From Herbidospora sakaeratensis (GTDB taxonomy: Bacteria; Actinomycetota; Actinomycetes; Streptosporangiales; Streptosporangiaceae), in contig NZ_BBXC01000015.1 in NCBI RefSeq assembly GCF_001570525.1, forward strand, positions 62,001 through 126,000: a stretch of DNA of 64,000 nucleotides, written 5' to 3'. The translations under genes and the position numbers were made by a program. Shown in pieces: positions 1 to 64,000 of this stretch (position 1 is the stretch's first letter; each line of letters begins with the position of its first letter). Under the pieces are notes generated by a model. That model saw nothing but the letters and a program-made list of their open reading frames with translations, ran no database searches and had not been told where the DNA came from.

Positions 1-1
1 G

Positions 2-610
2 GGCCTGCACTCCCGGGTGCTGCCCATCGCCGACACCGTCGCCGCCTTCGAGAAGGAGGTCGAGCTGACGGGCCTGGCGGCCGAGAACCTCCAGGCCCGG
101 GTCCGCGGCATGTTCCTCATGTCACTGTCGAACCAGCACGGCCACCTGGTCCTGACCACGGGCAACAAGAGCGAACTGGCAGCCGGCTACTCGACCCTCT
201 ACGGCGACTCGGCGGGCGGCTTCGCGCCGATCAAGGACGTGCCCAAGACCCTGGTCTGGGAGTTGTCCCGGTGGCGCAACACCCAGTCCGACCCGCCCCC
301 GATCCCGGAGAACTCGATCACCAAGGAGCCCAGCGCCGAACTGCGGCCCGACCAGCGCGACACCGACTCCCTGCCGCCCTACGAGGTGCTCGACCGGCTG
401 CTCGACGACTACGTCGAGAAGGACATGGGCCGCGACGCGCTGATCGCGGCGGGCCACGACCCGGAGCTGGTGCTGCGCATCATCCGGCTGGTCGACTTCG
501 CCGAGTACAAGCGGCGGCAGTACCCGCCGGGCCCCAAGATCAGCCCGAAGAACTTCGGCCGCGACCGCCGCCTGCCGATCACCAGCAAGTGGCGCGAGAT
601 GCCGTCATAG
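2..610 (+). CDS. nadE: Glutamine-dependent NAD+ synthetase, C-terminal part (cut by window start)
   Basis: This is the 3' end of an NAD+ synthetase gene, open from base 2 in frame, with the 5' end outside the window. The enzyme amidates nicotinic acid adenine dinucleotide in the cytoplasm, the last step of NAD+ synthesis. The visible 202 residues are the end of the synthetase (ATP pyrophosphatase) domain: the run ENLQARVRGMFLMSLSN, the TTGNKSELAAGYSTLYGD block and GGFAPIKDVPKT are typical of the family, followed by the C-terminal KRRQYPPGPKISPKNFGRDRR tail. The upstream glutaminase domain and P-loop are not visible, so dependence on glutamine is inferred from family resemblance. The stop overlaps the end of the convergent 2TM-protein gene by six bases. 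Confidence 0.95.
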   Translation, partial: GLHSRVLPIADTVAAFEKEVELTGLAAENLQARVRGMFLMSLSNQHGHLVLTTGNKSELAAGYSTLYGDSAGGFAPIKDVPKTLVWELSRWRNTQSDPPPIPENSITKEPSAELRPDQRDTDSLPPYEVLDRLLDDYVEKDMGRDALIAAGHDPELVLRIIRLVDFAEYKRRQYPPGPKISPKNFGRDRRLPITSKWREMPS

Positions 611-817
611 CGACTTCGCCCTGGGCGGTGACACCACCGCCCAGTAATGGAAGCCGAGCCCGATGCCCCAGAACACGATCGACCACATGGGCCAGAAGAA
701 GTGGTCGGAGTCGTAGAGCCGCCAGACGATGACCTGGGCGAGGTTCGACAACACGTAGAACAGCAGGTGGAGCCGCAGGCCCCATTTCCGGCCGCTTTCG
801 CTCATGGCGCTTTTCAT
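605..817 (-). CDS. Small 2TM-domain membrane protein
   Basis: This 70-residue protein has two hydrophobic segments, roughly residues 14-35 (LRLHLLFYVLSNLAQVIVW) and 41-62 (FWPMWSIVFWGIGLGFHYWAV), separated by a short loop with acidic residues. The pattern RLHLLFYV...W...WPMWSIVFWGIGLGFH matches the '2TM domain' family often found alone or attached to histidine kinases in actinobacteria. Its function is unknown. A second in-frame ATG lies four codons downstream and is a possible start. The gene is convergent with the NAD synthetase gene and overlaps its stop codon. Confidence 0.7.
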   Translation of the reverse strand: MKSAMSESGRKWGLRLHLLFYVLSNLAQVIVWRLYDSDHFFWPMWSIVFWGIGLGFHYWAVVSPPRAKSL

Positions 818-929
818 ACCGGCACGCTAGGTCGGCGGAGTTGACGGCCAGTGAATCGCGCGTCCAGTGGCCGTCAAGTGCGTCCGCCGTTCAATGGGTG
901 GCGAAATCCCCCGTTGAAAGGTGCATTCG

Positions 930-1721
930 ATGATGACTCGCCGAGCGATATTGGCCGGATCCGCTATCGTGGCGGCCGGCGCCATGGTGGGAGCGGCCGA
1001 GGCGCAGGCCCGGCCGCGGCCCAGGCCCAAGCCCACGGTGGTGCTCGTGCACGGCGCGTTCGCCGACGCCTCCGGCTGGAACGACGTGGCCGCCAAGCTG
1101 ATCCGCGACGGCTATCCGGTCATCGCGCCGGCCAACCCGCTGCGATCGGTGTCGTCCGACGCCGCCTACCTGGCCAGTGTGCTCGCCACGATCGGCGGCC
1201 CGATCGTGGTGGCGGCGCACTCCTACGGCGGCATCGTCGCCACCAACGCCGCCGAGGGCAACCCGAACGTGAAGGCGCTGGTGTACGTCGCCGCGTTCGC
1301 CCCCGACAAGGACGAGTCCCTGATCGATCTGCAGAGCAGGTTCCCGGGCACCCGGCTTGACGAGTCGGCGCTGGACATCCGCCCCTACGGGGAGCAGCTC
1401 CTCGACGCGTACATCAAGAAGGAGGTCTTCCACGACGTCTTCGCCGGCGACCTGCCCCGGTCGGCCACGAGCCTGATGCAGGCGAGCCAGCGCCCCGCCG
1501 ACCTGCGCGCCCTCGGGGAGAAGTCGGGCGCCCCGGCCTGGCGGACCATCCCCTCCTACTATCTGGTCGCCAAGAACGACCAGGTGCTGCCCGCCGCCAC
1601 GCAGCGGTTCATGGCGCAGCGGGCCGGGTCGCAGATCCGCGAGGTCGCCTCCTCGCACGTCGCGATGATCTCCCAGCCGTCCGCGACGGCCGACCTCATC
1701 CGGCGCGCCGCCGACCGCTGA
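930..1721 (+). CDS. Exported alpha/beta-fold hydrolase
   Basis: This 263-residue hydrolase starts with a twin-arginine-like leader, TRRAILAGSAIVAAGA, followed by an Ala-rich cleavage region and a basic/proline stretch, so export through Tat is likely. The mature part is a compact alpha/beta hydrolase: VVLVHGAFADASGW near the oxyanion loop, nucleophile Ser in AHSYGG, acidic residue in AKNDQVLP, and His in SSHVAMIS. The arrangement resembles esterases often annotated as salicylate-esterase or AB hydrolase superfamily members; the substrate cannot be read from sequence. I prefer the ATG at 930 over the GTG at 921 because GAAAGG lies about ten bases upstream of it. A TTG/GTG alternative would only lengthen the leader by three residues. 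Confidence 0.85.
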   Translation: MMTRRAILAGSAIVAAGAMVGAAEAQARPRPRPKPTVVLVHGAFADASGWNDVAAKLIRDGYPVIAPANPLRSVSSDAAYLASVLATIGGPIVVAAHSYGGIVATNAAEGNPNVKALVYVAAFAPDKDESLIDLQSRFPGTRLDESALDIRPYGEQLLDAYIKKEVFHDVFAGDLPRSATSLMQASQRPADLRALGEKSGAPAWRTIPSYYLVAKNDQVLPAATQRFMAQRAGSQIREVASSHVAMISQPSATADLIRRAADR

Positions 1722-1806
1722 CGCGAAGGGGCCAGGGTCGGGCCCCGGCCCGCGCGGCGGAAGGTCCGGGGTGAACAGATCCCCTGGTCGCGGCCACACT
1801 GACGGC

Positions 1807-2311
1807 ATGCGCCGACCCTTGTCACGCGCGGCCGTGGCCGTCGTCGCCACGGCGGCCTCCTGCCGGCCGGTCCCGCCTCGGCGGGGGTGTGGCGGCTCAC
1901 CGACGGGTTCGAGCCGTCGACGAACCCGGAGTCCCGGTGGTCGTTCACCGAGGAGGGCGGCCCGAGTACACCAGTTCGACGGTCACGCCGCGCCCCGGGA
2001 GCGGCCTGGCCCGGATCGAGGCGTACTCGGGCGGGGACCGGTGCGCGATCGGGCGCACCATCCGGCTCTCGCCGGTGACCGCCCACCCGGGGGCGCCCCG
2101 GCCGCGTCTGGACGGACCTGTGGGGTGAGTTCGCCCAGTTCAACCTTGAGGTGATCGACCCGACTGGGTGCACGGCCGGGAGCAGCGGGCGGTGAGCTGG
2201 ACGGCCCGCCTCGTCGACGTCGTGCTGCGGCTGACCGTCGTGCAGCGTCAGGAATACCGGCGCTCAGCGCTGGTCGACCTCGACGACGTCGTGCCGCTGT
2301 GCGCGTACTGA
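1807..2311 (+). pseudogene. Decayed gene for a secreted protein (at least four frameshifts)
   Basis: A coherent protein can be followed only by switching reading frame. It begins with a signal-peptide-like MRRPLSRAAVAVVATAA, then SAGVWRLTDGFEPSTNPESR in a second frame, PEYTSSTV...RIEAYSGGDRCAIGRTIRLSP in a third, RVWTDLWGEFAQFNLEVID in the second again, and REQRAVSWTARLVDVV...LDDVVPLCAY ending at the TGA at 2309-2311. Each piece reads like normal protein while the alternatives read as Arg/Pro-rich shadow. The family is not recognised. Neighbouring genes are intact, so real decay is more likely than sequencing error, although the latter cannot be excluded here. Confidence 0.55.
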
Positions 2312-2447
2312 CGTGTAACTTTCACGGGCCACCCGACCGGCCGGGCTGTCCACCCGGCCGATCTCGCCGCCGCCCCGGCGGCGCGTTGACGCCGGATCCG
2401 GCGGGCGGATACTCGCCGGTACACCCCCAGGGGACCCCGGCCGCGAA

Positions 2448-2461
2448 TGTTAGCGATAACA
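2448..2461. promoter_or_regulatory. LacI-type operator upstream of the GH43-like gene
   Basis: TGTTAGCGATAACA has perfect outer arms (TGTTA/TAACA) around a central CG, the classic layout of a LacI-family operator. It lies 22 bases before the preferred GTG start of the glycosidase gene, a position where a repressor would block transcription. Actinobacterial LacI regulators of arabinose/xylose-type genes use similar TGTTAGCG-CTAACA sites; assignment to that regulon is inference. No lacI gene is in the window, so the regulator would act in trans. Confidence 0.6.
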
Positions 2462-2482
2462 CTCGCCAGAAAGGACGCTCCC

Positions 2483-3859
2483 GTGTCCCTCAGCCGCAGG
2501 CAGTTCGGCAAGACCGCCCTCACCACGGCCGCCCTGGCCACCACCGGCGTGGCCGCCTTCCCGCGCGCCGCGTGGGCGGCCAACACCGCCTACGTCTTCG
2601 CCTACTTCACCGAGACCCCCAACCAGTCGGCCTCGAACTACGGCCTGCACCTGGCCGTCAGCCGCGACGGCCTCAACTGGTCGCCCCTCAACCAGAACAA
2701 CCCCGTCGTCACCCCCACCGCCGGCGAGCAGGGGCTGCGCGACCCGCAGGTCTACCGCAAGCTCGACGGCACCTTCGTGGTGATCGCCACCGACCTCAAG
2801 GGCACCAACTTCAGCTCGGTCAGCCAGTATCTGCACGCCTGGGACTCGGTCAACCTGACCGGCTTCACCAACTACCGCCGCCTGCGCATGCACACCACCG
2901 GCGGCCACACCTGGGCCCCGACCGTCTTCCGCGACAACTCACGCGGCCAGTACGGCATCGTCTACTCGTTCAACACCGGCGGACGCGACGTCTTCGCGGT
3001 CAACTACACCAGTGACTTCCAGACGGTCGGCGCGCAGCAGACGTTCTTCAGCCCGAGCTTCAACGTGCTCGACGGCGACATCGTCGTCGACGGCTCGACG
3101 ACGTACCTCTACTACAAGAACCTCAACGACGGGCTGCTCTACGGCGCGCGCTCGTCGACCGGGCAGCCGAACAGCTTCACGACCTACACGAGCGGCCTGC
3201 GCCAGGGCAACTCCATCGAGGCCCCGCTGCTGCTGAAGACCAACGAGGGCGGCTGGCGGCTCTGGGGCGACTCCTTCAGCCCGGTCAACAACGACTACTA
3301 CCTGTGGACGTCGTCGAACATCGGCGGCAACTCCTGGGCCGTCGCCGGCCAGCGCGACTACACCCCGCCGCTGAACTCCAAGCACGGCTCGATCGCCGGC
3401 ATCACCGACGCGGAATACAACGCGCTGGTCTCCCGGTGGGGGCTGCCGAACTGGGTGCGGCTCAAGTCGTACAACTTCCCCGACCGCTTCGTCCGGCACG
3501 CCAACCTGGTCGGGCGCATCGACGCCTACCCGTTCGACCCGCACCAGGACCAGCTGTGGCGCATGGTGGCCGGGCTGGCCGACTCGGCGGGGGTGTCGTT
3601 CGAGTCGGTGAACCGGCCCGGCAGCTACCTGCGCCACTGGGACTACGCGATGAGGCTCGACCCCAACGACGGCTCGGCCGTCTTCCGGGCCGACGCCACC
3701 TTCTATCGGGTGGCCGGGCTGGCCGACGGCAACTGGTCGTCGTTCCGGTCGTACAACTTCCCGACGCGGTACCTGCGGCACTACGACTACCTGCTGCGCG
3801 TCGACCCGATCAGCACGGCGACCGAGCGTCAGGACGCCACCTTCCGGGTGACGTCGTAG
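2483..3859 (+). CDS. Tat-exported GH43-like glycosidase with C-terminal AbfB (CBM42) domain
   Basis: This 458-residue secreted protein probably degrades arabinose-containing plant polysaccharide. A Tat leader (SRRQFGKTALTTAALATTGVAAF, cut after AWA) is followed by a five-bladed-propeller-like GH43-type region of about 290 residues, with AVSRDGLNWSPL, GLRDPQVYRKLDGTFVVIATD and HTWAPTVFRD motifs. A C-terminal AbfB/CBM42 beta-trefoil of about 135 residues has repeats built on RLKSYNFPDRFVRH, GSYLRHWDYAMRLD and FRSYNFPTRYLRHYDY. The GTG at 2483 is preferred because AGAAAGGA sits seven bases upstream and the operator at 2448-2461 would otherwise lie inside the coding region; the ATG at 2447 is the rejected longer start. 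Arabinofuranosidase activity is inferred, and the catalytic triad was not verified. Confidence 0.8.
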   Translation: MSLSRRQFGKTALTTAALATTGVAAFPRAAWAANTAYVFAYFTETPNQSASNYGLHLAVSRDGLNWSPLNQNNPVVTPTAGEQGLRDPQVYRKLDGTFVVIATDLKGTNFSSVSQYLHAWDSVNLTGFTNYRRLRMHTTGGHTWAPTVFRDNSRGQYGIVYSFNTGGRDVFAVNYTSDFQTVGAQQTFFSPSFNVLDGDIVVDGSTTYLYYKNLNDGLLYGARSSTGQPNSFTTYTSGLRQGNSIEAPLLLKTNEGGWRLWGDSFSPVNNDYYLWTSSNIGGNSWAVAGQRDYTPPLNSKHGSIAGITDAEYNALVSRWGLPNWVRLKSYNFPDRFVRHANLVGRIDAYPFDPHQDQLWRMVAGLADSAGVSFESVNRPGSYLRHWDYAMRLDPNDGSAVFRADATFYRVAGLADGNWSSFRSYNFPTRYLRHYDYLLRVDPISTATERQDATFRVTS

Positions 3860-4452
3860 CGGAAGCCGCGCAGCGCCTCGTCGACCAGCCGCGCGGGGAG
3901 GTCGTCGGGCACCGGGTAGCCCGGGCCCGACATCTTCGTGTGGAAGAGCATCGCCCCGACCAGCATCGACATCGCCACCTCGACGTCGAGGTCGGGGCGC
4001 AGCTCGCCGGCGGCCACGCCGCGCCGCAGGACCTGCCGGAAGGCCTCGCGGCGCGGCTCGATGACGAGTTCGCGGAACCGGCGGTAGAGGTCGGGGAACC
4101 GGTCGGCCTCGTTGAGCGCGATGTTGGTGATGCAGCGGTTCCGCAGCTCGCTCGACTCCGACCGCATGACCTCGAGGTAGCCGATCAGGTCGGCCCGCAC
4201 GTCGGCGCCGCCCGGCTCCGGCATGGGCAGCCGGAGCGTGGCCAGCGAATCGACCACCAGGTCTTCCTTGTTCGCCCAGCGCCGGTAGATCGTCGTCTTG
4301 CCGACCCCGGCGCGGTTGGCGACCGCCTCGATCGACAACTCGGACACCGTGACGCCCTCGCCGATCATGTCGAGGGTGGCGTCGACGATCGCCTTCTCGG
4401 CGCGCTCACTGCGGGGACGCCCCCGCCCCGCGGATTCCTGAATGGTCGTCAT
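3829..4452 (-). CDS. TetR-family transcriptional regulator
   Basis: This 207-residue regulator has the TetR N-terminal DNA-binding domain at about residues 15-65: AIVDATLDMIGEGVTVSELSI then the helix-turn-helix core VANRAGVGKTTIYRRWANKEDLV. The C-terminal half is a variable helical ligand-binding domain of the TetR_C_16/AcrR sort. It is encoded nine bases downstream of the DHA2-type exporter gene and in the same direction, so the two are probably cotranscribed and the regulator likely represses them through the palindrome at 6034-6064. Its 3' end overlaps the end of the convergent glycosidase gene by 31 bases. Confidence 0.9.
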   Translation of the reverse strand: MTTIQESAGRGRPRSERAEKAIVDATLDMIGEGVTVSELSIEAVANRAGVGKTTIYRRWANKEDLVVDSLATLRLPMPEPGGADVRADLIGYLEVMRSESSELRNRCITNIALNEADRFPDLYRRFRELVIEPRREAFRQVLRRGVAAGELRPDLDVEVAMSMLVGAMLFHTKMSGPGYPVPDDLPARLVDEALRGFRYDVTRKVAS

Positions 4453-4461
4453 GGCAGTCTT

Positions 4462-6018
4462 CTATCCTACGGCGCTTTCGGCCTTCACAAGGTCCGGGAC
4501 GACCGTGGGCGCCGACTTACCGGGCATCCAGCGGGCCACCACGAAGACGCCGATCAGGGTCATCAGCGCGGCCCCGCCCGACGCCCAGTGGACGCCCGTG
4601 ACGAACGCCTCGTTGGCGGCGTGCAGCAGCGAGGTCCCCTGCGGGCCGAGGGCCGAGGCGACCCCCGCCGCGCCGGCGATCGACTCCTGGGCCACGTGGC
4701 CCACGTCGCCGGGGAGCGCGGCGGCCACGCCCTCCATGTCGTTGCGGTAGCTGGCCGACAGGATCGCGCCCAGCACCGCGATGCCGAGGCACGAGCCGAC
4801 CTGGCGGAACACGTTGCTCATCGAGGAGCCGACGCCGGCCTTCTCACGCGGCAGCGCGTTCATGATCGCCGTGGTGGCGGGCGGCAGGATGTTGGCCATC
4901 GCCCCGCCCTGGACGAAGCCCAGCACGAGCAGGATCCAGATGGGGGTGTCGACGCCGACGAAGACGTACGCGCCCAGCACCAGCGTGATCACGCTCATCG
5001 CGACGGTGCCGACGAGCTTGGCGCCGTACCGCTCGACCATGGCCGCGCTGCGCGGGGAGAACAGCAGCTGCCCGGCCGCGAAGGGCAACACGAGCGCGCC
5101 CGACTGGAGCGGGGAGTAGCCGCGCACGATCTGCCAGTAGAAGGCCATGAAGAACATCACGCCGATGGCCGAGAAGAAGGTCAGGCCGACGGTGGTGATG
5201 GCGGTGGAGAACGCCGGGTTGCGGAAGTGGCGGACGTCGAAGGCCGGGTGGTCGGTGCGGTACTCGTACCAGACGAACCCCGCGAGGATCGCCACGCCGA
5301 CCGCGACCGGCACGATGACGGTCACGTCAGCGACGGTGCCGAGGTCGCTGATCCGGACGATGCCGTACACGAGCGAGATCAGGCCGAGGATCGACAGGAC
5401 CACGCCGATCGGGTCGAGCTTCGCCTTGTGCGGGTCCTTCGAGTCGGGCACCAGGATCGCGTTGAGGACCAGCCCGATCAGCACGATCGGCACGTTGACC
5501 AGGAAGACCGAACCCCACCAGAAGTGCTCCAGGAGCAGACCGCCGGTGATGGGGCCGATCGCGACGGCGATGCCGACCCCGGCCGCCCAGATGCCGATGG
5601 CCCGGCCGCGCTCGTGGAAGGGGAAGACGTTGGAGATGATCGCCAGCGTGGCCGGCATGATCGCCGCGCCCCCGATGCCCATCAGGGCCCTGGCGGCGAT
5701 CAGCTGGTTGGGGTCCTGCGCGTACCCGCTGGCCACCGAGGCCAGCAGGAAGACGACCATGCCCGCCATCAGCATGCGCTTGCGGCCGAGCCGGTCGCCC
5801 AGCACGCCGAAGGTGAACAACAGGCCGGCGAACGCCAGGGTGTAGGAGTTCATGGCCCATTCGAGTTCGCTCTGGGTGGCGCCCAGTCCGTGAACGGGAT
5901 CGGCGATCGTCTTGATCGCCACGTTCAGGATCGTCTGGTCGAGCACCACCGCGAGCAGCGAGAACACCATCACGCCGAGGATCTGCCAGCGGCGCGGGTG
6001 TCCCGAGTGTGCATCCAC
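4462..6018 (-). CDS. DHA2-family drug/proton antiporter (EmrB/QacA type)
   Basis: This 518-residue membrane protein has the 14-helix layout of DHA2 major facilitators. Helix 1 carries LAVVLDQTILNVAIKTIA (motif D1, LDxTIVNVALP-like), the helix 2-3 loop has GDRLGRKRMLMAG (motif A), and helix 5 has the antiporter motif GIWAAGVGIAVAIGPITGGLL (motif C). Such proteins export drugs or lipophilic compounds using the proton gradient. The start is a GTG at 6016-6018 with a G-run just upstream. It heads a two-gene transcript with the TetR gene and is preceded by a perfect 12-bp-arm palindrome. The substrate is unknown. Confidence 0.9.
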   Translation of the reverse strand: MDAHSGHPRRWQILGVMVFSLLAVVLDQTILNVAIKTIADPVHGLGATQSELEWAMNSYTLAFAGLLFTFGVLGDRLGRKRMLMAGMVVFLLASVASGYAQDPNQLIAARALMGIGGAAIMPATLAIISNVFPFHERGRAIGIWAAGVGIAVAIGPITGGLLLEHFWWGSVFLVNVPIVLIGLVLNAILVPDSKDPHKAKLDPIGVVLSILGLISLVYGIVRISDLGTVADVTVIVPVAVGVAILAGFVWYEYRTDHPAFDVRHFRNPAFSTAITTVGLTFFSAIGVMFFMAFYWQIVRGYSPLQSGALVLPFAAGQLLFSPRSAAMVERYGAKLVGTVAMSVITLVLGAYVFVGVDTPIWILLVLGFVQGGAMANILPPATTAIMNALPREKAGVGSSMSNVFRQVGSCLGIAVLGAILSASYRNDMEGVAAALPGDVGHVAQESIAGAAGVASALGPQGTSLLHAANEAFVTGVHWASGGAALMTLIGVFVVARWMPGKSAPTVVPDLVKAESAVG

Positions 6019-6033
6019 GGATGCCCCCGATAA

Positions 6034-6064
6034 CTTTCGATACGATGTCGTTTCGTATCGAAAG
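6034..6064. promoter_or_regulatory. TetR operator palindrome
   Basis: CTTTCGATACGA and TCGTATCGAAAG form perfect 12-base inverted arms separated by seven bases, starting 16 bases upstream of the exporter start codon. A further CGATACG half-site occurs about 20 bases beyond it (around 6079-6086). Size, symmetry and position fit the site of the TetR regulator encoded in the same operon. Confidence 0.75.
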
Positions 6065-6108
6065 GTACACCCGGCGAATAACGATACGCAACGGTCTCGT
6101 TTCGAAAA

Positions 6109-7305
6109 CTAGGCGGGCACCTTAACGACTTCCCGCGGCGCGAGCCGCCAGAACGGCACCGCGACCAGCACCAGCGCCAGCCCGATCGCCCCCGCCCCGG
6201 TGAACGCCCAGTTCGGGCCCCACGTGTCGATGATCACACCGGCGACCGGACCGGCGGAGGAGACGCCGATGGTGAGGAACGTCCCGTGCAGGCCCATCGA
6301 TTCCCCGCGCGCGGCGGCGGGCACCGACTTGTTGACGTAGTCGACCGTCGTCGACAACGACGGCGCGCACAGCAGCCCGCCGGGGATCAGCGCCGGGATC
6401 AGCCACCACCAGCCGCCTCCGACGAACCCGACCGGGATGGTCAGCGCGCACAACCCGCCGATCATGACCAGCGGCGAGAACCCGCGCGGCAGCACCCCGT
6501 ACACGAACCCCCCGACCAGCGACGCGAAGCACCACAGGCCGATGACCAGCCCGATCCAGGCGGCGTCGCCGGCCTTCTCCAGGGTGGCCACGATGGCCAG
6601 GTCGGTCGCCGTCAGCACGAACGTCAGCGCCGAGGTCACCCCGAAGATCGTCAGCACCCGCGTGTTCAGCCAGCGCCGCGTCGGCACCTTCTGGTGGGGC
6701 CCCTCGGCCAGTTCCTCGGCCGACCGGGTCGGCGGGTTCAGGAGGAAGAGCCCCAGCCCCGCCAGCGCGAACCCGATGCCGACGGATCGCATGGCCACCG
6801 TGCTCGACAACGTGCTCACCGCCGCCGCGCCGACCGCCGGCCCGATCATGTACGACAACTCGACGGCCATCGAGTCGAGCGCGAACCCCGTCCGGTGCTG
6901 CTCCTTGGGCACCATCGCGGCCACGCACTGCCGGATCAGCCCGAAGACCGGCAACATCAGCAGCCCGCCCACGAAGGCCGCCCCCACCAGCGCCTCATAG
7001 GGCAACGAGGGCGCCACCAGCCAGAACACCAGCTGCACCGCCGACGTCACCGCCACCACAGCCCGCGCCCCGCGCCGGTCGACCACCCGCCCGAGCAGCG
7101 GCGACCCCACCGCTATGCCGACGGTCGACGCCGTGCCCGCGATGCCCGCCTGCGCCCACGAGAGCCCCAGGGTCTGCACGACGTGCAGCGTGATCGTCAG
7201 CCCGGTCGCCGTCGCCGGGATGCGCGTCAGCAGCCCCAGAGCCACCAGAGAGGGAATGCCCGGGAGCCTGAAGAGCCTCCGGTAAGGTTCAATCGCCGTT
7301 TTCAT
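6109..7305 (-). CDS. 12-helix MFS transporter
   Basis: This 398-residue protein has about twelve hydrophobic helices and a long charged central loop (TRSAEELAEGPHQKVPTRRW) between helices 6 and 7, typical of major facilitators. Motif A-like GRVVDRRGARAVVAV lies after helix 2. It resembles the actinobacterial MFS group annotated as multidrug or sugar-efflux transporters; no substrate can be assigned. GGAGG lies nine bases before the ATG, supporting the start. It is encoded upstream of the DHA2 exporter in the same direction, but the operator/promoter between them (6019-6108) suggests a separate transcript. Confidence 0.85.
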   Translation of the reverse strand: MKTAIEPYRRLFRLPGIPSLVALGLLTRIPATATGLTITLHVVQTLGLSWAQAGIAGTASTVGIAVGSPLLGRVVDRRGARAVVAVTSAVQLVFWLVAPSLPYEALVGAAFVGGLLMLPVFGLIRQCVAAMVPKEQHRTGFALDSMAVELSYMIGPAVGAAAVSTLSSTVAMRSVGIGFALAGLGLFLLNPPTRSAEELAEGPHQKVPTRRWLNTRVLTIFGVTSALTFVLTATDLAIVATLEKAGDAAWIGLVIGLWCFASLVGGFVYGVLPRGFSPLVMIGGLCALTIPVGFVGGGWWWLIPALIPGGLLCAPSLSTTVDYVNKSVPAAARGESMGLHGTFLTIGVSSAGPVAGVIIDTWGPNWAFTGAGAIGLALVLVAVPFWRLAPREVVKVPA

Positions 7306-7393
7306 TACTTACAACCTCCGCACGGCATTGTGCCAAGCGGACGGCTTCTGACAGAACCGGATTACGGGTAGTGGGCGGGGTGTTCTATCCCGA

Positions 7394-7415
7394 AGTCGCA
7401 TGCGATGATGCGACT
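7394..7415. promoter_or_regulatory. Inverted repeat in the panB upstream region
   Basis: AGTCGCAT and ATGCGACT are perfect eight-base inverted arms with a six-base spacer (GCGATG), 43 bases upstream of the panB start. It could be an operator or a hairpin in the leader. No regulator can be named. Confidence 0.4.
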
Positions 7416-7458
7416 GTCCGGGGACGCCACAGGGGCGCCACGAGACCAGGAGGTAGCC

Positions 7459-8283
7459 ATGTCCTCTGCACTTTACGGCGGGGCCGCCGGCCGCCGGGTG
7501 ACCGTACGCGACATCCAGGCAGCCAAGTCGAGCGGCGAGAAGTGGCCGATGGTGACGGCCTACGACGCCATGACCGCCCGCGTCTTCGACGAGGCCGGCA
7601 TCCCGGTCATGCTCGTCGGCGACTCGGCCGCGATGGTCGTCTACGGCTACGACTCGACCCTGCCCGTCACGGTCGACGACCTCATCCCGCTGACGGCCGC
7701 CGTGGTCCGGGGCTCGTCCCGCGCGCTCGTCGTCGCCGACCTCCCCTTCGGCTCCTACCAGGCCAGCTCCGCGCAGGCCCTGGAGACCGCCGCCCGCTTC
7801 ATGAAGGAGGCCGGCGCCCACGCGGTCAAGCTCGAAGGCGGCCACCGGGTCCTCCCCCAGGTCGAGGCCCTCGTGTCGGCCGGCATCCCGGTCATGGGCC
7901 ACCTGGGCCTGACCCCCCAGTCGGTCAACGCCTTCGGCGGCTACCGCGTCCAGGGCCGGGGCCAGTCGGGCGACGAACTGATGGCCGACGCCAAGGCGCT
8001 CGAACACGCGGGAGCCTTCTCCCTGGTCCTGGAGTGCGTCCCCACCGACCTGGCCGACCGCGTGACCGCCGCCCTGTCGATCCCCACGATCGGCATCGGC
8101 GCCGGCCCCGGCACCGACGCGCAGGTCCTCGTCTGGCAGGACCTGATGGGCCTGACCGAACGCCCGGCGAAGTTCGTGAAGAAGTACTTCGACCTCCACG
8201 GCGAAATGGACCGCGCCGTCCGCGCCTTCGCCGACGAAGTGAGCTCCGGCGCCTTCCCGGCCAAGGAGCACAGCTACAGCTAA
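7459..8283 (+). CDS. panB: 3-methyl-2-oxobutanoate hydroxymethyltransferase
   Basis: This 274-residue enzyme makes ketopantoate from 2-oxoisovalerate and methylene-tetrahydrofolate, the first committed step of pantothenate and coenzyme A synthesis. The PanB signatures are clear: [26 protein letters not shown] (metal Asp in VGDSAA), [45 protein letters not shown] and [18 protein letters not shown]. The length is usual for the family. The start is the ATG at 7459, six bases after a strong AGGAGGT; a longer in-frame extension to 7405 lacks support. The gene stands alone and is followed by a hairpin terminator candidate. Confidence 0.96.
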
Positions 8284-8290
8284 CCTCACC

Positions 8291-8330
8291 GGTCACCCCC
8301 GTCGCGACAAGGACTCCGCCGGGGGTGACC
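8291..8330 (+). terminator. Hairpin downstream of panB
   Basis: GGTCACCCCCG (8291-8301) and CGGGGGTGACC (8320-8330) are perfect 11-base inverted arms around an 18-base loop, starting eight bases after the panB stop. There is no T-run, which is usual for terminators in very GC-rich actinomycetes. Confidence 0.6.
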
Positions 8331-8636
8331 GGGAGGTCCCCTTCTTCTCGGTTACGGCTCCGCCGACAGCGGCCCCGCCCCCGCCCGGCCTGGGCGCCGT
8401 CCCCGGCGCCAACCGGCCGCGCCCGGCTCACCGCCGCGACGACGGGCATCCAGCCGAACGACAACGCCCTGAACGCTCGCCGGCCGAAGCCGATGCCCGG
8501 TGATCAGCATCCGAGCCTGGGCACTCCCCCTTGCCCCGGCTCCCCACGGGCAGGCTCTGACAGGCATCGCCCCCACCCTCACCGACCCGGGACGTAGCGC
8601 CCAGCGACAAGGCTTGTGCACTCGCCGGCCGGGCCT

Positions 8637-8740
8637 GGCGCTCACCGCTCCGGCCGGCACTCATCGACCGAACACTCTGCTCAGGCTCGGCACTCACCAC
8701 TCCGGCCGGCACTCATCGACCGGACACTCTGCTCAGGCGT
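8637..8740. repeat. Two tandem 52-bp repeats
   Basis: Units at 8637-8688 and 8689-8740 match apart from about five substitutions; the inner 38 bases (8648-8685 and 8700-8737) differ at one position. They lie in the 786-base convergent gap between panB and the dehydratase gene. Apart from the hairpin, this tandem and the hairpin-tail repeats at 8862-9040, the gap shows no credible gene. Confidence 0.8.
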
Positions 8741-8861
8741 GGCACCGGCGACCGGGCTTCGGCACTGCGAACCCGGCATTCACCGCACCCGCAGGCACCC
8801 GCACCCGGATCTGGGCCTGACCCACGGCGAAGCCGGATTGCGGGGGGCCGGACGTCTGTTC

Positions 8862-9040
8862 GCGCCCGAAATTTCATGAAGTGTGCCCACCTGAGCAATG
8901 CGCCTCCGCACGAGCAGGAAGCTCCGTCGGGCGGCTCCCGCCGCCCGAAATCTCGTGACATGCGCCCGCCCGGGCCAGGCGGCCTCCGTACACCCCAAAG
9001 CCTTTTCGGGCGGCTTCGCCGCCCGAAATTTCGGCATATC
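8862..9040 (+). repeat. Three 78-79-bp spaced copies of a hairpin-plus-tail repeat
   Basis: The sequence CCCGAAAT recurs at 8865, 8944 and 9022, spaced 79 and 78 bases. The last two copies are preceded by a perfect stem: TCGGGCGGC/GCCGCCCGA at 8927-8948 and TTTCGGGCGGC/GCCGCCCGAAA with a TTC loop at 9004-9028. The full tail at 9022-9040 is CCCGAAATTTCGGCATATC. The first copy has only the right arm and tail. The same unit occurs at 16150-16180 and, inverted, at 18168-18200. It does not match a repeat family I know. Confidence 0.75.
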
Positions 9041-9069
9041 GGCCCTGTTCCCGCGCCTGTCGGGTCGCC

Positions 9070-9969
9070 TCAGGCGAGGGTCGACGGGTCGGTGTTCGAG
9101 CCGCACACCACGATCGCCGTCGTGGTGCCCGCCCTCGGGGCCCAGCGGCCCGACTGGAGTGCGGCGAAAGCGGCCGCGCCCGCGTGCTCGGCCGCGACGC
9201 GGTGGTCTCTCCACAGGGTGCGGCGGGCCTCGACGATCGCCTCGTCGGTGACCAGCACGCTCGTCACCCGGTCCTGGAGCCCCTCCAGCGCGATCCGGCC
9301 CGCCCTGCTGGCCCCCAGCGCGTCGGCGCCCACGCCCGAGACCTCCACGCCGACCGGCTCTCTCGCCGACAGCGCCTCGTGGATCGTCGGGATGAGTTCG
9401 GGTTCGACCACCACGACCTCACCGCCGAACGCCGCCCTCACCCCGCCGGCCAGCCCGCCGCCGCCCGCCGCGACCACGATCGTGTCCAGACCCGGGATCT
9501 GCTCCTCCAGCTCCACGGCCAGGGTGCCCTGACCGGCGACGACCTCGCGCTGGTCGTAGGCGTGCAACTCGAGTGCGCCCGTCTCGGCGGCGCGCTTGCG
9601 GGAGGCGTCGAGGGCGTCGGCGTAGATCGCGCCGGTCACCACGACCTCGGCGCCGAGGGCGCGAAGGCCGGCGATCTTGACCGGCGCGCAGACCTCCGGG
9701 ACGAAGATCTCCGCCCTGATCCCCAGCGCCCGCGCCGCATACGCCACGGCGAGGCCGTGGTTGCCGCCGCTGGCGGCGATCACCCCGGCCGCCGGGAGGT
9801 CGGCGGAGAGGATGCGGTTGAAGGCGCCCCTGACCTTGAACGAGCCCGAATGTTGCAGGCACTCCAGTTTGAGCCAGACCCCGGGGGCGGCCTCGACGAC
9901 CGGCGTGCGCCTGACGCGCCCGCCGATCACCGAAGCGGCGTCGATCACTTCGTCACGCGTGAGTCTCAT
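9070..9969 (-). CDS. PLP-dependent threonine/serine dehydratase-like enzyme
   Basis: This 299-residue fold-type II PLP enzyme resembles catabolic threonine dehydratase or serine/threonine racemase. The PLP lysine is in LQHSGSFKVRGA, the Asn-containing substrate loop is ASGGNHGLAVAYA, and the phosphate-binding glycine loop is VAAGGGGLAGG. The protein ends in IVVCGSNTDPSTLA, a family-typical C terminus, and lacks the ACT regulatory domain of biosynthetic IlvA, so it is probably a short catabolic form that deaminates Thr or Ser. The ATG at 9969 gives the MRLTRDEVIDAASVI start seen in relatives; the longer frame reaching 10062 is an untranslated extension. The gene lies downstream of, and in the same direction as, the Cys/Met-metabolism lyase, 53 bases away. 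Confidence 0.88.
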   Translation of the reverse strand: MRLTRDEVIDAASVIGGRVRRTPVVEAAPGVWLKLECLQHSGSFKVRGAFNRILSADLPAAGVIAASGGNHGLAVAYAARALGIRAEIFVPEVCAPVKIAGLRALGAEVVVTGAIYADALDASRKRAAETGALELHAYDQREVVAGQGTLAVELEEQIPGLDTIVVAAGGGGLAGGVRAAFGGEVVVVEPELIPTIHEALSAREPVGVEVSGVGADALGASRAGRIALEGLQDRVTSVLVTDEAIVEARRTLWRDHRVAAEHAGAAAFAALQSGRWAPRAGTTTAIVVCGSNTDPSTLA

Positions 9970-10022
9970 CGGCCCATCATCGCGCACGCCTCCACCCGGC
10001 CTCGGTGACGGGAAGAAGCGGT

Positions 10023-11204
10023 TCAGCCGGCCGAGTCGAGGGCCTGGGCGAAGTCGGCCCACAGGTCCTCCGGGTGTTCGATGCCCACGGCGATCCGGAC
10101 CGTCCCCGGGTTGATGCCCGCCGCCGCCAGGGCCGCGTCCGAGACCGAGCGGTGCGACGTCGACGCCGGGTGCAGGACCAGCGTCTCGACCCCGCCGAGC
10201 GACGGCGCGAGCAGGGCCACCTTCAGGGACTTCATGAACCGCACCCCCGCTTCGCGACCGCCCGCCAGGTCGATCGAGAACACGCCGCCGAAGTCGGGCA
10301 GCAGTTTCGACGCCAGGGCGTGGGACTTGTGCGTGGACAGGCCGGGCCAGTGGACGGCCGCGACCGCCGGGTGGCCGGCCAGGCGGGTGGCCAGGATGCG
10401 GGCGTTCTCATGGTGGCGGGCCATCCGGAGCGGGAGGGTCTGGAGGCCGCGCAGGGACAACCACGACGCGAACGGGTCGGGGGCCGCGCCGAGGCCGCAG
10501 TGGAACTTCCAGACCTTGCGGTGCAGCTCGTGGTCGGCGAAGACCGAGATGCCGCCGACGATGTCGGCGTGGCCCGACAGGTACTTGGTCGAGGAGTGCA
10601 CGACGATCGAGGCGCCGTGCTCGATGGGGCGGCACACGATCGGCGAGGCGAAGGTGTTGTCGACGATCACCGGGACGCCGGCCTCGCGGCCGACGGCGCA
10701 CATGCCGGGCAGGTCGGCGACCTGGGTCATCGGGTTGGCGATGGTCTCCAGGTAGAGGAATTTCGTCTCCGGGCGGAGGGCGGCGCGGGCGGCCTCGGGG
10801 TCGTCCTCGGGCACGTACGTGACCGAGATGCCGAACCTGGCCTCCAGTTCCTCCAGCATGTGGCCGGTGCCGCCGTACAGGGAGTGCTGGGCGACGACGT
10901 GGTCGCCGGGGCTGAGCAGGGCCAGGAAGACGGTGTTGATCGCGCCCATGCCCGTCGCGGCGGCGACGGCGGCGACGCCGCCCTCCAGGCCGGCGACGGC
11001 CTCCTCGAACACCCGGGTGGTGGGGTTGGAGTAGCGGCCGTAGACGAAGGCGCCGTCGGGGCGGTCCATGCCGTCGGCGAACACGGCCGGGTCGTCGAAC
11101 AGGAACCCGGAGGTCTGGTAGATCGGCGTCGAGATCGGCGCGCTACCTTCTGGCTGAACCTTGGGAAGGTGGACAACTCGTGTATCCGGTCGCAAATCAG
11201 TCAC
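10023..11204 (-). CDS. Cys/Met-metabolism PLP enzyme (cystathionine gamma-synthase/lyase family)
   Basis: This 393-residue fold-type I PLP enzyme belongs to the Cys_Met_Meta_PP family. YQTSGFLFDDP, YGRYSNPTTRVFEEAVAGLEG, the Tyr-containing SLYGGT loop, the aspartate in VIVDNTFASP and the Schiff-base lysine in HSSTKYLSGHAD are all present. It acts in the cytoplasm on cystathionine, O-acylhomoserine, homocysteine or methionine; cystathionine gamma-lyase, gamma-synthase and methionine gamma-lyase cannot be separated by eye. It is divergent from a MocR regulator across an 89-base gap holding a perfect inverted repeat, so MocR control is likely. The dehydratase gene follows, and together they suggest sulfur/hydroxy amino acid breakdown to 2-oxoacids. 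Confidence 0.9.
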   Translation of the reverse strand: MTDLRPDTRVVHLPKVQPEGSAPISTPIYQTSGFLFDDPAVFADGMDRPDGAFVYGRYSNPTTRVFEEAVAGLEGGVAAVAAATGMGAINTVFLALLSPGDHVVAQHSLYGGTGHMLEELEARFGISVTYVPEDDPEAARAALRPETKFLYLETIANPMTQVADLPGMCAVGREAGVPVIVDNTFASPIVCRPIEHGASIVVHSSTKYLSGHADIVGGISVFADHELHRKVWKFHCGLGAAPDPFASWLSLRGLQTLPLRMARHHENARILATRLAGHPAVAAVHWPGLSTHKSHALASKLLPDFGGVFSIDLAGGREAGVRFMKSLKVALLAPSLGGVETLVLHPASTSHRSVSDAALAAAGINPGTVRIAVGIEHPEDLWADFAQALDSAG

Positions 11205-11240
11205 ACAGCTAAGGATGACGGGTCACCCGGACTGGTTGGA

Positions 11241-11264
11241 GAGCCAATCGTGGTGAATTGGCTC
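11241..11264. promoter_or_regulatory. Candidate MocR operator
   Basis: GAGCCAAT and ATTGGCTC are perfect inverted arms with an eight-base spacer, and an extra CCAAT occurs at 11275-11279. The site sits between the divergent lyase and MocR genes (11205-11293), 30 bases before the regulator start. Confidence 0.55.
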
Positions 11265-11293
11265 GCATCGCGATCCAATGTCACGATGACGGC

Positions 11294-12739
11294 ATGACGG
11301 AGGAGGATCGTCTCGTCGGCTGGCTCGGGCGCTGGGCGTCCGGGCGGGGGCCGCTCTATCTCCTGCTGGCGGCCCGGTTACGCGGGCTCATCGACGACGG
11401 GCTGCTGGCCCCCGGCTCCCCGCTGCCGCCCGATCGGGTGCTGGCCCGCCGGCTGGCGGTCGGGCGGGGCACGGTCGTCTCGGCGTACGAGCTGCTCCAG
11501 CAAGAAGGCCGCCTGGTGCGGCGGCAGGGCAGCGGCACGCGGGTGGCCGAGGCGGAGCTGCCGGTCAGCCGGTCGTCCGGCGCGGGCGCCAACCCGTTGC
11601 TGCTGCACGTGCTCGACCCGCCCGACGGGGTGACGCTGCTGACCTGCGCGGCCCCGGTCGAGCCGCCGCCCGAGCTGGTCGAGGCCTACCGCGAGGCGGC
11701 GACGCGGCTGCCCCGTGACATCGGCTACCACCCGGCCGGGCTGCCGGAGTTCCGGCAGGCGGTGGCCCGCCACTTCACCCGGCTCGGGCTGCCGACCGAG
11801 CCCGGCGAGATCCTCGCCACCAACGGCGGCCAGCAGGCGATCTCCCTGCTGGCGAGCCAGTTCGTCAGTCCCGGCGACACGGTCCGGATGGAGTCGCCGA
11901 CCTACACCGGGGCGGCGGAGATCCTGCTCGACGCCGGGGCCAGGATCGACGCCTGCGACCTCGACGAATTGCACGAATGGGGCGTGTTGTCGCCCCGGGG
12001 CCGGTCGGCGCCGGTGCGGCCCGCGCTGGCGTACACGATCCCGACCGCGCACAACCCCACGGGCCGGGTGATGCCGCCGCTCGCCCGGCGGCGGCTGGTG
12101 GCGTGGGCCGAGGAGGCCGACGTGCCGGTGATCGACGACGCGGTCCCGGCCGAGTTGTGCTTCGACGGCGAGCGGCCGCTCCCGCTGGCCGCCTACGCCC
12201 GGGGCGAGCAGGTGCTGACGGTGGGCTCGCTGAGCAAGCTGGTGTGGGGCGGCCTGCGGGTCGGCTGGATCAGGGCGGCGGTCCCGGTGATCTCGCGGCT
12301 GGCCCGGCGGCGGGCCATCCACGACCTGGGCGGCGACGCGATCGGCCAACTCGCGGCGGTGATCCTGCTCGACCGGGCTGACGAGGTGCGGCGGGCCCGC
12401 CTCGCGGTGCTCAAGCGCCGCCACGACCACCTGGTGTCACTGCTGCGCGAGCACCTGCCCGAGTGGTCGGCCCAGCCGGTGGCGGGCGGGCAGACGTTGT
12501 GGGTGCGCCTGCCCCGGGGCGACGCGGGCGCGTTCGCGCAGCTCACGGCCCGACACGGGGTCGCGGTGCCGCCGGGAACGGCCTTCGACCCGGCCGGGAC
12601 CGGCTACGAGGTCATGCTGCGGCTGCCCTTCGTGCACCCCGAGGACGAGCTGACCCGCTGCGTCGAGGGCCTGCGGTCGGCGTGGCACGACTACAACGGC
12701 AGCCGCCGCCGGCCGGCGCTGCCCACGCTCGTCGTCTAG
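11294..12739 (+). CDS. MocR-type regulator (GntR winged helix fused to aminotransferase)
   Basis: This 481-residue protein joins an N-terminal GntR winged-helix domain (about residues 15-85: LYLLLAARLRGLIDDGLLAPGSPLPPDRVLARRLAVGRGTVVSAYELLQQEG) to a fold-type I aminotransferase-like domain with PTAHNPTGRVMPP and the PLP lysine in VGSLSKLVWGGLRVGW. Such proteins sense PLP or an amine/amino acid adduct and regulate a neighbouring gene. It is divergent from the Cys/Met lyase gene, its most likely target. The start is the ATG at 11294; the upstream in-frame ATG at 11258 lies inside the operator and has no ribosome-binding site. Confidence 0.9.
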   Translation: MTEEDRLVGWLGRWASGRGPLYLLLAARLRGLIDDGLLAPGSPLPPDRVLARRLAVGRGTVVSAYELLQQEGRLVRRQGSGTRVAEAELPVSRSSGAGANPLLLHVLDPPDGVTLLTCAAPVEPPPELVEAYREAATRLPRDIGYHPAGLPEFRQAVARHFTRLGLPTEPGEILATNGGQQAISLLASQFVSPGDTVRMESPTYTGAAEILLDAGARIDACDLDELHEWGVLSPRGRSAPVRPALAYTIPTAHNPTGRVMPPLARRRLVAWAEEADVPVIDDAVPAELCFDGERPLPLAAYARGEQVLTVGSLSKLVWGGLRVGWIRAAVPVISRLARRRAIHDLGGDAIGQLAAVILLDRADEVRRARLAVLKRRHDHLVSLLREHLPEWSAQPVAGGQTLWVRLPRGDAGAFAQLTARHGVAVPPGTAFDPAGTGYEVMLRLPFVHPEDELTRCVEGLRSAWHDYNGSRRRPALPTLVV

Positions 12740-12791
12740 AAGATTGTTCACGGGCAGCGGACAAGCCACCCAAAACCGCTGCGGCGGGTGA

Positions 12792-13481
12792 ATGCTGGTG
12801 CCCATGGACGCCACCTTCCTCCTCGTGCACAGCCCCGCGGTCGGACCGGCCACGTGGACCCCGGTGGCGGCCGAGCTGCGCGCCCGCGGCCGCCGCGCGG
12901 TGGTCCCGTCACTGACCGAGGTGACGGCGGGCCCGCCGCCCTATTGGCCGCGCGTGGTCGACCAGGTGTCCATGGCGGCCCCCGACGGCCCGGTGGTGGT
13001 CGTCGCCCACAGCAACGCCGGCCTCTACGTCCCCCTCGTCGCCGAACGCCTGCGCGGCCAGGTGACGGCGGTGCTGTTCGTGGACGCCGCCCTCCCGCCC
13101 CGCCGCGGCTCGATCCCGGCGGCCGAGTCCGACCACCTGACGTTCCTCGGCGCGATGGCCGACGAGAACGGCGTGCTGCCGCGCTGGACCGACTGGTGGC
13201 CCGAGGAGATGGTGTCGGCGCTGGTGCCCGACCGGCGCACCCGCGACATGATCGTGGCCGAGCAGCCGCGCCTGCCGCTGCTCTACTACAGCCAGCACAT
13301 CCCCGTCCCGCACACGTGGGACCACGTGCGCGGGGCCTACCTGTGGTTCAGCGACCCCTACGAGCGCACGGCCAAGGAGGCCGACGAGCGGGGCTGGCCG
13401 GTGACCCGGATCCCGGGCGACCACCTGCACCAGGTGGTCGCGCCGGGCGCGGTGGCCGACTGGCTCGTCGCGAACGCCTGA
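12792..13481 (+). CDS. Alpha/beta hydrolase, soluble
   Basis: This 229-residue cytoplasmic hydrolase lacks a signal peptide. FLLVHSPAVGPATW is the oxyanion region, the nucleophile Ser is in VVAHSNAGLYVP, and the His is in GDHLHQVV near the end; the acidic residue is less clear. The protein resembles actinobacterial alpha/beta hydrolases of unknown substrate. An alternative ATG at 12804 gives MDATFLLVH, which looks like the natural N terminus, so the true start may be four codons later. It follows the MocR gene by 52 bases in the same direction and is directly convergent with the F420 reductase gene, with stop codons adjacent. Confidence 0.8.
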   Translation: MLVPMDATFLLVHSPAVGPATWTPVAAELRARGRRAVVPSLTEVTAGPPPYWPRVVDQVSMAAPDGPVVVVAHSNAGLYVPLVAERLRGQVTAVLFVDAALPPRRGSIPAAESDHLTFLGAMADENGVLPRWTDWWPEEMVSALVPDRRTRDMIVAEQPRLPLLYYSQHIPVPHTWDHVRGAYLWFSDPYERTAKEADERGWPVTRIPGDHLHQVVAPGAVADWLVANA

Positions 13482-14144
13482 TCAGACGTCGGTGACGCGG
13501 ATGCCGGCGTGGGCCTTGTAGCGCCGGTTGATCGACACCAGGTTGGCCGTGAACGCCTCGACCTGGTGGGCGTTGCGCAGCCGCCCGCCGTAGATTCCCC
13601 GCACGCCCGGGATGCGCGCCGCGAGGGCCTGCACCAGGTCGGTGGCCTCGCGGTCGTCGCCGAGCACCAGCACGTCGAGGTCGATCGCCTCGACCGCCGG
13701 GTCGAGCAGCAGCTTGGCCGAGACGTGGTGGAACGCCCCGACGACCCGGCTGCCCGGCAGCACCGCCGCGGCCTGCTGGACCGCGCTGCCCTCCTCGACG
13801 GGCAGCGCGTAGGCGCCCTGCTTGTCGAACCCGAGCGGGTTGACGCAGTCGACCACGATCTTGCCCGCCAGCACGCCGGCCAGGTCGGTGAGCAGCGCCT
13901 TGTGGCCGTCCCACGGCACCGCGACGATCACCAGGTCGGCCTCGGCGGCGACGTCGGCGTTGGCGCCGCCCTCGACGCGGCCCGCCTCGGCCAGCGCGTC
14001 GGCGGCGGCCTGGGCCCGCTCGGCGCTGCGGGAGCCGATGAGCACGCGGTGCCCGGCCAGGGCGAACCGGCGCGCCAGCCCGTTGCCCTGGTCGCCGGTT
14101 CCGCCGAGGATCGCGATCGTCACGTCGTCAAGTTGGTCGGCCAT
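13482..14144 (-). CDS. npdG: NADPH-dependent F420 reductase
   Basis: This 220-residue Rossmann-fold enzyme transfers hydride between NADPH and coenzyme F420. The dinucleotide loop is IAILGGTGDQGNGLARRFALAGHRVLIGSRS, with GSRS typical for NADP binding. IVAVPWDGH, IVVDCVNPLGFDKQGAYALPVEEGSAVQQAA and GSRVVGAFHHVSAKLL are characteristic of the actinobacterial F420 reductase family. The F420 cofactor system fits an actinomycete host. I chose the MADQLDDVTIAILG start at 14144; an ATG at 14156 is also possible, while the longest frame to 14189 is unlikely. No other F420 gene is in the window. Confidence 0.88.
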   Translation of the reverse strand: MADQLDDVTIAILGGTGDQGNGLARRFALAGHRVLIGSRSAERAQAAADALAEAGRVEGGANADVAAEADLVIVAVPWDGHKALLTDLAGVLAGKIVVDCVNPLGFDKQGAYALPVEEGSAVQQAAAVLPGSRVVGAFHHVSAKLLLDPAVEAIDLDVLVLGDDREATDLVQALAARIPGVRGIYGGRLRNAHQVEAFTANLVSINRRYKAHAGIRVTDV

Positions 14145-14201
14145 GTTCTCGATCATGCCAGGGACAACACCGGGTCTCGTGCACGTCATCCCCGGGACGG
14201 C

Positions 14202-15347
14202 TCAGCAGTTGCCGAACGCCGGCAGCCCGAGCACCCGCCCGGCCAGCCAGGCGATGGCCAGCGGCCCTCCCTCGACCGCGCCGAGCACGTGGCTGGGCGC
14301 CGGGACGCTGGTCCAGGTCACCGTGCCCCCCTTGGCGCACCACTCGGAGCGCAGCGTGCGGCTGACGCCGATCGGGATGATCTCGTCGCCGGTGCCGTGC
14401 CAGACGAACACGGGCACCGAGGGCCGGGTCGCGCCGAGGCGGTTCTCCTGCAGGCGGGCGGTCCAGTCGGGGCGGTTCATGACGTCCTGCGTGGTGAGTT
14501 CGGCGAGGGTGCGCCCGGCGAGCTTGTCGCGCAGTTCGTCGACGCAGTCGTCCCGGGCGTCGGCGAACAGCGCGGCCCCTTCGGGGGTGAGGTGGTCGGC
14601 GAGCCGCAGTTCGGGGTAGGCCGCGTCGAACCCGAGGCCCGCCGCCGCGGCCAGCCCGAAGTCCCCGCCGCCGTCGACGTTCTCGGCGACCTTCTTCAGA
14701 TCGGCCGGCACACCGCCCGCCGCCACCCCGCGCAGCCGCAACTCCGGCGCGTACGACGGCTGGAGCTGGGCCGCCCAGCCCGCCGACGCGCCACCCTGCG
14801 AGTACCCCATGACCACCACGGGCCCCCCGGCCGCCAGCCCCGCGCCGGGCACCCGGGTGGCCGCCCGGATCGAGTCGAGCACCGCGTGCGCCTGGGACTT
14901 CCCGGCCATGTACGTGTGGTCTCCCGGCGTCCCGAGCCCTTCGTAGTCGGTGACCGCCACGGCCCAGCCCTTGAGCAGCATCAGGCTGACGAAGGCGAGT
15001 TCGAGCTCGGTCCCGTTGGCCATGGCGGCGCTGGGCGCGCACTGGTCGCCGAGGCCGTGGGTGCCGACGGCGTAGCCGACGATGGGCCGTTTGCCGAGGT
15101 ATCCGGACTTGGGGACGAGCAACGTACCGGAGACGACGGTCGGCCCCCCGACCGCCGAGGTCGACCGGTAGCGGAGGTGCCACGCCCGGGCCGGCACCTC
15201 CAGCAGCCGACCGGGCGCGAGGTAGACGGTGGTCGGGGTGGCCTCGACGACGTCGCCCGGCGCGGCGGCCTGAGCGCCCGACGGCACGAGGAGAGGGAAC
15301 ACGAGGGCCACGATCGCGAGCACGGTGGCACGGACTCGAAGACGCAT
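14202..15347 (-). CDS. Secreted lipase-like hydrolase (LIP family)
   Basis: This 381-residue exported hydrolase has a Sec leader (MRLRVRATVLAIVALVFPLLVPSGAQA) and a mature domain like the secretory lipase (LIP/triacylglycerol lipase) group: VVSGTLLVPKSG, WAVAVTDYEGLGTPGDHTYM, the nucleophile Ser in VVMGYSQGGASAGW, an acidic residue in VWHGTGDEIIPI and His in PAPSHVLGAVEG. Two cysteine pairs are plausible (DQCAPS with DDCVDEL, and EWCAKGG with the terminal GNC). It probably acts on lipids or esters outside the cell. A promoter-like TTGACT plus TAACCA lies upstream. Confidence 0.85.
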   Translation of the reverse strand: MRLRVRATVLAIVALVFPLLVPSGAQAAAPGDVVEATPTTVYLAPGRLLEVPARAWHLRYRSTSAVGGPTVVSGTLLVPKSGYLGKRPIVGYAVGTHGLGDQCAPSAAMANGTELELAFVSLMLLKGWAVAVTDYEGLGTPGDHTYMAGKSQAHAVLDSIRAATRVPGAGLAAGGPVVVMGYSQGGASAGWAAQLQPSYAPELRLRGVAAGGVPADLKKVAENVDGGGDFGLAAAAGLGFDAAYPELRLADHLTPEGAALFADARDDCVDELRDKLAGRTLAELTTQDVMNRPDWTARLQENRLGATRPSVPVFVWHGTGDEIIPIGVSRTLRSEWCAKGGTVTWTSVPAPSHVLGAVEGGPLAIAWLAGRVLGLPAFGNC

Positions 15348-15402
15348 GGGGACATGCCGCCCTTCACGGGATCACTTCTCGGGGGACGGCGCCGTGAGCC
15401 GA

Positions 15403-15430
15403 TGGTTACCTGCGAGTAGACGCGAGTCAA
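15403..15430 (-). promoter_or_regulatory. Possible promoter of the lipase gene
   Basis: On the minus strand TTGACT (15430-15425) is followed after 16 bases by TAACCA (15408-15403), 56 bases upstream of the lipase start. The -35 is good and the -10 is weak. Confidence 0.35.
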
Positions 15431-15503
15431 GTACCGAGTCAGGCGAATTGTCCGGCGCCGGAAAAACCGAAGCGCCCCGTGCGCTCCCACCCCCTGAGGC
15501 ACG

Positions 15504-16091
15504 ATGGGCCGCATGGACGCCGAAGCGGTCAGCCTCCTGCGCGAGGCCCTCGACTCCACCGAATGGCCCGACCGGGCCCGGGCCCTCGGCCGGGCGATGC
15601 GCACCACACGCTCCCCCGGCGGCCTGCTGATCGCCGGCACCCCCGACGACGAGCCCTGGCACCTGACCGCCCACCTGGCCGACGAGGCCCGCCTGTCGGG
15701 CCTGACCCAGCTGACCCCGACCCTGGTCCGCTGGTCGCCCGACCTGACGGCCCCGCCGCACCTGCGGGTGGGCGTCGACCGCCTGCTGGAGGCCCGGCGC
15801 GGCGAGACGCTCGTGGTGGTGGCGGAGACCGAGGCCCCGGCGCCGCTGCTGGAACGCGTCTCCGACGCCCGGAAGACGGGCGCGACCATCCTGGCCATCG
15901 ACGGCGGCGACCCCGAACTGGAGGCGCTCGCCCACGACGCCTTCGCGGTCCCCCGGCTGACCGCCCCGCTCACCTTCGACGGAGCCCAGCACCTGGTGAG
16001 CATGGCCGCCGGAGAGGCTCCGAGAAAGGGCATGCGAGAACGCTTAGCCCGGCTGGCGGACAGAATCAGCGGCCCACGAGTGCCGGATTGA
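15504..16091 (+). CDS. Conserved hypothetical protein, 195 residues
   Basis: I do not recognise a named family. The protein is soluble, has no signal peptide and is acidic in the first two thirds. The start is helical and rich in charged residues (MDAEAVSLLREALDSTEWPDRARALGRAMR), the middle alternates beta-like runs (GGLLIAGTP, TLVVVAET, GATILAIDGGD) in an alpha/beta pattern that could be a Rossmann-like or SIS-like fold, and the C terminus is basic. GAGG precedes the ATG at 15504 by four bases; the ATG at 15513 is the alternative. It stands alone, convergent with the LysR gene. Confidence 0.7.
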   Translation: MGRMDAEAVSLLREALDSTEWPDRARALGRAMRTTRSPGGLLIAGTPDDEPWHLTAHLADEARLSGLTQLTPTLVRWSPDLTAPPHLRVGVDRLLEARRGETLVVVAETEAPAPLLERVSDARKTGATILAIDGGDPELEALAHDAFAVPRLTAPLTFDGAQHLVSMAAGEAPRKGMRERLARLADRISGPRVPD

Positions 16092-16149
16092 GCGCGAGCA
16101 GGCCCGCCCCCGACCTCTGAGCGCCTTCCTCCCGGTCGCTCCCGCTGCG

Positions 16150-16180
16150 GGCGGCGCGCCGCCGGAAATTTCGGCATACC
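16150..16180 (+). repeat. Copy of the hairpin-plus-tail repeat
   Basis: A perfect 14-base palindrome, GGCGGCGCGCCGCC (16150-16163), is followed by GGAAATTTCGGCATACC. This matches the 9004-9040 unit in both architecture and tail. It lies in the 123-base gap between two convergent genes. Confidence 0.7.
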
Positions 16181-16214
16181 GCCCGGCTCGCCGCCATACT
16201 CCCGGCGCGGCAGG

Positions 16215-17165
16215 TCAGTGGGCCTCCAGCGAGGCGCTGAGGATCGCCACCCGCTCGGTCAGTTCCTCCGCCGCCTCGCGCAGCACCTCGATGACCACCG
16301 CCTGCACCGGGTCGGGCTCCCCCGACCGCGTCCGGCTCACGCGGGTCAGCGCCTCGATCCGCCGCGACCCCACCTCGTGGATCCCGGTCACCACGACCTC
16401 GCCCCGGGGGAAGTCGAGCAGCGCGAGCGAGGGCACGATCGCCACCCCGTGCCCCGCCGCGACCAGGCTGAGCACCGGCGGGAACTCCGAGATGACGTGC
16501 GTGCGCCGCGGCTCGAAGCCGTGGAGCTGGCTGAGCCGTTCGAGGGCCGCGCCGCACGCCTGGAACGACACCCCCGCCACCCACGGCAGGTCGGCCAGTT
16601 CGGACACGTCGGCCGGGATGTGGTCGAGGGTGGGCGGGGCCACGATGCGGTATTCGTCGTCGTAGAGCCGGTGCCGGGTCATCGACGGGAGCGACGGCGC
16701 GGGGGTGCTCATGTCGCGTTCGGTCACCACGAGGTCGACCGAGCCGAGCCGGAGCTCCTGGAGGGCGTCGCTGCCGTACACCTCGTTGATCACCGGGACG
16801 ATCCGGGGATGGCGCTCGGCGAGCACCCGCAGCGCCGGCACCAGCAGGTGCCGGATCACCGTCGGGAAGGCCGCGATGGTCACCGGACCTGACAGGCGTT
16901 CGGTGAAGCGGTTGAGCTCGTTCCTGGCCTCGGAGAGCTGCTCCTCGATGCGTTCGCCGTAGGCCGACAACACCCGCCCGGCCGGCGTCAGGGAGATGCG
17001 GCGCTGGGAGCGGTCGAGCAGGGCCAGGCCGACTTCGCGTTCGAGCTGGGCCAGTTGCTGGGAGACGGCCGACGGGGTCAGGTGGAGCGCTTCGGCGGCC
17101 TTCATCACGCCACCGCGGCGGGCGACCTCGTGGAGGATGCGCAGCCGTCGGGGGTCTATTTCCAT
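16215..17165 (-). CDS. LysR-family transcriptional regulator
   Basis: This 316-residue regulator has the LysR N-terminal winged helix-turn-helix (residues 4-63: RRLRILHEVARRGGVMKAAEALHLTPSAVSQQLAQLEREVGLALLDRSQRRISLTPAG), a linker helix, and a two-lobed periplasmic-binding-like effector domain beginning near GPVTIAAFPTV. It is divergent from the CBU_0592-like and cyclase genes across 75 bases, the usual place for its target, so it probably controls that pair in response to an unknown small molecule. A CTTA-N9-TAAG box lies ten bases from its start codon. Confidence 0.92.
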   Translation of the reverse strand: MEIDPRRLRILHEVARRGGVMKAAEALHLTPSAVSQQLAQLEREVGLALLDRSQRRISLTPAGRVLSAYGERIEEQLSEARNELNRFTERLSGPVTIAAFPTVIRHLLVPALRVLAERHPRIVPVINEVYGSDALQELRLGSVDLVVTERDMSTPAPSLPSMTRHRLYDDEYRIVAPPTLDHIPADVSELADLPWVAGVSFQACGAALERLSQLHGFEPRRTHVISEFPPVLSLVAAGHGVAIVPSLALLDFPRGEVVVTGIHEVGSRRIEALTRVSRTRSGEPDPVQAVVIEVLREAAEELTERVAILSASLEAH

Positions 17166-17174
17166 GTAGAGAAG

Positions 17175-17191
17175 CTTATGGGCCGCTTAAG
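17175..17191. promoter_or_regulatory. Possible LysR-type box
   Basis: CTTA and TAAG are separated by nine bases, giving a T-N11-A core, in the divergent gap between the LysR gene and its presumed targets. It is short and so only suggestive. Confidence 0.4.
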
Positions 17192-17240
17192 TTATCTTCA
17201 CTTGCCCTTCAAATGGACATACCGCGAACATGAGGGGCAA

Positions 17241-17498
17241 ATGTCAACGTTCATCACCGCGATCGGCACACTCGGCGCGATCGCCCTCCTCATCGCCTAC
17301 GGCCTCGTCTCCACGTCCAGGATGACCGGAGACAGTCTGGCCTACCAGGCCGTCAACCTCGGCGGCGCGGCCGCCCTGGCCATCAACAGCGGATATCACG
17401 GCGCCTGGCCGTCGGCGATCCTCAACATCGTGTGGAGCGCCATCGGCGTCCTCACCCTCAGCCGGTTCATCGCACGAAGGGCGGCACGGAAGACATGA
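17241..17498 (+). CDS. CBU_0592-like small membrane protein
   Basis: This 85-residue protein has three hydrophobic stretches: FITAIGTLGAIALLIAYGLVS, LAYQAVNLGGAAALAINSGY and AWPSAILNIVWSAIGVLTL. The motif GDSLAYQAVNLGGAAALAINSGYHGAWPSAILNIVW is characteristic of the CBU_0592-like domain family of unknown function. The ATG at 17241 is supported by GAGGGGC six bases upstream; the longer frame running back to 17055 overlaps the LysR gene and is not credible. It overlaps the next gene by four bases (ATGA), so the two are translationally coupled. Confidence 0.8.
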   Translation: MSTFITAIGTLGAIALLIAYGLVSTSRMTGDSLAYQAVNLGGAAALAINSGYHGAWPSAILNIVWSAIGVLTLSRFIARRAARKT

Positions 17499-18124
17499 GC
17501 CTCATCGAACTGAGCCACCGCATCGTCGAGGGGATGATCACCTACCCGGGCATCCCCGCGCCCGTCCTGGGCGTGCACCTCAGCCGGGAGGCGTCCCGCG
17601 ACCTCTACGCCGAGGGCACCGAGTTCTTCATCGGCACGATCACGATGGCCGCCAACACCGGCACCTACCTCGACAGCCCCAACCACCGCTTCGCCGACGG
17701 CGCCGACCTGTCGGGGCTGCCCTTGGAGAAGCTGGCGAACCTGGAGGGCGTGGTCGTGAAGGGCACCGAGCTCCCGGAGGACCTCGACTTCACCGGCAAG
17801 GCGGTGCTCTTCCACACCGGCTGGGACACCCACTGGGGCACCGACGCCTACTTCTCCGGCCACCCCCACCTCACCGCCGAGACCTCGGCGGCCCTCGTGG
17901 CGGGCGGCGCGACCTTGGTGGGCATCGACTCGTTCAACATCGACGCCACTCCCCCGAAGGGCGAGCGCCCGGCCCACACGACCCTGCTCGCGGCGGGCAT
18001 CCCGATCGTCGAGCACCTCACCAACCTGGGGGCGCTCCCGGCGTCGGGCTTCCGCTTCCACGCGGCCCCGCCCCTGGTCGCGGGGATGGGCACCTTCCCG
18101 GTGCGGGCCTACGCGGTGGTCTGA
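17495..18124 (+). CDS. Cyclase-family (kynurenine formamidase-like) hydrolase with altered metal motif
   Basis: This 209-residue protein belongs to the cyclase/KynB/isatin hydrolase fold: LIELSHRIVEGMITYPGIPAP at the start, FHTGWDTHWGTDAYF in the middle and LVGIDSFNID near the C-terminal active site. The family's metal motif HxGTHxDxPxH reads NTGTYLDSPNH here, so two of the three motif histidines are Asn and Tyr. I believe similar sequences form an actinobacterial subgroup, so this is probably not a lone mutation, but the metal site must differ from kynurenine formamidase. The start is the ATG at 17495, overlapping the preceding gene by four bases. LysR control is likely. The reaction is unknown. 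Confidence 0.85.
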   Translation: MSLIELSHRIVEGMITYPGIPAPVLGVHLSREASRDLYAEGTEFFIGTITMAANTGTYLDSPNHRFADGADLSGLPLEKLANLEGVVVKGTELPEDLDFTGKAVLFHTGWDTHWGTDAYFSGHPHLTAETSAALVAGGATLVGIDSFNIDATPPKGERPAHTTLLAAGIPIVEHLTNLGALPASGFRFHAAPPLVAGMGTFPVRAYAVV

Positions 18125-18167
18125 CTTCCCGTTCTTGTACGCCCTCAAGAGCGCCCCAGCCGAGGGT

Positions 18168-18200
18168 GATATGCCGAAATTTCGGGCGCGGAGCGCCCGA
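18168..18200 (-). repeat. Inverted copy of the hairpin-plus-tail repeat
   Basis: GATATGCCGAAATTTCGGG leads into the stem TCGGGCGC-GGA-GCGCCCGA (18182-18200), the reverse orientation of the 9004-9040 unit. It lies 43 bases after the cyclase stop, in the 442-base convergent gap 18125-18566. Besides this copy and the minisatellite I see nothing else in that gap. Confidence 0.75.
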
Positions 18201-18256
18201 CCTCCGGCTCCAGCCTTCCCGACACCAGGATTTCCGACTCCCGGGTTCCCGACTCC

Positions 18257-18411
18257 CGGAGTCACGGCTCTCGGAGTCACGGCTCTCGGAGTCACGGCTC
18301 TCGGAGTCACGGCTCTCGGAGTCACGGCTCGTGGTCCCCGGCTCGTGGTCCCCGGCTCGTGGTCCCCGGCTCGTGGTCACGGCTCGTGGTCACGGCTCGC
18401 TTTCACGGCTC
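18257..18411. repeat. Compound minisatellite
   Basis: Five units of the 15-mer CGGAGTCACGGCTCT (18257-18330) run into three 14-mers GTGGTCCCCGGCTC (18331-18372), then 13-mers GTGGTCACGGCTC (18373-18398) and a variant (18399-18411). All share a terminal CGGCTC. The changing unit length breaks any reading frame, so it is not a coding repeat. No hairpin spacing or spacer diversity suggests CRISPR. Confidence 0.85.
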
Positions 18412-18566
18412 GTGTTCACTGGCGGGATCAGCCGTGGCGGCGGTGGCGCGGCGGGGCCGGGGAGCGCCGGGTGCGGTGGCGCGGCCGGACGGCGGTCGGG
18501 GCCGGGGTAGGCGGAGCCGTAACGGAGAATCGGCTTTGAGAACGACCCCGGCCACGTGCGCCGGAT

Positions 18567-18764
18567 CTAGTCGTCGTCCCACTCCTTGTCCTGTTCCTTC
18601 CAGGCCTTGTTGCGGGCGGAGGCCGTCGTGAGGGCGTTGGCCGCCTCGGCCTCGGTGTCGTAGGGCCCCATGCGGTCTTTGTTGGGGCAGCCCTGGTCGC
18701 CCTCGACGCGCATGTGCTTGAGACAGAACCACCAGTGTCCATTTTGCTCGCTCACAACGGCCAT
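18567..18764 (-). CDS. Small SPOR-like conserved protein beside map
   Basis: This 65-residue acidic protein contains [18 protein letters not shown] followed by [29 protein letters not shown]. It has two cysteines and an aromatic-rich beta segment followed by a helix, resembling the short SPOR-like proteins that accompany methionine aminopeptidase in many actinobacteria. I recall that association, but the role is unknown. The ATG at 18764 follows AGGGGCAAG; the longer frame beginning at 18986 runs antisense to map and is not credible. It is divergent from map with only 34 bases between starts. Confidence 0.75.
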
Positions 18765-18765
18765 C

Positions 18766-18791
18766 TTGCCCCTTCCGCGCGCACATAGACT
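18766..18791 (+). promoter_or_regulatory. Promoter of map, probably leaderless
   Basis: A TAGACT -10 hexamer at 18786-18791 ends seven bases before the ATG of map, with TTGCCC at 18766-18771 as a weak, closely spaced -35. No Shine-Dalgarno precedes the ATG, so transcription probably starts at or very near the start codon. Confidence 0.5.
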
Positions 18792-18798
18792 TGCGCGC

Positions 18799-19647
18799 AT
18801 GACGACACTGCTCCGGCCCGGGCGGATCTCGCCCACCCGCAAGGTTCCCGCGCACATCGAGCGTCCGGAATACGTGGGGAAGAAGGAGCCGAAACGCGGC
18901 GCGTCAGACGTGCAGACCCCCGAGACGATCGAGAAGATGCGGGTCGCCGGGCGCATCGCCGCCCAGGCGCTGGAAGAGGTCGGCAAGCACGTCGCGCCGG
19001 GTGTGACGACCGACGAGCTCGACCGGATCGGCCACGAGTTCCTGCTCGACCACGACGCCTACCCCTCGACCCTCGGCTACCGCGGCTACCCCAAGTCGCT
19101 CTGCACGTCGATCAACGAGGTCATCTGCCACGGCATCCCCGACGACACGGTCCTGAACGACGGCGACATCGTCAACATCGACATCACCGCCTTCATCGGC
19201 GGGGTCCACGGCGACACCGACGCGACCTTCCTGTGCGGCGACGTCGACGAGGAGTCGCGCCTGCTCGTCGAGCGCACCCGCGAGGCCACCAGCCGGGCGA
19301 TCAAGGCCGTCGCCCCGGGCCGCCAGCTCAACATCGTCGGCCGGGTCATCGAGGCCTACGCGAAGCGGTTCGGCTACGGCGTGGTGCGTGACTTCACCGG
19401 CCACGGCATCGCCCACTCGTTCCACAGCGGCCTGATCGTCCCCCACTACGACGACCCGTCGCTCGCGGTGACGCTGGTGCCGGGCATGACGTTCACGATC
19501 GAGCCGATGCTGACGCTCGGCACGATCGACTACGAGATCTGGTCTGACGGCTGGACCGCCGTCACCAAAGACCGCAAGCGCACCGCCCAGTTCGAGCACA
19601 CGGTGCTGGTCACCGACTCGGGCGTGGAGATCCTCACGCTCCCCTGA
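18799..19647 (+). CDS. map: Type I methionine aminopeptidase
   Basis: This 282-residue cytoplasmic enzyme removes the initiator Met from nascent proteins. The five metal ligands are visible: Asp in [11 protein letters not shown] and in HGDTDATF, His in [10 protein letters not shown], Glu in FTIEPML, and Glu in [20 protein letters not shown] is the substrate-pocket signature. A 40-residue N-terminal extension with [18 protein letters not shown] is the linker type found in actinobacterial MapA enzymes, thought to contact the ribosome. The ATG at 18799 is chosen because the promoter sits directly upstream; the longer frame to 18670 overlaps the divergent small gene. Its 3' end overlaps the next, convergent, gene by 14 bases. 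Confidence 0.95.
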
Positions 19648-20053
19648 GCGCCCGCTTCGGCACGACGCCGCTCAGCGTCGTGCCGGAGCCCAGCACGCTG
19701 TTGATCGACAACGTGCCGCCGATCTCGACGAAGTTGGCCCTCATGGCGGCCAGCCCCCGGCCGGTGGTGCCCTCGGAGAAGCCGACGCCCTCGTCGCTGA
19801 CGGTCATGCGCAGGCCCGAGTCGCCGACCGTGATGGCGACGGCGACGTGGCGGGCGCCGCTGTGGCGCTCGACGTTGGCGAGGGCCTCGGTCACCACGGC
19901 GTAGACCCCCCGCACGACGGCCGACGGCAGCGGCGCGTCGGGCAGCGCCCAGGTCTCGACCGCGATGCCGGTTCTGACCGACCAGTCGCCCAGGTATTCC
20001 TCGAGGGCGGGCTTGAGCCCGGTGCCCTCACGCAGCCGCAGTTCCTCGGACAA
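19634..20053 (-). CDS. Stand-alone GHKL (HATPase_c) domain protein
   Basis: This 139-residue protein is essentially the ATPase half of a NarL/DesK-type histidine kinase. The N box is [18 protein letters not shown], the G1 box [10 protein letters not shown] and the G2 box [18 protein letters not shown], ending in [12 protein letters not shown]. There is no DHp helix with the phospho-accepting histidine and no membrane segment. It might bind and regulate another kinase, act as a serine kinase/anti-sigma-like ATPase, or be a remnant of a longer kinase. The start is a TTG at 20053 with GGAG five bases upstream. It is encoded downstream of the CtaG fusion gene, 103 bases away. Confidence 0.7.
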
Positions 20054-20156
20054 AGCTCTCCAACTCCCCTGATCTTCACCGGCGACGCTAACGGGTGAGA
20101 CTCAAGGAACGGTTGCCGTTTGCTTAGGGTTTGCCGAACCCAGATGATGATGCCCG

Positions 20157-22184
20157 TTACCGCTTTTGGTCACGCTTGTTGAGCTTTGCCAGATAGTCGT
20201 TGTAGGCGTCGAGTTCGGTGTCACCGGTCCCGCCCGTGCGCGCCGCGACCAGGTCGGCCTTGCGGTCGAGCCGCCGGGCGACCCGCTCGTCGGCCCGCCA
20301 CCACTGGACGGCCAGCGCGATGAGCACGATCAGCGTGGGAATCTCGCCGAAGCCCCAGGCGATGGCCCCGCCGGTGTTCTGGTCGGCCAATGACGACGCG
20401 CCCCAGGTTCGGCCGAGCTGTTCGTACCAGTCGACGGCCAGGACACCGCCCATGCTCATGATCGCCATCGCGAAGAACGCGTGGAAGGGCATCGTGACGA
20501 ACAGCAGCAGCATGCGGCCCACATAGGGCAGCTTCGTTGGCGCCGGGTCGACCCCGACGATCACCCAGAAGAACAGGGTGCCGGTCAGCAGGAAGTGCAG
20601 CGACATGGCGATGTGCCCGAGGTGCTCCTCCATGGCCGACTCGAACAGCGGCGTGAAGTAGAGCGCGTACGTCGACACGACGAACAGGGCGGTCGCGATG
20701 GCCGGGTGGGCGACGAACTTGGCGACCCGGCTGTGCAGGATCACGGTGATCCACTCGCGCGGCCCCCGGTCGCCCCGGCGCGCGGCCGGCTTCAGCGCCC
20801 GCAGCGCCAGCGTGACCGGCGCGCCGAGCACCAGGAAGATCGGCACCAGCATCGAGAGGATCATGTGCTCGGTCATGTGCACGCTGAACAGCACCGGCGC
20901 GTAGCGGGCCACGCCGCTCTGGGTGGTCAGCACGAGGATCACGATGGCCAGGCCCCACGCGATCGACCGCCCGAGGGGCCACTTGTCGCCGCGCCTGACG
21001 AGCCGGACGACCCCGGCGGCGTACAGGCCCCCGAGGACCGCGGCGATCACGGCGAAGAAGAGATCGAACCACCAGAGCGTGAGCAGGTTCGTGACGGAGA
21101 TCGGCGGCGGCATGACGTAGCCGAGCAGGTCGAACGCCCGGTCGGTGGGCAGCGTCTCGACGGGCGGCGGCGCGGTCTGCGCGAGCGCCACGGCGATGCC
21201 GACGGTGCCGGCCATCAGCATGATCTCGCCCAGCACCAGCTTGACGAACGCCATCGGCCGCCCGGCGGCCAGATCGGGCAGGGTGCGCTTGCGGTGCCAC
21301 CAGCCGACGGCGCCCAGCGCGGCATATGCGACGATCTTGACGAGCAGGATCACCCCGTACGCCGAGGTGAACAGCGCCGACACCGACGCGATGCGGGCCG
21401 CGACCGACGCCAGCCCCGACAGGCCGACCCCGACGAAACACCAGAACGCCATGCGGGAGAACCGATCGGCGGCCAGCGGCAGCCGGTCGTGACCACGCAG
21501 GGCGTGGTAGCAGAGCAGCCCGAGCCCGCCCACCCAGAGCGCCAGGAACAGCAGGTGGAAGGCGACCGACGTGGTCGCCAGCCCGTGGTTGGGAGCGCTG
21601 GAGGAGTGCCCGGTCAGCGCCGGCGGCAGCAGCGTGGCCAGCGAGAACACCAGCAGCCCGCCGGCCGCGCCGACGGTGATGGCCCCCCGCGCGAACAGCG
21701 CGATCGAGACCGAGAACAGCACGACGAGCGTGAGCGCGATGCCCTGCGGGGTCTGCCCGGCGTAGCTGGTCAGCTGATTGCCGTCGAGCACGACGCCGAC
21801 CGGCTGGCCGAGCGACTGCGACAAGCCGAAGACGAGGTTGAGCGCCGCCGCCCCGCCCCACACCAGGGCCGCCCAGCTGGCCGCCTTGACGTAGCCGAGG
21901 GCGGTCTTCCCGAGCAGCCCCTTGTCGGAGGGCAGCAGCGCGGCGGCCATGAGCAGCAGCCCGACGGTGACCAGCCCCGCGACGTCCATGCCGAGCTTGG
22001 AGACCGGCACCATCCACCGGGTGAGCGTGCCCTCGTCGGGCAACCCCGGGATGACCCGCGGCGTGGCCGCGCCCCCCGCCACCATGCCGACGACCAGCGC
22101 CCCGGCGGCGGCGCACCCACCCGCGATCGCGAGCCGGACGGTACGGTTCATCCGGGCGGCCTTCCCATCGGACATTCCGGCCAT
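20157..22184 (-). CDS. CopD-CtaG fusion membrane protein (copper import / oxidase assembly)
   Basis: This 675-residue membrane protein has about fifteen hydrophobic helices in two blocks. Residues 1-320 are CopD-like, with GHSSAPNHGLATTSVAFHLLFLALWVGGL carrying the conserved His and WVGG. Residues 350-660 are CtaG/caa3 assembly-like (MTEHMILSMLVPIFLVLGAPVTLALRAL, EHLGHIAMSLHFLLTGTLFFW). The fusion probably moves copper across the membrane and delivers it for cytochrome oxidase assembly. The start ATG shares one base with the TAA stop of the CopC gene (TAATG), so the two are coupled. A short GGGTT-TGCCG-AACCC hairpin lies at 20127-20141 just after its stop. Confidence 0.9.
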   Translation of the reverse strand: MAGMSDGKAARMNRTVRLAIAGGCAAAGALVVGMVAGGAATPRVIPGLPDEGTLTRWMVPVSKLGMDVAGLVTVGLLLMAAALLPSDKGLLGKTALGYVKAASWAALVWGGAAALNLVFGLSQSLGQPVGVVLDGNQLTSYAGQTPQGIALTLVVLFSVSIALFARGAITVGAAGGLLVFSLATLLPPALTGHSSSAPNHGLATTSVAFHLLFLALWVGGLGLLCYHALRGHDRLPLAADRFSRMAFWCFVGVGLSGLASVAARIASVSALFTSAYGVILLVKIVAYAALGAVGWWHRKRTLPDLAAGRPMAFVKLVLGEIMLMAGTVGIAVALAQTAPPPVETLPTDRAFDLLGYVMPPPISVTNLLTLWWFDLFFAVIAAVLGGLYAAGVVRLVRRGDKWPLGRSIAWGLAIVILVLTTQSGVARYAPVLFSVHMTEHMILSMLVPIFLVLGAPVTLALRALKPAARRGDRGPREWITVILHSRVAKFVAHPAIATALFVVSTYALYFTPLFESAMEEHLGHIAMSLHFLLTGTLFFWVIVGVDPAPTKLPYVGRMLLLFVTMPFHAFFAMAIMSMGGVLAVDWYEQLGRTWGASSLADQNTGGAIAWGFGEIPTLIVLIALAVQWWRADERVARRLDRKADLVAARTGGTGDTELDAYNDYLAKLNKRDQKR

Positions 22185-22744
22185 TATGGCTTCTTGCGCA
22201 TGCTGAAGGCCATGCCGATCCCGATGCCGGCGATCCCGAAGACCACGATCCACACCCAGGCGGGAATCTGCCTGTTCTCCTCGGGCGCGGCGGGGTTCGC
22301 GGGGGCGCTCGGCGTGGGCGCCGCGACGGCGGCGGCCTGGACCGGCTGCGGAGTGGCCGGCGCGGCCCCCCGCCCGGCGGACACCGGCGCGTAGGTGAAC
22401 GGGATCTCCCCCTCGACGGGGTGCCCGTCACGGGAGACGACGCGGTAGGCGATCGTGTAGGCCCCGGAGGGCAGCGCCGAGGCGGGCCCGACGTCCTGGA
22501 CGACCTTGCGCCCGTCGACCCGGGGCTTCCCGTTCTCGTAGCGCTGGCCGTCGGGCCCGGTCAGCACGACGGCGGGGAACCGCACCGACTCGCTGAACTC
22601 GAGCGTCATCCTGGGCAACGCGGTGACCCGCGTGTTCTCGGCGGGATCACTGCTGCGCAGAGAGGTGTGCGCGGCGGCCGGCGCGGAGGGCAGCAGAAGG
22701 GCCGCGACGACGGCCAGAACGGCGACGATCGGTGAACTCTTCAT
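22184..22744 (-). CDS. CopC-domain copper-binding exported protein
   Basis: This 186-residue protein has a Sec signal peptide (MKSSPIVAVLAVVAALLLPSAPAAA) whose cleavage leaves His as the first mature residue (AHTSLRSS), the arrangement that forms the Cu(II) histidine brace in CopC. The fold motifs SDPAENTRVTALPRMTLEFSE and VSRDGHPVEGEIPFTY follow, with a second metal His in RDGHPVEG. A Pro/Ala-rich linker leads to a C-terminal membrane anchor (IPAWVWIVVFGIAGIGIGMAF) and a basic tail. It is the first gene of a two-gene operon and presents copper to the CopD-CtaG fusion protein. Confidence 0.92.
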   Translation of the reverse strand: MKSSPIVAVLAVVAALLLPSAPAAAHTSLRSSDPAENTRVTALPRMTLEFSESVRFPAVVLTGPDGQRYENGKPRVDGRKVVQDVGPASALPSGAYTIAYRVVSRDGHPVEGEIPFTYAPVSAGRGAAPATPQPVQAAAVAAPTPSAPANPAAPEENRQIPAWVWIVVFGIAGIGIGMAFSMRKKP

Positions 22745-22827
22745 GGCGCCCTAAGGCTACCGACGCATGCCGGTGGTCTCACCGCGAGCCCGTTCCCGGA
22801 CCGCGGGGACCACCGGCCGCGCCACGG

Positions 22828-24117
22828 TCACAGGCCGACGCAGGCCAGCGCCTTCTGGGCGGCGATGATGCTCTGGTCGTGGTCGTGGAGGCGGTCGTAC
22901 GCCTCGGCCACGGTCAGCCAGCTCTGGGCCCAGCGCCGCATCGGGGCCGGGTCGAAGGCCTCGGTCGCGTGGTTGAGGGCGACGGCCGCCTCTTCGTCCT
23001 CGTGGAGGATCAGGAGGGCCTGGCCCTGGACCAGGTTGGCGTCGGCCCAGTGCTCGCCACGGGAGTCGCGGAGCATCTCGTCGGCCACGCGGGTGTTCTC
23101 GACCGCCTGGCGCGGGTTGCCGAGCGCCAGTTCCGTGCGGCCCAGTTCGATCTGGCAGCGGGCCTTGTCGAGGACCGAGGCCGAGGACTCGCTCATCTCG
23201 CGCTGCGCGCGGAGCAGCAGGTCGCGGGCGGCCTCGACGTCGTTGGCACGGGTGCGGACGATCATCGTCGCGTAGGCCACCCGGAGGCGGGCCAGGTTGC
23301 GGTGGTCGCCGTTCTCGGAGTGGATGGCCATCGCCCGCTCGAGCAGGCTCATGCCCTCCTCGCCGCGACCGGTCTCCTGGGCGACGAAGGCCGCGTTCCA
23401 CGAGGCGGCCACGATGGCGCGGGGGGTGCCGAGGAGCTCGGCGGCCGAGAGCAGCTCGGAGGCGAAGTGGCGGGCCCGCAGCAGGTCGCCGCGGGTGCGG
23501 TAGACCGACAGCAGCGTCGAGCCGAGCTCGATCAGGGCGTCGGTCCAGGCCGGGCGGGTGGTGCCGCCGAGCAGCGCCTCGCCGACGCGGACCGCCTCGC
23601 CGAGCTCGCCCTCGTCGCGGTAGCAACGGCAGAGCGCCACCGCGACCGCCACCTGCCACTCGACCGACATCGGGCGCTCGGTGTCGGCGCGCAGGCCCTT
23701 CAGCAGGCGGATCGCCTCACGCCGGTCGCCGCACGCCTCGGTCGCCAGGGCGCAGCCGTATTCGGCCTCCTGGCGGAGCTGGGCCAGACCGGTGAGGCTG
23801 GTGTCGGTGAGGAGCTCGGCGTAACGGCGGCGGGCTTCCTGGGCTTCGCCGTTCTCCAGCGCCAGCCGTGCGAATCGCAGGCCGACCTCGATCTCTTCCA
23901 TCTGTTCGGCGGTGACGCCATTGACAAGATAAGTGAGAGAGCAGTCGAGTTTTTGAGCCAGGAGCTCCAGAACTGCCGGAGTAGGGGTACGCTTACCGCT
24001 CTCAATTAGGGAAACATAGCTGTCGGACAGCTCAGGATGTGCGAGTTGCGCTTGAGAGAGCCCCCGCTGTCGGCGGATGGTCTTGATGCGCTGACCCACT
24101 AGATCTTGACCGGTCAC
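22828..24117 (-). CDS. XRE-TPR transcriptional regulator, RRNPP-like architecture
   Basis: This 429-residue protein has an N-terminal XRE helix-turn-helix (residues 5-65: VGQRIKTIRRQRGLSQAQLAHPELSDSYVSLIESGKRTPTPAVLELLAQKLDCSLTYLVNG) and a C-terminal array of about eight TPR-like helix pairs (for example AQEARRRYAELLTDTS, GELGEAVRVGEALLGG, GRGEEGMSLLERAMAIHSENGD, LGNPRQAVENTRVADE). This is the layout of RRNPP peptide-pheromone receptors. I chose the GTG at 24117, preceded by CCAGGGGGTG; the longer frame to 24258 would overlap the divergent peptide gene on the other strand. The divergent 42-residue exported peptide 52 bases away is the obvious candidate ligand. Function is inferred from layout. 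Confidence 0.85.
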   Translation of the reverse strand: MTGQDLVGQRIKTIRRQRGLSQAQLAHPELSDSYVSLIESGKRTPTPAVLELLAQKLDCSLTYLVNGVTAEQMEEIEVGLRFARLALENGEAQEARRRYAELLTDTSLTGLAQLRQEAEYGCALATEACGDRREAIRLLKGLRADTERPMSVEWQVAVAVALCRCYRDEGELGEAVRVGEALLGGTTRPAWTDALIELGSTLLSVYRTRGDLLRARHFASELLSAAELLGTPRAIVAASWNAAFVAQETGRGEEGMSLLERAMAIHSENGDHRNLARLRVAYATMIVRTRANDVEAARDLLLRAQREMSESSASVLDKARCQIELGRTELALGNPRQAVENTRVADEMLRDSRGEHWADANLVQGQALLILHEDEEAAVALNHATEAFDPAPMRRWAQSWLTVAEAYDRLHDHDQSIIAAQKALACVGL

Positions 24118-24169
24118 CAGCACCCCCTGGAAAAATGCAAGAACCTCTAGACCCGACGGGAGCCCCACC
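24118..24169. promoter_or_regulatory. 52-bp divergent control region of regulator and peptide
   Basis: The only DNA between the regulator start (24117) and the peptide start (24170). It is locally AT-richer (GGAAAAATGCAAGAACC), holds a TCTAGA palindrome at 24145-24150 and the GGGAG ribosome-binding site of the peptide at 24158-24162. Both genes must be driven from within it or from inside the other gene. Confidence 0.45.
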
Positions 24170-24298
24170 GTGCGACGCCGCCTGATCACGCTTGCTCTTA
24201 CGACCTTGTTTGCGGTTACCACCGCCGCAGGGATCAATGCTACGGCCGCCAGCGCCACTTCGTCCCCGCTGAAGGTTTACAGCATCGAATGCTGCTGA
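24170..24298 (+). CDS. Secreted 42-residue peptide ending in Cys-Cys, candidate signal
   Basis: A short gene with a GTG start and a GGGAG site seven bases upstream. The product begins VRRRLITLALTTLFAVTTAAG, a textbook Sec signal (three Arg, hydrophobic core), reaches an AxA-type site at ATAASA, and leaves about 13 residues, TSSPLKVYSIECC, with two adjacent cysteines at the very C terminus. It lies divergently beside an XRE-TPR regulator, as pheromone precursors do beside RRNPP receptors in Firmicutes. A stem-loop begins at its stop codon and a strong terminator lies 115 bases on. I do not know a described family for it. Coding status is inferred from signal-peptide quality, start context and position. 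Confidence 0.6.
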   Translation: MRRRLITLALTTLFAVTTAAGINATAASATSSPLKVYSIECC

Positions 24299-24315
24299 CT
24301 CGTTACGTGAGTCAG
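24295..24315 (+). terminator. Stem-loop overlapping the peptide stop codon
   Basis: CTGACTC (24295-24301) and GAGTCAG (24309-24315) are perfect arms with loop GTTACGT. The TGA stop of the peptide is inside the left arm. It could be a weak terminator or an mRNA-stabilising structure; it has no T-run. Confidence 0.5.
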
Positions 24316-24412
24316 GAAAGTCAAGAGAAGTTTCCTAGCGTGAACCCCATGTGAGCCTCCCCCACCGACTCCCAGGCACCGGGACGGATCCCCTGGCCAC
24401 AGCATGAACTCG

Positions 24413-24447
24413 GAATCGCGGCACTGGCCAGTGCCGCGATTCTTTTT
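24413..24447 (+). terminator. Strong intrinsic terminator
   Basis: GAATCGCGGCAC (24413-24424), loop TGGCCA and GTGCCGCGATTC (24431-24442) form a perfect 12-pair stem followed at once by TTTTT. This is the best intrinsic terminator in the window. Between the peptide stop and it lie two further small inverted repeats (AGGAAA...TTTCCT near 24314-24336 and a CCAGG/CCTGG nested stem near 24372-24396), so the peptide mRNA has a structured 3' leader of about 115 bases. Confidence 0.85.
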
Positions 24448-24545
24448 ATGTCCCACCAGCGGTTTTCACTTTCCGTAGTGGTGAAATCACAAAGAGCGAT
24501 CGTGGGAAAATCTGGAGTCGCGCCAACTTCACGCCATATCAGCCA

Positions 24546-24593
24546 CTGGAGTCACCTCCAACCTCGGGTGATCTGCGACTGAGGTGACGCCAG
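24546..24593. repeat. Imperfect inverted repeat in the regulator-PucR gap
   Basis: CTGGAGTCACCTC (24546-24558) and GAGGTGACGCCAG (24581-24593) pair at 12 of 13 positions across 22 bases. It lies in the gene-poor stretch 24448-24955, which is unusually AT-rich for this DNA and otherwise shows only a TATAAC-like box near 24833 and no convincing gene. Confidence 0.45.
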
Positions 24594-24955
24594 ATGCACG
24601 TGCAGATGAAAGAGACCACGCTCAGCGCGAGGAACCTCCCACGAAGACCGTTCTGTCCCGATCGGCACGGCACTGCGCCCCCGCCGGCCCGCGGTCCGCA
24701 TCGGGCGGCCCTCGCCCCGTCGATCACCGGCGCGGTCAAGAGGACGGGACAATCGCTCCTCTTCGTTCGGCGAACGCCGGAACGGCGACGCCCAATTCGA
24801 ACTCACTTTCCCGCCGAATTCGGGGAGATCCGATATAACGGAGAATGCGGCCGGAAAAAACTAATGCGCCAAGTCTCGGTGATTAAGGTGAGTTGTCCGG
24901 AACTCACGTGCGCAGCGACCGTTCACGCCGCCGACGCCGATTCATTCATTCGTGA

Positions 24956-26434
24956 TCATGAAGCCCGCAGGGCCAAATACAAATCCACCCGGTCGGCCAT
25001 CGTCGTCAGATTCCGTCCGGTCAGTTCCTCCACGCGTTTGATGCGATACCGCACCGTGTTCACGTGCACGTGCAGCCGCTCCGCGCAGACGTTCCACGAT
25101 CCTGCACAGTCGAGAAACGTCGACAACGTCCGCACCAGATCGGCCTGATGCCGCCGGTCATACCCGAACAGCGGATCGAGCAGCCGTGAAGCGAACCCCC
25201 GCCGGATGTCGTCGGGCACCGTAGCCAGCAACAATGCGTGGGTGTAGATCTCGTCGCTGGTCACCAGGCCGCCCTCGCGGGCGTCGGCCATGCGGCGGGC
25301 GTACCCGGCCTCCTCGATGCCGCCCCGGATCGCGGCGGGACCGGTCAGGGCGGCGCTGACGCCGAGCGAGAGGCGGACCCCGGGCCCGGCCACGGCGGCG
25401 GCCCGCGCCGTCAGAACGGTGGTCAGCTCCTCAAGGGAGTCACGGAGCGGCACCAGGGCCAGGCCCGCGTCGGCGGCGGCCACGGCGACCACCGAGCGGT
25501 CGAGCAGCTCCTCCAGGACCAGGCCGCCCAGGGTGGCGGCGTCGGGGCCGTCGGAGGCGCCGGAGCGGAGGGCCGTGCAGGCGACGATCGCGTAAGGAGC
25601 GGCCACGTCGAGGCCGCAGGTGCGCATCCGGGCCGACAACTCCGGCAGGTCGGCGCTGCCGGCCAGGCCGACGAGCTGTTCCAGCAGTCGCCGTTCGACG
25701 CGGCGGCCCTCCTCCATGCGGGTGCGTTCGAGGGCCACGCACGACGCCAGCTCATAGCCGATCTCCGGGTTCACGTCGCCGTCCAGGACCAGGGCCCAGC
25801 CGGCCACGCGGGGGCTGCGGTCGACGGTGAAGATCGTGCGGGGGTCGGCGGTCACGTGCGGGAGGCGGACGGCGCGGAGGAACTCCAGCGCCAGGCGGGA
25901 GGCGTCGGGGACCTCTCCGGCGATCACCCGGCCGGTCGCCGAGACGACGCCGCCGGTGAGGCCGAGTTCGTCGTGGGCCATCCGGAACAGCTCCGGCAGC
26001 CCGGCGCCCTCGGCGACGGCGGCGAAGATGCGGCGGTGGCGGCCGAGGGCCAGGCGCTGTTCGCCGGCCATGCGGCGGTCGACGACGTCGATGATCGCGC
26101 CGAACGACACCTCGATCGGGACCTCGATCAGGGCCAGACCGCGGGCGCGGCAGGCGGCCACGAGATCGTCGGGCACGTGGCCCAGTCGGGCGTCTCCGGC
26201 GGCGAGGGCGGTGACGCCGGCCCGTACCAGATGATCGACGAAGACCTCCGAGTCGGAAGGCCGGTGCCGCCACATCATGCCGGTGAGCACCAGTTCGCCG
26301 CCGGACAGGTAGCGGCCGGGCCGGGGCAGGTCGGTCACCACGACGCCGGTGATCTCGCCGACCGGCTCCCCGGTCAGCAGGATGAGCCGCAGCGTCTCCT
26401 GGGCCAGCAGCTCACTTATCTGCACAAGACCCAC
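24956..26434 (-). CDS. PucR-family transcriptional regulator
   Basis: This 492-residue regulator has the PucR N-terminal domain (ISELLAQETLRLILLTGEPVGEITGVVVTDLPRPGRYLSGGELVLTGMMW), a GGDEF-like middle region, and a C-terminal PucR helix-turn-helix: LVRTLSTFLDCAGSWNVCAERLHVHVNTVRYRIKRVEELTGRNL. PucR proteins activate purine catabolism in response to purine breakdown products. It is divergent from the xanthine dehydrogenase subunit gene over 99 bases, so direct control of that gene is very likely. Confidence 0.92.
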   Translation of the reverse strand: MGLVQISELLAQETLRLILLTGEPVGEITGVVVTDLPRPGRYLSGGELVLTGMMWRHRPSDSEVFVDHLVRAGVTALAAGDARLGHVPDDLVAACRARGLALIEVPIEVSFGAIIDVVDRRMAGEQRLALGRHRRIFAAVAEGAGLPELFRMAHDELGLTGGVVSATGRVIAGEVPDASRLALEFLRAVRLPHVTADPRTIFTVDRSPRVAGWALVLDGDVNPEIGYELASCVALERTRMEEGRRVERRLLEQLVGLAGSADLPELSARMRTCGLDVAAPYAIVACTALRSGASDGPDAATLGGLVLEELLDRSVVAVAAADAGLALVPLRDSLEELTTVLTARAAAVAGPGVRLSLGVSAALTGPAAIRGGIEEAGYARRMADAREGGLVTSDEIYTHALLLATVPDDIRRGFASRLLDPLFGYDRRHQADLVRTLSTFLDCAGSWNVCAERLHVHVNTVRYRIKRVEELTGRNLTTMADRVDLYLALRAS

Positions 26435-26483
26435 CTTATTTGGATGAATCTACAAGCGCCGCCCCCTGCGGCCCCGGCGTTTC

Positions 26484-26497
26484 ATCGGTCAGCCGAT
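26484..26497. promoter_or_regulatory. Palindrome in the pucR-xdh intergenic region
   Basis: ATCGG-TCAG-CCGAT lies midway between the divergent pucR-like and xanthine dehydrogenase genes. It is a plausible regulator site, but short; no PucR consensus match was established. Confidence 0.35.
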
Positions 26498-26533
26498 AGG
26501 TCCGGAAACAAAAGGTTGGTCTACTGGGCGTCT

Positions 26534-28759
26534 ATGAGCATCGCCACCGGACGCACCGAGAGAACCGGACAGGGAATCGGGCAGAGCCTGCTCCGCCCCG
26601 ACGGCACGCTGAAGGTCACCGGGGAGTTCGCCTACTCCTCCGACCTGTGGCTCGACGGCATGCTCTGGGGCGCCACCCTGCGCAGCCCCCACCCGTCGGC
26701 CTGGATCAGGTCGATCGACGTCGGCCCGGCGCTCACGGTGCCCGGGGTGTTCGCGGTGCTCACCCACGAGGACGTGCCCGGCGAGAAGTTCTACGGCCTC
26801 GAACACAAGGACCAGCCCGTCCTCGCCATCGACCAGGTCCGCTACCAGGGAGAACCGGTCGCGCTGGTGGCCGCCGACCATCCCGAGACGGCCCGCCGGG
26901 CCGCCGATCTCATCGAGGTCGTGTACGAGATCCGCGAGGCCGTCACCGACCCGCGCAAAGCGGCCTTCGATCCGGAGTGCCCGCAGGTCAGCGTCCACGG
27001 GAACCTGGTCAGGCACCAGCCCGTGAGAGTCGGCTCGACGTTCACCGCCGACGTGGTGGTCACCGGCGAGTACGAGGTCGGCATGCAGGACCAGGCGTTC
27101 CTCGGCCCCGAGTCGGGCCTCGCGGTCCCGGCCGAGGACGGCGGCGTGGACCTCTTCATCGCCACCCAGTGGCTGCACGTCGACCAGGACCAGATCGCGC
27201 CCTGCCTGGCCCTCCCGAAGGACAAGGTCCGCCTCACGCTGGCCGGCGTCGGCGGCGCGTTCGGGGCGCGCGAGGACCTGTCGATGCAGATCCACGCCTC
27301 GATGCTGGCCCTGCGCACCGGCAAGCCGGTCAAGTTCGTGTACGGCCGCGAGGAGTCGTTCTTCGGGCACGTGCACCGGCACCCGGCGTGGATGCGCTAC
27401 GAGCACGGCGCGACGCGCGACGGGAAGCTCGTCTACGTCAAGGCGGAGATCGTGCTCGACGGGGGCGCGTACACCTCCAGTTCGCCCGCCGTGGTCGGGA
27501 ACGCGGCCTCGCTCGGGGTCGGGCCCTACGAGGTGCCGAACGTCTTCATCGACGCCTACGGGACGTACACCAACAACCCGCCCTGCGGGGCGATGCGGGG
27601 GTTCGGGGCGGTCCAGGCCTGTTACGCCTACGAGTCGCAGATGGACCGGCTCGCCGAGGCGTGCGGGGTGTCGCCGGTCGAGATCCGGATCCGCAACGCC
27701 GTCTCGCAGGGGTCGCTGCTGGCCACCGGCCAGGTGATCGACACCCCGGCGCCGCTCGCCGACATGCTGCGGGAGCTCGACGCGATGCCGCTTCCCGGGC
27801 CCTCCTCTCTCGACCTGCGCGAGCTGCCGGGCGGCGTGGCGCAGACGACCCACGGCGAGGGGGTCAGGCGGGGCGTCGGCTACGGCGTCGGCATCAAGAA
27901 CATCTGCTTCTCCGAGGGCTTCGACGACTACTCGACGGCCCGGGTGCGGGTGGAACTGCTCGGCGGCGAGCCGCACGTGCTCGTGCACACGGCGGCGGCC
28001 GAGGTCGGGCAGGGCCTCGTCATGGTCAAGACCCAGATCGCGCAGACCGAGCTCGGCATCGACCGGGTCACCATCGTGCCCGCCGACACCACCGTCGGCT
28101 CGGCGGGGTCGTCGTCGGCCTCGCGGCAGTCGTATGTGACCGGGGGCGCGGTCAGGGCCGCGAGCCTCGCGGTGAAGGAGCGCCTCGACGCCCTCACGAC
28201 CGGCGGCCGCGGCCTCGCCGAGGCGCTGGCCGAGGAGGGCCCGGTCGAGGAGACCCGCGAATACCGGCACCGCCGGACGTTCCCGATGGACCCGGTGACC
28301 GGCCAGGGCGACTCGCACACCCAGCTGGCGTTGTGCGTGCACCGCGCGGTCGTGGACGTCGACGTGGAGCTCGGGCTGGTCAAGGTGGTCGAACTGGCCG
28401 CCGTCCAGGACGTCGGGAAGATCCTCAACCCGCTCGCGCTCGAAGGCCAGATCCACGGCGGCACCGCCCAGGGCCTCGGGCTGGCGCTGATGGAGGAGAT
28501 CCAGGTGCGCGACGGCAAGGTGCTCAACCCGTCGTTCACCGACTACCTGATCCCGACCATCCTCGACATGCCGCCCATGAAGTTGTCGATCCTGGAAAAT
28601 CCCGACCCGCACGCGCCCTACGGGCTGCGGGGAGCGGGCGAACCGCCGACCCTGTCGTCGACCCCGGCCATCGCGGCGGCGGTCCGCGCGGCGACGGGGC
28701 TGCCGCTGCCCCGGGTGCCGATCAGGCCGGACGACATCGCCTTGAGCGTCTTGGCCTGA
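26534..28759 (+). CDS. Xanthine dehydrogenase-type molybdenum-binding subunit
   Basis: This 741-residue protein is the large Mo-cofactor subunit of the xanthine oxidase family. GQSLLRPDGTLKVTGEFAYSSDL opens the a/b hammerhead domain; Moco-binding motifs include GVGGAFGAREDLSMQIHASMLAL, PPCGAMRGFGAVQACYAYESQMD, EVGQGLVMVKTQIAQTELGI and the active-site Glu region YGLRGAGEPPT. It would oxidise hypoxanthine or xanthine together with FAD and 2Fe-2S subunits, which are not next to it here. The ATG at 26534 gives the family N terminus; there is no clear ribosome-binding site, so a leaderless start is possible. PucR control is likely. Confidence 0.92.
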   Translation: MSIATGRTERTGQGIGQSLLRPDGTLKVTGEFAYSSDLWLDGMLWGATLRSPHPSAWIRSIDVGPALTVPGVFAVLTHEDVPGEKFYGLEHKDQPVLAIDQVRYQGEPVALVAADHPETARRAADLIEVVYEIREAVTDPRKAAFDPECPQVSVHGNLVRHQPVRVGSTFTADVVVTGEYEVGMQDQAFLGPESGLAVPAEDGGVDLFIATQWLHVDQDQIAPCLALPKDKVRLTLAGVGGAFGAREDLSMQIHASMLALRTGKPVKFVYGREESFFGHVHRHPAWMRYEHGATRDGKLVYVKAEIVLDGGAYTSSSPAVVGNAASLGVGPYEVPNVFIDAYGTYTNNPPCGAMRGFGAVQACYAYESQMDRLAEACGVSPVEIRIRNAVSQGSLLATGQVIDTPAPLADMLRELDAMPLPGPSSLDLRELPGGVAQTTHGEGVRRGVGYGVGIKNICFSEGFDDYSTARVRVELLGGEPHVLVHTAAAEVGQGLVMVKTQIAQTELGIDRVTIVPADTTVGSAGSSSASRQSYVTGGAVRAASLAVKERLDALTTGGRGLAEALAEEGPVEETREYRHRRTFPMDPVTGQGDSHTQLALCVHRAVVDVDVELGLVKVVELAAVQDVGKILNPLALEGQIHGGTAQGLGLALMEEIQVRDGKVLNPSFTDYLIPTILDMPPMKLSILENPDPHAPYGLRGAGEPPTLSSTPAIAAAVRAATGLPLPRVPIRPDDIALSVLA

Positions 28760-28960
28760 CACGCCGGCCACGGGGACGAGCACCGACACGAAAGGCATGA
28801 TTCCGGCCCGTCATCGCCCGTGGCAGGCAGGAAGCCCGCGACGACGGCTCCCGGTCCTCCGTGGCAGGAAAGGGCGGGTGCCGATCTCCCCGGAACCGCC
28901 TGCCTGCGATCGGGCGCCTGTCGCTGTTCCAGCGGGCTCACTTCCTGCCGCCGACCGGGG

Positions 28961-29626
28961 TCAGGTCCTGGGCACGCGCCGGTAGTGCAGGAGATGGTCT
29001 TCGCGGACGCCCGGTTCGCCGGTGGGCGAGGTGACCTCGATGGCGACGGTCTCGGCCCGGATCGTCTGCCATTCCCCGTCGGCCAGGCACAGGGCCGCGA
29101 TGTTCTCCTCGGGGGTCTGCACGGTGAGGTTCAGCGGGTGCTCGGTGAGCCCCTCCGGCATCCTCGGGTGCCACGGCGGGACGCTCTGGTGGGAGACCAC
29201 GAGCAGATGCCCGCCCGGGGCGACCGCCTCGGCCGCGCGCCCCAGGATCCGCTCCCGCTCGCCCGGGACGACGAGCGGGGAGTGCAGGAACTGGGCGGAG
29301 ACCAGGTCGAACGACCCCTCCGGGAAGTCCACCGCCAGGTCATGGCGCGCGAATGTGATCTGGTCGGTGACCCCGGCTCGGGCGGCGTTCTCCCGTGCTC
29401 CGTCGAGGGCGACGTCGGACACGTCGACGGCGGTCACCCGCCAGCCCCGGCGGGCCAGCCAGATCGCGTCGGCGCCCCGCGCGCAGCCGAGGTCCAGCGC
29501 CGATCCCGGTGCGAGATTCTCGGCTTCGCCGACGAGATACCGGTTCGGATCGGGCCACACGCCATCGCCGAAGCTGTCGTGGAGCCGGTCCCAGAACTCG
29601 CGGGTGATCCCTGTCCTGTCACTCAT
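28961..29626 (-). CDS. Class I SAM-dependent methyltransferase
   Basis: This 221-residue enzyme has the SAM-binding motif I ALDLGCARGADAIWLARRG, motif II acidic residue in VTAVDVSDVAL, motif III FARHDLAVDFPEGSFDLVSAQFLHSP and a GGHLLVVSHQS strand. It resembles small-molecule methyltransferases annotated as thiopurine or UbiE-like; the acceptor is unknown. It has no operon partner. The gap before it, 28760-28960, shows nothing recognisable. Confidence 0.85.
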   Translation of the reverse strand: MSDRTGITREFWDRLHDSFGDGVWPDPNRYLVGEAENLAPGSALDLGCARGADAIWLARRGWRVTAVDVSDVALDGARENAARAGVTDQITFARHDLAVDFPEGSFDLVSAQFLHSPLVVPGERERILGRAAEAVAPGGHLLVVSHQSVPPWHPRMPEGLTEHPLNLTVQTPEENIAALCLADGEWQTIRAETVAIEVTSPTGEPGVREDHLLHYRRVPRT

Positions 29627-29756
29627 GGGTTCGATCTCCTTGTACTCGGCCTACGTCTTCAGGTCGGCGGTCATGGGCACGCCGCTCCGGCGGGCGGTGC
29701 ATGGTGCGGGAGCGTGCGGGCGGCCGGACGGGGACGACGCTAGGAGGCGGGCCGGG

Positions 29757-30100
29757 TGGCGGCCAAACTCTCGTGCCAGAACAGCAAATCGCCGCCCGCC
29801 GACGTACCTGTCGTGCCATCTTCCCTAGCCGTCGGCGTGCTGACGCACCTCGCCGACATCCGCGTCTCCTTCGACCCACACGCCATGGTCAGAGCGCTGG
29901 GCGTGGCGCGTGAGCAACGAACCGCCGGTGCCGGAGGTCCGTCGTGCCCGAGCCCGGCGACTTTCGCCCCGTCATGTGGAGGCGCGGCGAGCGCTTCGTC
30001 TACGGCGGCACGCCGGCCACCGAATCGCCGCTCAGCGCCGACGAGGTGGTTCACCATCGCGACTCGCGGCCAACGGCGATCAGGGGGCGAACGTCGACAT
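29757..30100 (-). pseudogene. Possible remnant of a maleylpyruvate isomerase/DinB-like gene
   Basis: On the minus strand the text RRWPRVAMVNHLVGAERRFGG resembles the N-terminal 'GWxVRDLVNHLVGGNRRF' motif of the mycothiol-dependent maleylpyruvate isomerase/DinB-like family. After it the frame drifts into Pro/Arg-rich sequence and stops without the rest of the domain, suggesting decay. No other gene is convincing in the 543-base stretch 29627-30169; a plus-strand frame reading EPGDFRPVMWRRGERFVYGG is an alternative that I cannot exclude. Confidence 0.3.
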
Positions 30101-30169
30101 CAGGCGCCTGAAGGAGCCCCTGGCCTCAACCGGCCTGCTGCCGGCGCACGACCCGGCGAGGTCCCGCGC

Positions 30170-31087
30170 TCAGAGGTCGTCGGGGTCGCACGCGACGCCG
30201 TCGTTGTCGACGTCGGTGTACCACGCGTACTCCGGATGGATGCCCTTCGTGTAAGGGCCGGCCGCAGCCGCGATGGCCGCCGCGCACGTCGCGTAGCGCT
30301 GGGAGTTCGCGGCCCCCTGGTTGTTCGCCGACGGCTGCTGGTCAGTGCCGCCCGGCTGGTTCGGGTCGGTGCCACCGGGCTGCTGGTTCGGGTCGGTGCC
30401 GGCGGGCGGCTGGTTGGGGTCGGTCACGCCGGGCTGGCCGGTGGCGGCCGGGTCGCCGGTGGGCTGGGCGGGCGGCTGGGCGGGCGGGGCGCCGGTGCCC
30501 TTCAGGCGGGCGAGGAAGGCGTCGGCCTCGTCCTTGGTGAAGCCGCCGACGATGCTCAGGCTGTCCTGGGTGATCTCCTGGGCCACGCGCGGGGCCGATA
30601 CGACCTTGTCGCCGACCACGATGGCCAGCAGGCGCTTCACGGTGTCGCGGGTCAGGTCTTCGATCTGGGCCCGGTTGTCGGGGGCCAGGACGACCCGGAT
30701 CGAGTAGGTCCCGTCGGACTCGGTGAAGGTCTCGATCTTCTGCGCCGTCGTCAGGGTCACGCCCGGTTCGAGCTGGTAGCAGGTGGTGCCGGCGTCGTCG
30801 AGGACGGACTCGGTCTCGGGCGGGCAGGGGGCCGCGCCCGACGCCTCGACGGGCGCGAAGTGGATGGGCACGGCGAGCTTGGTGACGACCGGCTGGGTCA
30901 GCGGCGGCGAGTCCTGGTTGTTGGTCATCAGCACCGCGACGGTGCCCAGAACGCCGGACATGATCACCACGAAGACCAGCGCGACGCTGAGGGCGATCGT
31001 GGCGCCCTTGGTCGCCTGCGGCGGCTGCGGCGGACCCGGCTCCTCCGCAACGGGGGTGTTCTGCATCCCGGCCTCAATCCCTGACAT
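30170..31087 (-). CDS. Membrane-anchored protein with SecD-like region and excalibur domain
   Basis: This 305-residue protein has a Pro-rich cytoplasmic start, a single membrane segment (ATIALSVALVFVVIMSGVLGTVAVLM) and an external part. Residues 85-190 (CYQLEPGVTLTTAQKIETF, YSIRVVLAPDNRAQIEDLT, DKVVSAPRVAQEI, IVGGFTKDEADAFLARL) resemble the SecD first periplasmic (P1) region. A Pro/Gly/Thr/Gln-rich linker with NQPPAGTDPNQQPGGTDPNQ repeats leads to a C-terminal excalibur domain, CAAAIAAAAGPYTKG...YTDVDNDGVACDPDDL, a calcium-loop-like wall domain. The combination suggests a surface protein; its function is unknown. An internal ATG at 31066 is an alternative start. Confidence 0.8.
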   Translation of the reverse strand: MSGIEAGMQNTPVAEEPGPPQPPQATKGATIALSVALVFVVIMSGVLGTVAVLMTNNQDSPPLTQPVVTKLAVPIHFAPVEASGAAPCPPETESVLDDAGTTCYQLEPGVTLTTAQKIETFTESDGTYSIRVVLAPDNRAQIEDLTRDTVKRLLAIVVGDKVVSAPRVAQEITQDSLSIVGGFTKDEADAFLARLKGTGAPPAQPPAQPTGDPAATGQPGVTDPNQPPAGTDPNQQPGGTDPNQPGGTDQQPSANNQGAANSQRYATCAAAIAAAAGPYTKGIHPEYAWYTDVDNDGVACDPDDL

Positions 31088-31130
31088 CGCCCGCAGAGCC
31101 TATCGACATGGGACGGCCCGTGGCCCCAAG

Positions 31131-31165
31131 CGGGACGCGGACGGCCGAAGGCCGTCCGCGTCCCG
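31131..31165 (-). terminator. Perfect 16-bp hairpin terminator
   Basis: CGGGACGCGGACGGCC and GGCCGTCCGCGTCCCG pair perfectly around a GAA loop. It lies 58 bases beyond the DUF3105 stop codon on that gene's strand and upstream of the excalibur gene, so it probably ends the DUF3105 transcript. There is no T-run. Confidence 0.7.
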
Positions 31166-31223
31166 CGCCCTGAATCTGCCTCAAAGACAGGCGCACGGGC
31201 CGCTCCGGATCACAAATCAGTTC

Positions 31224-31949
31224 TTACTGCGCGGGCGCGTCCGTGGCCGGCGCGTCCGACGGCGCCGGGGCCGGCTGGGAACCGGCCGGGGGCAGCGGGG
31301 CGTCGGCGGCCGAGCGGGTCTCGCCGCCGTCGCAGCTGGCGCCGAGCTCGGGGGTGTCCTCGCCCTGGCGGAACTTCAGGACGAAGGCGCTCAGGTCGGG
31401 GGACGAGGCGCTGTCGAGCTGGATCTGGTGGTTCCACGACGAGGCGACGATCTTCGACGGGAGACCGGGGTAGGGGCTGAGCAGCATGTAGGGCTCGCCC
31501 GCCAGCGCCTTCAGCTTGTCGACCTCGGCGGCCGGCAGGTCGGGCTGGTAGGTGATCCAGACCGCGCCGTGCTCCATCGAGTGGACCGCGTTCTCGTTGT
31601 TGATCGGCTGGTCGTAGATGCCGCAGGTCTGCCAGGCCGGGTTGTGCTCGCCGCCGGCCGGCGGGGTCTCCTTGTAGGCGACCTTCGTGTTGACGTGGCC
31701 CGCGCCCTTGTACTCGTAGTTCTTGACCTTCGGCAGCATCGCCTCTTGGGCGGCGGTCGCGGCCTTCTCGGCCTCCGACTTGTCCATCTCCTGACGGATG
31801 ATGTAGAAGGCGACGCTTCCGACGAGAAGCAGGATGACCAGGCCGCCGATGCCCCACATCAGGACAGCGGCCCGCCGTTCCTTGGCCCGCTGCTGCGCCC
31901 TCATCTGAGCGATGCGGTCACGCCGTGCCTGCGCTTTCTCCTTGGTCAT
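31224..31949 (-). CDS. DUF3105 membrane-anchored protein
   Basis: This 241-residue protein has a basic N terminus (TKEKAQARRDRIAQMRAQQRAKERR), one membrane segment (AAVLMWGIGGLVILLLVGSVAFYII) and an external DUF3105 domain: HVNTKVAYKETPPAGGEHNPAWQTCGIYDQPI, ENAVHSMEHGAVWITYQPDL and SWNHQIQLDS. The conserved His, Met and Cys residues hint at metal binding, possibly copper, but this is inference. The tail is Pro/Ala-rich. It is divergent from a DUF305 gene, a pairing I recall as common in actinobacteria. Confidence 0.88.
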   Translation of the reverse strand: MTKEKAQARRDRIAQMRAQQRAKERRAAVLMWGIGGLVILLLVGSVAFYIIRQEMDKSEAEKAATAAQEAMLPKVKNYEYKGAGHVNTKVAYKETPPAGGEHNPAWQTCGIYDQPINNENAVHSMEHGAVWITYQPDLPAAEVDKLKALAGEPYMLLSPYPGLPSKIVASSWNHQIQLDSASSPDLSAFVLKFRQGEDTPELGASCDGGETRSAADAPLPPAGSQPAPAPSDAPATDAPAQ

Positions 31950-32046
31950 CGACCCTCCATCACGCGGTCACATATGGACAAGGAGAATAGTGGGTATAGA
32001 TAGCCGTTTGGCCCATCGCGTCCCGGCGGGAAGTAATCTGAGGGCG

Positions 32047-32694
32047 ATGAAGAACCCCCGTTCGCTTCTGCTCCCCGTCGCCGCGGCCGTCGTCGTGGTC
32101 GTCGCGATCGTCCTGGTGCTGGTCAACCTGACCCGGCCGGGCACTCCCGGCGACCTGTCGCCCGAGGCCGGTTTCGCCCGTGACATGGGGGTTCACCACG
32201 CGCAGGCGGTCGAGATGGCGTTCGCGGTGCGCGACGAGAGCGCCGACGACGCGGTGCGCACGCTGGCCTACGACATCATCACGACCCAGTCGGCGCAGCG
32301 TGGAATGTTCATCGGCTGGCTCCAGCAGTGGGACCTGTCGCAGGCGTCCAGCGTGAAGCCGATGACGTGGATGGCCGGCCACGGCCACGCGGCGGCGGCC
32401 GGTGCGACATCGGGCGTGACGCCGGGCGTGATGCCGGGCATGGCCACCGCCGACGAGATGAAGCGGCTCGCCGACGCGAAGGGGCAGGCGGCCGAGGTGC
32501 TGTTCCTGCAGCTGATGATCCGCCACCACGAGGGCGGCGTCGAGATGGCCAAGGGCGCGATCGAGCTGGTCGAGCGGCCGGAGGTGCGGAACCTGGCCCA
32601 GCACATCGTCGACGGCCAGACCGCCGAGATCGACCTGATGAAAGAGATGCTGACGACGCGCGGCGCGCAGCCGCTTCCGTCGATCCTCAAATGA
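32047..32694 (+). CDS. DUF305 exported protein
   Basis: This 215-residue protein has an N-terminal signal or anchor (LLLPVAAAVVVVVAIVLVLVNL) and a ferritin-like DUF305 domain with paired His-rich helices: FARDMGVHHAQAVEMAF, TTQSAQRGMFIGWLQQWDL and LQLMIRHHEGGVEMAKGAIE. The HHxQAxEMA and RHHEGGxEMA motifs are the family hallmark and suggest metal binding at the cell surface. GAGGG precedes the ATG at 32047. It shares a 97-base divergent region with DUF3105. Confidence 0.92.
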   Translation: MKNPRSLLLPVAAAVVVVVAIVLVLVNLTRPGTPGDLSPEAGFARDMGVHHAQAVEMAFAVRDESADDAVRTLAYDIITTQSAQRGMFIGWLQQWDLSQASSVKPMTWMAGHGHAAAAGATSGVTPGVMPGMATADEMKRLADAKGQAAEVLFLQLMIRHHEGGVEMAKGAIELVERPEVRNLAQHIVDGQTAEIDLMKEMLTTRGAQPLPSILK

Positions 32695-32761
32695 ACACGT
32701 GTCGGACGCGGGAACGCTCCCCCGACAGGGCACCATGGAGGCGACCCGGAGGGATGAGGAT

Positions 32762-33055
32762 TTGACCAACGAGCCCGAGAGCCGCCTCGAAGTGAGCATC
32801 ACCCCCGAAGTGGAGGCCGGCCAGTACGCCAACTTCGCCTCCGTCTGGCACACCCAAGACGGGTTCGTGCTCGACTTCGCGGTGATCACGCGCCCGCCCG
32901 GGCTGGCCGACAACGGCGACGGCCAGCAGTACATCAGCGTCCCCACGCGGATCGTGAGCCGGGTGCGCATTCCCCCGGCCCAGGTCTTCGAGCTGATGAA
33001 GGCGCTGGAGCAGCAGCTGACCGCGTACGAGAACGAGGTCGGCCACAAGATCTAG
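32762..33055 (+). CDS. DUF3467 small protein
   Basis: This 97-residue protein is almost entirely the DUF3467 domain: LEVSITPEVEAGQYANFASVWHTQDGFVLDFAVI, then RIVSRVRIPPAQVFELMKALEQQLTAYENEVG. It is soluble, conserved widely in actinobacteria and of unknown function. I prefer the TTG at 32762, eight bases after GGAGGG; the ATGs at 32735 and 32699 give longer, less typical N termini. Its stop overlaps that of the convergent MBL hydrolase gene by four bases. Confidence 0.8.
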   Translation: MTNEPESRLEVSITPEVEAGQYANFASVWHTQDGFVLDFAVITRPPGLADNGDGQQYISVPTRIVSRVRIPPAQVFELMKALEQQLTAYENEVGHKI

Positions 33056-33825
33056 ACGGTCACGACGTCGCCCTCGCGGGCGAACCGCACGTCGGGCCAC
33101 TCCTTGGCGACGGCGTCGAGCTGGTCGTCGGTGCGGCCCGGCGCGTGGTGGGTGAGCAGCAGGCGGCCCGCGCCGCAGCGCTCGGCGAAGGCCAGCGCGT
33201 CGGTGACGGTGGCGTGCCCGTAGTCGTCGGCGAGCGCCTGCTCCTCGGGCCGGAACTGGCCGTCGTGCACGATCAGGTCGGCGCCCCGGCACAACTCCTC
33301 GGCCGCGGCGGAGCCGAGCTGGGGTGCGTGGTCGGGCAGGTAGACGACGGCGACGCCGTCGCACTCGATCCGGGTGCCGACCGTGATCCCGCCCTTGTGG
33401 GTCACTTCGGCTTGTCTCATTTCAAAATCTCTGAATTTACGGCTCCCGCCGGAAGAGGTCACCGACACGGCTCCGCGCAGGCCCGACGGCTCGATCGGGA
33501 AGTGCGGCGGCGAGAACGCCCGGGTGAGCAGCTCCAGCGGCGCCGCGCCGGGCACGACCAGCTCGACGACCGCCTCGGGATGGTCGCAGGCCCGGCTGAA
33601 CGGCAAGCCCTGCACGTGGTCCCAGTGCAGGTGCGACAGCGCGATCACGCCGCGGAAGGGCACGGGTTCGAGGTTCCTGATCCCGGTCCCCGCGTCGAGG
33701 ACCAGCGGCGGCGCCGCGTACCCGTCGGGCAGCACGGCCACACACGAGGTGTGGCCGCCCCACCGGGTGAACTCGGCGCCGGGAGCGGGCGTCGACCCGC
33801 GTACCCCCAGGAAGTGCAGTCTCAC
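33052..33825 (-). CDS. Metallo-beta-lactamase-fold hydrolase, possible cyclic-nucleotide phosphodiesterase
   Basis: This 257-residue MBL-fold protein starts VRLHFLGVRGSTPAPGAEFTRWGGHTSCVAV, the N terminus of the phosphodiesterase-like MBL group. The metal motif is ALSHLHWDHVQGLPF (HxHxDH), followed by VVYLPDHAPQL, ADLIVHDGQF and LLLTHHAPGRTDDQL. The GTG start overlaps the stop of the cyclic-nucleotide-binding gene (GTGA), so the two are co-translated. Because a class III cyclase is encoded divergently two genes away, hydrolysis of the cyclic nucleotide is an attractive role; this is inference, and tRNase- or PhnP-like activity is possible. Confidence 0.85.
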   Translation of the reverse strand: MRLHFLGVRGSTPAPGAEFTRWGGHTSCVAVLPDGYAAPPLVLDAGTGIRNLEPVPFRGVIALSHLHWDHVQGLPFSRACDHPEAVVELVVPGAAPLELLTRAFSPPHFPIEPSGLRGAVSVTSSGGSRKFRDFEMRQAEVTHKGGITVGTRIECDGVAVVYLPDHAPQLGSAAAEELCRGADLIVHDGQFRPEEQALADDYGHATVTDALAFAERCGAGRLLLTHHAPGRTDDQLDAVAKEWPDVRFAREGDVVTV

Positions 33826-34802
33826 GCGAACTCCTCGCGGCGGTGGCCTTGGGCCAGGTGTTCCAGGGCGGCCCGGTCGATGGTGTCGGCGCCGGCCTCG
33901 GCCACCCTGATCGGGGTGAGCGCGGTCAGCGTGGCGGTGCGGTGGCCGTTCTCCAGCAGGGCCCGCTCCCCCAGGACCGCGCCCGGGCCGACCCGCCCGA
34001 GTTCGCGGCCGTCGACGTCGACGGTGACGACGCCGTCGAGGAGCAGGAAGAGCGACGCGCCGGGCTCGCCCTGGCGGACCAGGGCCGTGCCCTGCTTCAG
34101 TTCGCGGACGACCGGCTTGCGGCTCCCGCGCATGATCAGCCGGGACAGTTCGCGTTCGAGGGCGGTCTCGGCGGCCGTGACGACGACCGGGGAGTCCTCC
34201 GCGCCCCAGGGGGTGGCCCGCTGGGCGGCCCACGCCTTGAAGTCGGTGACGCCCGCCTTGAGGATCAGCGCGCCGGCCGCGTCGTACACCCAGTGGCGCG
34301 GGAACGGGCTCGCGCCCGTCAGCGTGACCTCGGAGGTCCCGTCGGCGCGCACGGTGATCGAGAGCGTGGTCCAGACGAGCGGGGAGCGCCAGCGCGGGAC
34401 CCCGGCGGTGGCGCGCGGGAACGGCAACGAGGTGCGGCCCCCGGCCGACCGGGTGACGGTGACGAAGCCGTCGCCGACCGTCTCGGTCACCAGGTCGGGC
34501 AGGCTGACGGCGGCGAAGGTGAGGCCGAGCGGGCCCAGCCGGACCGTGGTGGAGCCCATCACCCCGCCTCCTCCGGCGCCGTGGGCGAGCACCCGGCCAT
34601 CGTCGCCGAAATCGGCCCAGACGCGAAGCACGTTGGCGAACCGGAACCGGTCGGCGCGGCGCAGCGCCTCCAGGTCGTCGACGCGCCCGGGGGGCGGCTC
34701 GTCGTAGTGGGAGATCCCGGCCTCGAACATCGGCCGGGTGTACCCCTTGACCGCCTCGGAGGGGATCCAGGAAAGGGACGTGGCCTGCGTCTCGACGCGC
34801 AT
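33822..34802 (-). CDS. Cyclic-nucleotide-binding-domain protein with novel N-terminal domain
   Basis: This 326-residue protein has a C-terminal cyclic-nucleotide-binding domain (residues about 205-315): VRELKQGTALVRQGEPGASLFLLLDGVVTVDVDGRELGRVGPGAVLGERALLENGHRTATLTAL. The phosphate-binding cassette GAVLGERALLENGHRTATL has the Gly-Glu and Arg needed for cyclic nucleotide contact. The N-terminal 200 residues (WIPSEAVKGYTRPMFEAGISHYDEPPPGRVDDLEAL) match no domain I know and no helix-turn-helix follows the cNMP domain, so it is not a Crp-type regulator. It is divergent from the receiver-cyclase gene across 125 bases. Confidence 0.85.
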   Translation of the reverse strand: MRVETQATSLSWIPSEAVKGYTRPMFEAGISHYDEPPPGRVDDLEALRRADRFRFANVLRVWADFGDDGRVLAHGAGGGGVMGSTTVRLGPLGLTFAAVSLPDLVTETVGDGFVTVTRSAGGRTSLPFPRATAGVPRWRSPLVWTTLSITVRADGTSEVTLTGASPFPRHWVYDAAGALILKAGVTDFKAWAAQRATPWGAEDSPVVVTAAETALERELSRLIMRGSRKPVVRELKQGTALVRQGEPGASLFLLLDGVVTVDVDGRELGRVGPGAVLGERALLENGHRTATLTALTPIRVAEAGADTIDRAALEHLAQGHRREEFA

Positions 34803-34927
34803 GTCGGCCTCCTCTGGTCGTATCCGACGCTAGGAATCGGGGGCCGGGAGACACAGGGGGATGTCCATCCGGGTGCAGGAGGGCTAACCCTCTGTTCCCC
34901 GCCACGCGCGGGAGGGACATTTACCGC

Positions 34928-36210
34928 GTGGACCGCATCACCGTGCTGCTCGCCGACGACAACCTGATCGTCCGCGAGGGCGTGCGCGCACTACTGGCCA
35001 GGGACCAGGCCCTCGACGTGGTCGGCGTGGCCGCCGACTACGACGAGCTGGTCGCGCGCGCCGAGGAGCTGCGGCCCCAGGTGCTCGTGACCGACATCCG
35101 CATGCCCCCGACCTTCCAGGACGAGGGCATCGACGCCGCCCGGGAGGTTCGGGGGCGCCTCCCGGGCACCGGCGTCGTGGTGCTGAGCCAGTACGACGAC
35201 CCCGACTACGCGGTGAAGCTGCTGTCGGAGGGGGCCGACGGGTACGCGTACCTGCTGAAGGACCGGATCGCGGACGCGCGGCTGCTGGGCCGGGCCATTC
35301 GTGAGGTGGCGGCGGGCGGGTCGATGGTCGACCCCCAGATCGTCCAGGACCTGCTCTCCCCGGCGCGGTCGCCGGAACTGAGCGCGGCCGAGGAGGCGCT
35401 GCTGCGGCAGGTGGCCGAGGGACGGTCGGTGAAGGCCATCGCGGCGGCGGCCGGCGACAGCCCCGAGAAGGTGAACGCGCTGGTCGAGCAGCTGTTCCTC
35501 AAGCTGGCGCGGGGCGCGTCGGCGGGCCGGCAGGGCGCGCTGAAACGGCTGCGCATGCTGCACACCGCGATCCTGCGCCGCGACGAGCAGGGCGAGCGCC
35601 TCTCGCGCCTGCTGCCCGGCGGCCTGGCCGACAAGCTGCTGGCCGACGGGCTCGACCGGACCGAACGGCTCACGGTGACCGTGCTGATGAGCGACGTGCG
35701 CGGCTACTCGGCCATCGCCGAGCACACCGACCCGGCGGTGCTGGCGGGGCGGCTCAACGCCCACCGCAAGGCCATGAACGCGGCCATCCTCCGCGAGGGC
35801 GGCACCGTCATGCAGTACGTCGGCGACGCCGTCATGGCCGTCTTCGGCGCGCCCGACCCGCGCCCCGGCCACGCCGCCTCGGCGGTCGCGGCGGCCCGGC
35901 AGATGCACGTGCGCCAGCGCCGCCTGAACGACGAGTGGGAGACCCCGTTCCGGCTCGGCATCGGCCTGTGCACGGGCGAGGTGGCCGCCGCGCTGCTCGG
36001 CAGCGAGGAACGCGTCGAGTACACGCTGGTCGGCGACACGGTCAACCTGGCGGCCCGGATGCAGGACCTGGCCCGCCCGGCCGGGACGGTCGCCGCCGCC
36101 AGCACCCTGGACGCGCTCCCCGGAGGGCTGCCCTGGATCCCCCTCGGACCCCGCGCCGTCAAGGGCCGGTCCACCCCCGTCACGGCCTTCCACCTCCCGG
36201 AGGAACACTG

Positions 36211-36211
<1 letters not shown>
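34928..36211 (+). CDS. Receiver - LuxR-like relic - class III nucleotidyl cyclase
   Basis: This 427-residue protein joins three parts. Residues 1-125 are a receiver domain with acidic pair DD at 10-11, phospho-acceptor Asp56 (VTDIRMPPTFQDEG) and Lys in LLKDRI. Residues 145-200 (SPELSAAEEALLRQVAEGRSVKAIAAAAGDSPEKVNALVEQLFLKLARG) look like a decayed LuxR helix-turn-helix. Residues 235-420 are a class III cyclase with metal Asp in LMSDVRGYSAIAEH and VGDAVMAVFGAPD, and transition-state Asn/Arg in LVGDTVNLAARM. The adenine-specifying Lys position is Gln (MQYVGD), so ATP versus GTP use is uncertain. Its TGA overlaps the ABC ATPase start (TGATG). Confidence 0.88.
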
Positions 36212-41592
<5,381 letters not shown>

Positions 41593-41593
<1 letters not shown>

Positions 41594-43899
41594 TGACGGG
41601 GCTCTGGGTGCGGCTCGAACTGCGGAACCGGGCGCGGTCGCTGGTGACGCTGGCGGTGCTGACGGCGCTGGCCGTGGCGACCGTGCTGACCGCGCTGGCC
41701 GGGGCGCGGCGGGCCGATTCGGCCGTCGACCGGTTGTGGGCGGCGTCGGCGCCGGCGACGCACAACGTGCTGGCGAACATCCCCGGGCTCGACTGGGCGA
41801 AGGTCCGGGCGCTGCCGCAGGTCGAGGCGCTGGGAGCCTACCTGATCACCTTCATCGAGGTCCGGGGGCGCGGGCTCGGCTGGTTCCCGGCGGCCGACGA
41901 CCAGTTCGGCCTGACGGTCGAGCGGCCCGTCGTGCTGGCGGGCCGCATGTGGGATCCGGCCGCCGCCGACGAGGTGGTCGTCACGGCCGCCACCGGCCAC
42001 CGGCCGGGCGACGCGCTCACCGTGCGGCTCTTCGACCCCGGGCAGTTCGCCTCGGGCGACTGGTGGGCGGCGAAGGGGCCGGTGGTGAACGTCCGGGTGG
42101 TGGGGGTGGTGCGATCGACGTGGTTCCGCGACGAGGTCGACCATCCGGGCTACGTGTTCCCGGGGCCCGGTTTCGTGGCGGCCCATCGGGCCAACCTGGA
42201 GCAGCCCGGCGTCTCCTACGCCAACGCGCTGGTCCGGCTGAAGGGCGACCTGGCCGGGTTCCAGGAGGGGCTGGCCAGGATCACCGGGCGGCACGACCTC
42301 GACCTGTGGGAGATGTCGTCGCGGATGGCCGACCGCGACCGCGAGGTGGCCCGGTTCGGCGCGGTCGTGCTGCTGGCGTTCGGGCTGGCCGCCCTGGCGG
42401 CGGCGCTGGTGCTGGTGGGCCAGTCGGTGAGCCGGTACGTCGCGGCGGGGGCGGCGGCGCTGCGTCCGCTGCGCGCCGCCGGGTTGTCGCCCCGCCGGGC
42501 GGCGGTGACCGCCTCGATCGCTCCCGCGCTGGCCGCCTCGGCGGGGGCGCTCGCCGGCGGGGCGGGGGCCTATCTGGCGTCGGCGCTGATGCCGCTCGGG
42601 GCGGCCGGGCTGCGGGAACCCGACCCGGGGCGGCACTTCGACGCGCTCGTGCTGGTGCCGGGGATGGCGCTGGCGCCGCTGGCCGTGTTCGGCTGGGGTG
42701 TGCTCACCGCGTCCCGGTCCGCGCGGCGGCCCCTGCGGGCGTCGTGGATCGCCCGGCTCGGGCTGCCGGTGCCGATCGCCGTCGGCGCCCGGTTCGCGCT
42801 GGAGCCCGGCCGCGACGGGGTGCCGGTCCGGCCGGCGCTGCTGGGCGCGGTCACCGGCGTGCTGGGGGTGCTGGCGGCGTTCACCTTCGCCGCCGGGGTC
42901 GAGGAGACCGGCCGGAACCCGGAGGCGTTCGGGCAGACCCACCAGTTCGTCCTGCCGCTGGGCGACCTGGGCGCGGACCTCGTGCCCGCCGGCGTGCTCG
43001 CGCGGGGGCTGCGCGCGCTCCGCGACGATCCCGCCGTCGCCGCCCTCACCGACACCCGCCTCGGCGTGGCCGTCTCGGGCGGCACGGCGGTGCCGCTGTT
43101 CTCCCGGCAGCCCGGCGGAGTGCGGGTGGTGACGATCGAGGGGGCGCCACCGGAGAAGGCGGGCGAGGTCATGCTGGCCCCGCACAGCGCACGGGACCTG
43201 GGGGCCGCCGTCGGCGACACGGTCACCCTCACGGGCACCCGCCCCGCGGCGCTGCGGGTGACCGGGATCGGGTTCGTGCCGGAGGCCAGCCACAACACCT
43301 ACGCGTCCGGCGGCTGGGTCGCCGACGACACCTGGCACGCCCTGTTCGACGCGTTCAAGACCCACGAGGTGCTGATCGCGGTCCGGCCCGGCGCCGAACC
43401 GGCCGCGCTGCAGGCACGGGTCACGGCGGCGTTCGGGCAGTCCGACCTGCCGCTCCAGCCGGTCGAGCCGCCGTTCCAGCTCAGCGAGCTGCGCCAGCAC
43501 CGGGTGCTGCCGATCGTGCTGGCCGGCTTCCTCGCGGTCCTCGGGACCGGCGCGGTCGGGCACGCGCTGGCCACGGCGGTCCGGCGGCGGGCCCACGACC
43601 TCGCGGTGCTGCGTGCCCTCGGCCTGATCCCGAGGCAGGCCCGGCTGGTCGTCGTCACCCAGGCCAGCCTGCTGGCCGTGGCCGGGCTCGCGTTCGGGGT
43701 GCCGCTCGGGCTGGCCGCCGGCCGGGTGGTCTGGCGGGTCACCGCCGACGCGACCCCGCTGCTGTACGTCCCCCCGCTGGCCGCCTGGGCCCTGCTGCTG
43801 GTCGGCCCGCTGGCCCTGCTGATCGCCAACCTGCTGGCCGCGTGGCCGGGGCGGACCGCCGCCCGGCTGCCGGCCGGGCTTCTCCTGCGAGCGGAGTGA
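41593..43899 (+). CDS. FtsX-type ABC permease 3
   Basis: This 768-residue third paralogue is shorter in its first external region (VLANIPGLDWAKVRALPQ replaces the [10 protein letters not shown] motif) but keeps the SRYVAAGAAALRPLRAAGLSPRRAAV block, the [13 protein letters not shown] segment, TDTRLGVAVSGGTAVPLF and the FtsX end [47 protein letters not shown]. Its ATG shares one base with the preceding TGA. The three permeases may form alternative pairs or a trimeric set with one ATPase; the substrate is unknown. Confidence 0.9.
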
Positions 43900-43904
43900 T
43901 CGAT

Positions 43905-45869
43905 GTGAACCGCGTGCTCACCGCGACGATCGGGGGCGTCGCCGCGATGGTGACGCTCGGCGCCGGGTTCAACGACGCCGCCGACACCGCCAGCGCCGTC
44001 GTGGCCGCCGGGTGGGTGATCGCGGCCGCCGGGTGCCTGGCCTCCGGACGGCCCGCCGTCGCGCGCTGGGCCGGCCTGGTGGCCGTCCTCCAGGGCGCGG
44101 CCGCGATCTGGCCGCAGGCGGTGCCGCTGGCCATCGCCGGGTGGCTCGGGTTCGCCCTCGCGCTGCCCGACGGCGACCTGAGGACGCTCCCGAGAAGGAT
44201 CGTCACGGGCCTGGGCGCGCTGGGCGGGCTGGCGCTCACCCTCCTCGTCGAGGTCTCCCCCGGCGGCTACGCCACCGCCGCCGTGGTCGCAGCCGGCACC
44301 GGCACGATCGCGATCGTGGCCCGCTGCGGCCCGGCCTCGCCCCGGCAGCGGGCGGCGCTCCAGTGGACCGGCGCGGCGCTGCTGCTCGCCGCCGCCGCGG
44401 GCGCGGTGATCATCGGGCTCTACCTGCTGCTGGGCGTGCCGGAGACGCCGATGGCGTGGCTCGTCGGGGCGCTGGTGATCGTGCCGGTGGGCGCCCTGTT
44501 CGGGCACCTGCCGCCGACCGCCCACGTCGGCGAGAAGGCGCTGCTGGAGGCGGTGGTGGTCGCCGGGTTCGCGGTGATGATCGCCGGCGTCTACCTGGTG
44601 GTGGTGCTGGGCCTGGGCCGCCTCCCGGCCGAGAACGAGCGCGACCTGCTGGTGTCGTCGATGGCGGCGGCGCTGGTGGTGGCGGTCCTGGCCATCCCGG
44701 TGCGCAACCGCCTGCTCCACACCGCCCGCGCGATCACCGGCCGGGGCGGGGTGCCGCCGGAGGAGATCCTGGCCACCTTCGGCGCCCGCATGAGCCGCGC
44801 GGTGCCCTTCGACGAGTTGCTGCTCCAGCTGGCCGAGTCGCTGAAGGCGGCGATGGCCCCGGCGGGCGCGGAGATCTGGGTCGGCGCGAGCGGCGTGCTC
44901 CAGCGTACGGTCAGCGTGCCCGACCTGCCGCCCGAGCGCATCACCCTGAACGACCGCGAACGCGTCATCGTCGGCCGCACCCGGATCGGCGGCCCGTCGT
45001 GGCTGGCCATCTGGTTGCCCGGCATGCTCCCGGAGAGCGGCGGCCTGGTGCGCGTCGCGCCGGCCGCCCACCTGGGCGAGCTCCTCGGCATGATCGTGGT
45101 GCGCCGCCCGCCCGACGCCCCGCCGTTCTCCGAGAACGACGACCAGGTGCTCGTGCAGCTGGCCCGCCAGGTGGGCCTGGCCCTGCACAACATGCGGCTC
45201 GACTCGGCGCTGCAGGCGAGCCTCGACGAGCTGCGCCGCCGCAACGAGGAGCTCCAGGCGTCCCGGCTGCGCATCGTGACCTCGGCCGACGCCGCCCGCC
45301 GCGCCATCGAACGGGACCTGCACGACGGCGCGCAGCAGCACCTGGTCGCCCTGTCGGTCAAGCTGAGCCTGGCCGGGGAGATCATCGCCGAGGAGCCCGA
45401 CGTCGCCCGCGCGATGATGTCGGAGCTGCGCGACGACGTCCAGGGCACCATCGCGGCCGTCCGGGAGCTGGCCCACGGCGTCTATCCCCCGCTGCTGCGC
45501 AACCACGGCCTCGACCAGGCGATGCGGTCGGCGGCGCGGCGGTCGGCGCTGCCGTGCGCGGTCGACGTCGACCTGCCCCGGCGGTTCTCCGAGGAGACCG
45601 AGGCGGCCGTCTACTTCTGCTGCCTGGAGGCGATCCAGAACGCGGGCAAGCACGCCGGGGCCGACGCGGCCATCGAGGTGGCGATCACCGCCGACGACAA
45701 GGCGCTGCGGTTCACCGTGGCCGACGACGGGGCCGGGTTCGAATCCGCTGGTGAGGGGCACGGCTTCGTCAACATGCGCGACCGGCTGGGCGCGATCGGC
45801 GGCGCCTTGACCGTCGACTCGGCGCTCGGGGCCGGCACCACGATCCGCGGGGAGATCCCACATGCCTGA
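43905..45869 (+). CDS. Membrane sensor histidine kinase (GAF, HisKA_3)
   Basis: This kinase of about 654 residues begins with about eight membrane helices (to roughly residue 265, ending VVAVLAIPVRNRLLHTARAITG), then a GAF-like domain (EEILATFGARMSRAVPFDELLLQLAESLKAA ... DDQVLVQLARQVGLALHNMRL), a coiled coil, the HisKA_3 helix with phospho-accepting His in RRAIERDLHDGAQQHLVALSVKLS, and an HATPase_c domain (CLEAIQNAGKHAGA, VADDGAGFES, GHGFVNMRDRLGAIGG). GGAG precedes the GTG at 43905 by eight bases; a GTG at 43896 overlapping the permease stop is the alternative. Partners could be the receiver-cyclase in the same operon or the LuxR regulator at 47637. Confidence 0.9.
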   Translation: MNRVLTATIGGVAAMVTLGAGFNDAADTASAVVAAGWVIAAAGCLASGRPAVARWAGLVAVLQGAAAIWPQAVPLAIAGWLGFALALPDGDLRTLPRRIVTGLGALGGLALTLLVEVSPGGYATAAVVAAGTGTIAIVARCGPASPRQRAALQWTGAALLLAAAAGAVIIGLYLLLGVPETPMAWLVGALVIVPVGALFGHLPPTAHVGEKALLEAVVVAGFAVMIAGVYLVVVLGLGRLPAENERDLLVSSMAAALVVAVLAIPVRNRLLHTARAITGRGGVPPEEILATFGARMSRAVPFDELLLQLAESLKAAMAPAGAEIWVGASGVLQRTVSVPDLPPERITLNDRERVIVGRTRIGGPSWLAIWLPGMLPESGGLVRVAPAAHLGELLGMIVVRRPPDAPPFSENDDQVLVQLARQVGLALHNMRLDSALQASLDELRRRNEELQASRLRIVTSADAARRAIERDLHDGAQQHLVALSVKLSLAGEIIAEEPDVARAMMSELRDDVQGTIAAVRELAHGVYPPLLRNHGLDQAMRSAARRSALPCAVDVDLPRRFSEETEAAVYFCCLEAIQNAGKHAGADAAIEVAITADDKALRFTVADDGAGFESAGEGHGFVNMRDRLGAIGGALTVDSALGAGTTIRGEIPHA

Positions 45870-47289
45870 GTTCGATGCCGTCGTCGTCGGTTCGGGCCCG
45901 AACGGCCTGACCGGCGCGCTGGAGCTGGCCGAGTCGGGCCGCCGGGTGCTGCTGCTGGAGGCGGCCGCGACCTTCGGCGGCGGTCTGCGCAGCAGTTCCG
46001 AGCTCACCCTGCCCGGTTTCACCCACGACCTCTGCGCGACCGTGATCGCGACCGCGCTGGCCTCGCCCGCGCTGCGCGACCGGCTGCCCGGCCTGGGCGT
46101 GGAGCCCGTGCACCCGGAGATCCCGGCCGCCCACCCGCTCGACGACGGCCCGGCCGTGTTGTTCCACCGCTCGGCCGAGCGCACGGCCGCCGGGCTGGGC
46201 CGCGACGGCGCGGCCTACCTGGCCACCGTGGGCGCCACCGCCCGCGCCGGTTTCCCCCTGGTCGACACCCTGCTCGCCCCCCTCGGCGTGCCCAGAGCGC
46301 CGCTGGCACTGGTCCGGTACGGCCTCGCCGGCGCCCTCCCCGCCACGACCGCGGCGCACCTGCTCTTCCGCGAACCGCGCGCCCGCGCGGCGCTGGCCGG
46401 GATGGCCGCCCACTCGATGCTCGACCTGCGCAGCCCCATCTCCGCCGGCTACGGCGTGATGCTGGCCGCGACGGCCCACCTGGTCGGCTGGCCGGTGGTG
46501 CGCGGCGGTTCCCAGGTGATGGCCGACGCGATGGTGGCCCGGCTGCGCGAGCTCGGCGGCGAGGCCGTCGCCGGCCACCGGGTGACCGCCCTGAAGGAGC
46601 TCCCCGACGCCGAGACGATCCTGCTGAACGTCACTCCGCGCCGGTTCGCGGAGATGGCCGACCTGCCCGAGTCCTACGCCCGCAGGATGCGCCGCTTCCG
46701 CTACGGCCCCGGCGTGTTCAAGGTCGACTGGGCGCTCGGCGGCCCGGTCCCCTGGCGCGACCCGGCGGTGGCGGCGGCCGGGACCGTCCACCTCGGCGGC
46801 ACCCTGGAGGAGATCGCCGCGAGTGAGCGGGCGGCGGTGCGCGGACGGGTCGGCGAGCGTCCCTACGTCCTCCTGGTGCAGCCTCCCGACCCGTCGCGGG
46901 CCCCCGAGGGAAAGCGCACCCTGTGGGCCTACTGCCACGTCCCGCACGGCTACGACGGCGACATGACCGATGCGATCGAGGCCCAGATCGAACGGTTCGC
47001 CCCCGGCTTCCGCGATGTGGTCCTGGCCCGCCACGTCATGGGCCCGCGCGCCCTGGAGGATCACGACGCCAACTACGTCGGCGGGGACATCGGCGGCGGC
47101 GCGGCCGACCTGCGCCAGTTCGTCGCCCGGCCGGTCCTGTCGCACCGGCCGTGGCGCACCCCTCTTGAGGGCGTCTACCTGTGCTCGTCGTCGACGCCGC
47201 CGGGCGCGGGCGTCCACGGCATGGGCGGGCTGATGGCCGCCAGGTGCGCCCTCAGCCGGGCCGGGGTCAGGTCCTCCTTGCGGATGTAG
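45862..47289 (+). CDS. FAD-dependent oxidoreductase, phytoene-desaturase-like
   Basis: This 475-residue enzyme has an N-terminal FAD-binding Rossmann motif, FDAVVVGSGPNGLTGALELAESGRRVLLLEAA, with the glycine pattern followed by GGGLRSSSELTLPGFTHDLCA, and the C-terminal FAD motif GVYLCSSSTPPGAGVHGMGGLMAARCAL. It belongs to the NAD(P)/FAD-dependent amine oxidase/phytoene desaturase-like group; the substrate is unknown. It overlaps the kinase stop by eight bases and ends the operon. Its last 115 bases overlap the convergent response-regulator gene, although both ends look conserved. Confidence 0.88.
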   Translation: MPEFDAVVVGSGPNGLTGALELAESGRRVLLLEAAATFGGGLRSSSELTLPGFTHDLCATVIATALASPALRDRLPGLGVEPVHPEIPAAHPLDDGPAVLFHRSAERTAAGLGRDGAAYLATVGATARAGFPLVDTLLAPLGVPRAPLALVRYGLAGALPATTAAHLLFREPRARAALAGMAAHSMLDLRSPISAGYGVMLAATAHLVGWPVVRGGSQVMADAMVARLRELGGEAVAGHRVTALKELPDAETILLNVTPRRFAEMADLPESYARRMRRFRYGPGVFKVDWALGGPVPWRDPAVAAAGTVHLGGTLEEIAASERAAVRGRVGERPYVLLVQPPDPSRAPEGKRTLWAYCHVPHGYDGDMTDAIEAQIERFAPGFRDVVLARHVMGPRALEDHDANYVGGDIGGGAADLRQFVARPVLSHRPWRTPLEGVYLCSSSTPPGAGVHGMGGLMAARCALSRAGVRSSLRM

Positions 47290-47594
47290 CCGGCCGCGCC
47301 GCAGGTGTAGGCGTCGGGCGGCAGGTCTTCGGCCGCGTAGGTGGACACCAGCACGACCGTGACGCCGGGCTGCCCGGCCAGGATGCGCCGGGTGGCCTCG
47401 ATGCCGCTGATGCCGGGCAGGTTGATGTCCATCACGATCACCTGGGGACGGATGCGGGCGGCCGCCGCGACGGCGGCCTCCCCCGACTCCGCCTCGCCGG
47501 CCACGCGCCAGCCGGCGACCAGGCCGACCAGCCGCCGTGCGACGGCCCGGAACGGCGCCTGGTCGTCGACGATGAGAACTTCGACGGACCCCAT
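47175..47594 (-). CDS. Single-domain response regulator
   Basis: This 139-residue protein is a receiver domain without an output domain: acidic residues in VLIVDDQAPFRAVARRL, phospho-acceptor Asp in VIVMDINLPGISGIEATR, Thr in VLVSTYAAEDLP and Lys in GAAGYIRKEDLTPARL. Such proteins shuttle phosphate or titrate a kinase. The last 20 residues (SPPMPWTPAPGGVDDEHR) look unconserved and arise antisense to the conserved end of the oxidoreductase gene. The ATG at 47594 fits; the longer frame to 47604 is not supported. It lies 42 bases after the LuxR regulator gene on the same strand. Confidence 0.8.
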   Translation of the reverse strand: MGSVEVLIVDDQAPFRAVARRLVGLVAGWRVAGEAESGEAAVAAAARIRPQVIVMDINLPGISGIEATRRILAGQPGVTVVLVSTYAAEDLPPDAYTCGAAGYIRKEDLTPARLRAHLAAISPPMPWTPAPGGVDDEHR

Positions 47595-47636
47595 GGCAAC
47601 CCATGGTGTCGTATGGGGCGCCCGTCGCTAAGGGTG

Positions 47637-48305
47637 TTACCCCTCCTGTTCCGACAGGTAGAGCAGCACGGCCAGCACCCGCCGGTTCACCTCGGGCGCG
47701 GCCTCCAGCCCGAGCTTGGCGAAGACCACGCTGATGTGCTTCTCCACCGATTTCTCGCTCAGGTAGAGAGTCTCGCCGACGGCCGCGTTGCTCTTGCCCT
47801 GGGCGATCTGGGCCAGCACGTCGCGCTCACGGGGAGTGAGCGCCGCGAGCGGGGAGGCCCGCCGCCGCAGCGAGTCGGCCAGGATGCCCTCGACGACGAC
47901 CGGGTCGATGACCGACCCGCCGCGCGCCACCGCGCGGACCGCCTCGACCAGTTGGCCGGGCTCGCCCACCCGCTCCTTGAGCAGGTAGGCCCGCCCGGCG
48001 CTGCCGCCCGCGAGCAGCATCGTGGCGTAGGACGGCTCGGCGTACTGCGACAGGACCACGACGCCCGTCTCGGGCCACCCGGCGCGCAGTTTCGTGGCGG
48101 CCTGGATGCCCTCGTCGGTCGACGTCGGGGGCATGCGGACGTCGGTCACGACCACGTCGGGCCGGTGCTCCTCGACGGCGGCCAGCAGCCCCCCGAGGTC
48201 GGCGCACGCGGCCACGACGGCCAGGTCGGGATCGCGGGAGAGCACGCGTTCGACGCCCTCCCGCATCAGGAGGTTGTCTTCGGCGATCACGACCCGTAAC
48301 GGCAC
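47637..48305 (-). CDS. NarL/LuxR-type response regulator
   Basis: This 222-residue regulator has a receiver domain with RVVIAEDNLLMREGVERVL, phospho-acceptor Asp in DVVVTDVRMPPTSTDEG and Lys in YLLKERV, and a C-terminal LuxR helix-turn-helix (LTPRERDVLAQIAQGKSNAAVGETLYLSEKSVEKHISVVFAKLGL). The receiver shares the MPPTxxDEG loop with the receiver-cyclase at 34928 and the regulator at 62120, a group usually paired with GAF-type kinases like the one at 43905. It is probably the DNA-binding output of this module. Confidence 0.93.
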   Translation of the reverse strand: MPLRVVIAEDNLLMREGVERVLSRDPDLAVVAACADLGGLLAAVEEHRPDVVVTDVRMPPTSTDEGIQAATKLRAGWPETGVVVLSQYAEPSYATMLLAGGSAGRAYLLKERVGEPGQLVEAVRAVARGGSVIDPVVVEGILADSLRRRASPLAALTPRERDVLAQIAQGKSNAAVGETLYLSEKSVEKHISVVFAKLGLEAAPEVNRRVLAVLLYLSEQEG

Positions 48306-48315
48306 GGGGACCAGG

Positions 48316-49368
48316 TTATCCCTCGGCGAGCGCCCTGACGAAGGCGTCCACGTCCTCCTCGGTGGTGTCGAACGAGCACATCCACCGCACCTCGCCCGTC
48401 TCCTGGTTCCACGTGTAGAAGGGGAAGTCCTTGCGCACCCGGTCGGCGACCTCGCCGGGCAGGGTGGCGAACACCGCGTTGGCCTGCGGCCGCCGCGTCA
48501 GCGTGACGTGGGGCACGTTCTCGACCCGCTCGGCCAGCCGGGCCGCCATGGCGTTGGCGTTGCGGGCGTTGCGCAACCACAGGTCGCCCGAGAGCAGCGC
48601 CTCGAACTGGGCCGACACGAACCGCATCTTGGAGGCGAGCTGCATGCTCGTCTTCCTGATGTACGGCAGCCCGCGCACCGCGTCGGGGTTCAGCACCACC
48701 ACGGCCTCGCCCAGCATGAGCCCGAGCTTGGTGCCGCCGAACGACACCACGTCGACCCCCACGTCGGTGGTCAGCGCCCGCAGCGGCACGTCGAGCGCGG
48801 CGGCGGCGTTGCACAACCGCGCCCCGTCGACGTGCACGAGCATGCCGCGCGCGTGGGCGTGCTCGGTCAGGGCGGCGATCTCCGCGGGCGTGTACACCGT
48901 GCCGAGCTCGGTGGCGTTGGTGATCGACACGACCCGGGGCTGGGCCCGGTGGACGTCGCCGAAGCCCCACGCCTGCGTGTCGACCAGATCGGGGGTGAGC
49001 TTCCCGTCGGGCGTGCGCACGGTGTGCAGCTTGAGCGACCCGGTGACCTCGGGGGCCCCGCCCTCGTCGACGTGGACGTGGGCGGTGTCGGCGCAGACGA
49101 CCGACTCCCACGGCCGGCACATCGCGCGCAGCGAGACCACGTTGGCCCCGGTGCCGTTGAACACCGGGTAGACCTCGGCCCGCTCGCCGAAGTGGCGGCG
49201 GAACACATTGCGCAGCGCGGAGGTGTAGACCTCGTCGCCGTAGGCCACCAGGTGACCGCCGTTGGCGAGGGCGATCGCCTCCAGGATCTCCGGGTGCACG
49301 CCCGCGTAGTTGTCGCTGGCGAACCCCCGGCGGGCCGGGTCGTGCCGCCTGACCGCGTCAGTCGCCAT
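48316..49368 (-). CDS. Low-specificity L-threonine aldolase / beta-eliminating lyase family
   Basis: This 350-residue PLP enzyme of fold type I cleaves threonine-like beta-hydroxy amino acids to glycine and an aldehyde. FASDNYAGVHPEILEAI opens the family, EVYPVFNGTGANVVSL binds phosphate, VVSITNATELGTVYT and MLVHVDGARLCNAAAAL carry the PLP-ring Asp, and the Schiff-base lysine is in VVSFGGTKLGLMLGEAVV. It overlaps the upstream SDR gene by 11 bases and is third in a three-gene operon with that gene and the DUF6421-like gene, a grouping I recall from Streptomyces genomes. Confidence 0.9.
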   Translation of the reverse strand: MATDAVRRHDPARRGFASDNYAGVHPEILEAIALANGGHLVAYGDEVYTSALRNVFRRHFGERAEVYPVFNGTGANVVSLRAMCRPWESVVCADTAHVHVDEGGAPEVTGSLKLHTVRTPDGKLTPDLVDTQAWGFGDVHRAQPRVVSITNATELGTVYTPAEIAALTEHAHARGMLVHVDGARLCNAAAALDVPLRALTTDVGVDVVSFGGTKLGLMLGEAVVVLNPDAVRGLPYIRKTSMQLASKMRFVSAQFEALLSGDLWLRNARNANAMAARLAERVENVPHVTLTRRPQANAVFATLPGEVADRVRKDFPFYTWNQETGEVRWMCSFDTTEEDVDAFVRALAEG

Positions 49369-50020
49369 GGGCCGTCAGGTCCAATCTGAGGCCGTTGGCC
49401 TCGGTCGCGGGCCGGTCCCACAGACCGGCCAGGGCGTCGGCCAGGTCGGCGACATCGGTGAAGTTGCGGAACGGCTTCTCGGGCGCCGCCTGCCGCATCG
49501 CGTCGTGCACCAGCGCCATCACCACCACGATCGAGGCGGCGGCCTGGCTGTTCTTGAGGGCGTCGGCGAAGGCCAGCGTCCACGCCTCGGAGGCGGCCTT
49601 GGCGGCGGCGTAGCAGGCGTTGCCCTGGGTCGGGGCCTCGGCGGCCTTGGCCGACACGATCGCGAACCGGCCGTCGTCGCCGGCCTTCAGCAGCGGCTCG
49701 AAGGCGAGCGTGACGTGCTGGAGGGTGCGGACCAGCAGGGCGTCGAGGTCGGCCCAGTCCTGCAGGCGGGTCTCGGCGAACGTCTTGGCGCCGCGCCAGC
49801 CGCCGACCAGGTGGAAGATCCCGTCGACCCGGCCGTGCTCGGCGCGGACGCGGGCCTCCAGGTCGCGTACCTGGGCGAGGTCGAGGAGGTCGGTCTTCAG
49901 GCAACCCTCGGCGCCCGAGCGGTCGACCCCGATGACGGTGTCGCCGAGGTCGGTGAACTTCCGCACCACGGCCCGCCCGGCGGGGCCGCCCGCCCCCAGC
50001 ACCAGAATGACGCGGTTCAT
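49358..50020 (-). CDS. Short-chain dehydrogenase/reductase
   Basis: This 220-residue SDR has the cofactor loop ILVLGAGGPAGRAVVRKF, Asp-rich DLLDLAQVRDLEARV, IFHLVGGWRG in place of the usual NNAG, and the catalytic Ser/Tyr/Lys set in FAIVSAKAAEAPTQGNACYAAAKAASEAW (YxxxK as YAAAK). NAD versus NADP preference is unclear. It sits two bases downstream of the DUF6421-like gene, so the two are coupled, and it probably supplies an oxidoreduction step in the same pathway as the aldolase. Confidence 0.9.
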   Translation of the reverse strand: MNRVILVLGAGGPAGRAVVRKFTDLGDTVIGVDRSGAEGCLKTDLLDLAQVRDLEARVRAEHGRVDGIFHLVGGWRGAKTFAETRLQDWADLDALLVRTLQHVTLAFEPLLKAGDDGRFAIVSAKAAEAPTQGNACYAAAKAASEAWTLAFADALKNSQAAASIVVVMALVHDAMRQAAPEKPFRNFTDVADLADALAGLWDRPATEANGLRLDLTAHGD

Positions 50021-50022
50021 CG

Positions 50023-52050
50023 TCAGCGCACGCCCTTCGTCGATTCGATCACGTCGGCGAGCTTACGGCGCAGCGCCTCGTAGAACATGCTCAGGGGGAA
50101 CTCGTCCGGCAGCACCGCGTCGACCATGGCCTTCTGCTCCTCCGGCAGGTCCCGCGCAGCCCATTTGGAGGCCGGGTGGGGCGCGACGTAGGCGGCGACG
50201 AGTTCGTGGGCGGCCATCCAGTGGGCCAGCTTCGAGCGGTCGATGCCGTCGCGGTAGAGCTTCTCCACCTCGGCGCGCAGGTCGGCGACGCCGTCGGCGA
50301 CCCGGTCCCAGGCGATCGTCAGGCGGTTGTCGGTCCACCGGACGATGTCGTTGCGGTGCAGGAAGGCGAACAGCAGCTGGCCGCCGAGCCCGTCGTAGTT
50401 GCGCACCCGCGCGCCCGTGATCGGGAAGCGGAACAGCCGGTCGAACAGGATCGCCAGCTGCACGTAGCGGGCGTGCGGGACGCCGTCGGCCTCCAGCTTC
50501 ACGGCCTCGCCGAACGCGGTCAGGTCGCAGCGCAGCTCCTCCAGGGAGTAGAGCCAGTAGGGCATCCGCTGCTTGATCATGAACGGGTCGAACGGCAGGT
50601 CGCCGTGGGAGTGGGTGCGGTCGTGCACCAGGTCCCACATCGTGAAGGTCTCCTGGGCGAGCTCCTGCGAGGCGACCAGGCGGGCGGCGTCGGGCGGCAG
50701 GTCGAGCTTGAGGGTCTTCGCGGCGGCGTCGGTCACCATGCGGAAGCGGGCGGCCTCGCGGTCGCAGAAGATGCCGCCCCAGGTGAAGCGCGGCGGGGTC
50801 TCCCTGACCACCACGGTCTCCGGGAACAGCACGGCCGAGTCGGTGTCGTAGCCGGCGGTGAAGTCGACGAAGGCGATCGGCACGAACATCGGGTTGTCGT
50901 AGCCCCCGGCCTCCAGGTCGGCCAGCCACTGCGGCCAGACGGTCCTGATCCAGACCGCCTCCAGCTGGCGGTTCGGGTTGCCGTTCTGGGTGTACATCGG
51001 GAACACCACGAGGTGCTCCAGCCCGTCGACGCGCTGCTCGTCGGGGTGGAAGGCGTTCAGCGAGTCGAGGAAGTCGGGTTTGCCGCCGGTCTCGGCCCAC
51101 GCGGCGAGGTCCTTCCGCACCTCGGAGAGGTAGACCGCGTCGTGCGGGAACCGGGGGGCCAGCTCGGCGACCTCCGCGGCGACCCGGGTGATCAGCGCGG
51201 TGTCACCGGTGAAGGTGCCGTCCTTCTCCGTGTACGGCCGGAGCGCCTCGACGGCCTCCTTGAGCGCGCCGAACTCGGGCCGGCCCCTGGCGGCGGTCGT
51301 GTCGGCCTCGGGCGAGCGGGCCGCCCAGGTCACCAGGTTGCCCCACAACCGCGCGTGGTCGAGGTCGCCGATCGAGTCGTCGCCGAACAGGTCGGAGTCG
51401 GCCACCACGACGACCCGGCCCGCCTTGTAGGGCAGCGCGACGGCGAGCGGCGCGTTGGCGGGGGTGGCGCTCCCGGAGGTCCGGAACAGGGCGGTCGCCT
51501 CGGGGGCCTCCAGCACGCCGGCCCGGTAGAAGCAGGCCCGCCGCACCCCGGCCAGCACGTCGGCGCCGTCGATCGAGCCGGGCGCCGGCTCGCCGAGCAC
51601 CCAGGCGGCCACGTTGTTGAACCGGTTGGCCGGGTCCTGGACGGTCGTGTGCACGACCCTCACGCCGAAGCGGGACAGCAGGTCACCCAGATTGGTGCCG
51701 TACTTCTCCTGCTCCTCCTCCGCGAGGACGACGAGCCCTCCCCCGGCCGCCACGAACGCCTCGACGGCGTCGATCTCCTCCGGCGTGAACTCGGGGCTGC
51801 CCAGACCGGTGGTGCGTTCCCAGCGCTGCGCCGACGGATGGGCGATGACCAGCACGTCCTGGCCGTCGAGGACAAGTGTCCCGTCCGTGTGGGCGGAAAC
51901 CTGGTGCCCCAACCGGCGGAGAAGGTCGGCCGCGCGGGCGTAGGAGTTGTCGTCGGGGTGGCCGGGGTTCATCGCCTGGGCGACGTCGCGCCGGATCGTC
52001 CAGGCCTCGCTGTGGCCCTCGTCGAACAGCACCTTAGGGAACGCAGTCAT
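50023..52050 (-). CDS. DUF6421-like protein fused to an N-terminal GATase1-like domain
   Basis: This 675-residue protein has two parts. Residues 1-225 look like a class I glutamine amidotransferase or ThuA-like fold (VLFDEGHSEAWTI, ARAADLLRRLGHQVSAHTDGTL, DVLVIAHPS, EEIDAVEAFVAAGGGLVVLAEEEQEKYG, VVVVADSDLFGDDSIGDLDHARLWGN). Residues 240-675 match the DUF6421 family as I remember it: HLVVFPMYTQNGNPNRQLEAVWIRT, ETPPRFTWGGIFCDREAARFR, MWDLVHDRTHSHGDLPFDPFMIKQR and VLPDEFPLSMFYEAL. The HDRTHSHGD motif suggests a metal site. The ATG at 52050 follows AGGAG by seven bases; an extension to 52116 is not supported. The enzyme's reaction is unknown. Confidence 0.82.
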   Translation of the reverse strand: MTAFPKVLFDEGHSEAWTIRRDVAQAMNPGHPDDNSYARAADLLRRLGHQVSAHTDGTLVLDGQDVLVIAHPSAQRWERTTGLGSPEFTPEEIDAVEAFVAAGGGLVVLAEEEQEKYGTNLGDLLSRFGVRVVHTTVQDPANRFNNVAAWVLGEPAPGSIDGADVLAGVRRACFYRAGVLEAPEATALFRTSGSATPANAPLAVALPYKAGRVVVVADSDLFGDDSIGDLDHARLWGNLVTWAARSPEADTTAARGRPEFGALKEAVEALRPYTEKDGTFTGDTALITRVAAEVAELAPRFPHDAVYLSEVRKDLAAWAETGGKPDFLDSLNAFHPDEQRVDGLEHLVVFPMYTQNGNPNRQLEAVWIRTVWPQWLADLEAGGYDNPMFVPIAFVDFTAGYDTDSAVLFPETVVVRETPPRFTWGGIFCDREAARFRMVTDAAAKTLKLDLPPDAARLVASQELAQETFTMWDLVHDRTHSHGDLPFDPFMIKQRMPYWLYSLEELRCDLTAFGEAVKLEADGVPHARYVQLAILFDRLFRFPITGARVRNYDGLGGQLLFAFLHRNDIVRWTDNRLTIAWDRVADGVADLRAEVEKLYRDGIDRSKLAHWMAAHELVAAYVAPHPASKWAARDLPEEQKAMVDAVLPDEFPLSMFYEALRRKLADVIESTKGVR

Positions 52051-52116
52051 GAAAGTTCTCCTGCTATCGATACCTCTTGACGAAAAATATATGCCAATGT
52101 CCGGATGTAACCGCAA

Positions 52117-52134
52117 GTCACTCTCCGGAGTGAC
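52117..52134. promoter_or_regulatory. Palindromic operator candidate between divergent genes
   Basis: GTCACTCTCCGGAGTGAC has seven-base perfect arms around TCCG. It sits 66 bases upstream of the DUF6421-like operon start and 88 bases upstream of the divergent membrane-protein gene, in AT-richer DNA (a TATATT-like box lies at 52087-52092 on the minus strand). Confidence 0.5.
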
Positions 52135-52222
52135 GGCGAATCACCCGTCTGACGGACGTCCTCCCGATGGCCGGATCCGTAACGTCCGCCGCACTGAGAG
52201 ATACCCGAGGGGGATTCGAGAG

Positions 52223-52924
52223 ATGTTCAAGAGCACAACCGGCTTCCGGCGCTGGGCCACCGGCCTGCTGCTGATCGTTTCGCCGGTGCTGCAGTTCGTC
52301 GCGGTGGTCGTCGACCCGGGCACCTGGGGCGACATCCGCGAGTCGGTCAGCTACCAGGACAACCCGGCCATGGCGCAGCTCCAGTCGGCGCTCTACCACT
52401 GGTCGTGGATGTTGCTCCCGGTCGCCCTGATCGGCGTCCTGCACTTCGCCCGCAAGCGCGGCGCGGTGCTCGCCCACATCGGCGGCACCATGGCCGTGAT
52501 CGGCTTCCTGGCGCTGTCGGCGCTGCTGATGGTCGACCCGGTCGAGTGGTACCTGGGGCAGCACAACACCCCCGAGCAGGCCGCGAAGATCTTCGACGAG
52601 ATGTTCAACCTGCCCGGCGTGGTCTTCGGCTTCCAGATGCCGTGGTTGTTCTTCGGCCCGATCGGGGCCGGCCTGCTCGCCATCGCCCTGTGGCGCGCCG
52701 GGTTCGCCCCGCTGTGGACGACGATCCTGATCCTGATCGGCTGGTGGGTCGGCTTCATCCTGGAGTACGGCCCGATCACCCTGCTCACCTGGGGCGTCCC
52801 GGTGATCGCCTTCGGCTACTGGGGCGTCAAGGTGCTGCGCATGTCCGACGCGGAGTGGATCTCCTACTACCCGACGGCCCCGGGCGTCACCACGCCCGAC
52901 TCGTACGCGAACACGACCGCCTGA
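52223..52924 (+). CDS. Six-helix membrane protein of unknown function
   Basis: This 233-residue protein has about six hydrophobic helices (GLLLIVSPVLQFVAVVV, LYHWSWMLLPVALIGVLHFA, LAHIGGTMAVIGFLALSALLMVD, GFQMPWLFFGPIGAGLLAIALW, PLWTTILILIGWWVGFILE and LLTWGVPVIAFGYWGVKVL). I do not recognise the family. GGGGGA lies six bases before the ATG. It is divergent from the DUF6421-like operon. Its last 58 bases overlap the convergent response-regulator gene, so its final 19 residues are the least certain. Confidence 0.75.
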   Translation: MFKSTTGFRRWATGLLLIVSPVLQFVAVVVDPGTWGDIRESVSYQDNPAMAQLQSALYHWSWMLLPVALIGVLHFARKRGAVLAHIGGTMAVIGFLALSALLMVDPVEWYLGQHNTPEQAAKIFDEMFNLPGVVFGFQMPWLFFGPIGAGLLAIALWRAGFAPLWTTILILIGWWVGFILEYGPITLLTWGVPVIAFGYWGVKVLRMSDAEWISYYPTAPGVTTPDSYANTTA

Positions 52925-53532
52925 GCGCGGTCGCGCAGGTTCAGCTTCATCAGCACCCGCGCCACATGGGTCTTGACCGTGGCCTCACCGACGAAGAGCG
53001 CGCTCGCGATCTCGGCGTTGGTGAGGCCCTTGGCGAGCATGCGGAGCACCTCCAGCTCCCGCGGCGTCAGCTCGGCGAGCTGCGGCGGCCGGACCGGCTC
53101 GTGACGGCCGGCGAAGGAGGCGATCACCCGCGTGGTGACCGCCGGGTCGAGCAGCCCGTCACCCGCGGCGACCACCCTGACGGCCTCCACGAGCTGCTCG
53201 GGCGGCGACACCTTGAGCAGGAAGCCGCTGGTCCCGGCCCGGAGGGCGGCGTAGAGGTTCTCGTCGGTGTCGAAGGTGGTCAGCATGATGACCTTGGGCG
53301 GGCTGGGCGCTTCGAGCAGCTGCCGGGCGGCGGTCAGGCCGTCCATGCGGGGCATCGAGATGTCCATCAGGACCACGTCCGGCCGCACCCGGCGGGCCAC
53401 CGCGACGGCCTCCACGCCGTCGGCGGCCTCGCCCACGACCTCCATGCCCGGCTCGCTCTCCACCACCATGCGGAGACCGGCCCGGATCATGGCCTGGTCG
53501 TCGGCCAGCACGATCCTGATGTTCTCGCTCAT
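52867..53532 (-). CDS. NarL/LuxR-type response regulator (DesR-like)
   Basis: This 221-residue regulator has a receiver domain (IRIVLADDQAMIRAGLRMVVE, phospho-acceptor Asp in VVLMDISMPRMDGLTAARQL, Thr in MLTTFDTDE and Lys in GFLLKVSPPEQL) and a LuxR helix-turn-helix (LTPRELEVLRMLAKGLTNAEIASALFVGEATVKTHVARVLMKLNLRDRAQAVVFAYESG). Its ATG overlaps the kinase stop (ATGA), so the pair is a two-component system. The DNA target and signal are unknown. Confidence 0.93.
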   Translation of the reverse strand: MSENIRIVLADDQAMIRAGLRMVVESEPGMEVVGEAADGVEAVAVARRVRPDVVLMDISMPRMDGLTAARQLLEAPSPPKVIMLTTFDTDENLYAALRAGTSGFLLKVSPPEQLVEAVRVVAAGDGLLDPAVTTRVIASFAGRHEPVRPPQLAELTPRELEVLRMLAKGLTNAEIASALFVGEATVKTHVARVLMKLNLRDRAQAVVFAYESGVVTPGAVG

Positions 53533-54677
53533 ACCAGGACGACTCCCGGGGACGTGGGCAGCACCGCGCAGACGCGGAACCCGCCCTCTTCACGCGGCCC
53601 CGCGTCGAGGGTGCCGCCGAACAGCTCGGCCCGCTCGCGCATGCCGATGAGGCCGTTGCCGGTCGACAACCCGTCGGTCCCGGTGGCCCTGCCGTTGTCG
53701 GTCACCTCGAGGGTGACCGAGAGCGGGTGATAGGTGATCTTGATCTGGACGTCGGCCTCGCCGGCGTACTTGACGGCGTTGGTGAGCGCCTCCTGCACGA
53801 TCCGGTAGGCCGACAGGTCGAGACCCGGCGCCAGCCGGACCGGCTCGCCGCTGACCGTCAGGGTGACCGTCAGGGCGGTGTTGCTGACCGTGGAGATCAG
53901 GTTCTGCACCATGTCGAGGCCGGGCTGAGGCAGCGCCTCGTCCTGCGGCATGCGCAACGCGCCCAGCATCACCCGCAGCTCGTTGACGGCGTCGCGGCCG
54001 GCCTGCTCGATCCCGGTCAGCACGGGGTTCTCGCCGCCCTGGGAGCGGCGCAGCGTGGCGGCCTGCATGACCATCATGCTGACGCTGTGGGCGACCACGT
54101 CGTGCAGTTCGCGGGCGATCCGGCTGCGCTCGGCGGCGACCGCCTCGGCGGCCCGGCGCTCCCGCTCGACCTCGGCCAGCGCGGCCTGCCTGGCGGCCTT
54201 CTCGGCCCGGACGAGCCAGGCGCGCAGGCCCACACCGGTCAGGTAGGCGAAGCCGAACAGGACCGTGAGGAAGATGACCTCGTCGACGGGCAGCGGCCGC
54301 ATGTCGACCGCGCCGATGTCGAAGACGAAGATCCCGCCCAGGCCCCAGACGGCCCCCCGCTTCCACGACAGGTGGGCGCCCAGCGAGTGGAACGCGATCA
54401 GCAGCGCGGCCTGCTGGTGGACCTGGCACATCTCGTATCCCTGGCGGTGCCAGAGGAACTGGATCACCACGGTCGCCACGAAGACGATCACCGGCGACGT
54501 GCGGCGGAAGCAGAGCACGGCCCCCGCGATCAGGGCCTGCGGGATCCACCAGAGTTCGGGATTCTGGGCCGCGCCGTAGCTGGTCGCGGAGGTGAAGGCC
54601 TCAAGGATGCCGACGGCCGCGACGGCGGCGCCGATGAGGAGGTCGCTCCGTGAGGGCGCGGGGATGCGGAGGGCCAT
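53529..54677 (-). CDS. DesK/NarL-type sensor histidine kinase
   Basis: This 382-residue kinase has about five membrane helices in the first 160 residues, a coiled-coil linker rich in Ala/Glu/Arg, the HisKA_3 motif with phospho-accepting His in RIARELHDVVAHSVSMMVMQAATLRR, and an HATPase_c domain (RIVQEALTNAVKYAGEADV, VTDNGRATGTDG, GNGLIGMRERAELFGGTLDAGP). No periplasmic sensing domain is visible, so it probably senses membrane state. It overlaps the response-regulator gene by four bases. Confidence 0.93.
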   Translation of the reverse strand: MALRIPAPSRSDLLIGAAVAAVGILEAFTSATSYGAAQNPELWWIPQALIAGAVLCFRRTSPVIVFVATVVIQFLWHRQGYEMCQVHQQAALLIAFHSLGAHLSWKRGAVWGLGGIFVFDIGAVDMRPLPVDEVIFLTVLFGFAYLTGVGLRAWLVRAEKAARQAALAEVERERRAAEAVAAERSRIARELHDVVAHSVSMMVMQAATLRRSQGGENPVLTGIEQAGRDAVNELRVMLGALRMPQDEALPQPGLDMVQNLISTVSNTALTVTLTVSGEPVRLAPGLDLSAYRIVQEALTNAVKYAGEADVQIKITYHPLSVTLEVTDNGRATGTDGLSTGNGLIGMRERAELFGGTLDAGPREEGGFRVCAVLPTSPGVVLV

Positions 54678-54871
54678 GGTGGCAGATTAGTGTGTCCTGG
54701 TCGCCCCGCGAAGCGGCAGGTCGCCACCTTCGATCCGATTGCAAGTGAAATGCAAGCCTTGGCGTGATCCTTGGCCGGTATCAGATGAGTTTCGGTGACC
54801 GTGTGAACCCTTGCCGGGGTTTCCGGCCACTGAGACGCTGGAATTCGTCGTCATTCGGTAAGGAGGCGGAC

Positions 54872-56331
54872 ATGCCCCGCCTGGCCGTCATCGCGGGGCT
54901 CGGTGCCCTCGGTGTCCTGGGCATGCCCTTGTTGCATCCCCACCCCAGCGGATCGACCGACCGGGTCACCCCGGGGGCCGTCCGGGTGGAGTCCGAGTCC
55001 ACGGTCTCCGTCACCCTCATCGACGACCGCGCCCGTCTTCAGCGCTTCGAACGCGAATACGAGGTCGAACTGGCGACCGGCAGCGGATTCACCGTCACGC
55101 CCGACGGCGTGATCGTGACCGCGACCCAGGTCGTCCGTCCCGACAAAGATCTGCAGGTGTACGCCGCCAACCGGGTCTTCGCCGAATACTTCAAGGTCGA
55201 CATCCCGGCCGACTTCGACCGTCACACGGTCGACGACCCCGACCTGAACATCCGCCTGCAGGCGTGTTATCCGCCGCGCACCCAGAACTCGACGTGCAAC
55301 GCCACCGTCGAGACGAAGGTGACCGCCTTCCCGTTCCTCGACCCGCCGCTGCCCGACGGCCTCGCGGCCGAGGTGCTGTCGGCGGGCGACGCGCCCTCGG
55401 CCCCGGCCGTGCTGAAGGTCAACGCGGGCCCGAAGAACAACCTGCCGACCGTGCCGATGGGCACCACGATCAGCGCCAAGGTCGAGTCGGTCGACGTCAT
55501 GACGATGGCCGCCCGCCCGTCGGCGAAGGCGCCGCCGAAGATGGACACGGCCCACTTCGACCCGCCGGGCAGCCGCAACTTCAAGGCGGCGGAACGTGAC
55601 AAAATCGACAAACTCATCGAAGCGGGCGCCGTCGGCGCCGCGGTGATCGACGACGGCAAGAGCGAGGTGGTTGGGGTGTTGTCGGGGGGCGGCAGCCTGC
55701 CCGCGACCGTGACGCCCGTCGACGAGATCCGCACCGCCCTGGTGGCGGCCGGGGTGACGCCCCGCCGGGGCCCCGTCGACGTCGTCTACGAGCAGGCGCT
55801 CGCCGCCTACCACAACAAGCTCTACGGCAACGCGGCCCCGGTGCTGCAGCAGGTGCTGACCCTGCGGCAGGACCACGCCGTGGCGCTCGAATACCTCCGC
55901 GTCTCGAAGGCCAAGGCCGGCACGGCCGAGGACGCGGCGACGAAGAAGTCCACGCCCGTCCCCGTCCCGGCGCCCGCGTCGGGGGTGGCGTCGTGGATCT
56001 GGATCACCGGGGGTGTCGTGCTCGTGGGGGCCGTCGTGGCCGGGTCGGTGCCGTTCCTGCTGCGGCGCCGGCGCAACGGGGAGGATCAGCAGGACACATC
56101 GGGGGAGAACCACGCGTTGGTCACGTCCTGGCCCGCCCAGACGGAGGTCTACCGCACCCCCAACCCGGGGCAGCCGGTGGTGGACGTCTCGCCGCCCGGG
56201 GGGCGGCAGCACGTCTCGAACCCCGGCTCGAACCCGGGCGGGGCGTCGAAGAAGTTCTGCACCCAGTGCGGCATGCGGCTGGGCCACGCCCACCGGTTCT
56301 GCGGGTTCTGCGGTCATCCGTCGGACGCGCC

Positions 56332-56335
<4 letters not shown>
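54872..56335 (+). CDS. Trypsin-fold pseudoprotease with TPR-like region, membrane segment and zinc ribbon
   Basis: This 487-residue protein starts with an uncleaved or signal-type helix, then a trypsin/HtrA-like domain (STVSVTLIDDRARLQRFEREYEVELATGSGFTVTPDGVIVTATQVVRP). The His of the usual TNAHVV motif is Gln (TATQVV) and no GNSGGP serine loop is visible, so it is probably inactive. A helical repeat segment (DVVYEQALAAYHNKLYGNAAPVLQQVLTLRQDHAVALEYLRVSKAKAG) precedes a membrane helix (GVASWIWITGGVVLVGAVVAGSVPFLL). The cytoplasmic C terminus ends in a zinc ribbon, CTQCGMRLGHAHRFCGFCG. AAGGAGG lies before the ATG. It overlaps the kinase gene by four bases and may be its partner. Confidence 0.8.
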
Positions 56336-57979
<1,644 letters not shown>

Positions 57980-57990
<11 letters not shown>

Positions 57991-58752
57991 GGCGGCGCAG
58001 GTGCACGACCGGCCGTCCGGCCGGTCCGGCGCCGATGGTCACGCGGGCGCCGAAGTGGCGGGTGACGAGCTCCTCGGTGAGCACCTCGCCGGGGCCGCCG
58101 GCCGCCACGGCCGTGCCGCCGCTCATCAGGAGCAGGTCGTCGGCGTACTGGGCGGCCACCGTGAGGTCGTGCAGGGTGCTGACGACGGTGAGGCCGTCGT
58201 CGCGGCGCAGCCGGTCGACCAGTTCCAGCACCTGCTGCTGGTGGCCGAGGTCGAGGGCCGTGGTCGGCTCGTCGAGGAGCAGCACGGGCGCCTGCTGCGT
58301 CAGCGCGCGGGCCAGCACCACCCGCTGGCGTTCACCGCCGCTGAGCCGTTCCAGGGGGCGCGCGGCCAGGGCCGTGAGGTCGAGACGGTCGAGCACCGCA
58401 CGGGCGGTCTCGGTGTCGCGGGCGCTCTCGCGCCCCCAGTAGGGGATGTACGGCGTCCGCCCCAGCAGGGCGTACTCGTGAACGGTCATGTCGGGCGGCA
58501 GCAGCGGGCTCTGCGGCGCGTAGGCCAGCACCCGGGCCCGGTCGCGGGGCGCGAGGTCGCGTACCGGACGGCCGCCGACGGTGATCAGCCCGGTGCAGGG
58601 CAGCAGCCCCATGACGGCCTTGAGCAGGGTCGACTTCCCGGCCCCGTTGGGGCCGATGACGGCCAGCCAGCGGCCCTCGCGGGCGGTGGCGGTCACGCCG
58701 CGCAGGACCGGCCGCCCGCCGAGGTCCACGCCCACGTCGGTGATCTCGACGG

Positions 58753-58756
<4 letters not shown>
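57980..58756 (-). CDS. Cobalamin/Fe-siderophore ABC ATPase (BtuD-like)
   Basis: This 258-residue ATPase has Walker A VIGPNGAGKSTLLKAVMGL, Q-loop region LAYAPQSPLLP, signature RLSGGERQRVVLARAL, Walker B LLLDEPTTALDLGHQQQVLELV and switch His in VSTLHDLTVAA, the FecE/BtuD pattern. The GTG start overlaps the permease stop (GTGA). With the two upstream genes it forms an importer under a cobalamin riboswitch, so vitamin B12 or a corrinoid is the likely substrate. Its 3' end overlaps the convergent kinase gene by 11 bases. Confidence 0.93.
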
Positions 58757-59759
<1,003 letters not shown>

Positions 59760-59760
<1 letters not shown>

Positions 59761-60701
59761 CAGCCCGCGGCCTTGGCCACCCCGGCGCCGATGGCCTCGG
59801 CCAGGTCGACCACCCGGGGGCCCCAGCGGGAGGCGACGTCGTCGTCGAGTTCGACCACGTCGCCGTCGGCGACGGCCTTGAGGCCGCCCCAGCCCGGGCG
59901 CTCCGCGAGGGCCTCGGCGTTCTGGCCGCAACACTTCACGTCGGCCAGGAAGATCAGGTCGGGGTCGGCCTTCGCCACGAACTCGGCCGAGAGCTTCGGG
60001 TAGCCGCCCGCCGCGTCGGGGGCCGCGTCGGCGATGTTCTTCAGGCCGAACAGGGCGTAGATCTGGCCGATGAAGGTGGTGGAGGTGGCGGCGTAGGGGG
60101 TGACGTCGAGCTCGTGGTAGTAGGTCAGCTCGGCCTTGGGGGCGGCGGCGGCCAGGTCGGCGAGCTTCCGCTTCATGCCGGCCACGACCTCGTCGGCCCT
60201 GGCGCGGTTGCCGGTGGCGGTGCCCAGCTTCTCGATCTCGGCGTACGCGTCGTCGATCTTGGTGGCGGCGGTCAGCACCAGCACCGGCACGCCGACCTTG
60301 CCGAGCCCGGCGACGACGCCTTCGAGGTCGTTGGAGACGACGACCAGGTCGGGGTTGCGCCCGGTGATGGCCTCGACGTTGGGCTTGAAGCCCGACAGGT
60401 CGGTCTTGGGGGCCTCGGCGGGGAAGTTCGACTGGTCGTCGACGGCGGTGACCTGCGGCCCGGCGCCGATCGCGAACAGCGACTCGGTGGCGGTGGGCGA
60501 CAACGACACGATCCGCTGCGGCTTGGCGGCGATCGTCACGGGACCGTTGGCGGCCTGGACCGTCACCGGGAAGGGGCCGCCGGGAGCGGCCGAGGCGGGG
60601 GCAGAAGTGGGGGCGGGGGTGGCGGTGTCACTGCTGCCGCAGCCGGACAGCAGGGTGACACCCAGCAACACGCCCGCGAGGGCCGTGCGAAGGGGCCTCA
60701 C
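59760..60701 (-). CDS. Cobalamin-binding lipoprotein of the ABC importer (BtuF-like)
   Basis: This 313-residue lipoprotein has a signal peptide ending in the lipobox LSGCGSS, then a class III binding-protein fold: PQRIVSLSPTATESLFAIGAGPQVTAVDDQSNFPAEA is the typical BtuF/FhuD opening and NPDLVVVSNDLEGVVAGLGKVGVPVLVL the hinge side. A CCGQ motif (DVKCCGQNAEAL) is unusual. It heads the importer operon below the cobalamin riboswitch; GGAGGAAACTC precedes the GTG start at 60701. It captures a corrinoid outside the membrane and delivers it to the BtuCD-like pair. Confidence 0.93.
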
Positions 60702-60784
60702 GAGTTTCCTCCGGAGGAGTTGCCGGGAAACGAGAGACCCGGGGACGGATCACCCTTTCCACGAGGGCGGACGACGTCGGCGAC

Positions 60785-60898
60785 GACGCAGGCGACCTGG
60801 CTGACCCTCGGAGGAGGGATCACAGTTGCGGGAACAGCGCCGGGTTCGCACCGGACTTCGCTGCGGCGTCACGCGCCCCATACGTTACCAACAGCCTT
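60785..60898 (-). promoter_or_regulatory. Cobalamin riboswitch
   Basis: Read on the minus strand, the region contains CCGGTGCGAACCCGGCGCTG followed by CCCGCAACTGTGA, then GGGTCAGCCAGGTCGCCTGC. The paired CCGG-GAAC-CCGG arm, the CGCTGTxCCCGCAACTGTGA run and the AGCCAGG-GxCCTGC B12-box-like end are the hallmarks of the AdoCbl riboswitch. It lies 84 bases upstream of the binding-protein start; a TCCTCCGGAGGA self-complement just before the start includes the ribosome-binding site and could be the switch that controls translation. Exact edges are approximate. Confidence 0.9.
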
Positions 60899-60917
60899 TT
60901 TGCCGGGAACGTGAGGC

Positions 60918-60923
60918 TATGCT
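60918..60923 (+). promoter_or_regulatory. -10 box of a probably leaderless kinase transcript
   Basis: TATGCT ends six bases before the ATG at 60930 and no Shine-Dalgarno separates them, a leaderless arrangement. It shares the intergenic space with the oppositely oriented riboswitch. Confidence 0.4.
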
Positions 60924-60929
60924 GACCGC

Positions 60930-62129
60930 ATGGTGCGGCGGACCGTCACGGCGACCGGGCGGCTTCTGCTGGGGCTCCTGCTCGTCCCCCTGTGTCTGCT
61001 GGCCATCGCCGTCACCTTCGTGACCCTGGTCGTCTCCGCGACCTACCTCGGGCTGATCCTGCTCCCCTACGCGATCCGGCTGAACCGGGGCGTCGCGTCA
61101 CTGGCCCGGCGGAACGCGGGGGCGTGGCTCGGCCGGCCGGTGACGGCGTCGTACCACCCGATCAGGGGCGGCATCCTCACGCGGGTGCGGGTGGTCATGG
61201 GCGACCCGCAGACCTGGCGCGACCTCGCCTTCCTGGCCCAGCACGTGTTCACCGGCCCGTTCGGCGCGATCCCGGCCATCGCCCTGTGGGGCGCGCTCGG
61301 CTGGGCGCTGTCGCTGCCGCTGTGGTGGGACGCGTTCGGGCCCGGCCGACACATCTACCTGCCGTGGGCGCTCGACTCGTGGTGGACGGTGGCGCTCACC
61401 GTGCCGCTGTTCATGGCGGTGGTCGCGGCCGTGGGGTTCCGGATCGTGCCGCTGGTCGCCGAGGGGCTGGCCCAGCTCGCCCGCTCGCTGCTGGCGACGC
61501 CGCAGCACGTGCGGCTGGCCGAGCGGGTGGCCGAGGCGCTCGACGCGCACGGCTACGAGCTGCGCCGCATCGAACGCGACCTGCACGACGGCGCACAGGC
61601 CCGGCTGGTCTCCATCGCGATGCGGCTCGGCATCGCCGAACGCGTGCTGGCCACCGACCCCGGCAAGGCCGCCGCGCTGATCACCGAGGCCCGGCTGAGC
61701 ACCGAGGAGACGATGACCGAGCTGCGCGGCATCATCCGGGGCATGTACCCGCCGATCCTGGCCGACCGGGGCCTGCCGGGTGCGGTCGCGGCGCTGGCGG
61801 CCCGCTCGCCGGTGCCGGTCGAGACCGAGACCGACGACGTCGGACGGCTCCCGGCGGCGGTCGAGGCGGCGGCCTACTTCGTGATCGCCGAGGCGCTGAC
61901 GAACGTCGCCCGGCACAGCTCCGCCACGAAGGCGACGATCGTCGTCCGGCGTACGGAGAACCGGCTCACGGCCGAGGTCACCGACGACGGCCGGGGCGGC
62001 GCCGACGAGGACGGCGGGTCCGGCCTGGCCGGCATCCGCCGCCGGGTCAGCGCCTTCGACGGGGAGACCACACTGACCAGCCCGCGCGGCGGGCCGACGA
62101 CACTGCGGGTGGAGCTGCCGTGCGAGTGA
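60930..62129 (+). CDS. Sensor histidine kinase with putative-sensor membrane domain
   Basis: This 399-residue kinase has an N-terminal membrane module (four helices; GLLLVPLCLLAIAVTFVTLVVSATYLGLILLPYAIRLNRGVASLARR, then RHIYLPWALDSWWTVALTVPLFMAVVAAVGF) of the 'putative sensor' type found in actinomycetes. The HisKA_3 motif with phospho-accepting His is ELRRIERDLHDGAQARLVSIAMRLG, and the HATPase_c domain has VIAEALTNVARHSSATKA, VTDDGRGGADEDGG and GLAGIRRRVSAFDGETTL. The receiver gene follows with a ten-base overlap, so they form a two-component pair. Confidence 0.92.
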   Translation: MVRRTVTATGRLLLGLLLVPLCLLAIAVTFVTLVVSATYLGLILLPYAIRLNRGVASLARRNAGAWLGRPVTASYHPIRGGILTRVRVVMGDPQTWRDLAFLAQHVFTGPFGAIPAIALWGALGWALSLPLWWDAFGPGRHIYLPWALDSWWTVALTVPLFMAVVAAVGFRIVPLVAEGLAQLARSLLATPQHVRLAERVAEALDAHGYELRRIERDLHDGAQARLVSIAMRLGIAERVLATDPGKAAALITEARLSTEETMTELRGIIRGMYPPILADRGLPGAVAALAARSPVPVETETDDVGRLPAAVEAAAYFVIAEALTNVARHSSATKATIVVRRTENRLTAEVTDDGRGGADEDGGSGLAGIRRRVSAFDGETTLTSPRGGPTTLRVELPCE

Positions 62130-62764
62130 TCATCGTTGAGGACAGCGTGCTGCTGGCCGAGGGCCTCACGCTGCTGCTCACCACCGAGGGCCACGAGGTG
62201 GTCGCCACCGTGGGCACGGCCGAGGAGTTCCACGAGGCCGTCGACGAGCACCGCCCCGACATCGCCGTGGTCGACATCCGGCTGCCGCCGACCTTCCGCG
62301 ACGAGGGCGTGCGCGCCGCCGTGGAGGTCCGCCGCGTGCACCCCGGCCAGCCGATCCTGGTGCTCTCCCAGTACGTCGAGCAGACCTACGCGACCGAGCT
62401 GCTGGCCGGAGGCGGCGGCGGCATCGGCTACCTGCTGAAGGACCGGGTGGCCCGGGTGTCGGAGTTCGTCGACGCGCTGGAGCGGGTGGCCAAGGGCGGC
62501 ACCGCCATGGACCCGGAGGTCATCGCCCAGCTGCTGGTGCGCCGGCACGCCCACCCGATCGACTCGCTCACCCCGCGCGAGCGCGAGGTCCTGTCGCTGA
62601 TGGCCGAGGGCCACTCCAACACCGACATCGCGGCCTCGCTCGTGGTCACCGAACGGGCCGTGCACAAGCACGTCGGCAACATCTTCGCCAAGCTCGGCCT
62701 GCCGCCGAGCGACAGCGGCCACCGCCGCGTGCTGGCGGTGCTCGCCTACCTGAGCGGGGTCTAG
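62120..62764 (+). CDS. NarL/LuxR-type response regulator
   Basis: This 214-residue regulator has a receiver domain with IIVEDSVLLAEGLTLLL, phospho-acceptor Asp in IAVVDIRLPPTFRDEG and Lys in YLLKDRVARV, and a LuxR helix-turn-helix (LTPREREVLSLMAEGHSNTDIAASLVVTERAVHKHVGNIFAKLGL). The GTG at 62120 is chosen for the GGAG five bases upstream; the GTG at 62126, overlapping the kinase stop, is an alternative. It is the partner of the kinase at 60930. Confidence 0.93.
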   Translation: MRVIIVEDSVLLAEGLTLLLTTEGHEVVATVGTAEEFHEAVDEHRPDIAVVDIRLPPTFRDEGVRAAVEVRRVHPGQPILVLSQYVEQTYATELLAGGGGGIGYLLKDRVARVSEFVDALERVAKGGTAMDPEVIAQLLVRRHAHPIDSLTPREREVLSLMAEGHSNTDIAASLVVTERAVHKHVGNIFAKLGLPPSDSGHRRVLAVLAYLSGV

Positions 62765-62923
62765 CCGGCGGGCGGCGAAGGGCGCCGATCCCGGGGGTGT
62801 AGCCAGCACCACCACCCGGGGTAGCGGAAACCCGTCGATCAAGCCGGGTGCCCGCGGGACCGACTTTCGCGGCCGTTCTCGGGAGGCTCAAGGGGACCCG
62901 ATTCCCCCCGAAGGCGGCCCCCC

Positions 62924-64000
62924 ATGTCGATGACCCACCCCCACCCCGTCCATCCCGTGGCCTCGCCGCGCGACCCGTTCGTCGACGTCCTGCGGGTGCT
63001 GGGCATGGTGCTCGTCGTGGTGCAGCACTGGACGATGCCGGTGCTGCTCGACCGCGGGGGCGACCTGGTCACTGGCAACGCGCTGGCGTCGGTGCCGCTG
63101 GTGACGTGGGTCAGCCAGGTCATGCCGCTGGTGTTCTTCGCCGGGGGCGCGGCCAACTACCTCAGCTGGACCGGCAAGGCGCAGAGCGCGGAGAAGTGGA
63201 TCGGCCAGCGGGTGGTGCGGCTCGGCTGGCCGGTGCTGCCGCTGATCGCGGTGTGGTTGCCGCTGCCCTACCTGCTCGGCGCGCTGGGCGTGCCGGCGCA
63301 GCCGCTGGAGGTGGCCTCGCGGCTGGTCGGCCAGCTGCTCTGGTTCCTCGCCGTCTACCTGCTCGCGGTCGTGACCACGCCGCTGCTGTCGCGGGCGCCC
63401 GCCGGGGTGCTGCTGCCGCTGTGCGCCGCCGGGGCGCTCGCCGTCGACGTCGTGCGCTTCTCCGGGTTCGAGGCCGCCGGTTACCTGAACGTCGTGTTCG
63501 TCTGGCTCGCCGTCCACCAGATCGGGTTCCTGTACGCCCAGGGCAGGCTCGCCCGCCTGACCGGCCGCAAGGCCCTGTGGCTGGCCGTCGCCGGGTTCGG
63601 CATGACGGCGGCCATGGTGCTCGCCGGCCCCTACCCGGCCAGCATGATCGGCATGCCCGGCCTGCCGTCGAACATGGCCCCGCCCAGCGCCGTCATGCTC
63701 GTGGTCTTCGCCGGTCAGCTCGGCCTGGCGTTGTGGGCGCGCGAGCGGCTGAACCGGGCGCTGCCCGCGCCGGTGCTGGCCTGGCTGGCGCCCCGCATGA
63801 TGACCTTCTACCTCTGGCACATGACGGCGCTCATCACCGTGGGCGGCGTCGCGTTCGTCGGCTTCGGCGCGCAGACCCCCGAGCCGTGGTCGGTGACCTG
63901 GTGGCTGCTGCTGCCCGTCTGGCTCGGCTGGTTGTCGCTGGTGCTGGCGGTGCTGACGGCGCTGCTGGCCCGGTTCGAGGCGGCGCCCCCGGCGAGCCCG
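62924..64000 (+). CDS. Acyltransferase-3 family membrane protein (cut by window end)
   Basis: This open frame runs from the ATG at 62924 to the window end, 359 residues, so the C terminus is missing. PFVDVLRVLGMVLVVVQHWTMPVLLDRGGDLVTGNAL and MPLVFFAGGAANYLSW are the opening of the acyltransferase-3 family, with the catalytic His probably in VVVQHW. About ten hydrophobic helices are visible (for example LVGQLLWFLAVYLLAVVTTPLL, VFVWLAVHQIGFLYAQGR and MTFYLWHMTALITVGGVAFV). Such proteins transfer acyl groups to surface polymers or metabolites. The ribosome-binding site is unclear and a few in-frame codons downstream (ATG at 62930) could be used. Confidence 0.85.
   Translation, partial: MSMTHPHPVHPVASPRDPFVDVLRVLGMVLVVVQHWTMPVLLDRGGDLVTGNALASVPLVTWVSQVMPLVFFAGGAANYLSWTGKAQSAEKWIGQRVVRLGWPVLPLIAVWLPLPYLLGALGVPAQPLEVASRLVGQLLWFLAVYLLAVVTTPLLSRAPAGVLLPLCAAGALAVDVVRFSGFEAAGYLNVVFVWLAVHQIGFLYAQGRLARLTGRKALWLAVAGFGMTAAMVLAGPYPASMIGMPGLPSNMAPPSAVMLVVFAGQLGLALWARERLNRALPAPVLAWLAPRMMTFYLWHMTALITVGGVAFVGFGAQTPEPWSVTWWLLLPVWLGWLSLVLAVLTALLARFEAAPPASP

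Follow-up and report, generated by a model that had tools for sequence, protein, structure and literature searches.

A short peptide gene ending in Cys-Cys codons, divergent from an XRE-TPR regulator in Herbidospora sakaeratensis: a candidate peptide-signalling pair of Actinomycetota

The RRNPP systems of Bacillota include the regulator-peptide pairs PlcR-PapR, NprR-NprX, Rgg-SHP, ComR-XIP and AimR-AimP. In the excerpted text of PMC10075063, RRNPP systems are placed in Firmicutes, and the signals of Actinobacteria are described as typically small molecules. Searches of open PMC papers gave no description of peptides such as the one considered here.

We analyzed a window of 64,000 nucleotides from H. 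sakaeratensis, in which an earlier note had described a 42-codon ORF at 24170-24298 and a divergent XRE-TPR regulator 52 bp away. Both are as described and their coordinates were confirmed. The features of the locus, in window coordinates, are:

20157..22744, minus strand: copC and copD-ctaG, downstream of the regulator and on the same strand; given as context, with membership in the system not implied
22828..24117, minus strand: XRE-TPR regulator, 429 aa, GTG start at 24115-24117; presumed receptor
23395..23517, minus strand: TPR stretch with the candidate tail-reading residues T201 (23515-23517), A237 (23407-23409) and N241 (23395-23397)
23914..24096, minus strand: HTH domain of the regulator, residues 8-68, dN/dS about 0.01
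24118..24169, no strand: divergent intergenic gap of 52 bp with both ribosome-binding sites; presumed control region
24170..24298, plus strand: peptide precursor, 42 aa, GTG start, MRRRLITLALTTLFAVTTAAGINATAASA/TSSPLKVYSIECC; adjoins the regulator in 7/7 genomes of the genus and beyond
24170..24256, plus strand: predicted signal peptide, 29 aa, with an A-S-A end, from hydropathy and pattern
24257..24295, plus strand: predicted secreted tail TSSPLKVYSIECC; positions before CC vary, CC is kept
24290-24295, plus strand: terminal Cys-Cys codons, within the predicted tail
24296..24314, no strand: palindrome TGACTCGTTACGTGAGTCA (TGACTC-N7-GAGTCA), overlapping the peptide stop codon; in 7 Herbidospora genomes
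24412..24443, plus strand: stem of an intrinsic terminator 3′ of the peptide gene, from hairpin energy and shuffles

The ORF at 24170-24298 encodes the full precursor MRRRLITLALTTLFAVTTAAGINATAASATSSPLKVYSIECC and is preceded by a Shine-Dalgarno-like CGGGAG at 24157-24162. Compared with Pfam, the peptide matched no family above its cut-off. Signal peptides were called throughout from hydropathy and an A-x-A pattern, and an AxA-like site precedes the tail in 92/92 distinct CC (Cys-Cys-ending) peptides of the family. The earlier note had the transcript ending at the best intrinsic terminator of the window. The hairpin at 24412-24443 is stable at -25 kcal/mol (z -5.96, with 0/200 shuffles equally stable), although a simple terminator scan returned 1 such site vs 0.8 in shuffles.

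The regulator carries an N-terminal XRE-type HTH (HTH_3, E 1.8e-11, above cut-off) and C-terminal TPRs, with TPR_12 and TPR_19 barely above their cut-offs. Its AF2 model, from 7 close sequences (pLDDT 78.5, pTM 0.62), consists of the HTH followed by a TPR superhelix. When the model was compared with the PDB by Foldseek and VIA-align, generic TPR proteins came out on top, led by LGN, and for this reason the fold does not single out RRNPP. Among the fold matches are also PlcR-PapR-DNA (3u3w; rank 24, E 2.7e-6), RapI (Z 22.0, the Rap range being Z 20-22), a Rap protein with its pheromone, and NprR (Z 20.5). The modeled fold fits a peptide receptor and is no proof of one. At the sequence level, phmmer matched PlcR and ComR over the HTH only, and the six named relatives returned by one scan, 91-99% identical to the regulator, all come from Herbidospora species. 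Within its own genome, the regulator shares 32-33% identity with its two closest full-length paralogues, and no CC-ending short ORF lies within 1.5 kb on either side of those two. Apart from this, the first 60 codons of the regulator (HTH, window 23938-24117) have a GC3 of 0.58-0.82 vs about 0.93 for most of the remaining gene across 120 non-redundant orthologues; extra synonymous constraint at this 5′ end was looked for and not found, codon identity there being lower, not higher.

The earlier note had set conservation of the peptide beside the regulator in related genomes as a test of the pair, and such conservation was found within the genus, the family and the class. The peptide adjoins the regulator in 7/7 Herbidospora genomes searched, with tails of the form SSPL[KR][VPT]YS[IL]ECC. 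When 297 family genomes were searched with a peptide profile made from four Herbidospora variants, 23 loci outside the genus came back, 22 of them roughly 55 bp from the start of a divergent orthologue with 54-64% identity. The one match without an orthologue, L056, was rejected as a lipase-like false hit; it was left out of peptide profile A3 together with L050 and L064, which have no CC, and near-identical peptides were partly omitted. A regulator profile gave matches at E <= 1e-70 in 193/297 family genomes, with a mild bias because it was built from regulators found beside peptides. Regions were fetched from this list with some rows skipped, the selection not being made by peptide. The L157-L227 set comprises 73 regulator rows: a CC peptide accompanies 59 of them, a signal-like ORF with another tail 13, and a longer precursor the remaining one (L215). 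Taken over all distinct close-orthologue upstream regions, a small signal-like ORF is present in 105/105, with 88 ending in CC, 16 having other tails and L215 again making up the last. Nine more distant family regulators (L143-L145, L235-L240) include four with a CC peptide (L235, L236, L239, L240); close by the mid-distance regulators L143-L145, L237 and L238 none was seen. Tandem regulator-peptide pairs with differing CC tails occur in L157 and L158, two genomes of one genus.

The CC end belongs to signal-like ORFs near the regulator. Counted over loci that are mutually related, so that the trials are not independent, it is found, in the 600 bp upstream of 150 distinct regulators, in 109/129 short divergent ORFs that are signal-like and begin no more than 220 bp away, vs 1/366 non-signal-like divergent ORFs and 1/479 other-strand ORFs of the same regions; in loci of at least 7 kb, it occurs in 80/149 signal-like ORFs within 400 bp of the regulator vs 2/82 further off, while other ORFs have it in 0/896 cases near the regulator and 3/3388 further off. 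Signal-like CC-ending ORFs at L226 7639-7809 and L250 6952-7089 lie >1.2 kb from the detected regulator, and these may have another partner.

Beyond the family, a related regulator (E <= 1e-40) was found in 41 genomes among 394 of the class, and 34 of these 41 have a signal-like CC ORF within 1 kb. One locus was examined per class genome (two for G626), and genomes with several regulators are mostly represented by one. The 34 ORFs comprise 26 divergent upstream, 7 convergent downstream and 1 same-strand upstream; since CC endings persist through these different arrangements, the link between peptide and regulator is no accident of DNA inherited around one promoter. No CC peptide was seen in G376, G388, G395, G432, G459, G527 and G632, with a contig end near in three of them. 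Altogether the pair is present in nine actinobacterial family codes. For the genus that we take to be Streptomyces, the regulator is found at E <= 4e-70 in 7 of that genus's 41 genomes, four of which have a CC peptide and one a peptide ending CCSVDT. CCYE-ending signal-like ORFs were also seen between tandem regulators in L231 and L234, the CCSVDT end being that of L259; judged from these ORFs, a few residues may follow CC in some peptides (L231, L234, L259). Elsewhere, in L289 and L292, the regulator has a CC-ending signal-like ORF on both sides, the upstream one divergent and the downstream one convergent.

The pair also occurs on plasmids. A plasmid collection includes 16 records with a regulator relative, and two of the six opened have a CC peptide (L270, Nonomuraea gerenzanensis; L272, Streptomyces goshikiensis), with none in the scanned stretches of the other four. 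On the plasmid of S. goshikiensis CGMCC 4.1796, the peptide WP_008741297.1 (71 aa, ending AAHTKDIPLCC) is encoded on the same strand as, and after, the regulator WP_271245308.1. A phage collection yielded one partial relative (MT836207.1 107-1069, Bacteriophage sp. from human faeces), with 33% identity over 75% of the query, and a scan of viral contigs with two short patterns confirmed no case.

These comparisons bear on whether the ORF could merely accompany a regulatory element that is conserved as DNA or RNA. Such an element would fit the high conservation of intergenic and downstream DNA within Herbidospora, but across genera the signal peptide, the A-x-A site and CC are kept with little conservation of the DNA around the ORF, and the position of the ORF varies while CC is kept. 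We find this explanation barely credible. The earlier note had likewise set amino-acid against nucleotide conservation, and it is the former that is observed: CC is retained and the residues before it change at a near-neutral rate.

The non-coding DNA has some features of its own. About 65 bp after the peptide stop, within 24296-24366, are near-identical in 7 Herbidospora genomes, and in most of these the same stretch contains GGAAA-N11-TTTCC as well as the palindrome. The palindrome at 24296..24314 could possibly be an operator or a piece of the regulator's promoter; there is no second copy of it in the genome at <=3 mismatches, and a search of the genome with it found no regulon. An operator common to all genera was considered and rejected, as the intergenic and downstream DNA shares just the two ribosome-binding sites and, in part, TGA-n-TYGTTAY. 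Read by eye, this last motif, directly after the stop codon, might be the regulator's -10 region, and a promoter scan did not find the sigma-70 consensus.

On the other side of the regulator, copD-ctaG follows in 77/77 and copC in 75/77 close-orthologue loci, downstream and on the same strand, and vicinal thiols are able to bind soft metals. Both facts lend themselves to the main rival explanation, by which the Cys-Cys peptide would be a secreted copper or redox reagent and no signal, with the regulator governing the adjacent copC and copD-ctaG. However, the same loci also keep pucR (57/77), a kinase-like gene (58/77) and map (54/77; the last two named by eye, with flanks of 3-4 kb), so the cop genes may reflect plain synteny. 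Loci of other families have cop genes within about 4 kb in 0/12 cases, yet 10 of these 12 have the CC peptide; conversely, the W-x-x-P loci tested (see below) retain the cop genes without CC. Nor is any tail position other than CC conserved. We therefore regard a copper or redox reagent as unlikely.

The constant Cys-Cys end on a gene-encoded peptide would also suit a RiPP precursor, with cysteines modified to an unknown product. Scanned neighbors comprise EamA, PntA-like, ParA, DEAD helicase, Na/Ca exchanger, Ppx, TetR and PucR, and these eight, a small sample, include no RiPP enzyme; the few other neighbors scanned vary between loci. Across the neighborhoods scanned, we see neither a constant target gene nor a constant processing enzyme. 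A RiPP precursor seems to us quite improbable here, though the idea is compatible with that of a pheromone that is itself modified.

Among close orthologues, 21 regulators have non-CC tails, most of them like WGWPG, WNHPD or WSYPD (W-x-x-P-x), and that of L130 ends LNNAE. Since one group keeps the regulator without CC in the tail, the system as such can do without the cysteines. The precursor of L215, at 91 aa, contains four WNGPD units and that of L201 contains GWTYPE and AWTYAE, a repetition of the unit within one precursor as a processed signal would allow. The earlier note had proposed to look for a conserved ECC; only CC is conserved in the tails of the family's CC peptides, and positions -3 to -11 have an entropy of 3.1-3.8 bits (92 distinct peptides selected for CC). 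Among close relatives, dN/dS is 0.01 for the HTH, 0.20-0.24 for the TPR part and 0.53-0.55 for the signal peptide, and for the ten residues before CC it runs from 0.80 (22 non-overlapping pairs) to 1.15 (98 overlapping pairs). A signal and its receptor would be expected to show this pattern, with the HTH frozen, the sensor changing slowly and the tail changing fast except at its fixed end. With CtaG controlled for, tail distance tracks TPR distance across 65 loci at a partial r of 0.34; the signal peptide does so nearly as well (0.28), and linkage therefore explains much of this correlation.

Some TPR residues vary with the type of tail. A set of 118 distinct close orthologues divides into 97 of CC type, in which A237 and T201 do not vary, and 21 of other type, in which these positions are mostly Leu and Gln, respectively; N241 is present in 93/97 of the CC type. 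Across all families, 74 TPR columns are >=80% identical among 52 CC-paired regulators, and six of these (G179, T201, A237, N241, N274, L364) are kept in <=1/9 W-x-x-P-type regulators. N241 itself occurs in 50/52 CC-paired vs 5/28 unpaired regulators, the 28 including the 9 of W-x-x-P type. L231_5834, L233_3672, L234_5772, L259 and L147 were set aside from this table because CC is not at the end, a peptide was not seen or the contig ends, and each of them has N241. In L236 and L240, a CC peptide is present and the regulator is without N241. In L231, L233 and L234, the regulator nearer the query is without T201, W240 and N241 and a more distant tandem copy has all three; the CCYE peptide adjoins that distant copy in L231 and L234, and none was seen in L233.

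Phylogenetically independent support for these residues is thin. A test on independent pairs gave 3 for, 0 against and 3 without difference (p 0.25), and only 2 changes are needed to account for the W-x-x-P tail type on a quick tree, where the W-x-x-P group does not come out as one clade. The first (A) helices form the groove-lining side of TPR arrays, and 5/6 of the tail-type-linked columns lie in A helices of the AF2 repeats, as do 39/71 conserved columns in a set that counted the unpaired L231_4088 and L232_5296 as CC-type; with about half of all conserved columns in A helices, there is no enrichment.

The same residues speak to another alternative, in which the XRE-TPR protein would be a repressor and the secreted peptide that it controls a toxin, a bacteriocin or a surface peptide. 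A short secreted-type peptide next to an XRE regulator would fit such a role, and the fast evolution of the tail would fit an arms race; against it, TPR residues track the tail type, the few loci inspected have no recurring immunity gene or dedicated transporter, and the predicted tail has about 13 residues and is once repeated inside one precursor. We judge a toxin or surface peptide to be decidedly unlikely.

Taken together, we think it probable, though some way from certain, that the secreted tail is a pheromone read by the cytosolic HTH-TPR regulator, in a two-gene module working like the RRNPP systems of Bacillota. The peptide would be made with its signal peptide, exported and cleaved after A-x-A; the resulting tail, about 13 residues long, might be shortened further. 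Re-entry would be by an oligopeptide permease, and the genome encodes 12 Opp-type binding proteins. Inside the cell, the tail would be bound in the TPR groove. We see the cysteines chiefly as an invariant end for recognition, comparable to the constant terminal residues of some streptococcal pheromones, and they may act as thiols, as a vicinal disulfide or in a modified form. A fixed pocket would read this end, the best candidates for it being T201, A237 and N241, which lie in the first helices of two adjacent repeats; strain specificity would come from the variable residues ahead of CC. The HTH domain would then be switched by binding, acting at the divergent promoter that the two genes share and possibly at other sites; in a gap of 52 bp, one bound regulator could control the pair.

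A wider proposal, which we put forward tentatively and consider rather doubtful, is a large actinobacterial pheromone superfamily spanning at least nine families, including Streptomyces, in which CC would be the handle for the TPR-groove pocket and the receptor may read one redox form only. The last point follows from the ability of a vicinal dithiol to open and close, and reading of one form would mean that cell density and redox state are reported together.

Should the pheromone reading be true, pheromones encoded by genes adjacent to those of their receptors would extend from Herbidospora and Nonomuraea to Streptomyces, and dozens of easily made peptides would become candidate inducers of development or of silent gene clusters. 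The pair makes peptide quorum sensing in Actinobacteria directly testable, and the W-x-x-P group together with the tandem-repeat precursor offers natural material for receptor swaps.

Among described systems of actinomycetes, the XRE-DUF397 pairs of Streptomyces (SCO4441-SCO4442; PMC6262351) are similar in placing an XRE regulator beside a small gene. Unlike in those pairs, the partner here is a signal-peptide ORF with no Pfam match over the cut-off, DUF397 included, and the regulator has TPRs. The NsdA family of TPR-like regulators (NCBIfam NF053720) shows a weak match to the TPR part (E 0.0013), but at 18.3 bits against a curated cut-off of 75 the regulator falls outside it. From RRNPP systems the locus differs in its Actinomycetota host, in the constant Cys-Cys C-terminus and in a sequence likeness to PlcR and ComR that is confined to the HTH. 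It resembles them in the adjacency of the two genes, in combining a small propeptide that has a predicted export signal with an HTH-TPR protein, and in having PlcR, NprR and Rap among the structure matches of its regulator. As far as anatomy tells, the peptide-regulator pair is RRNPP-like and a candidate member of that group.
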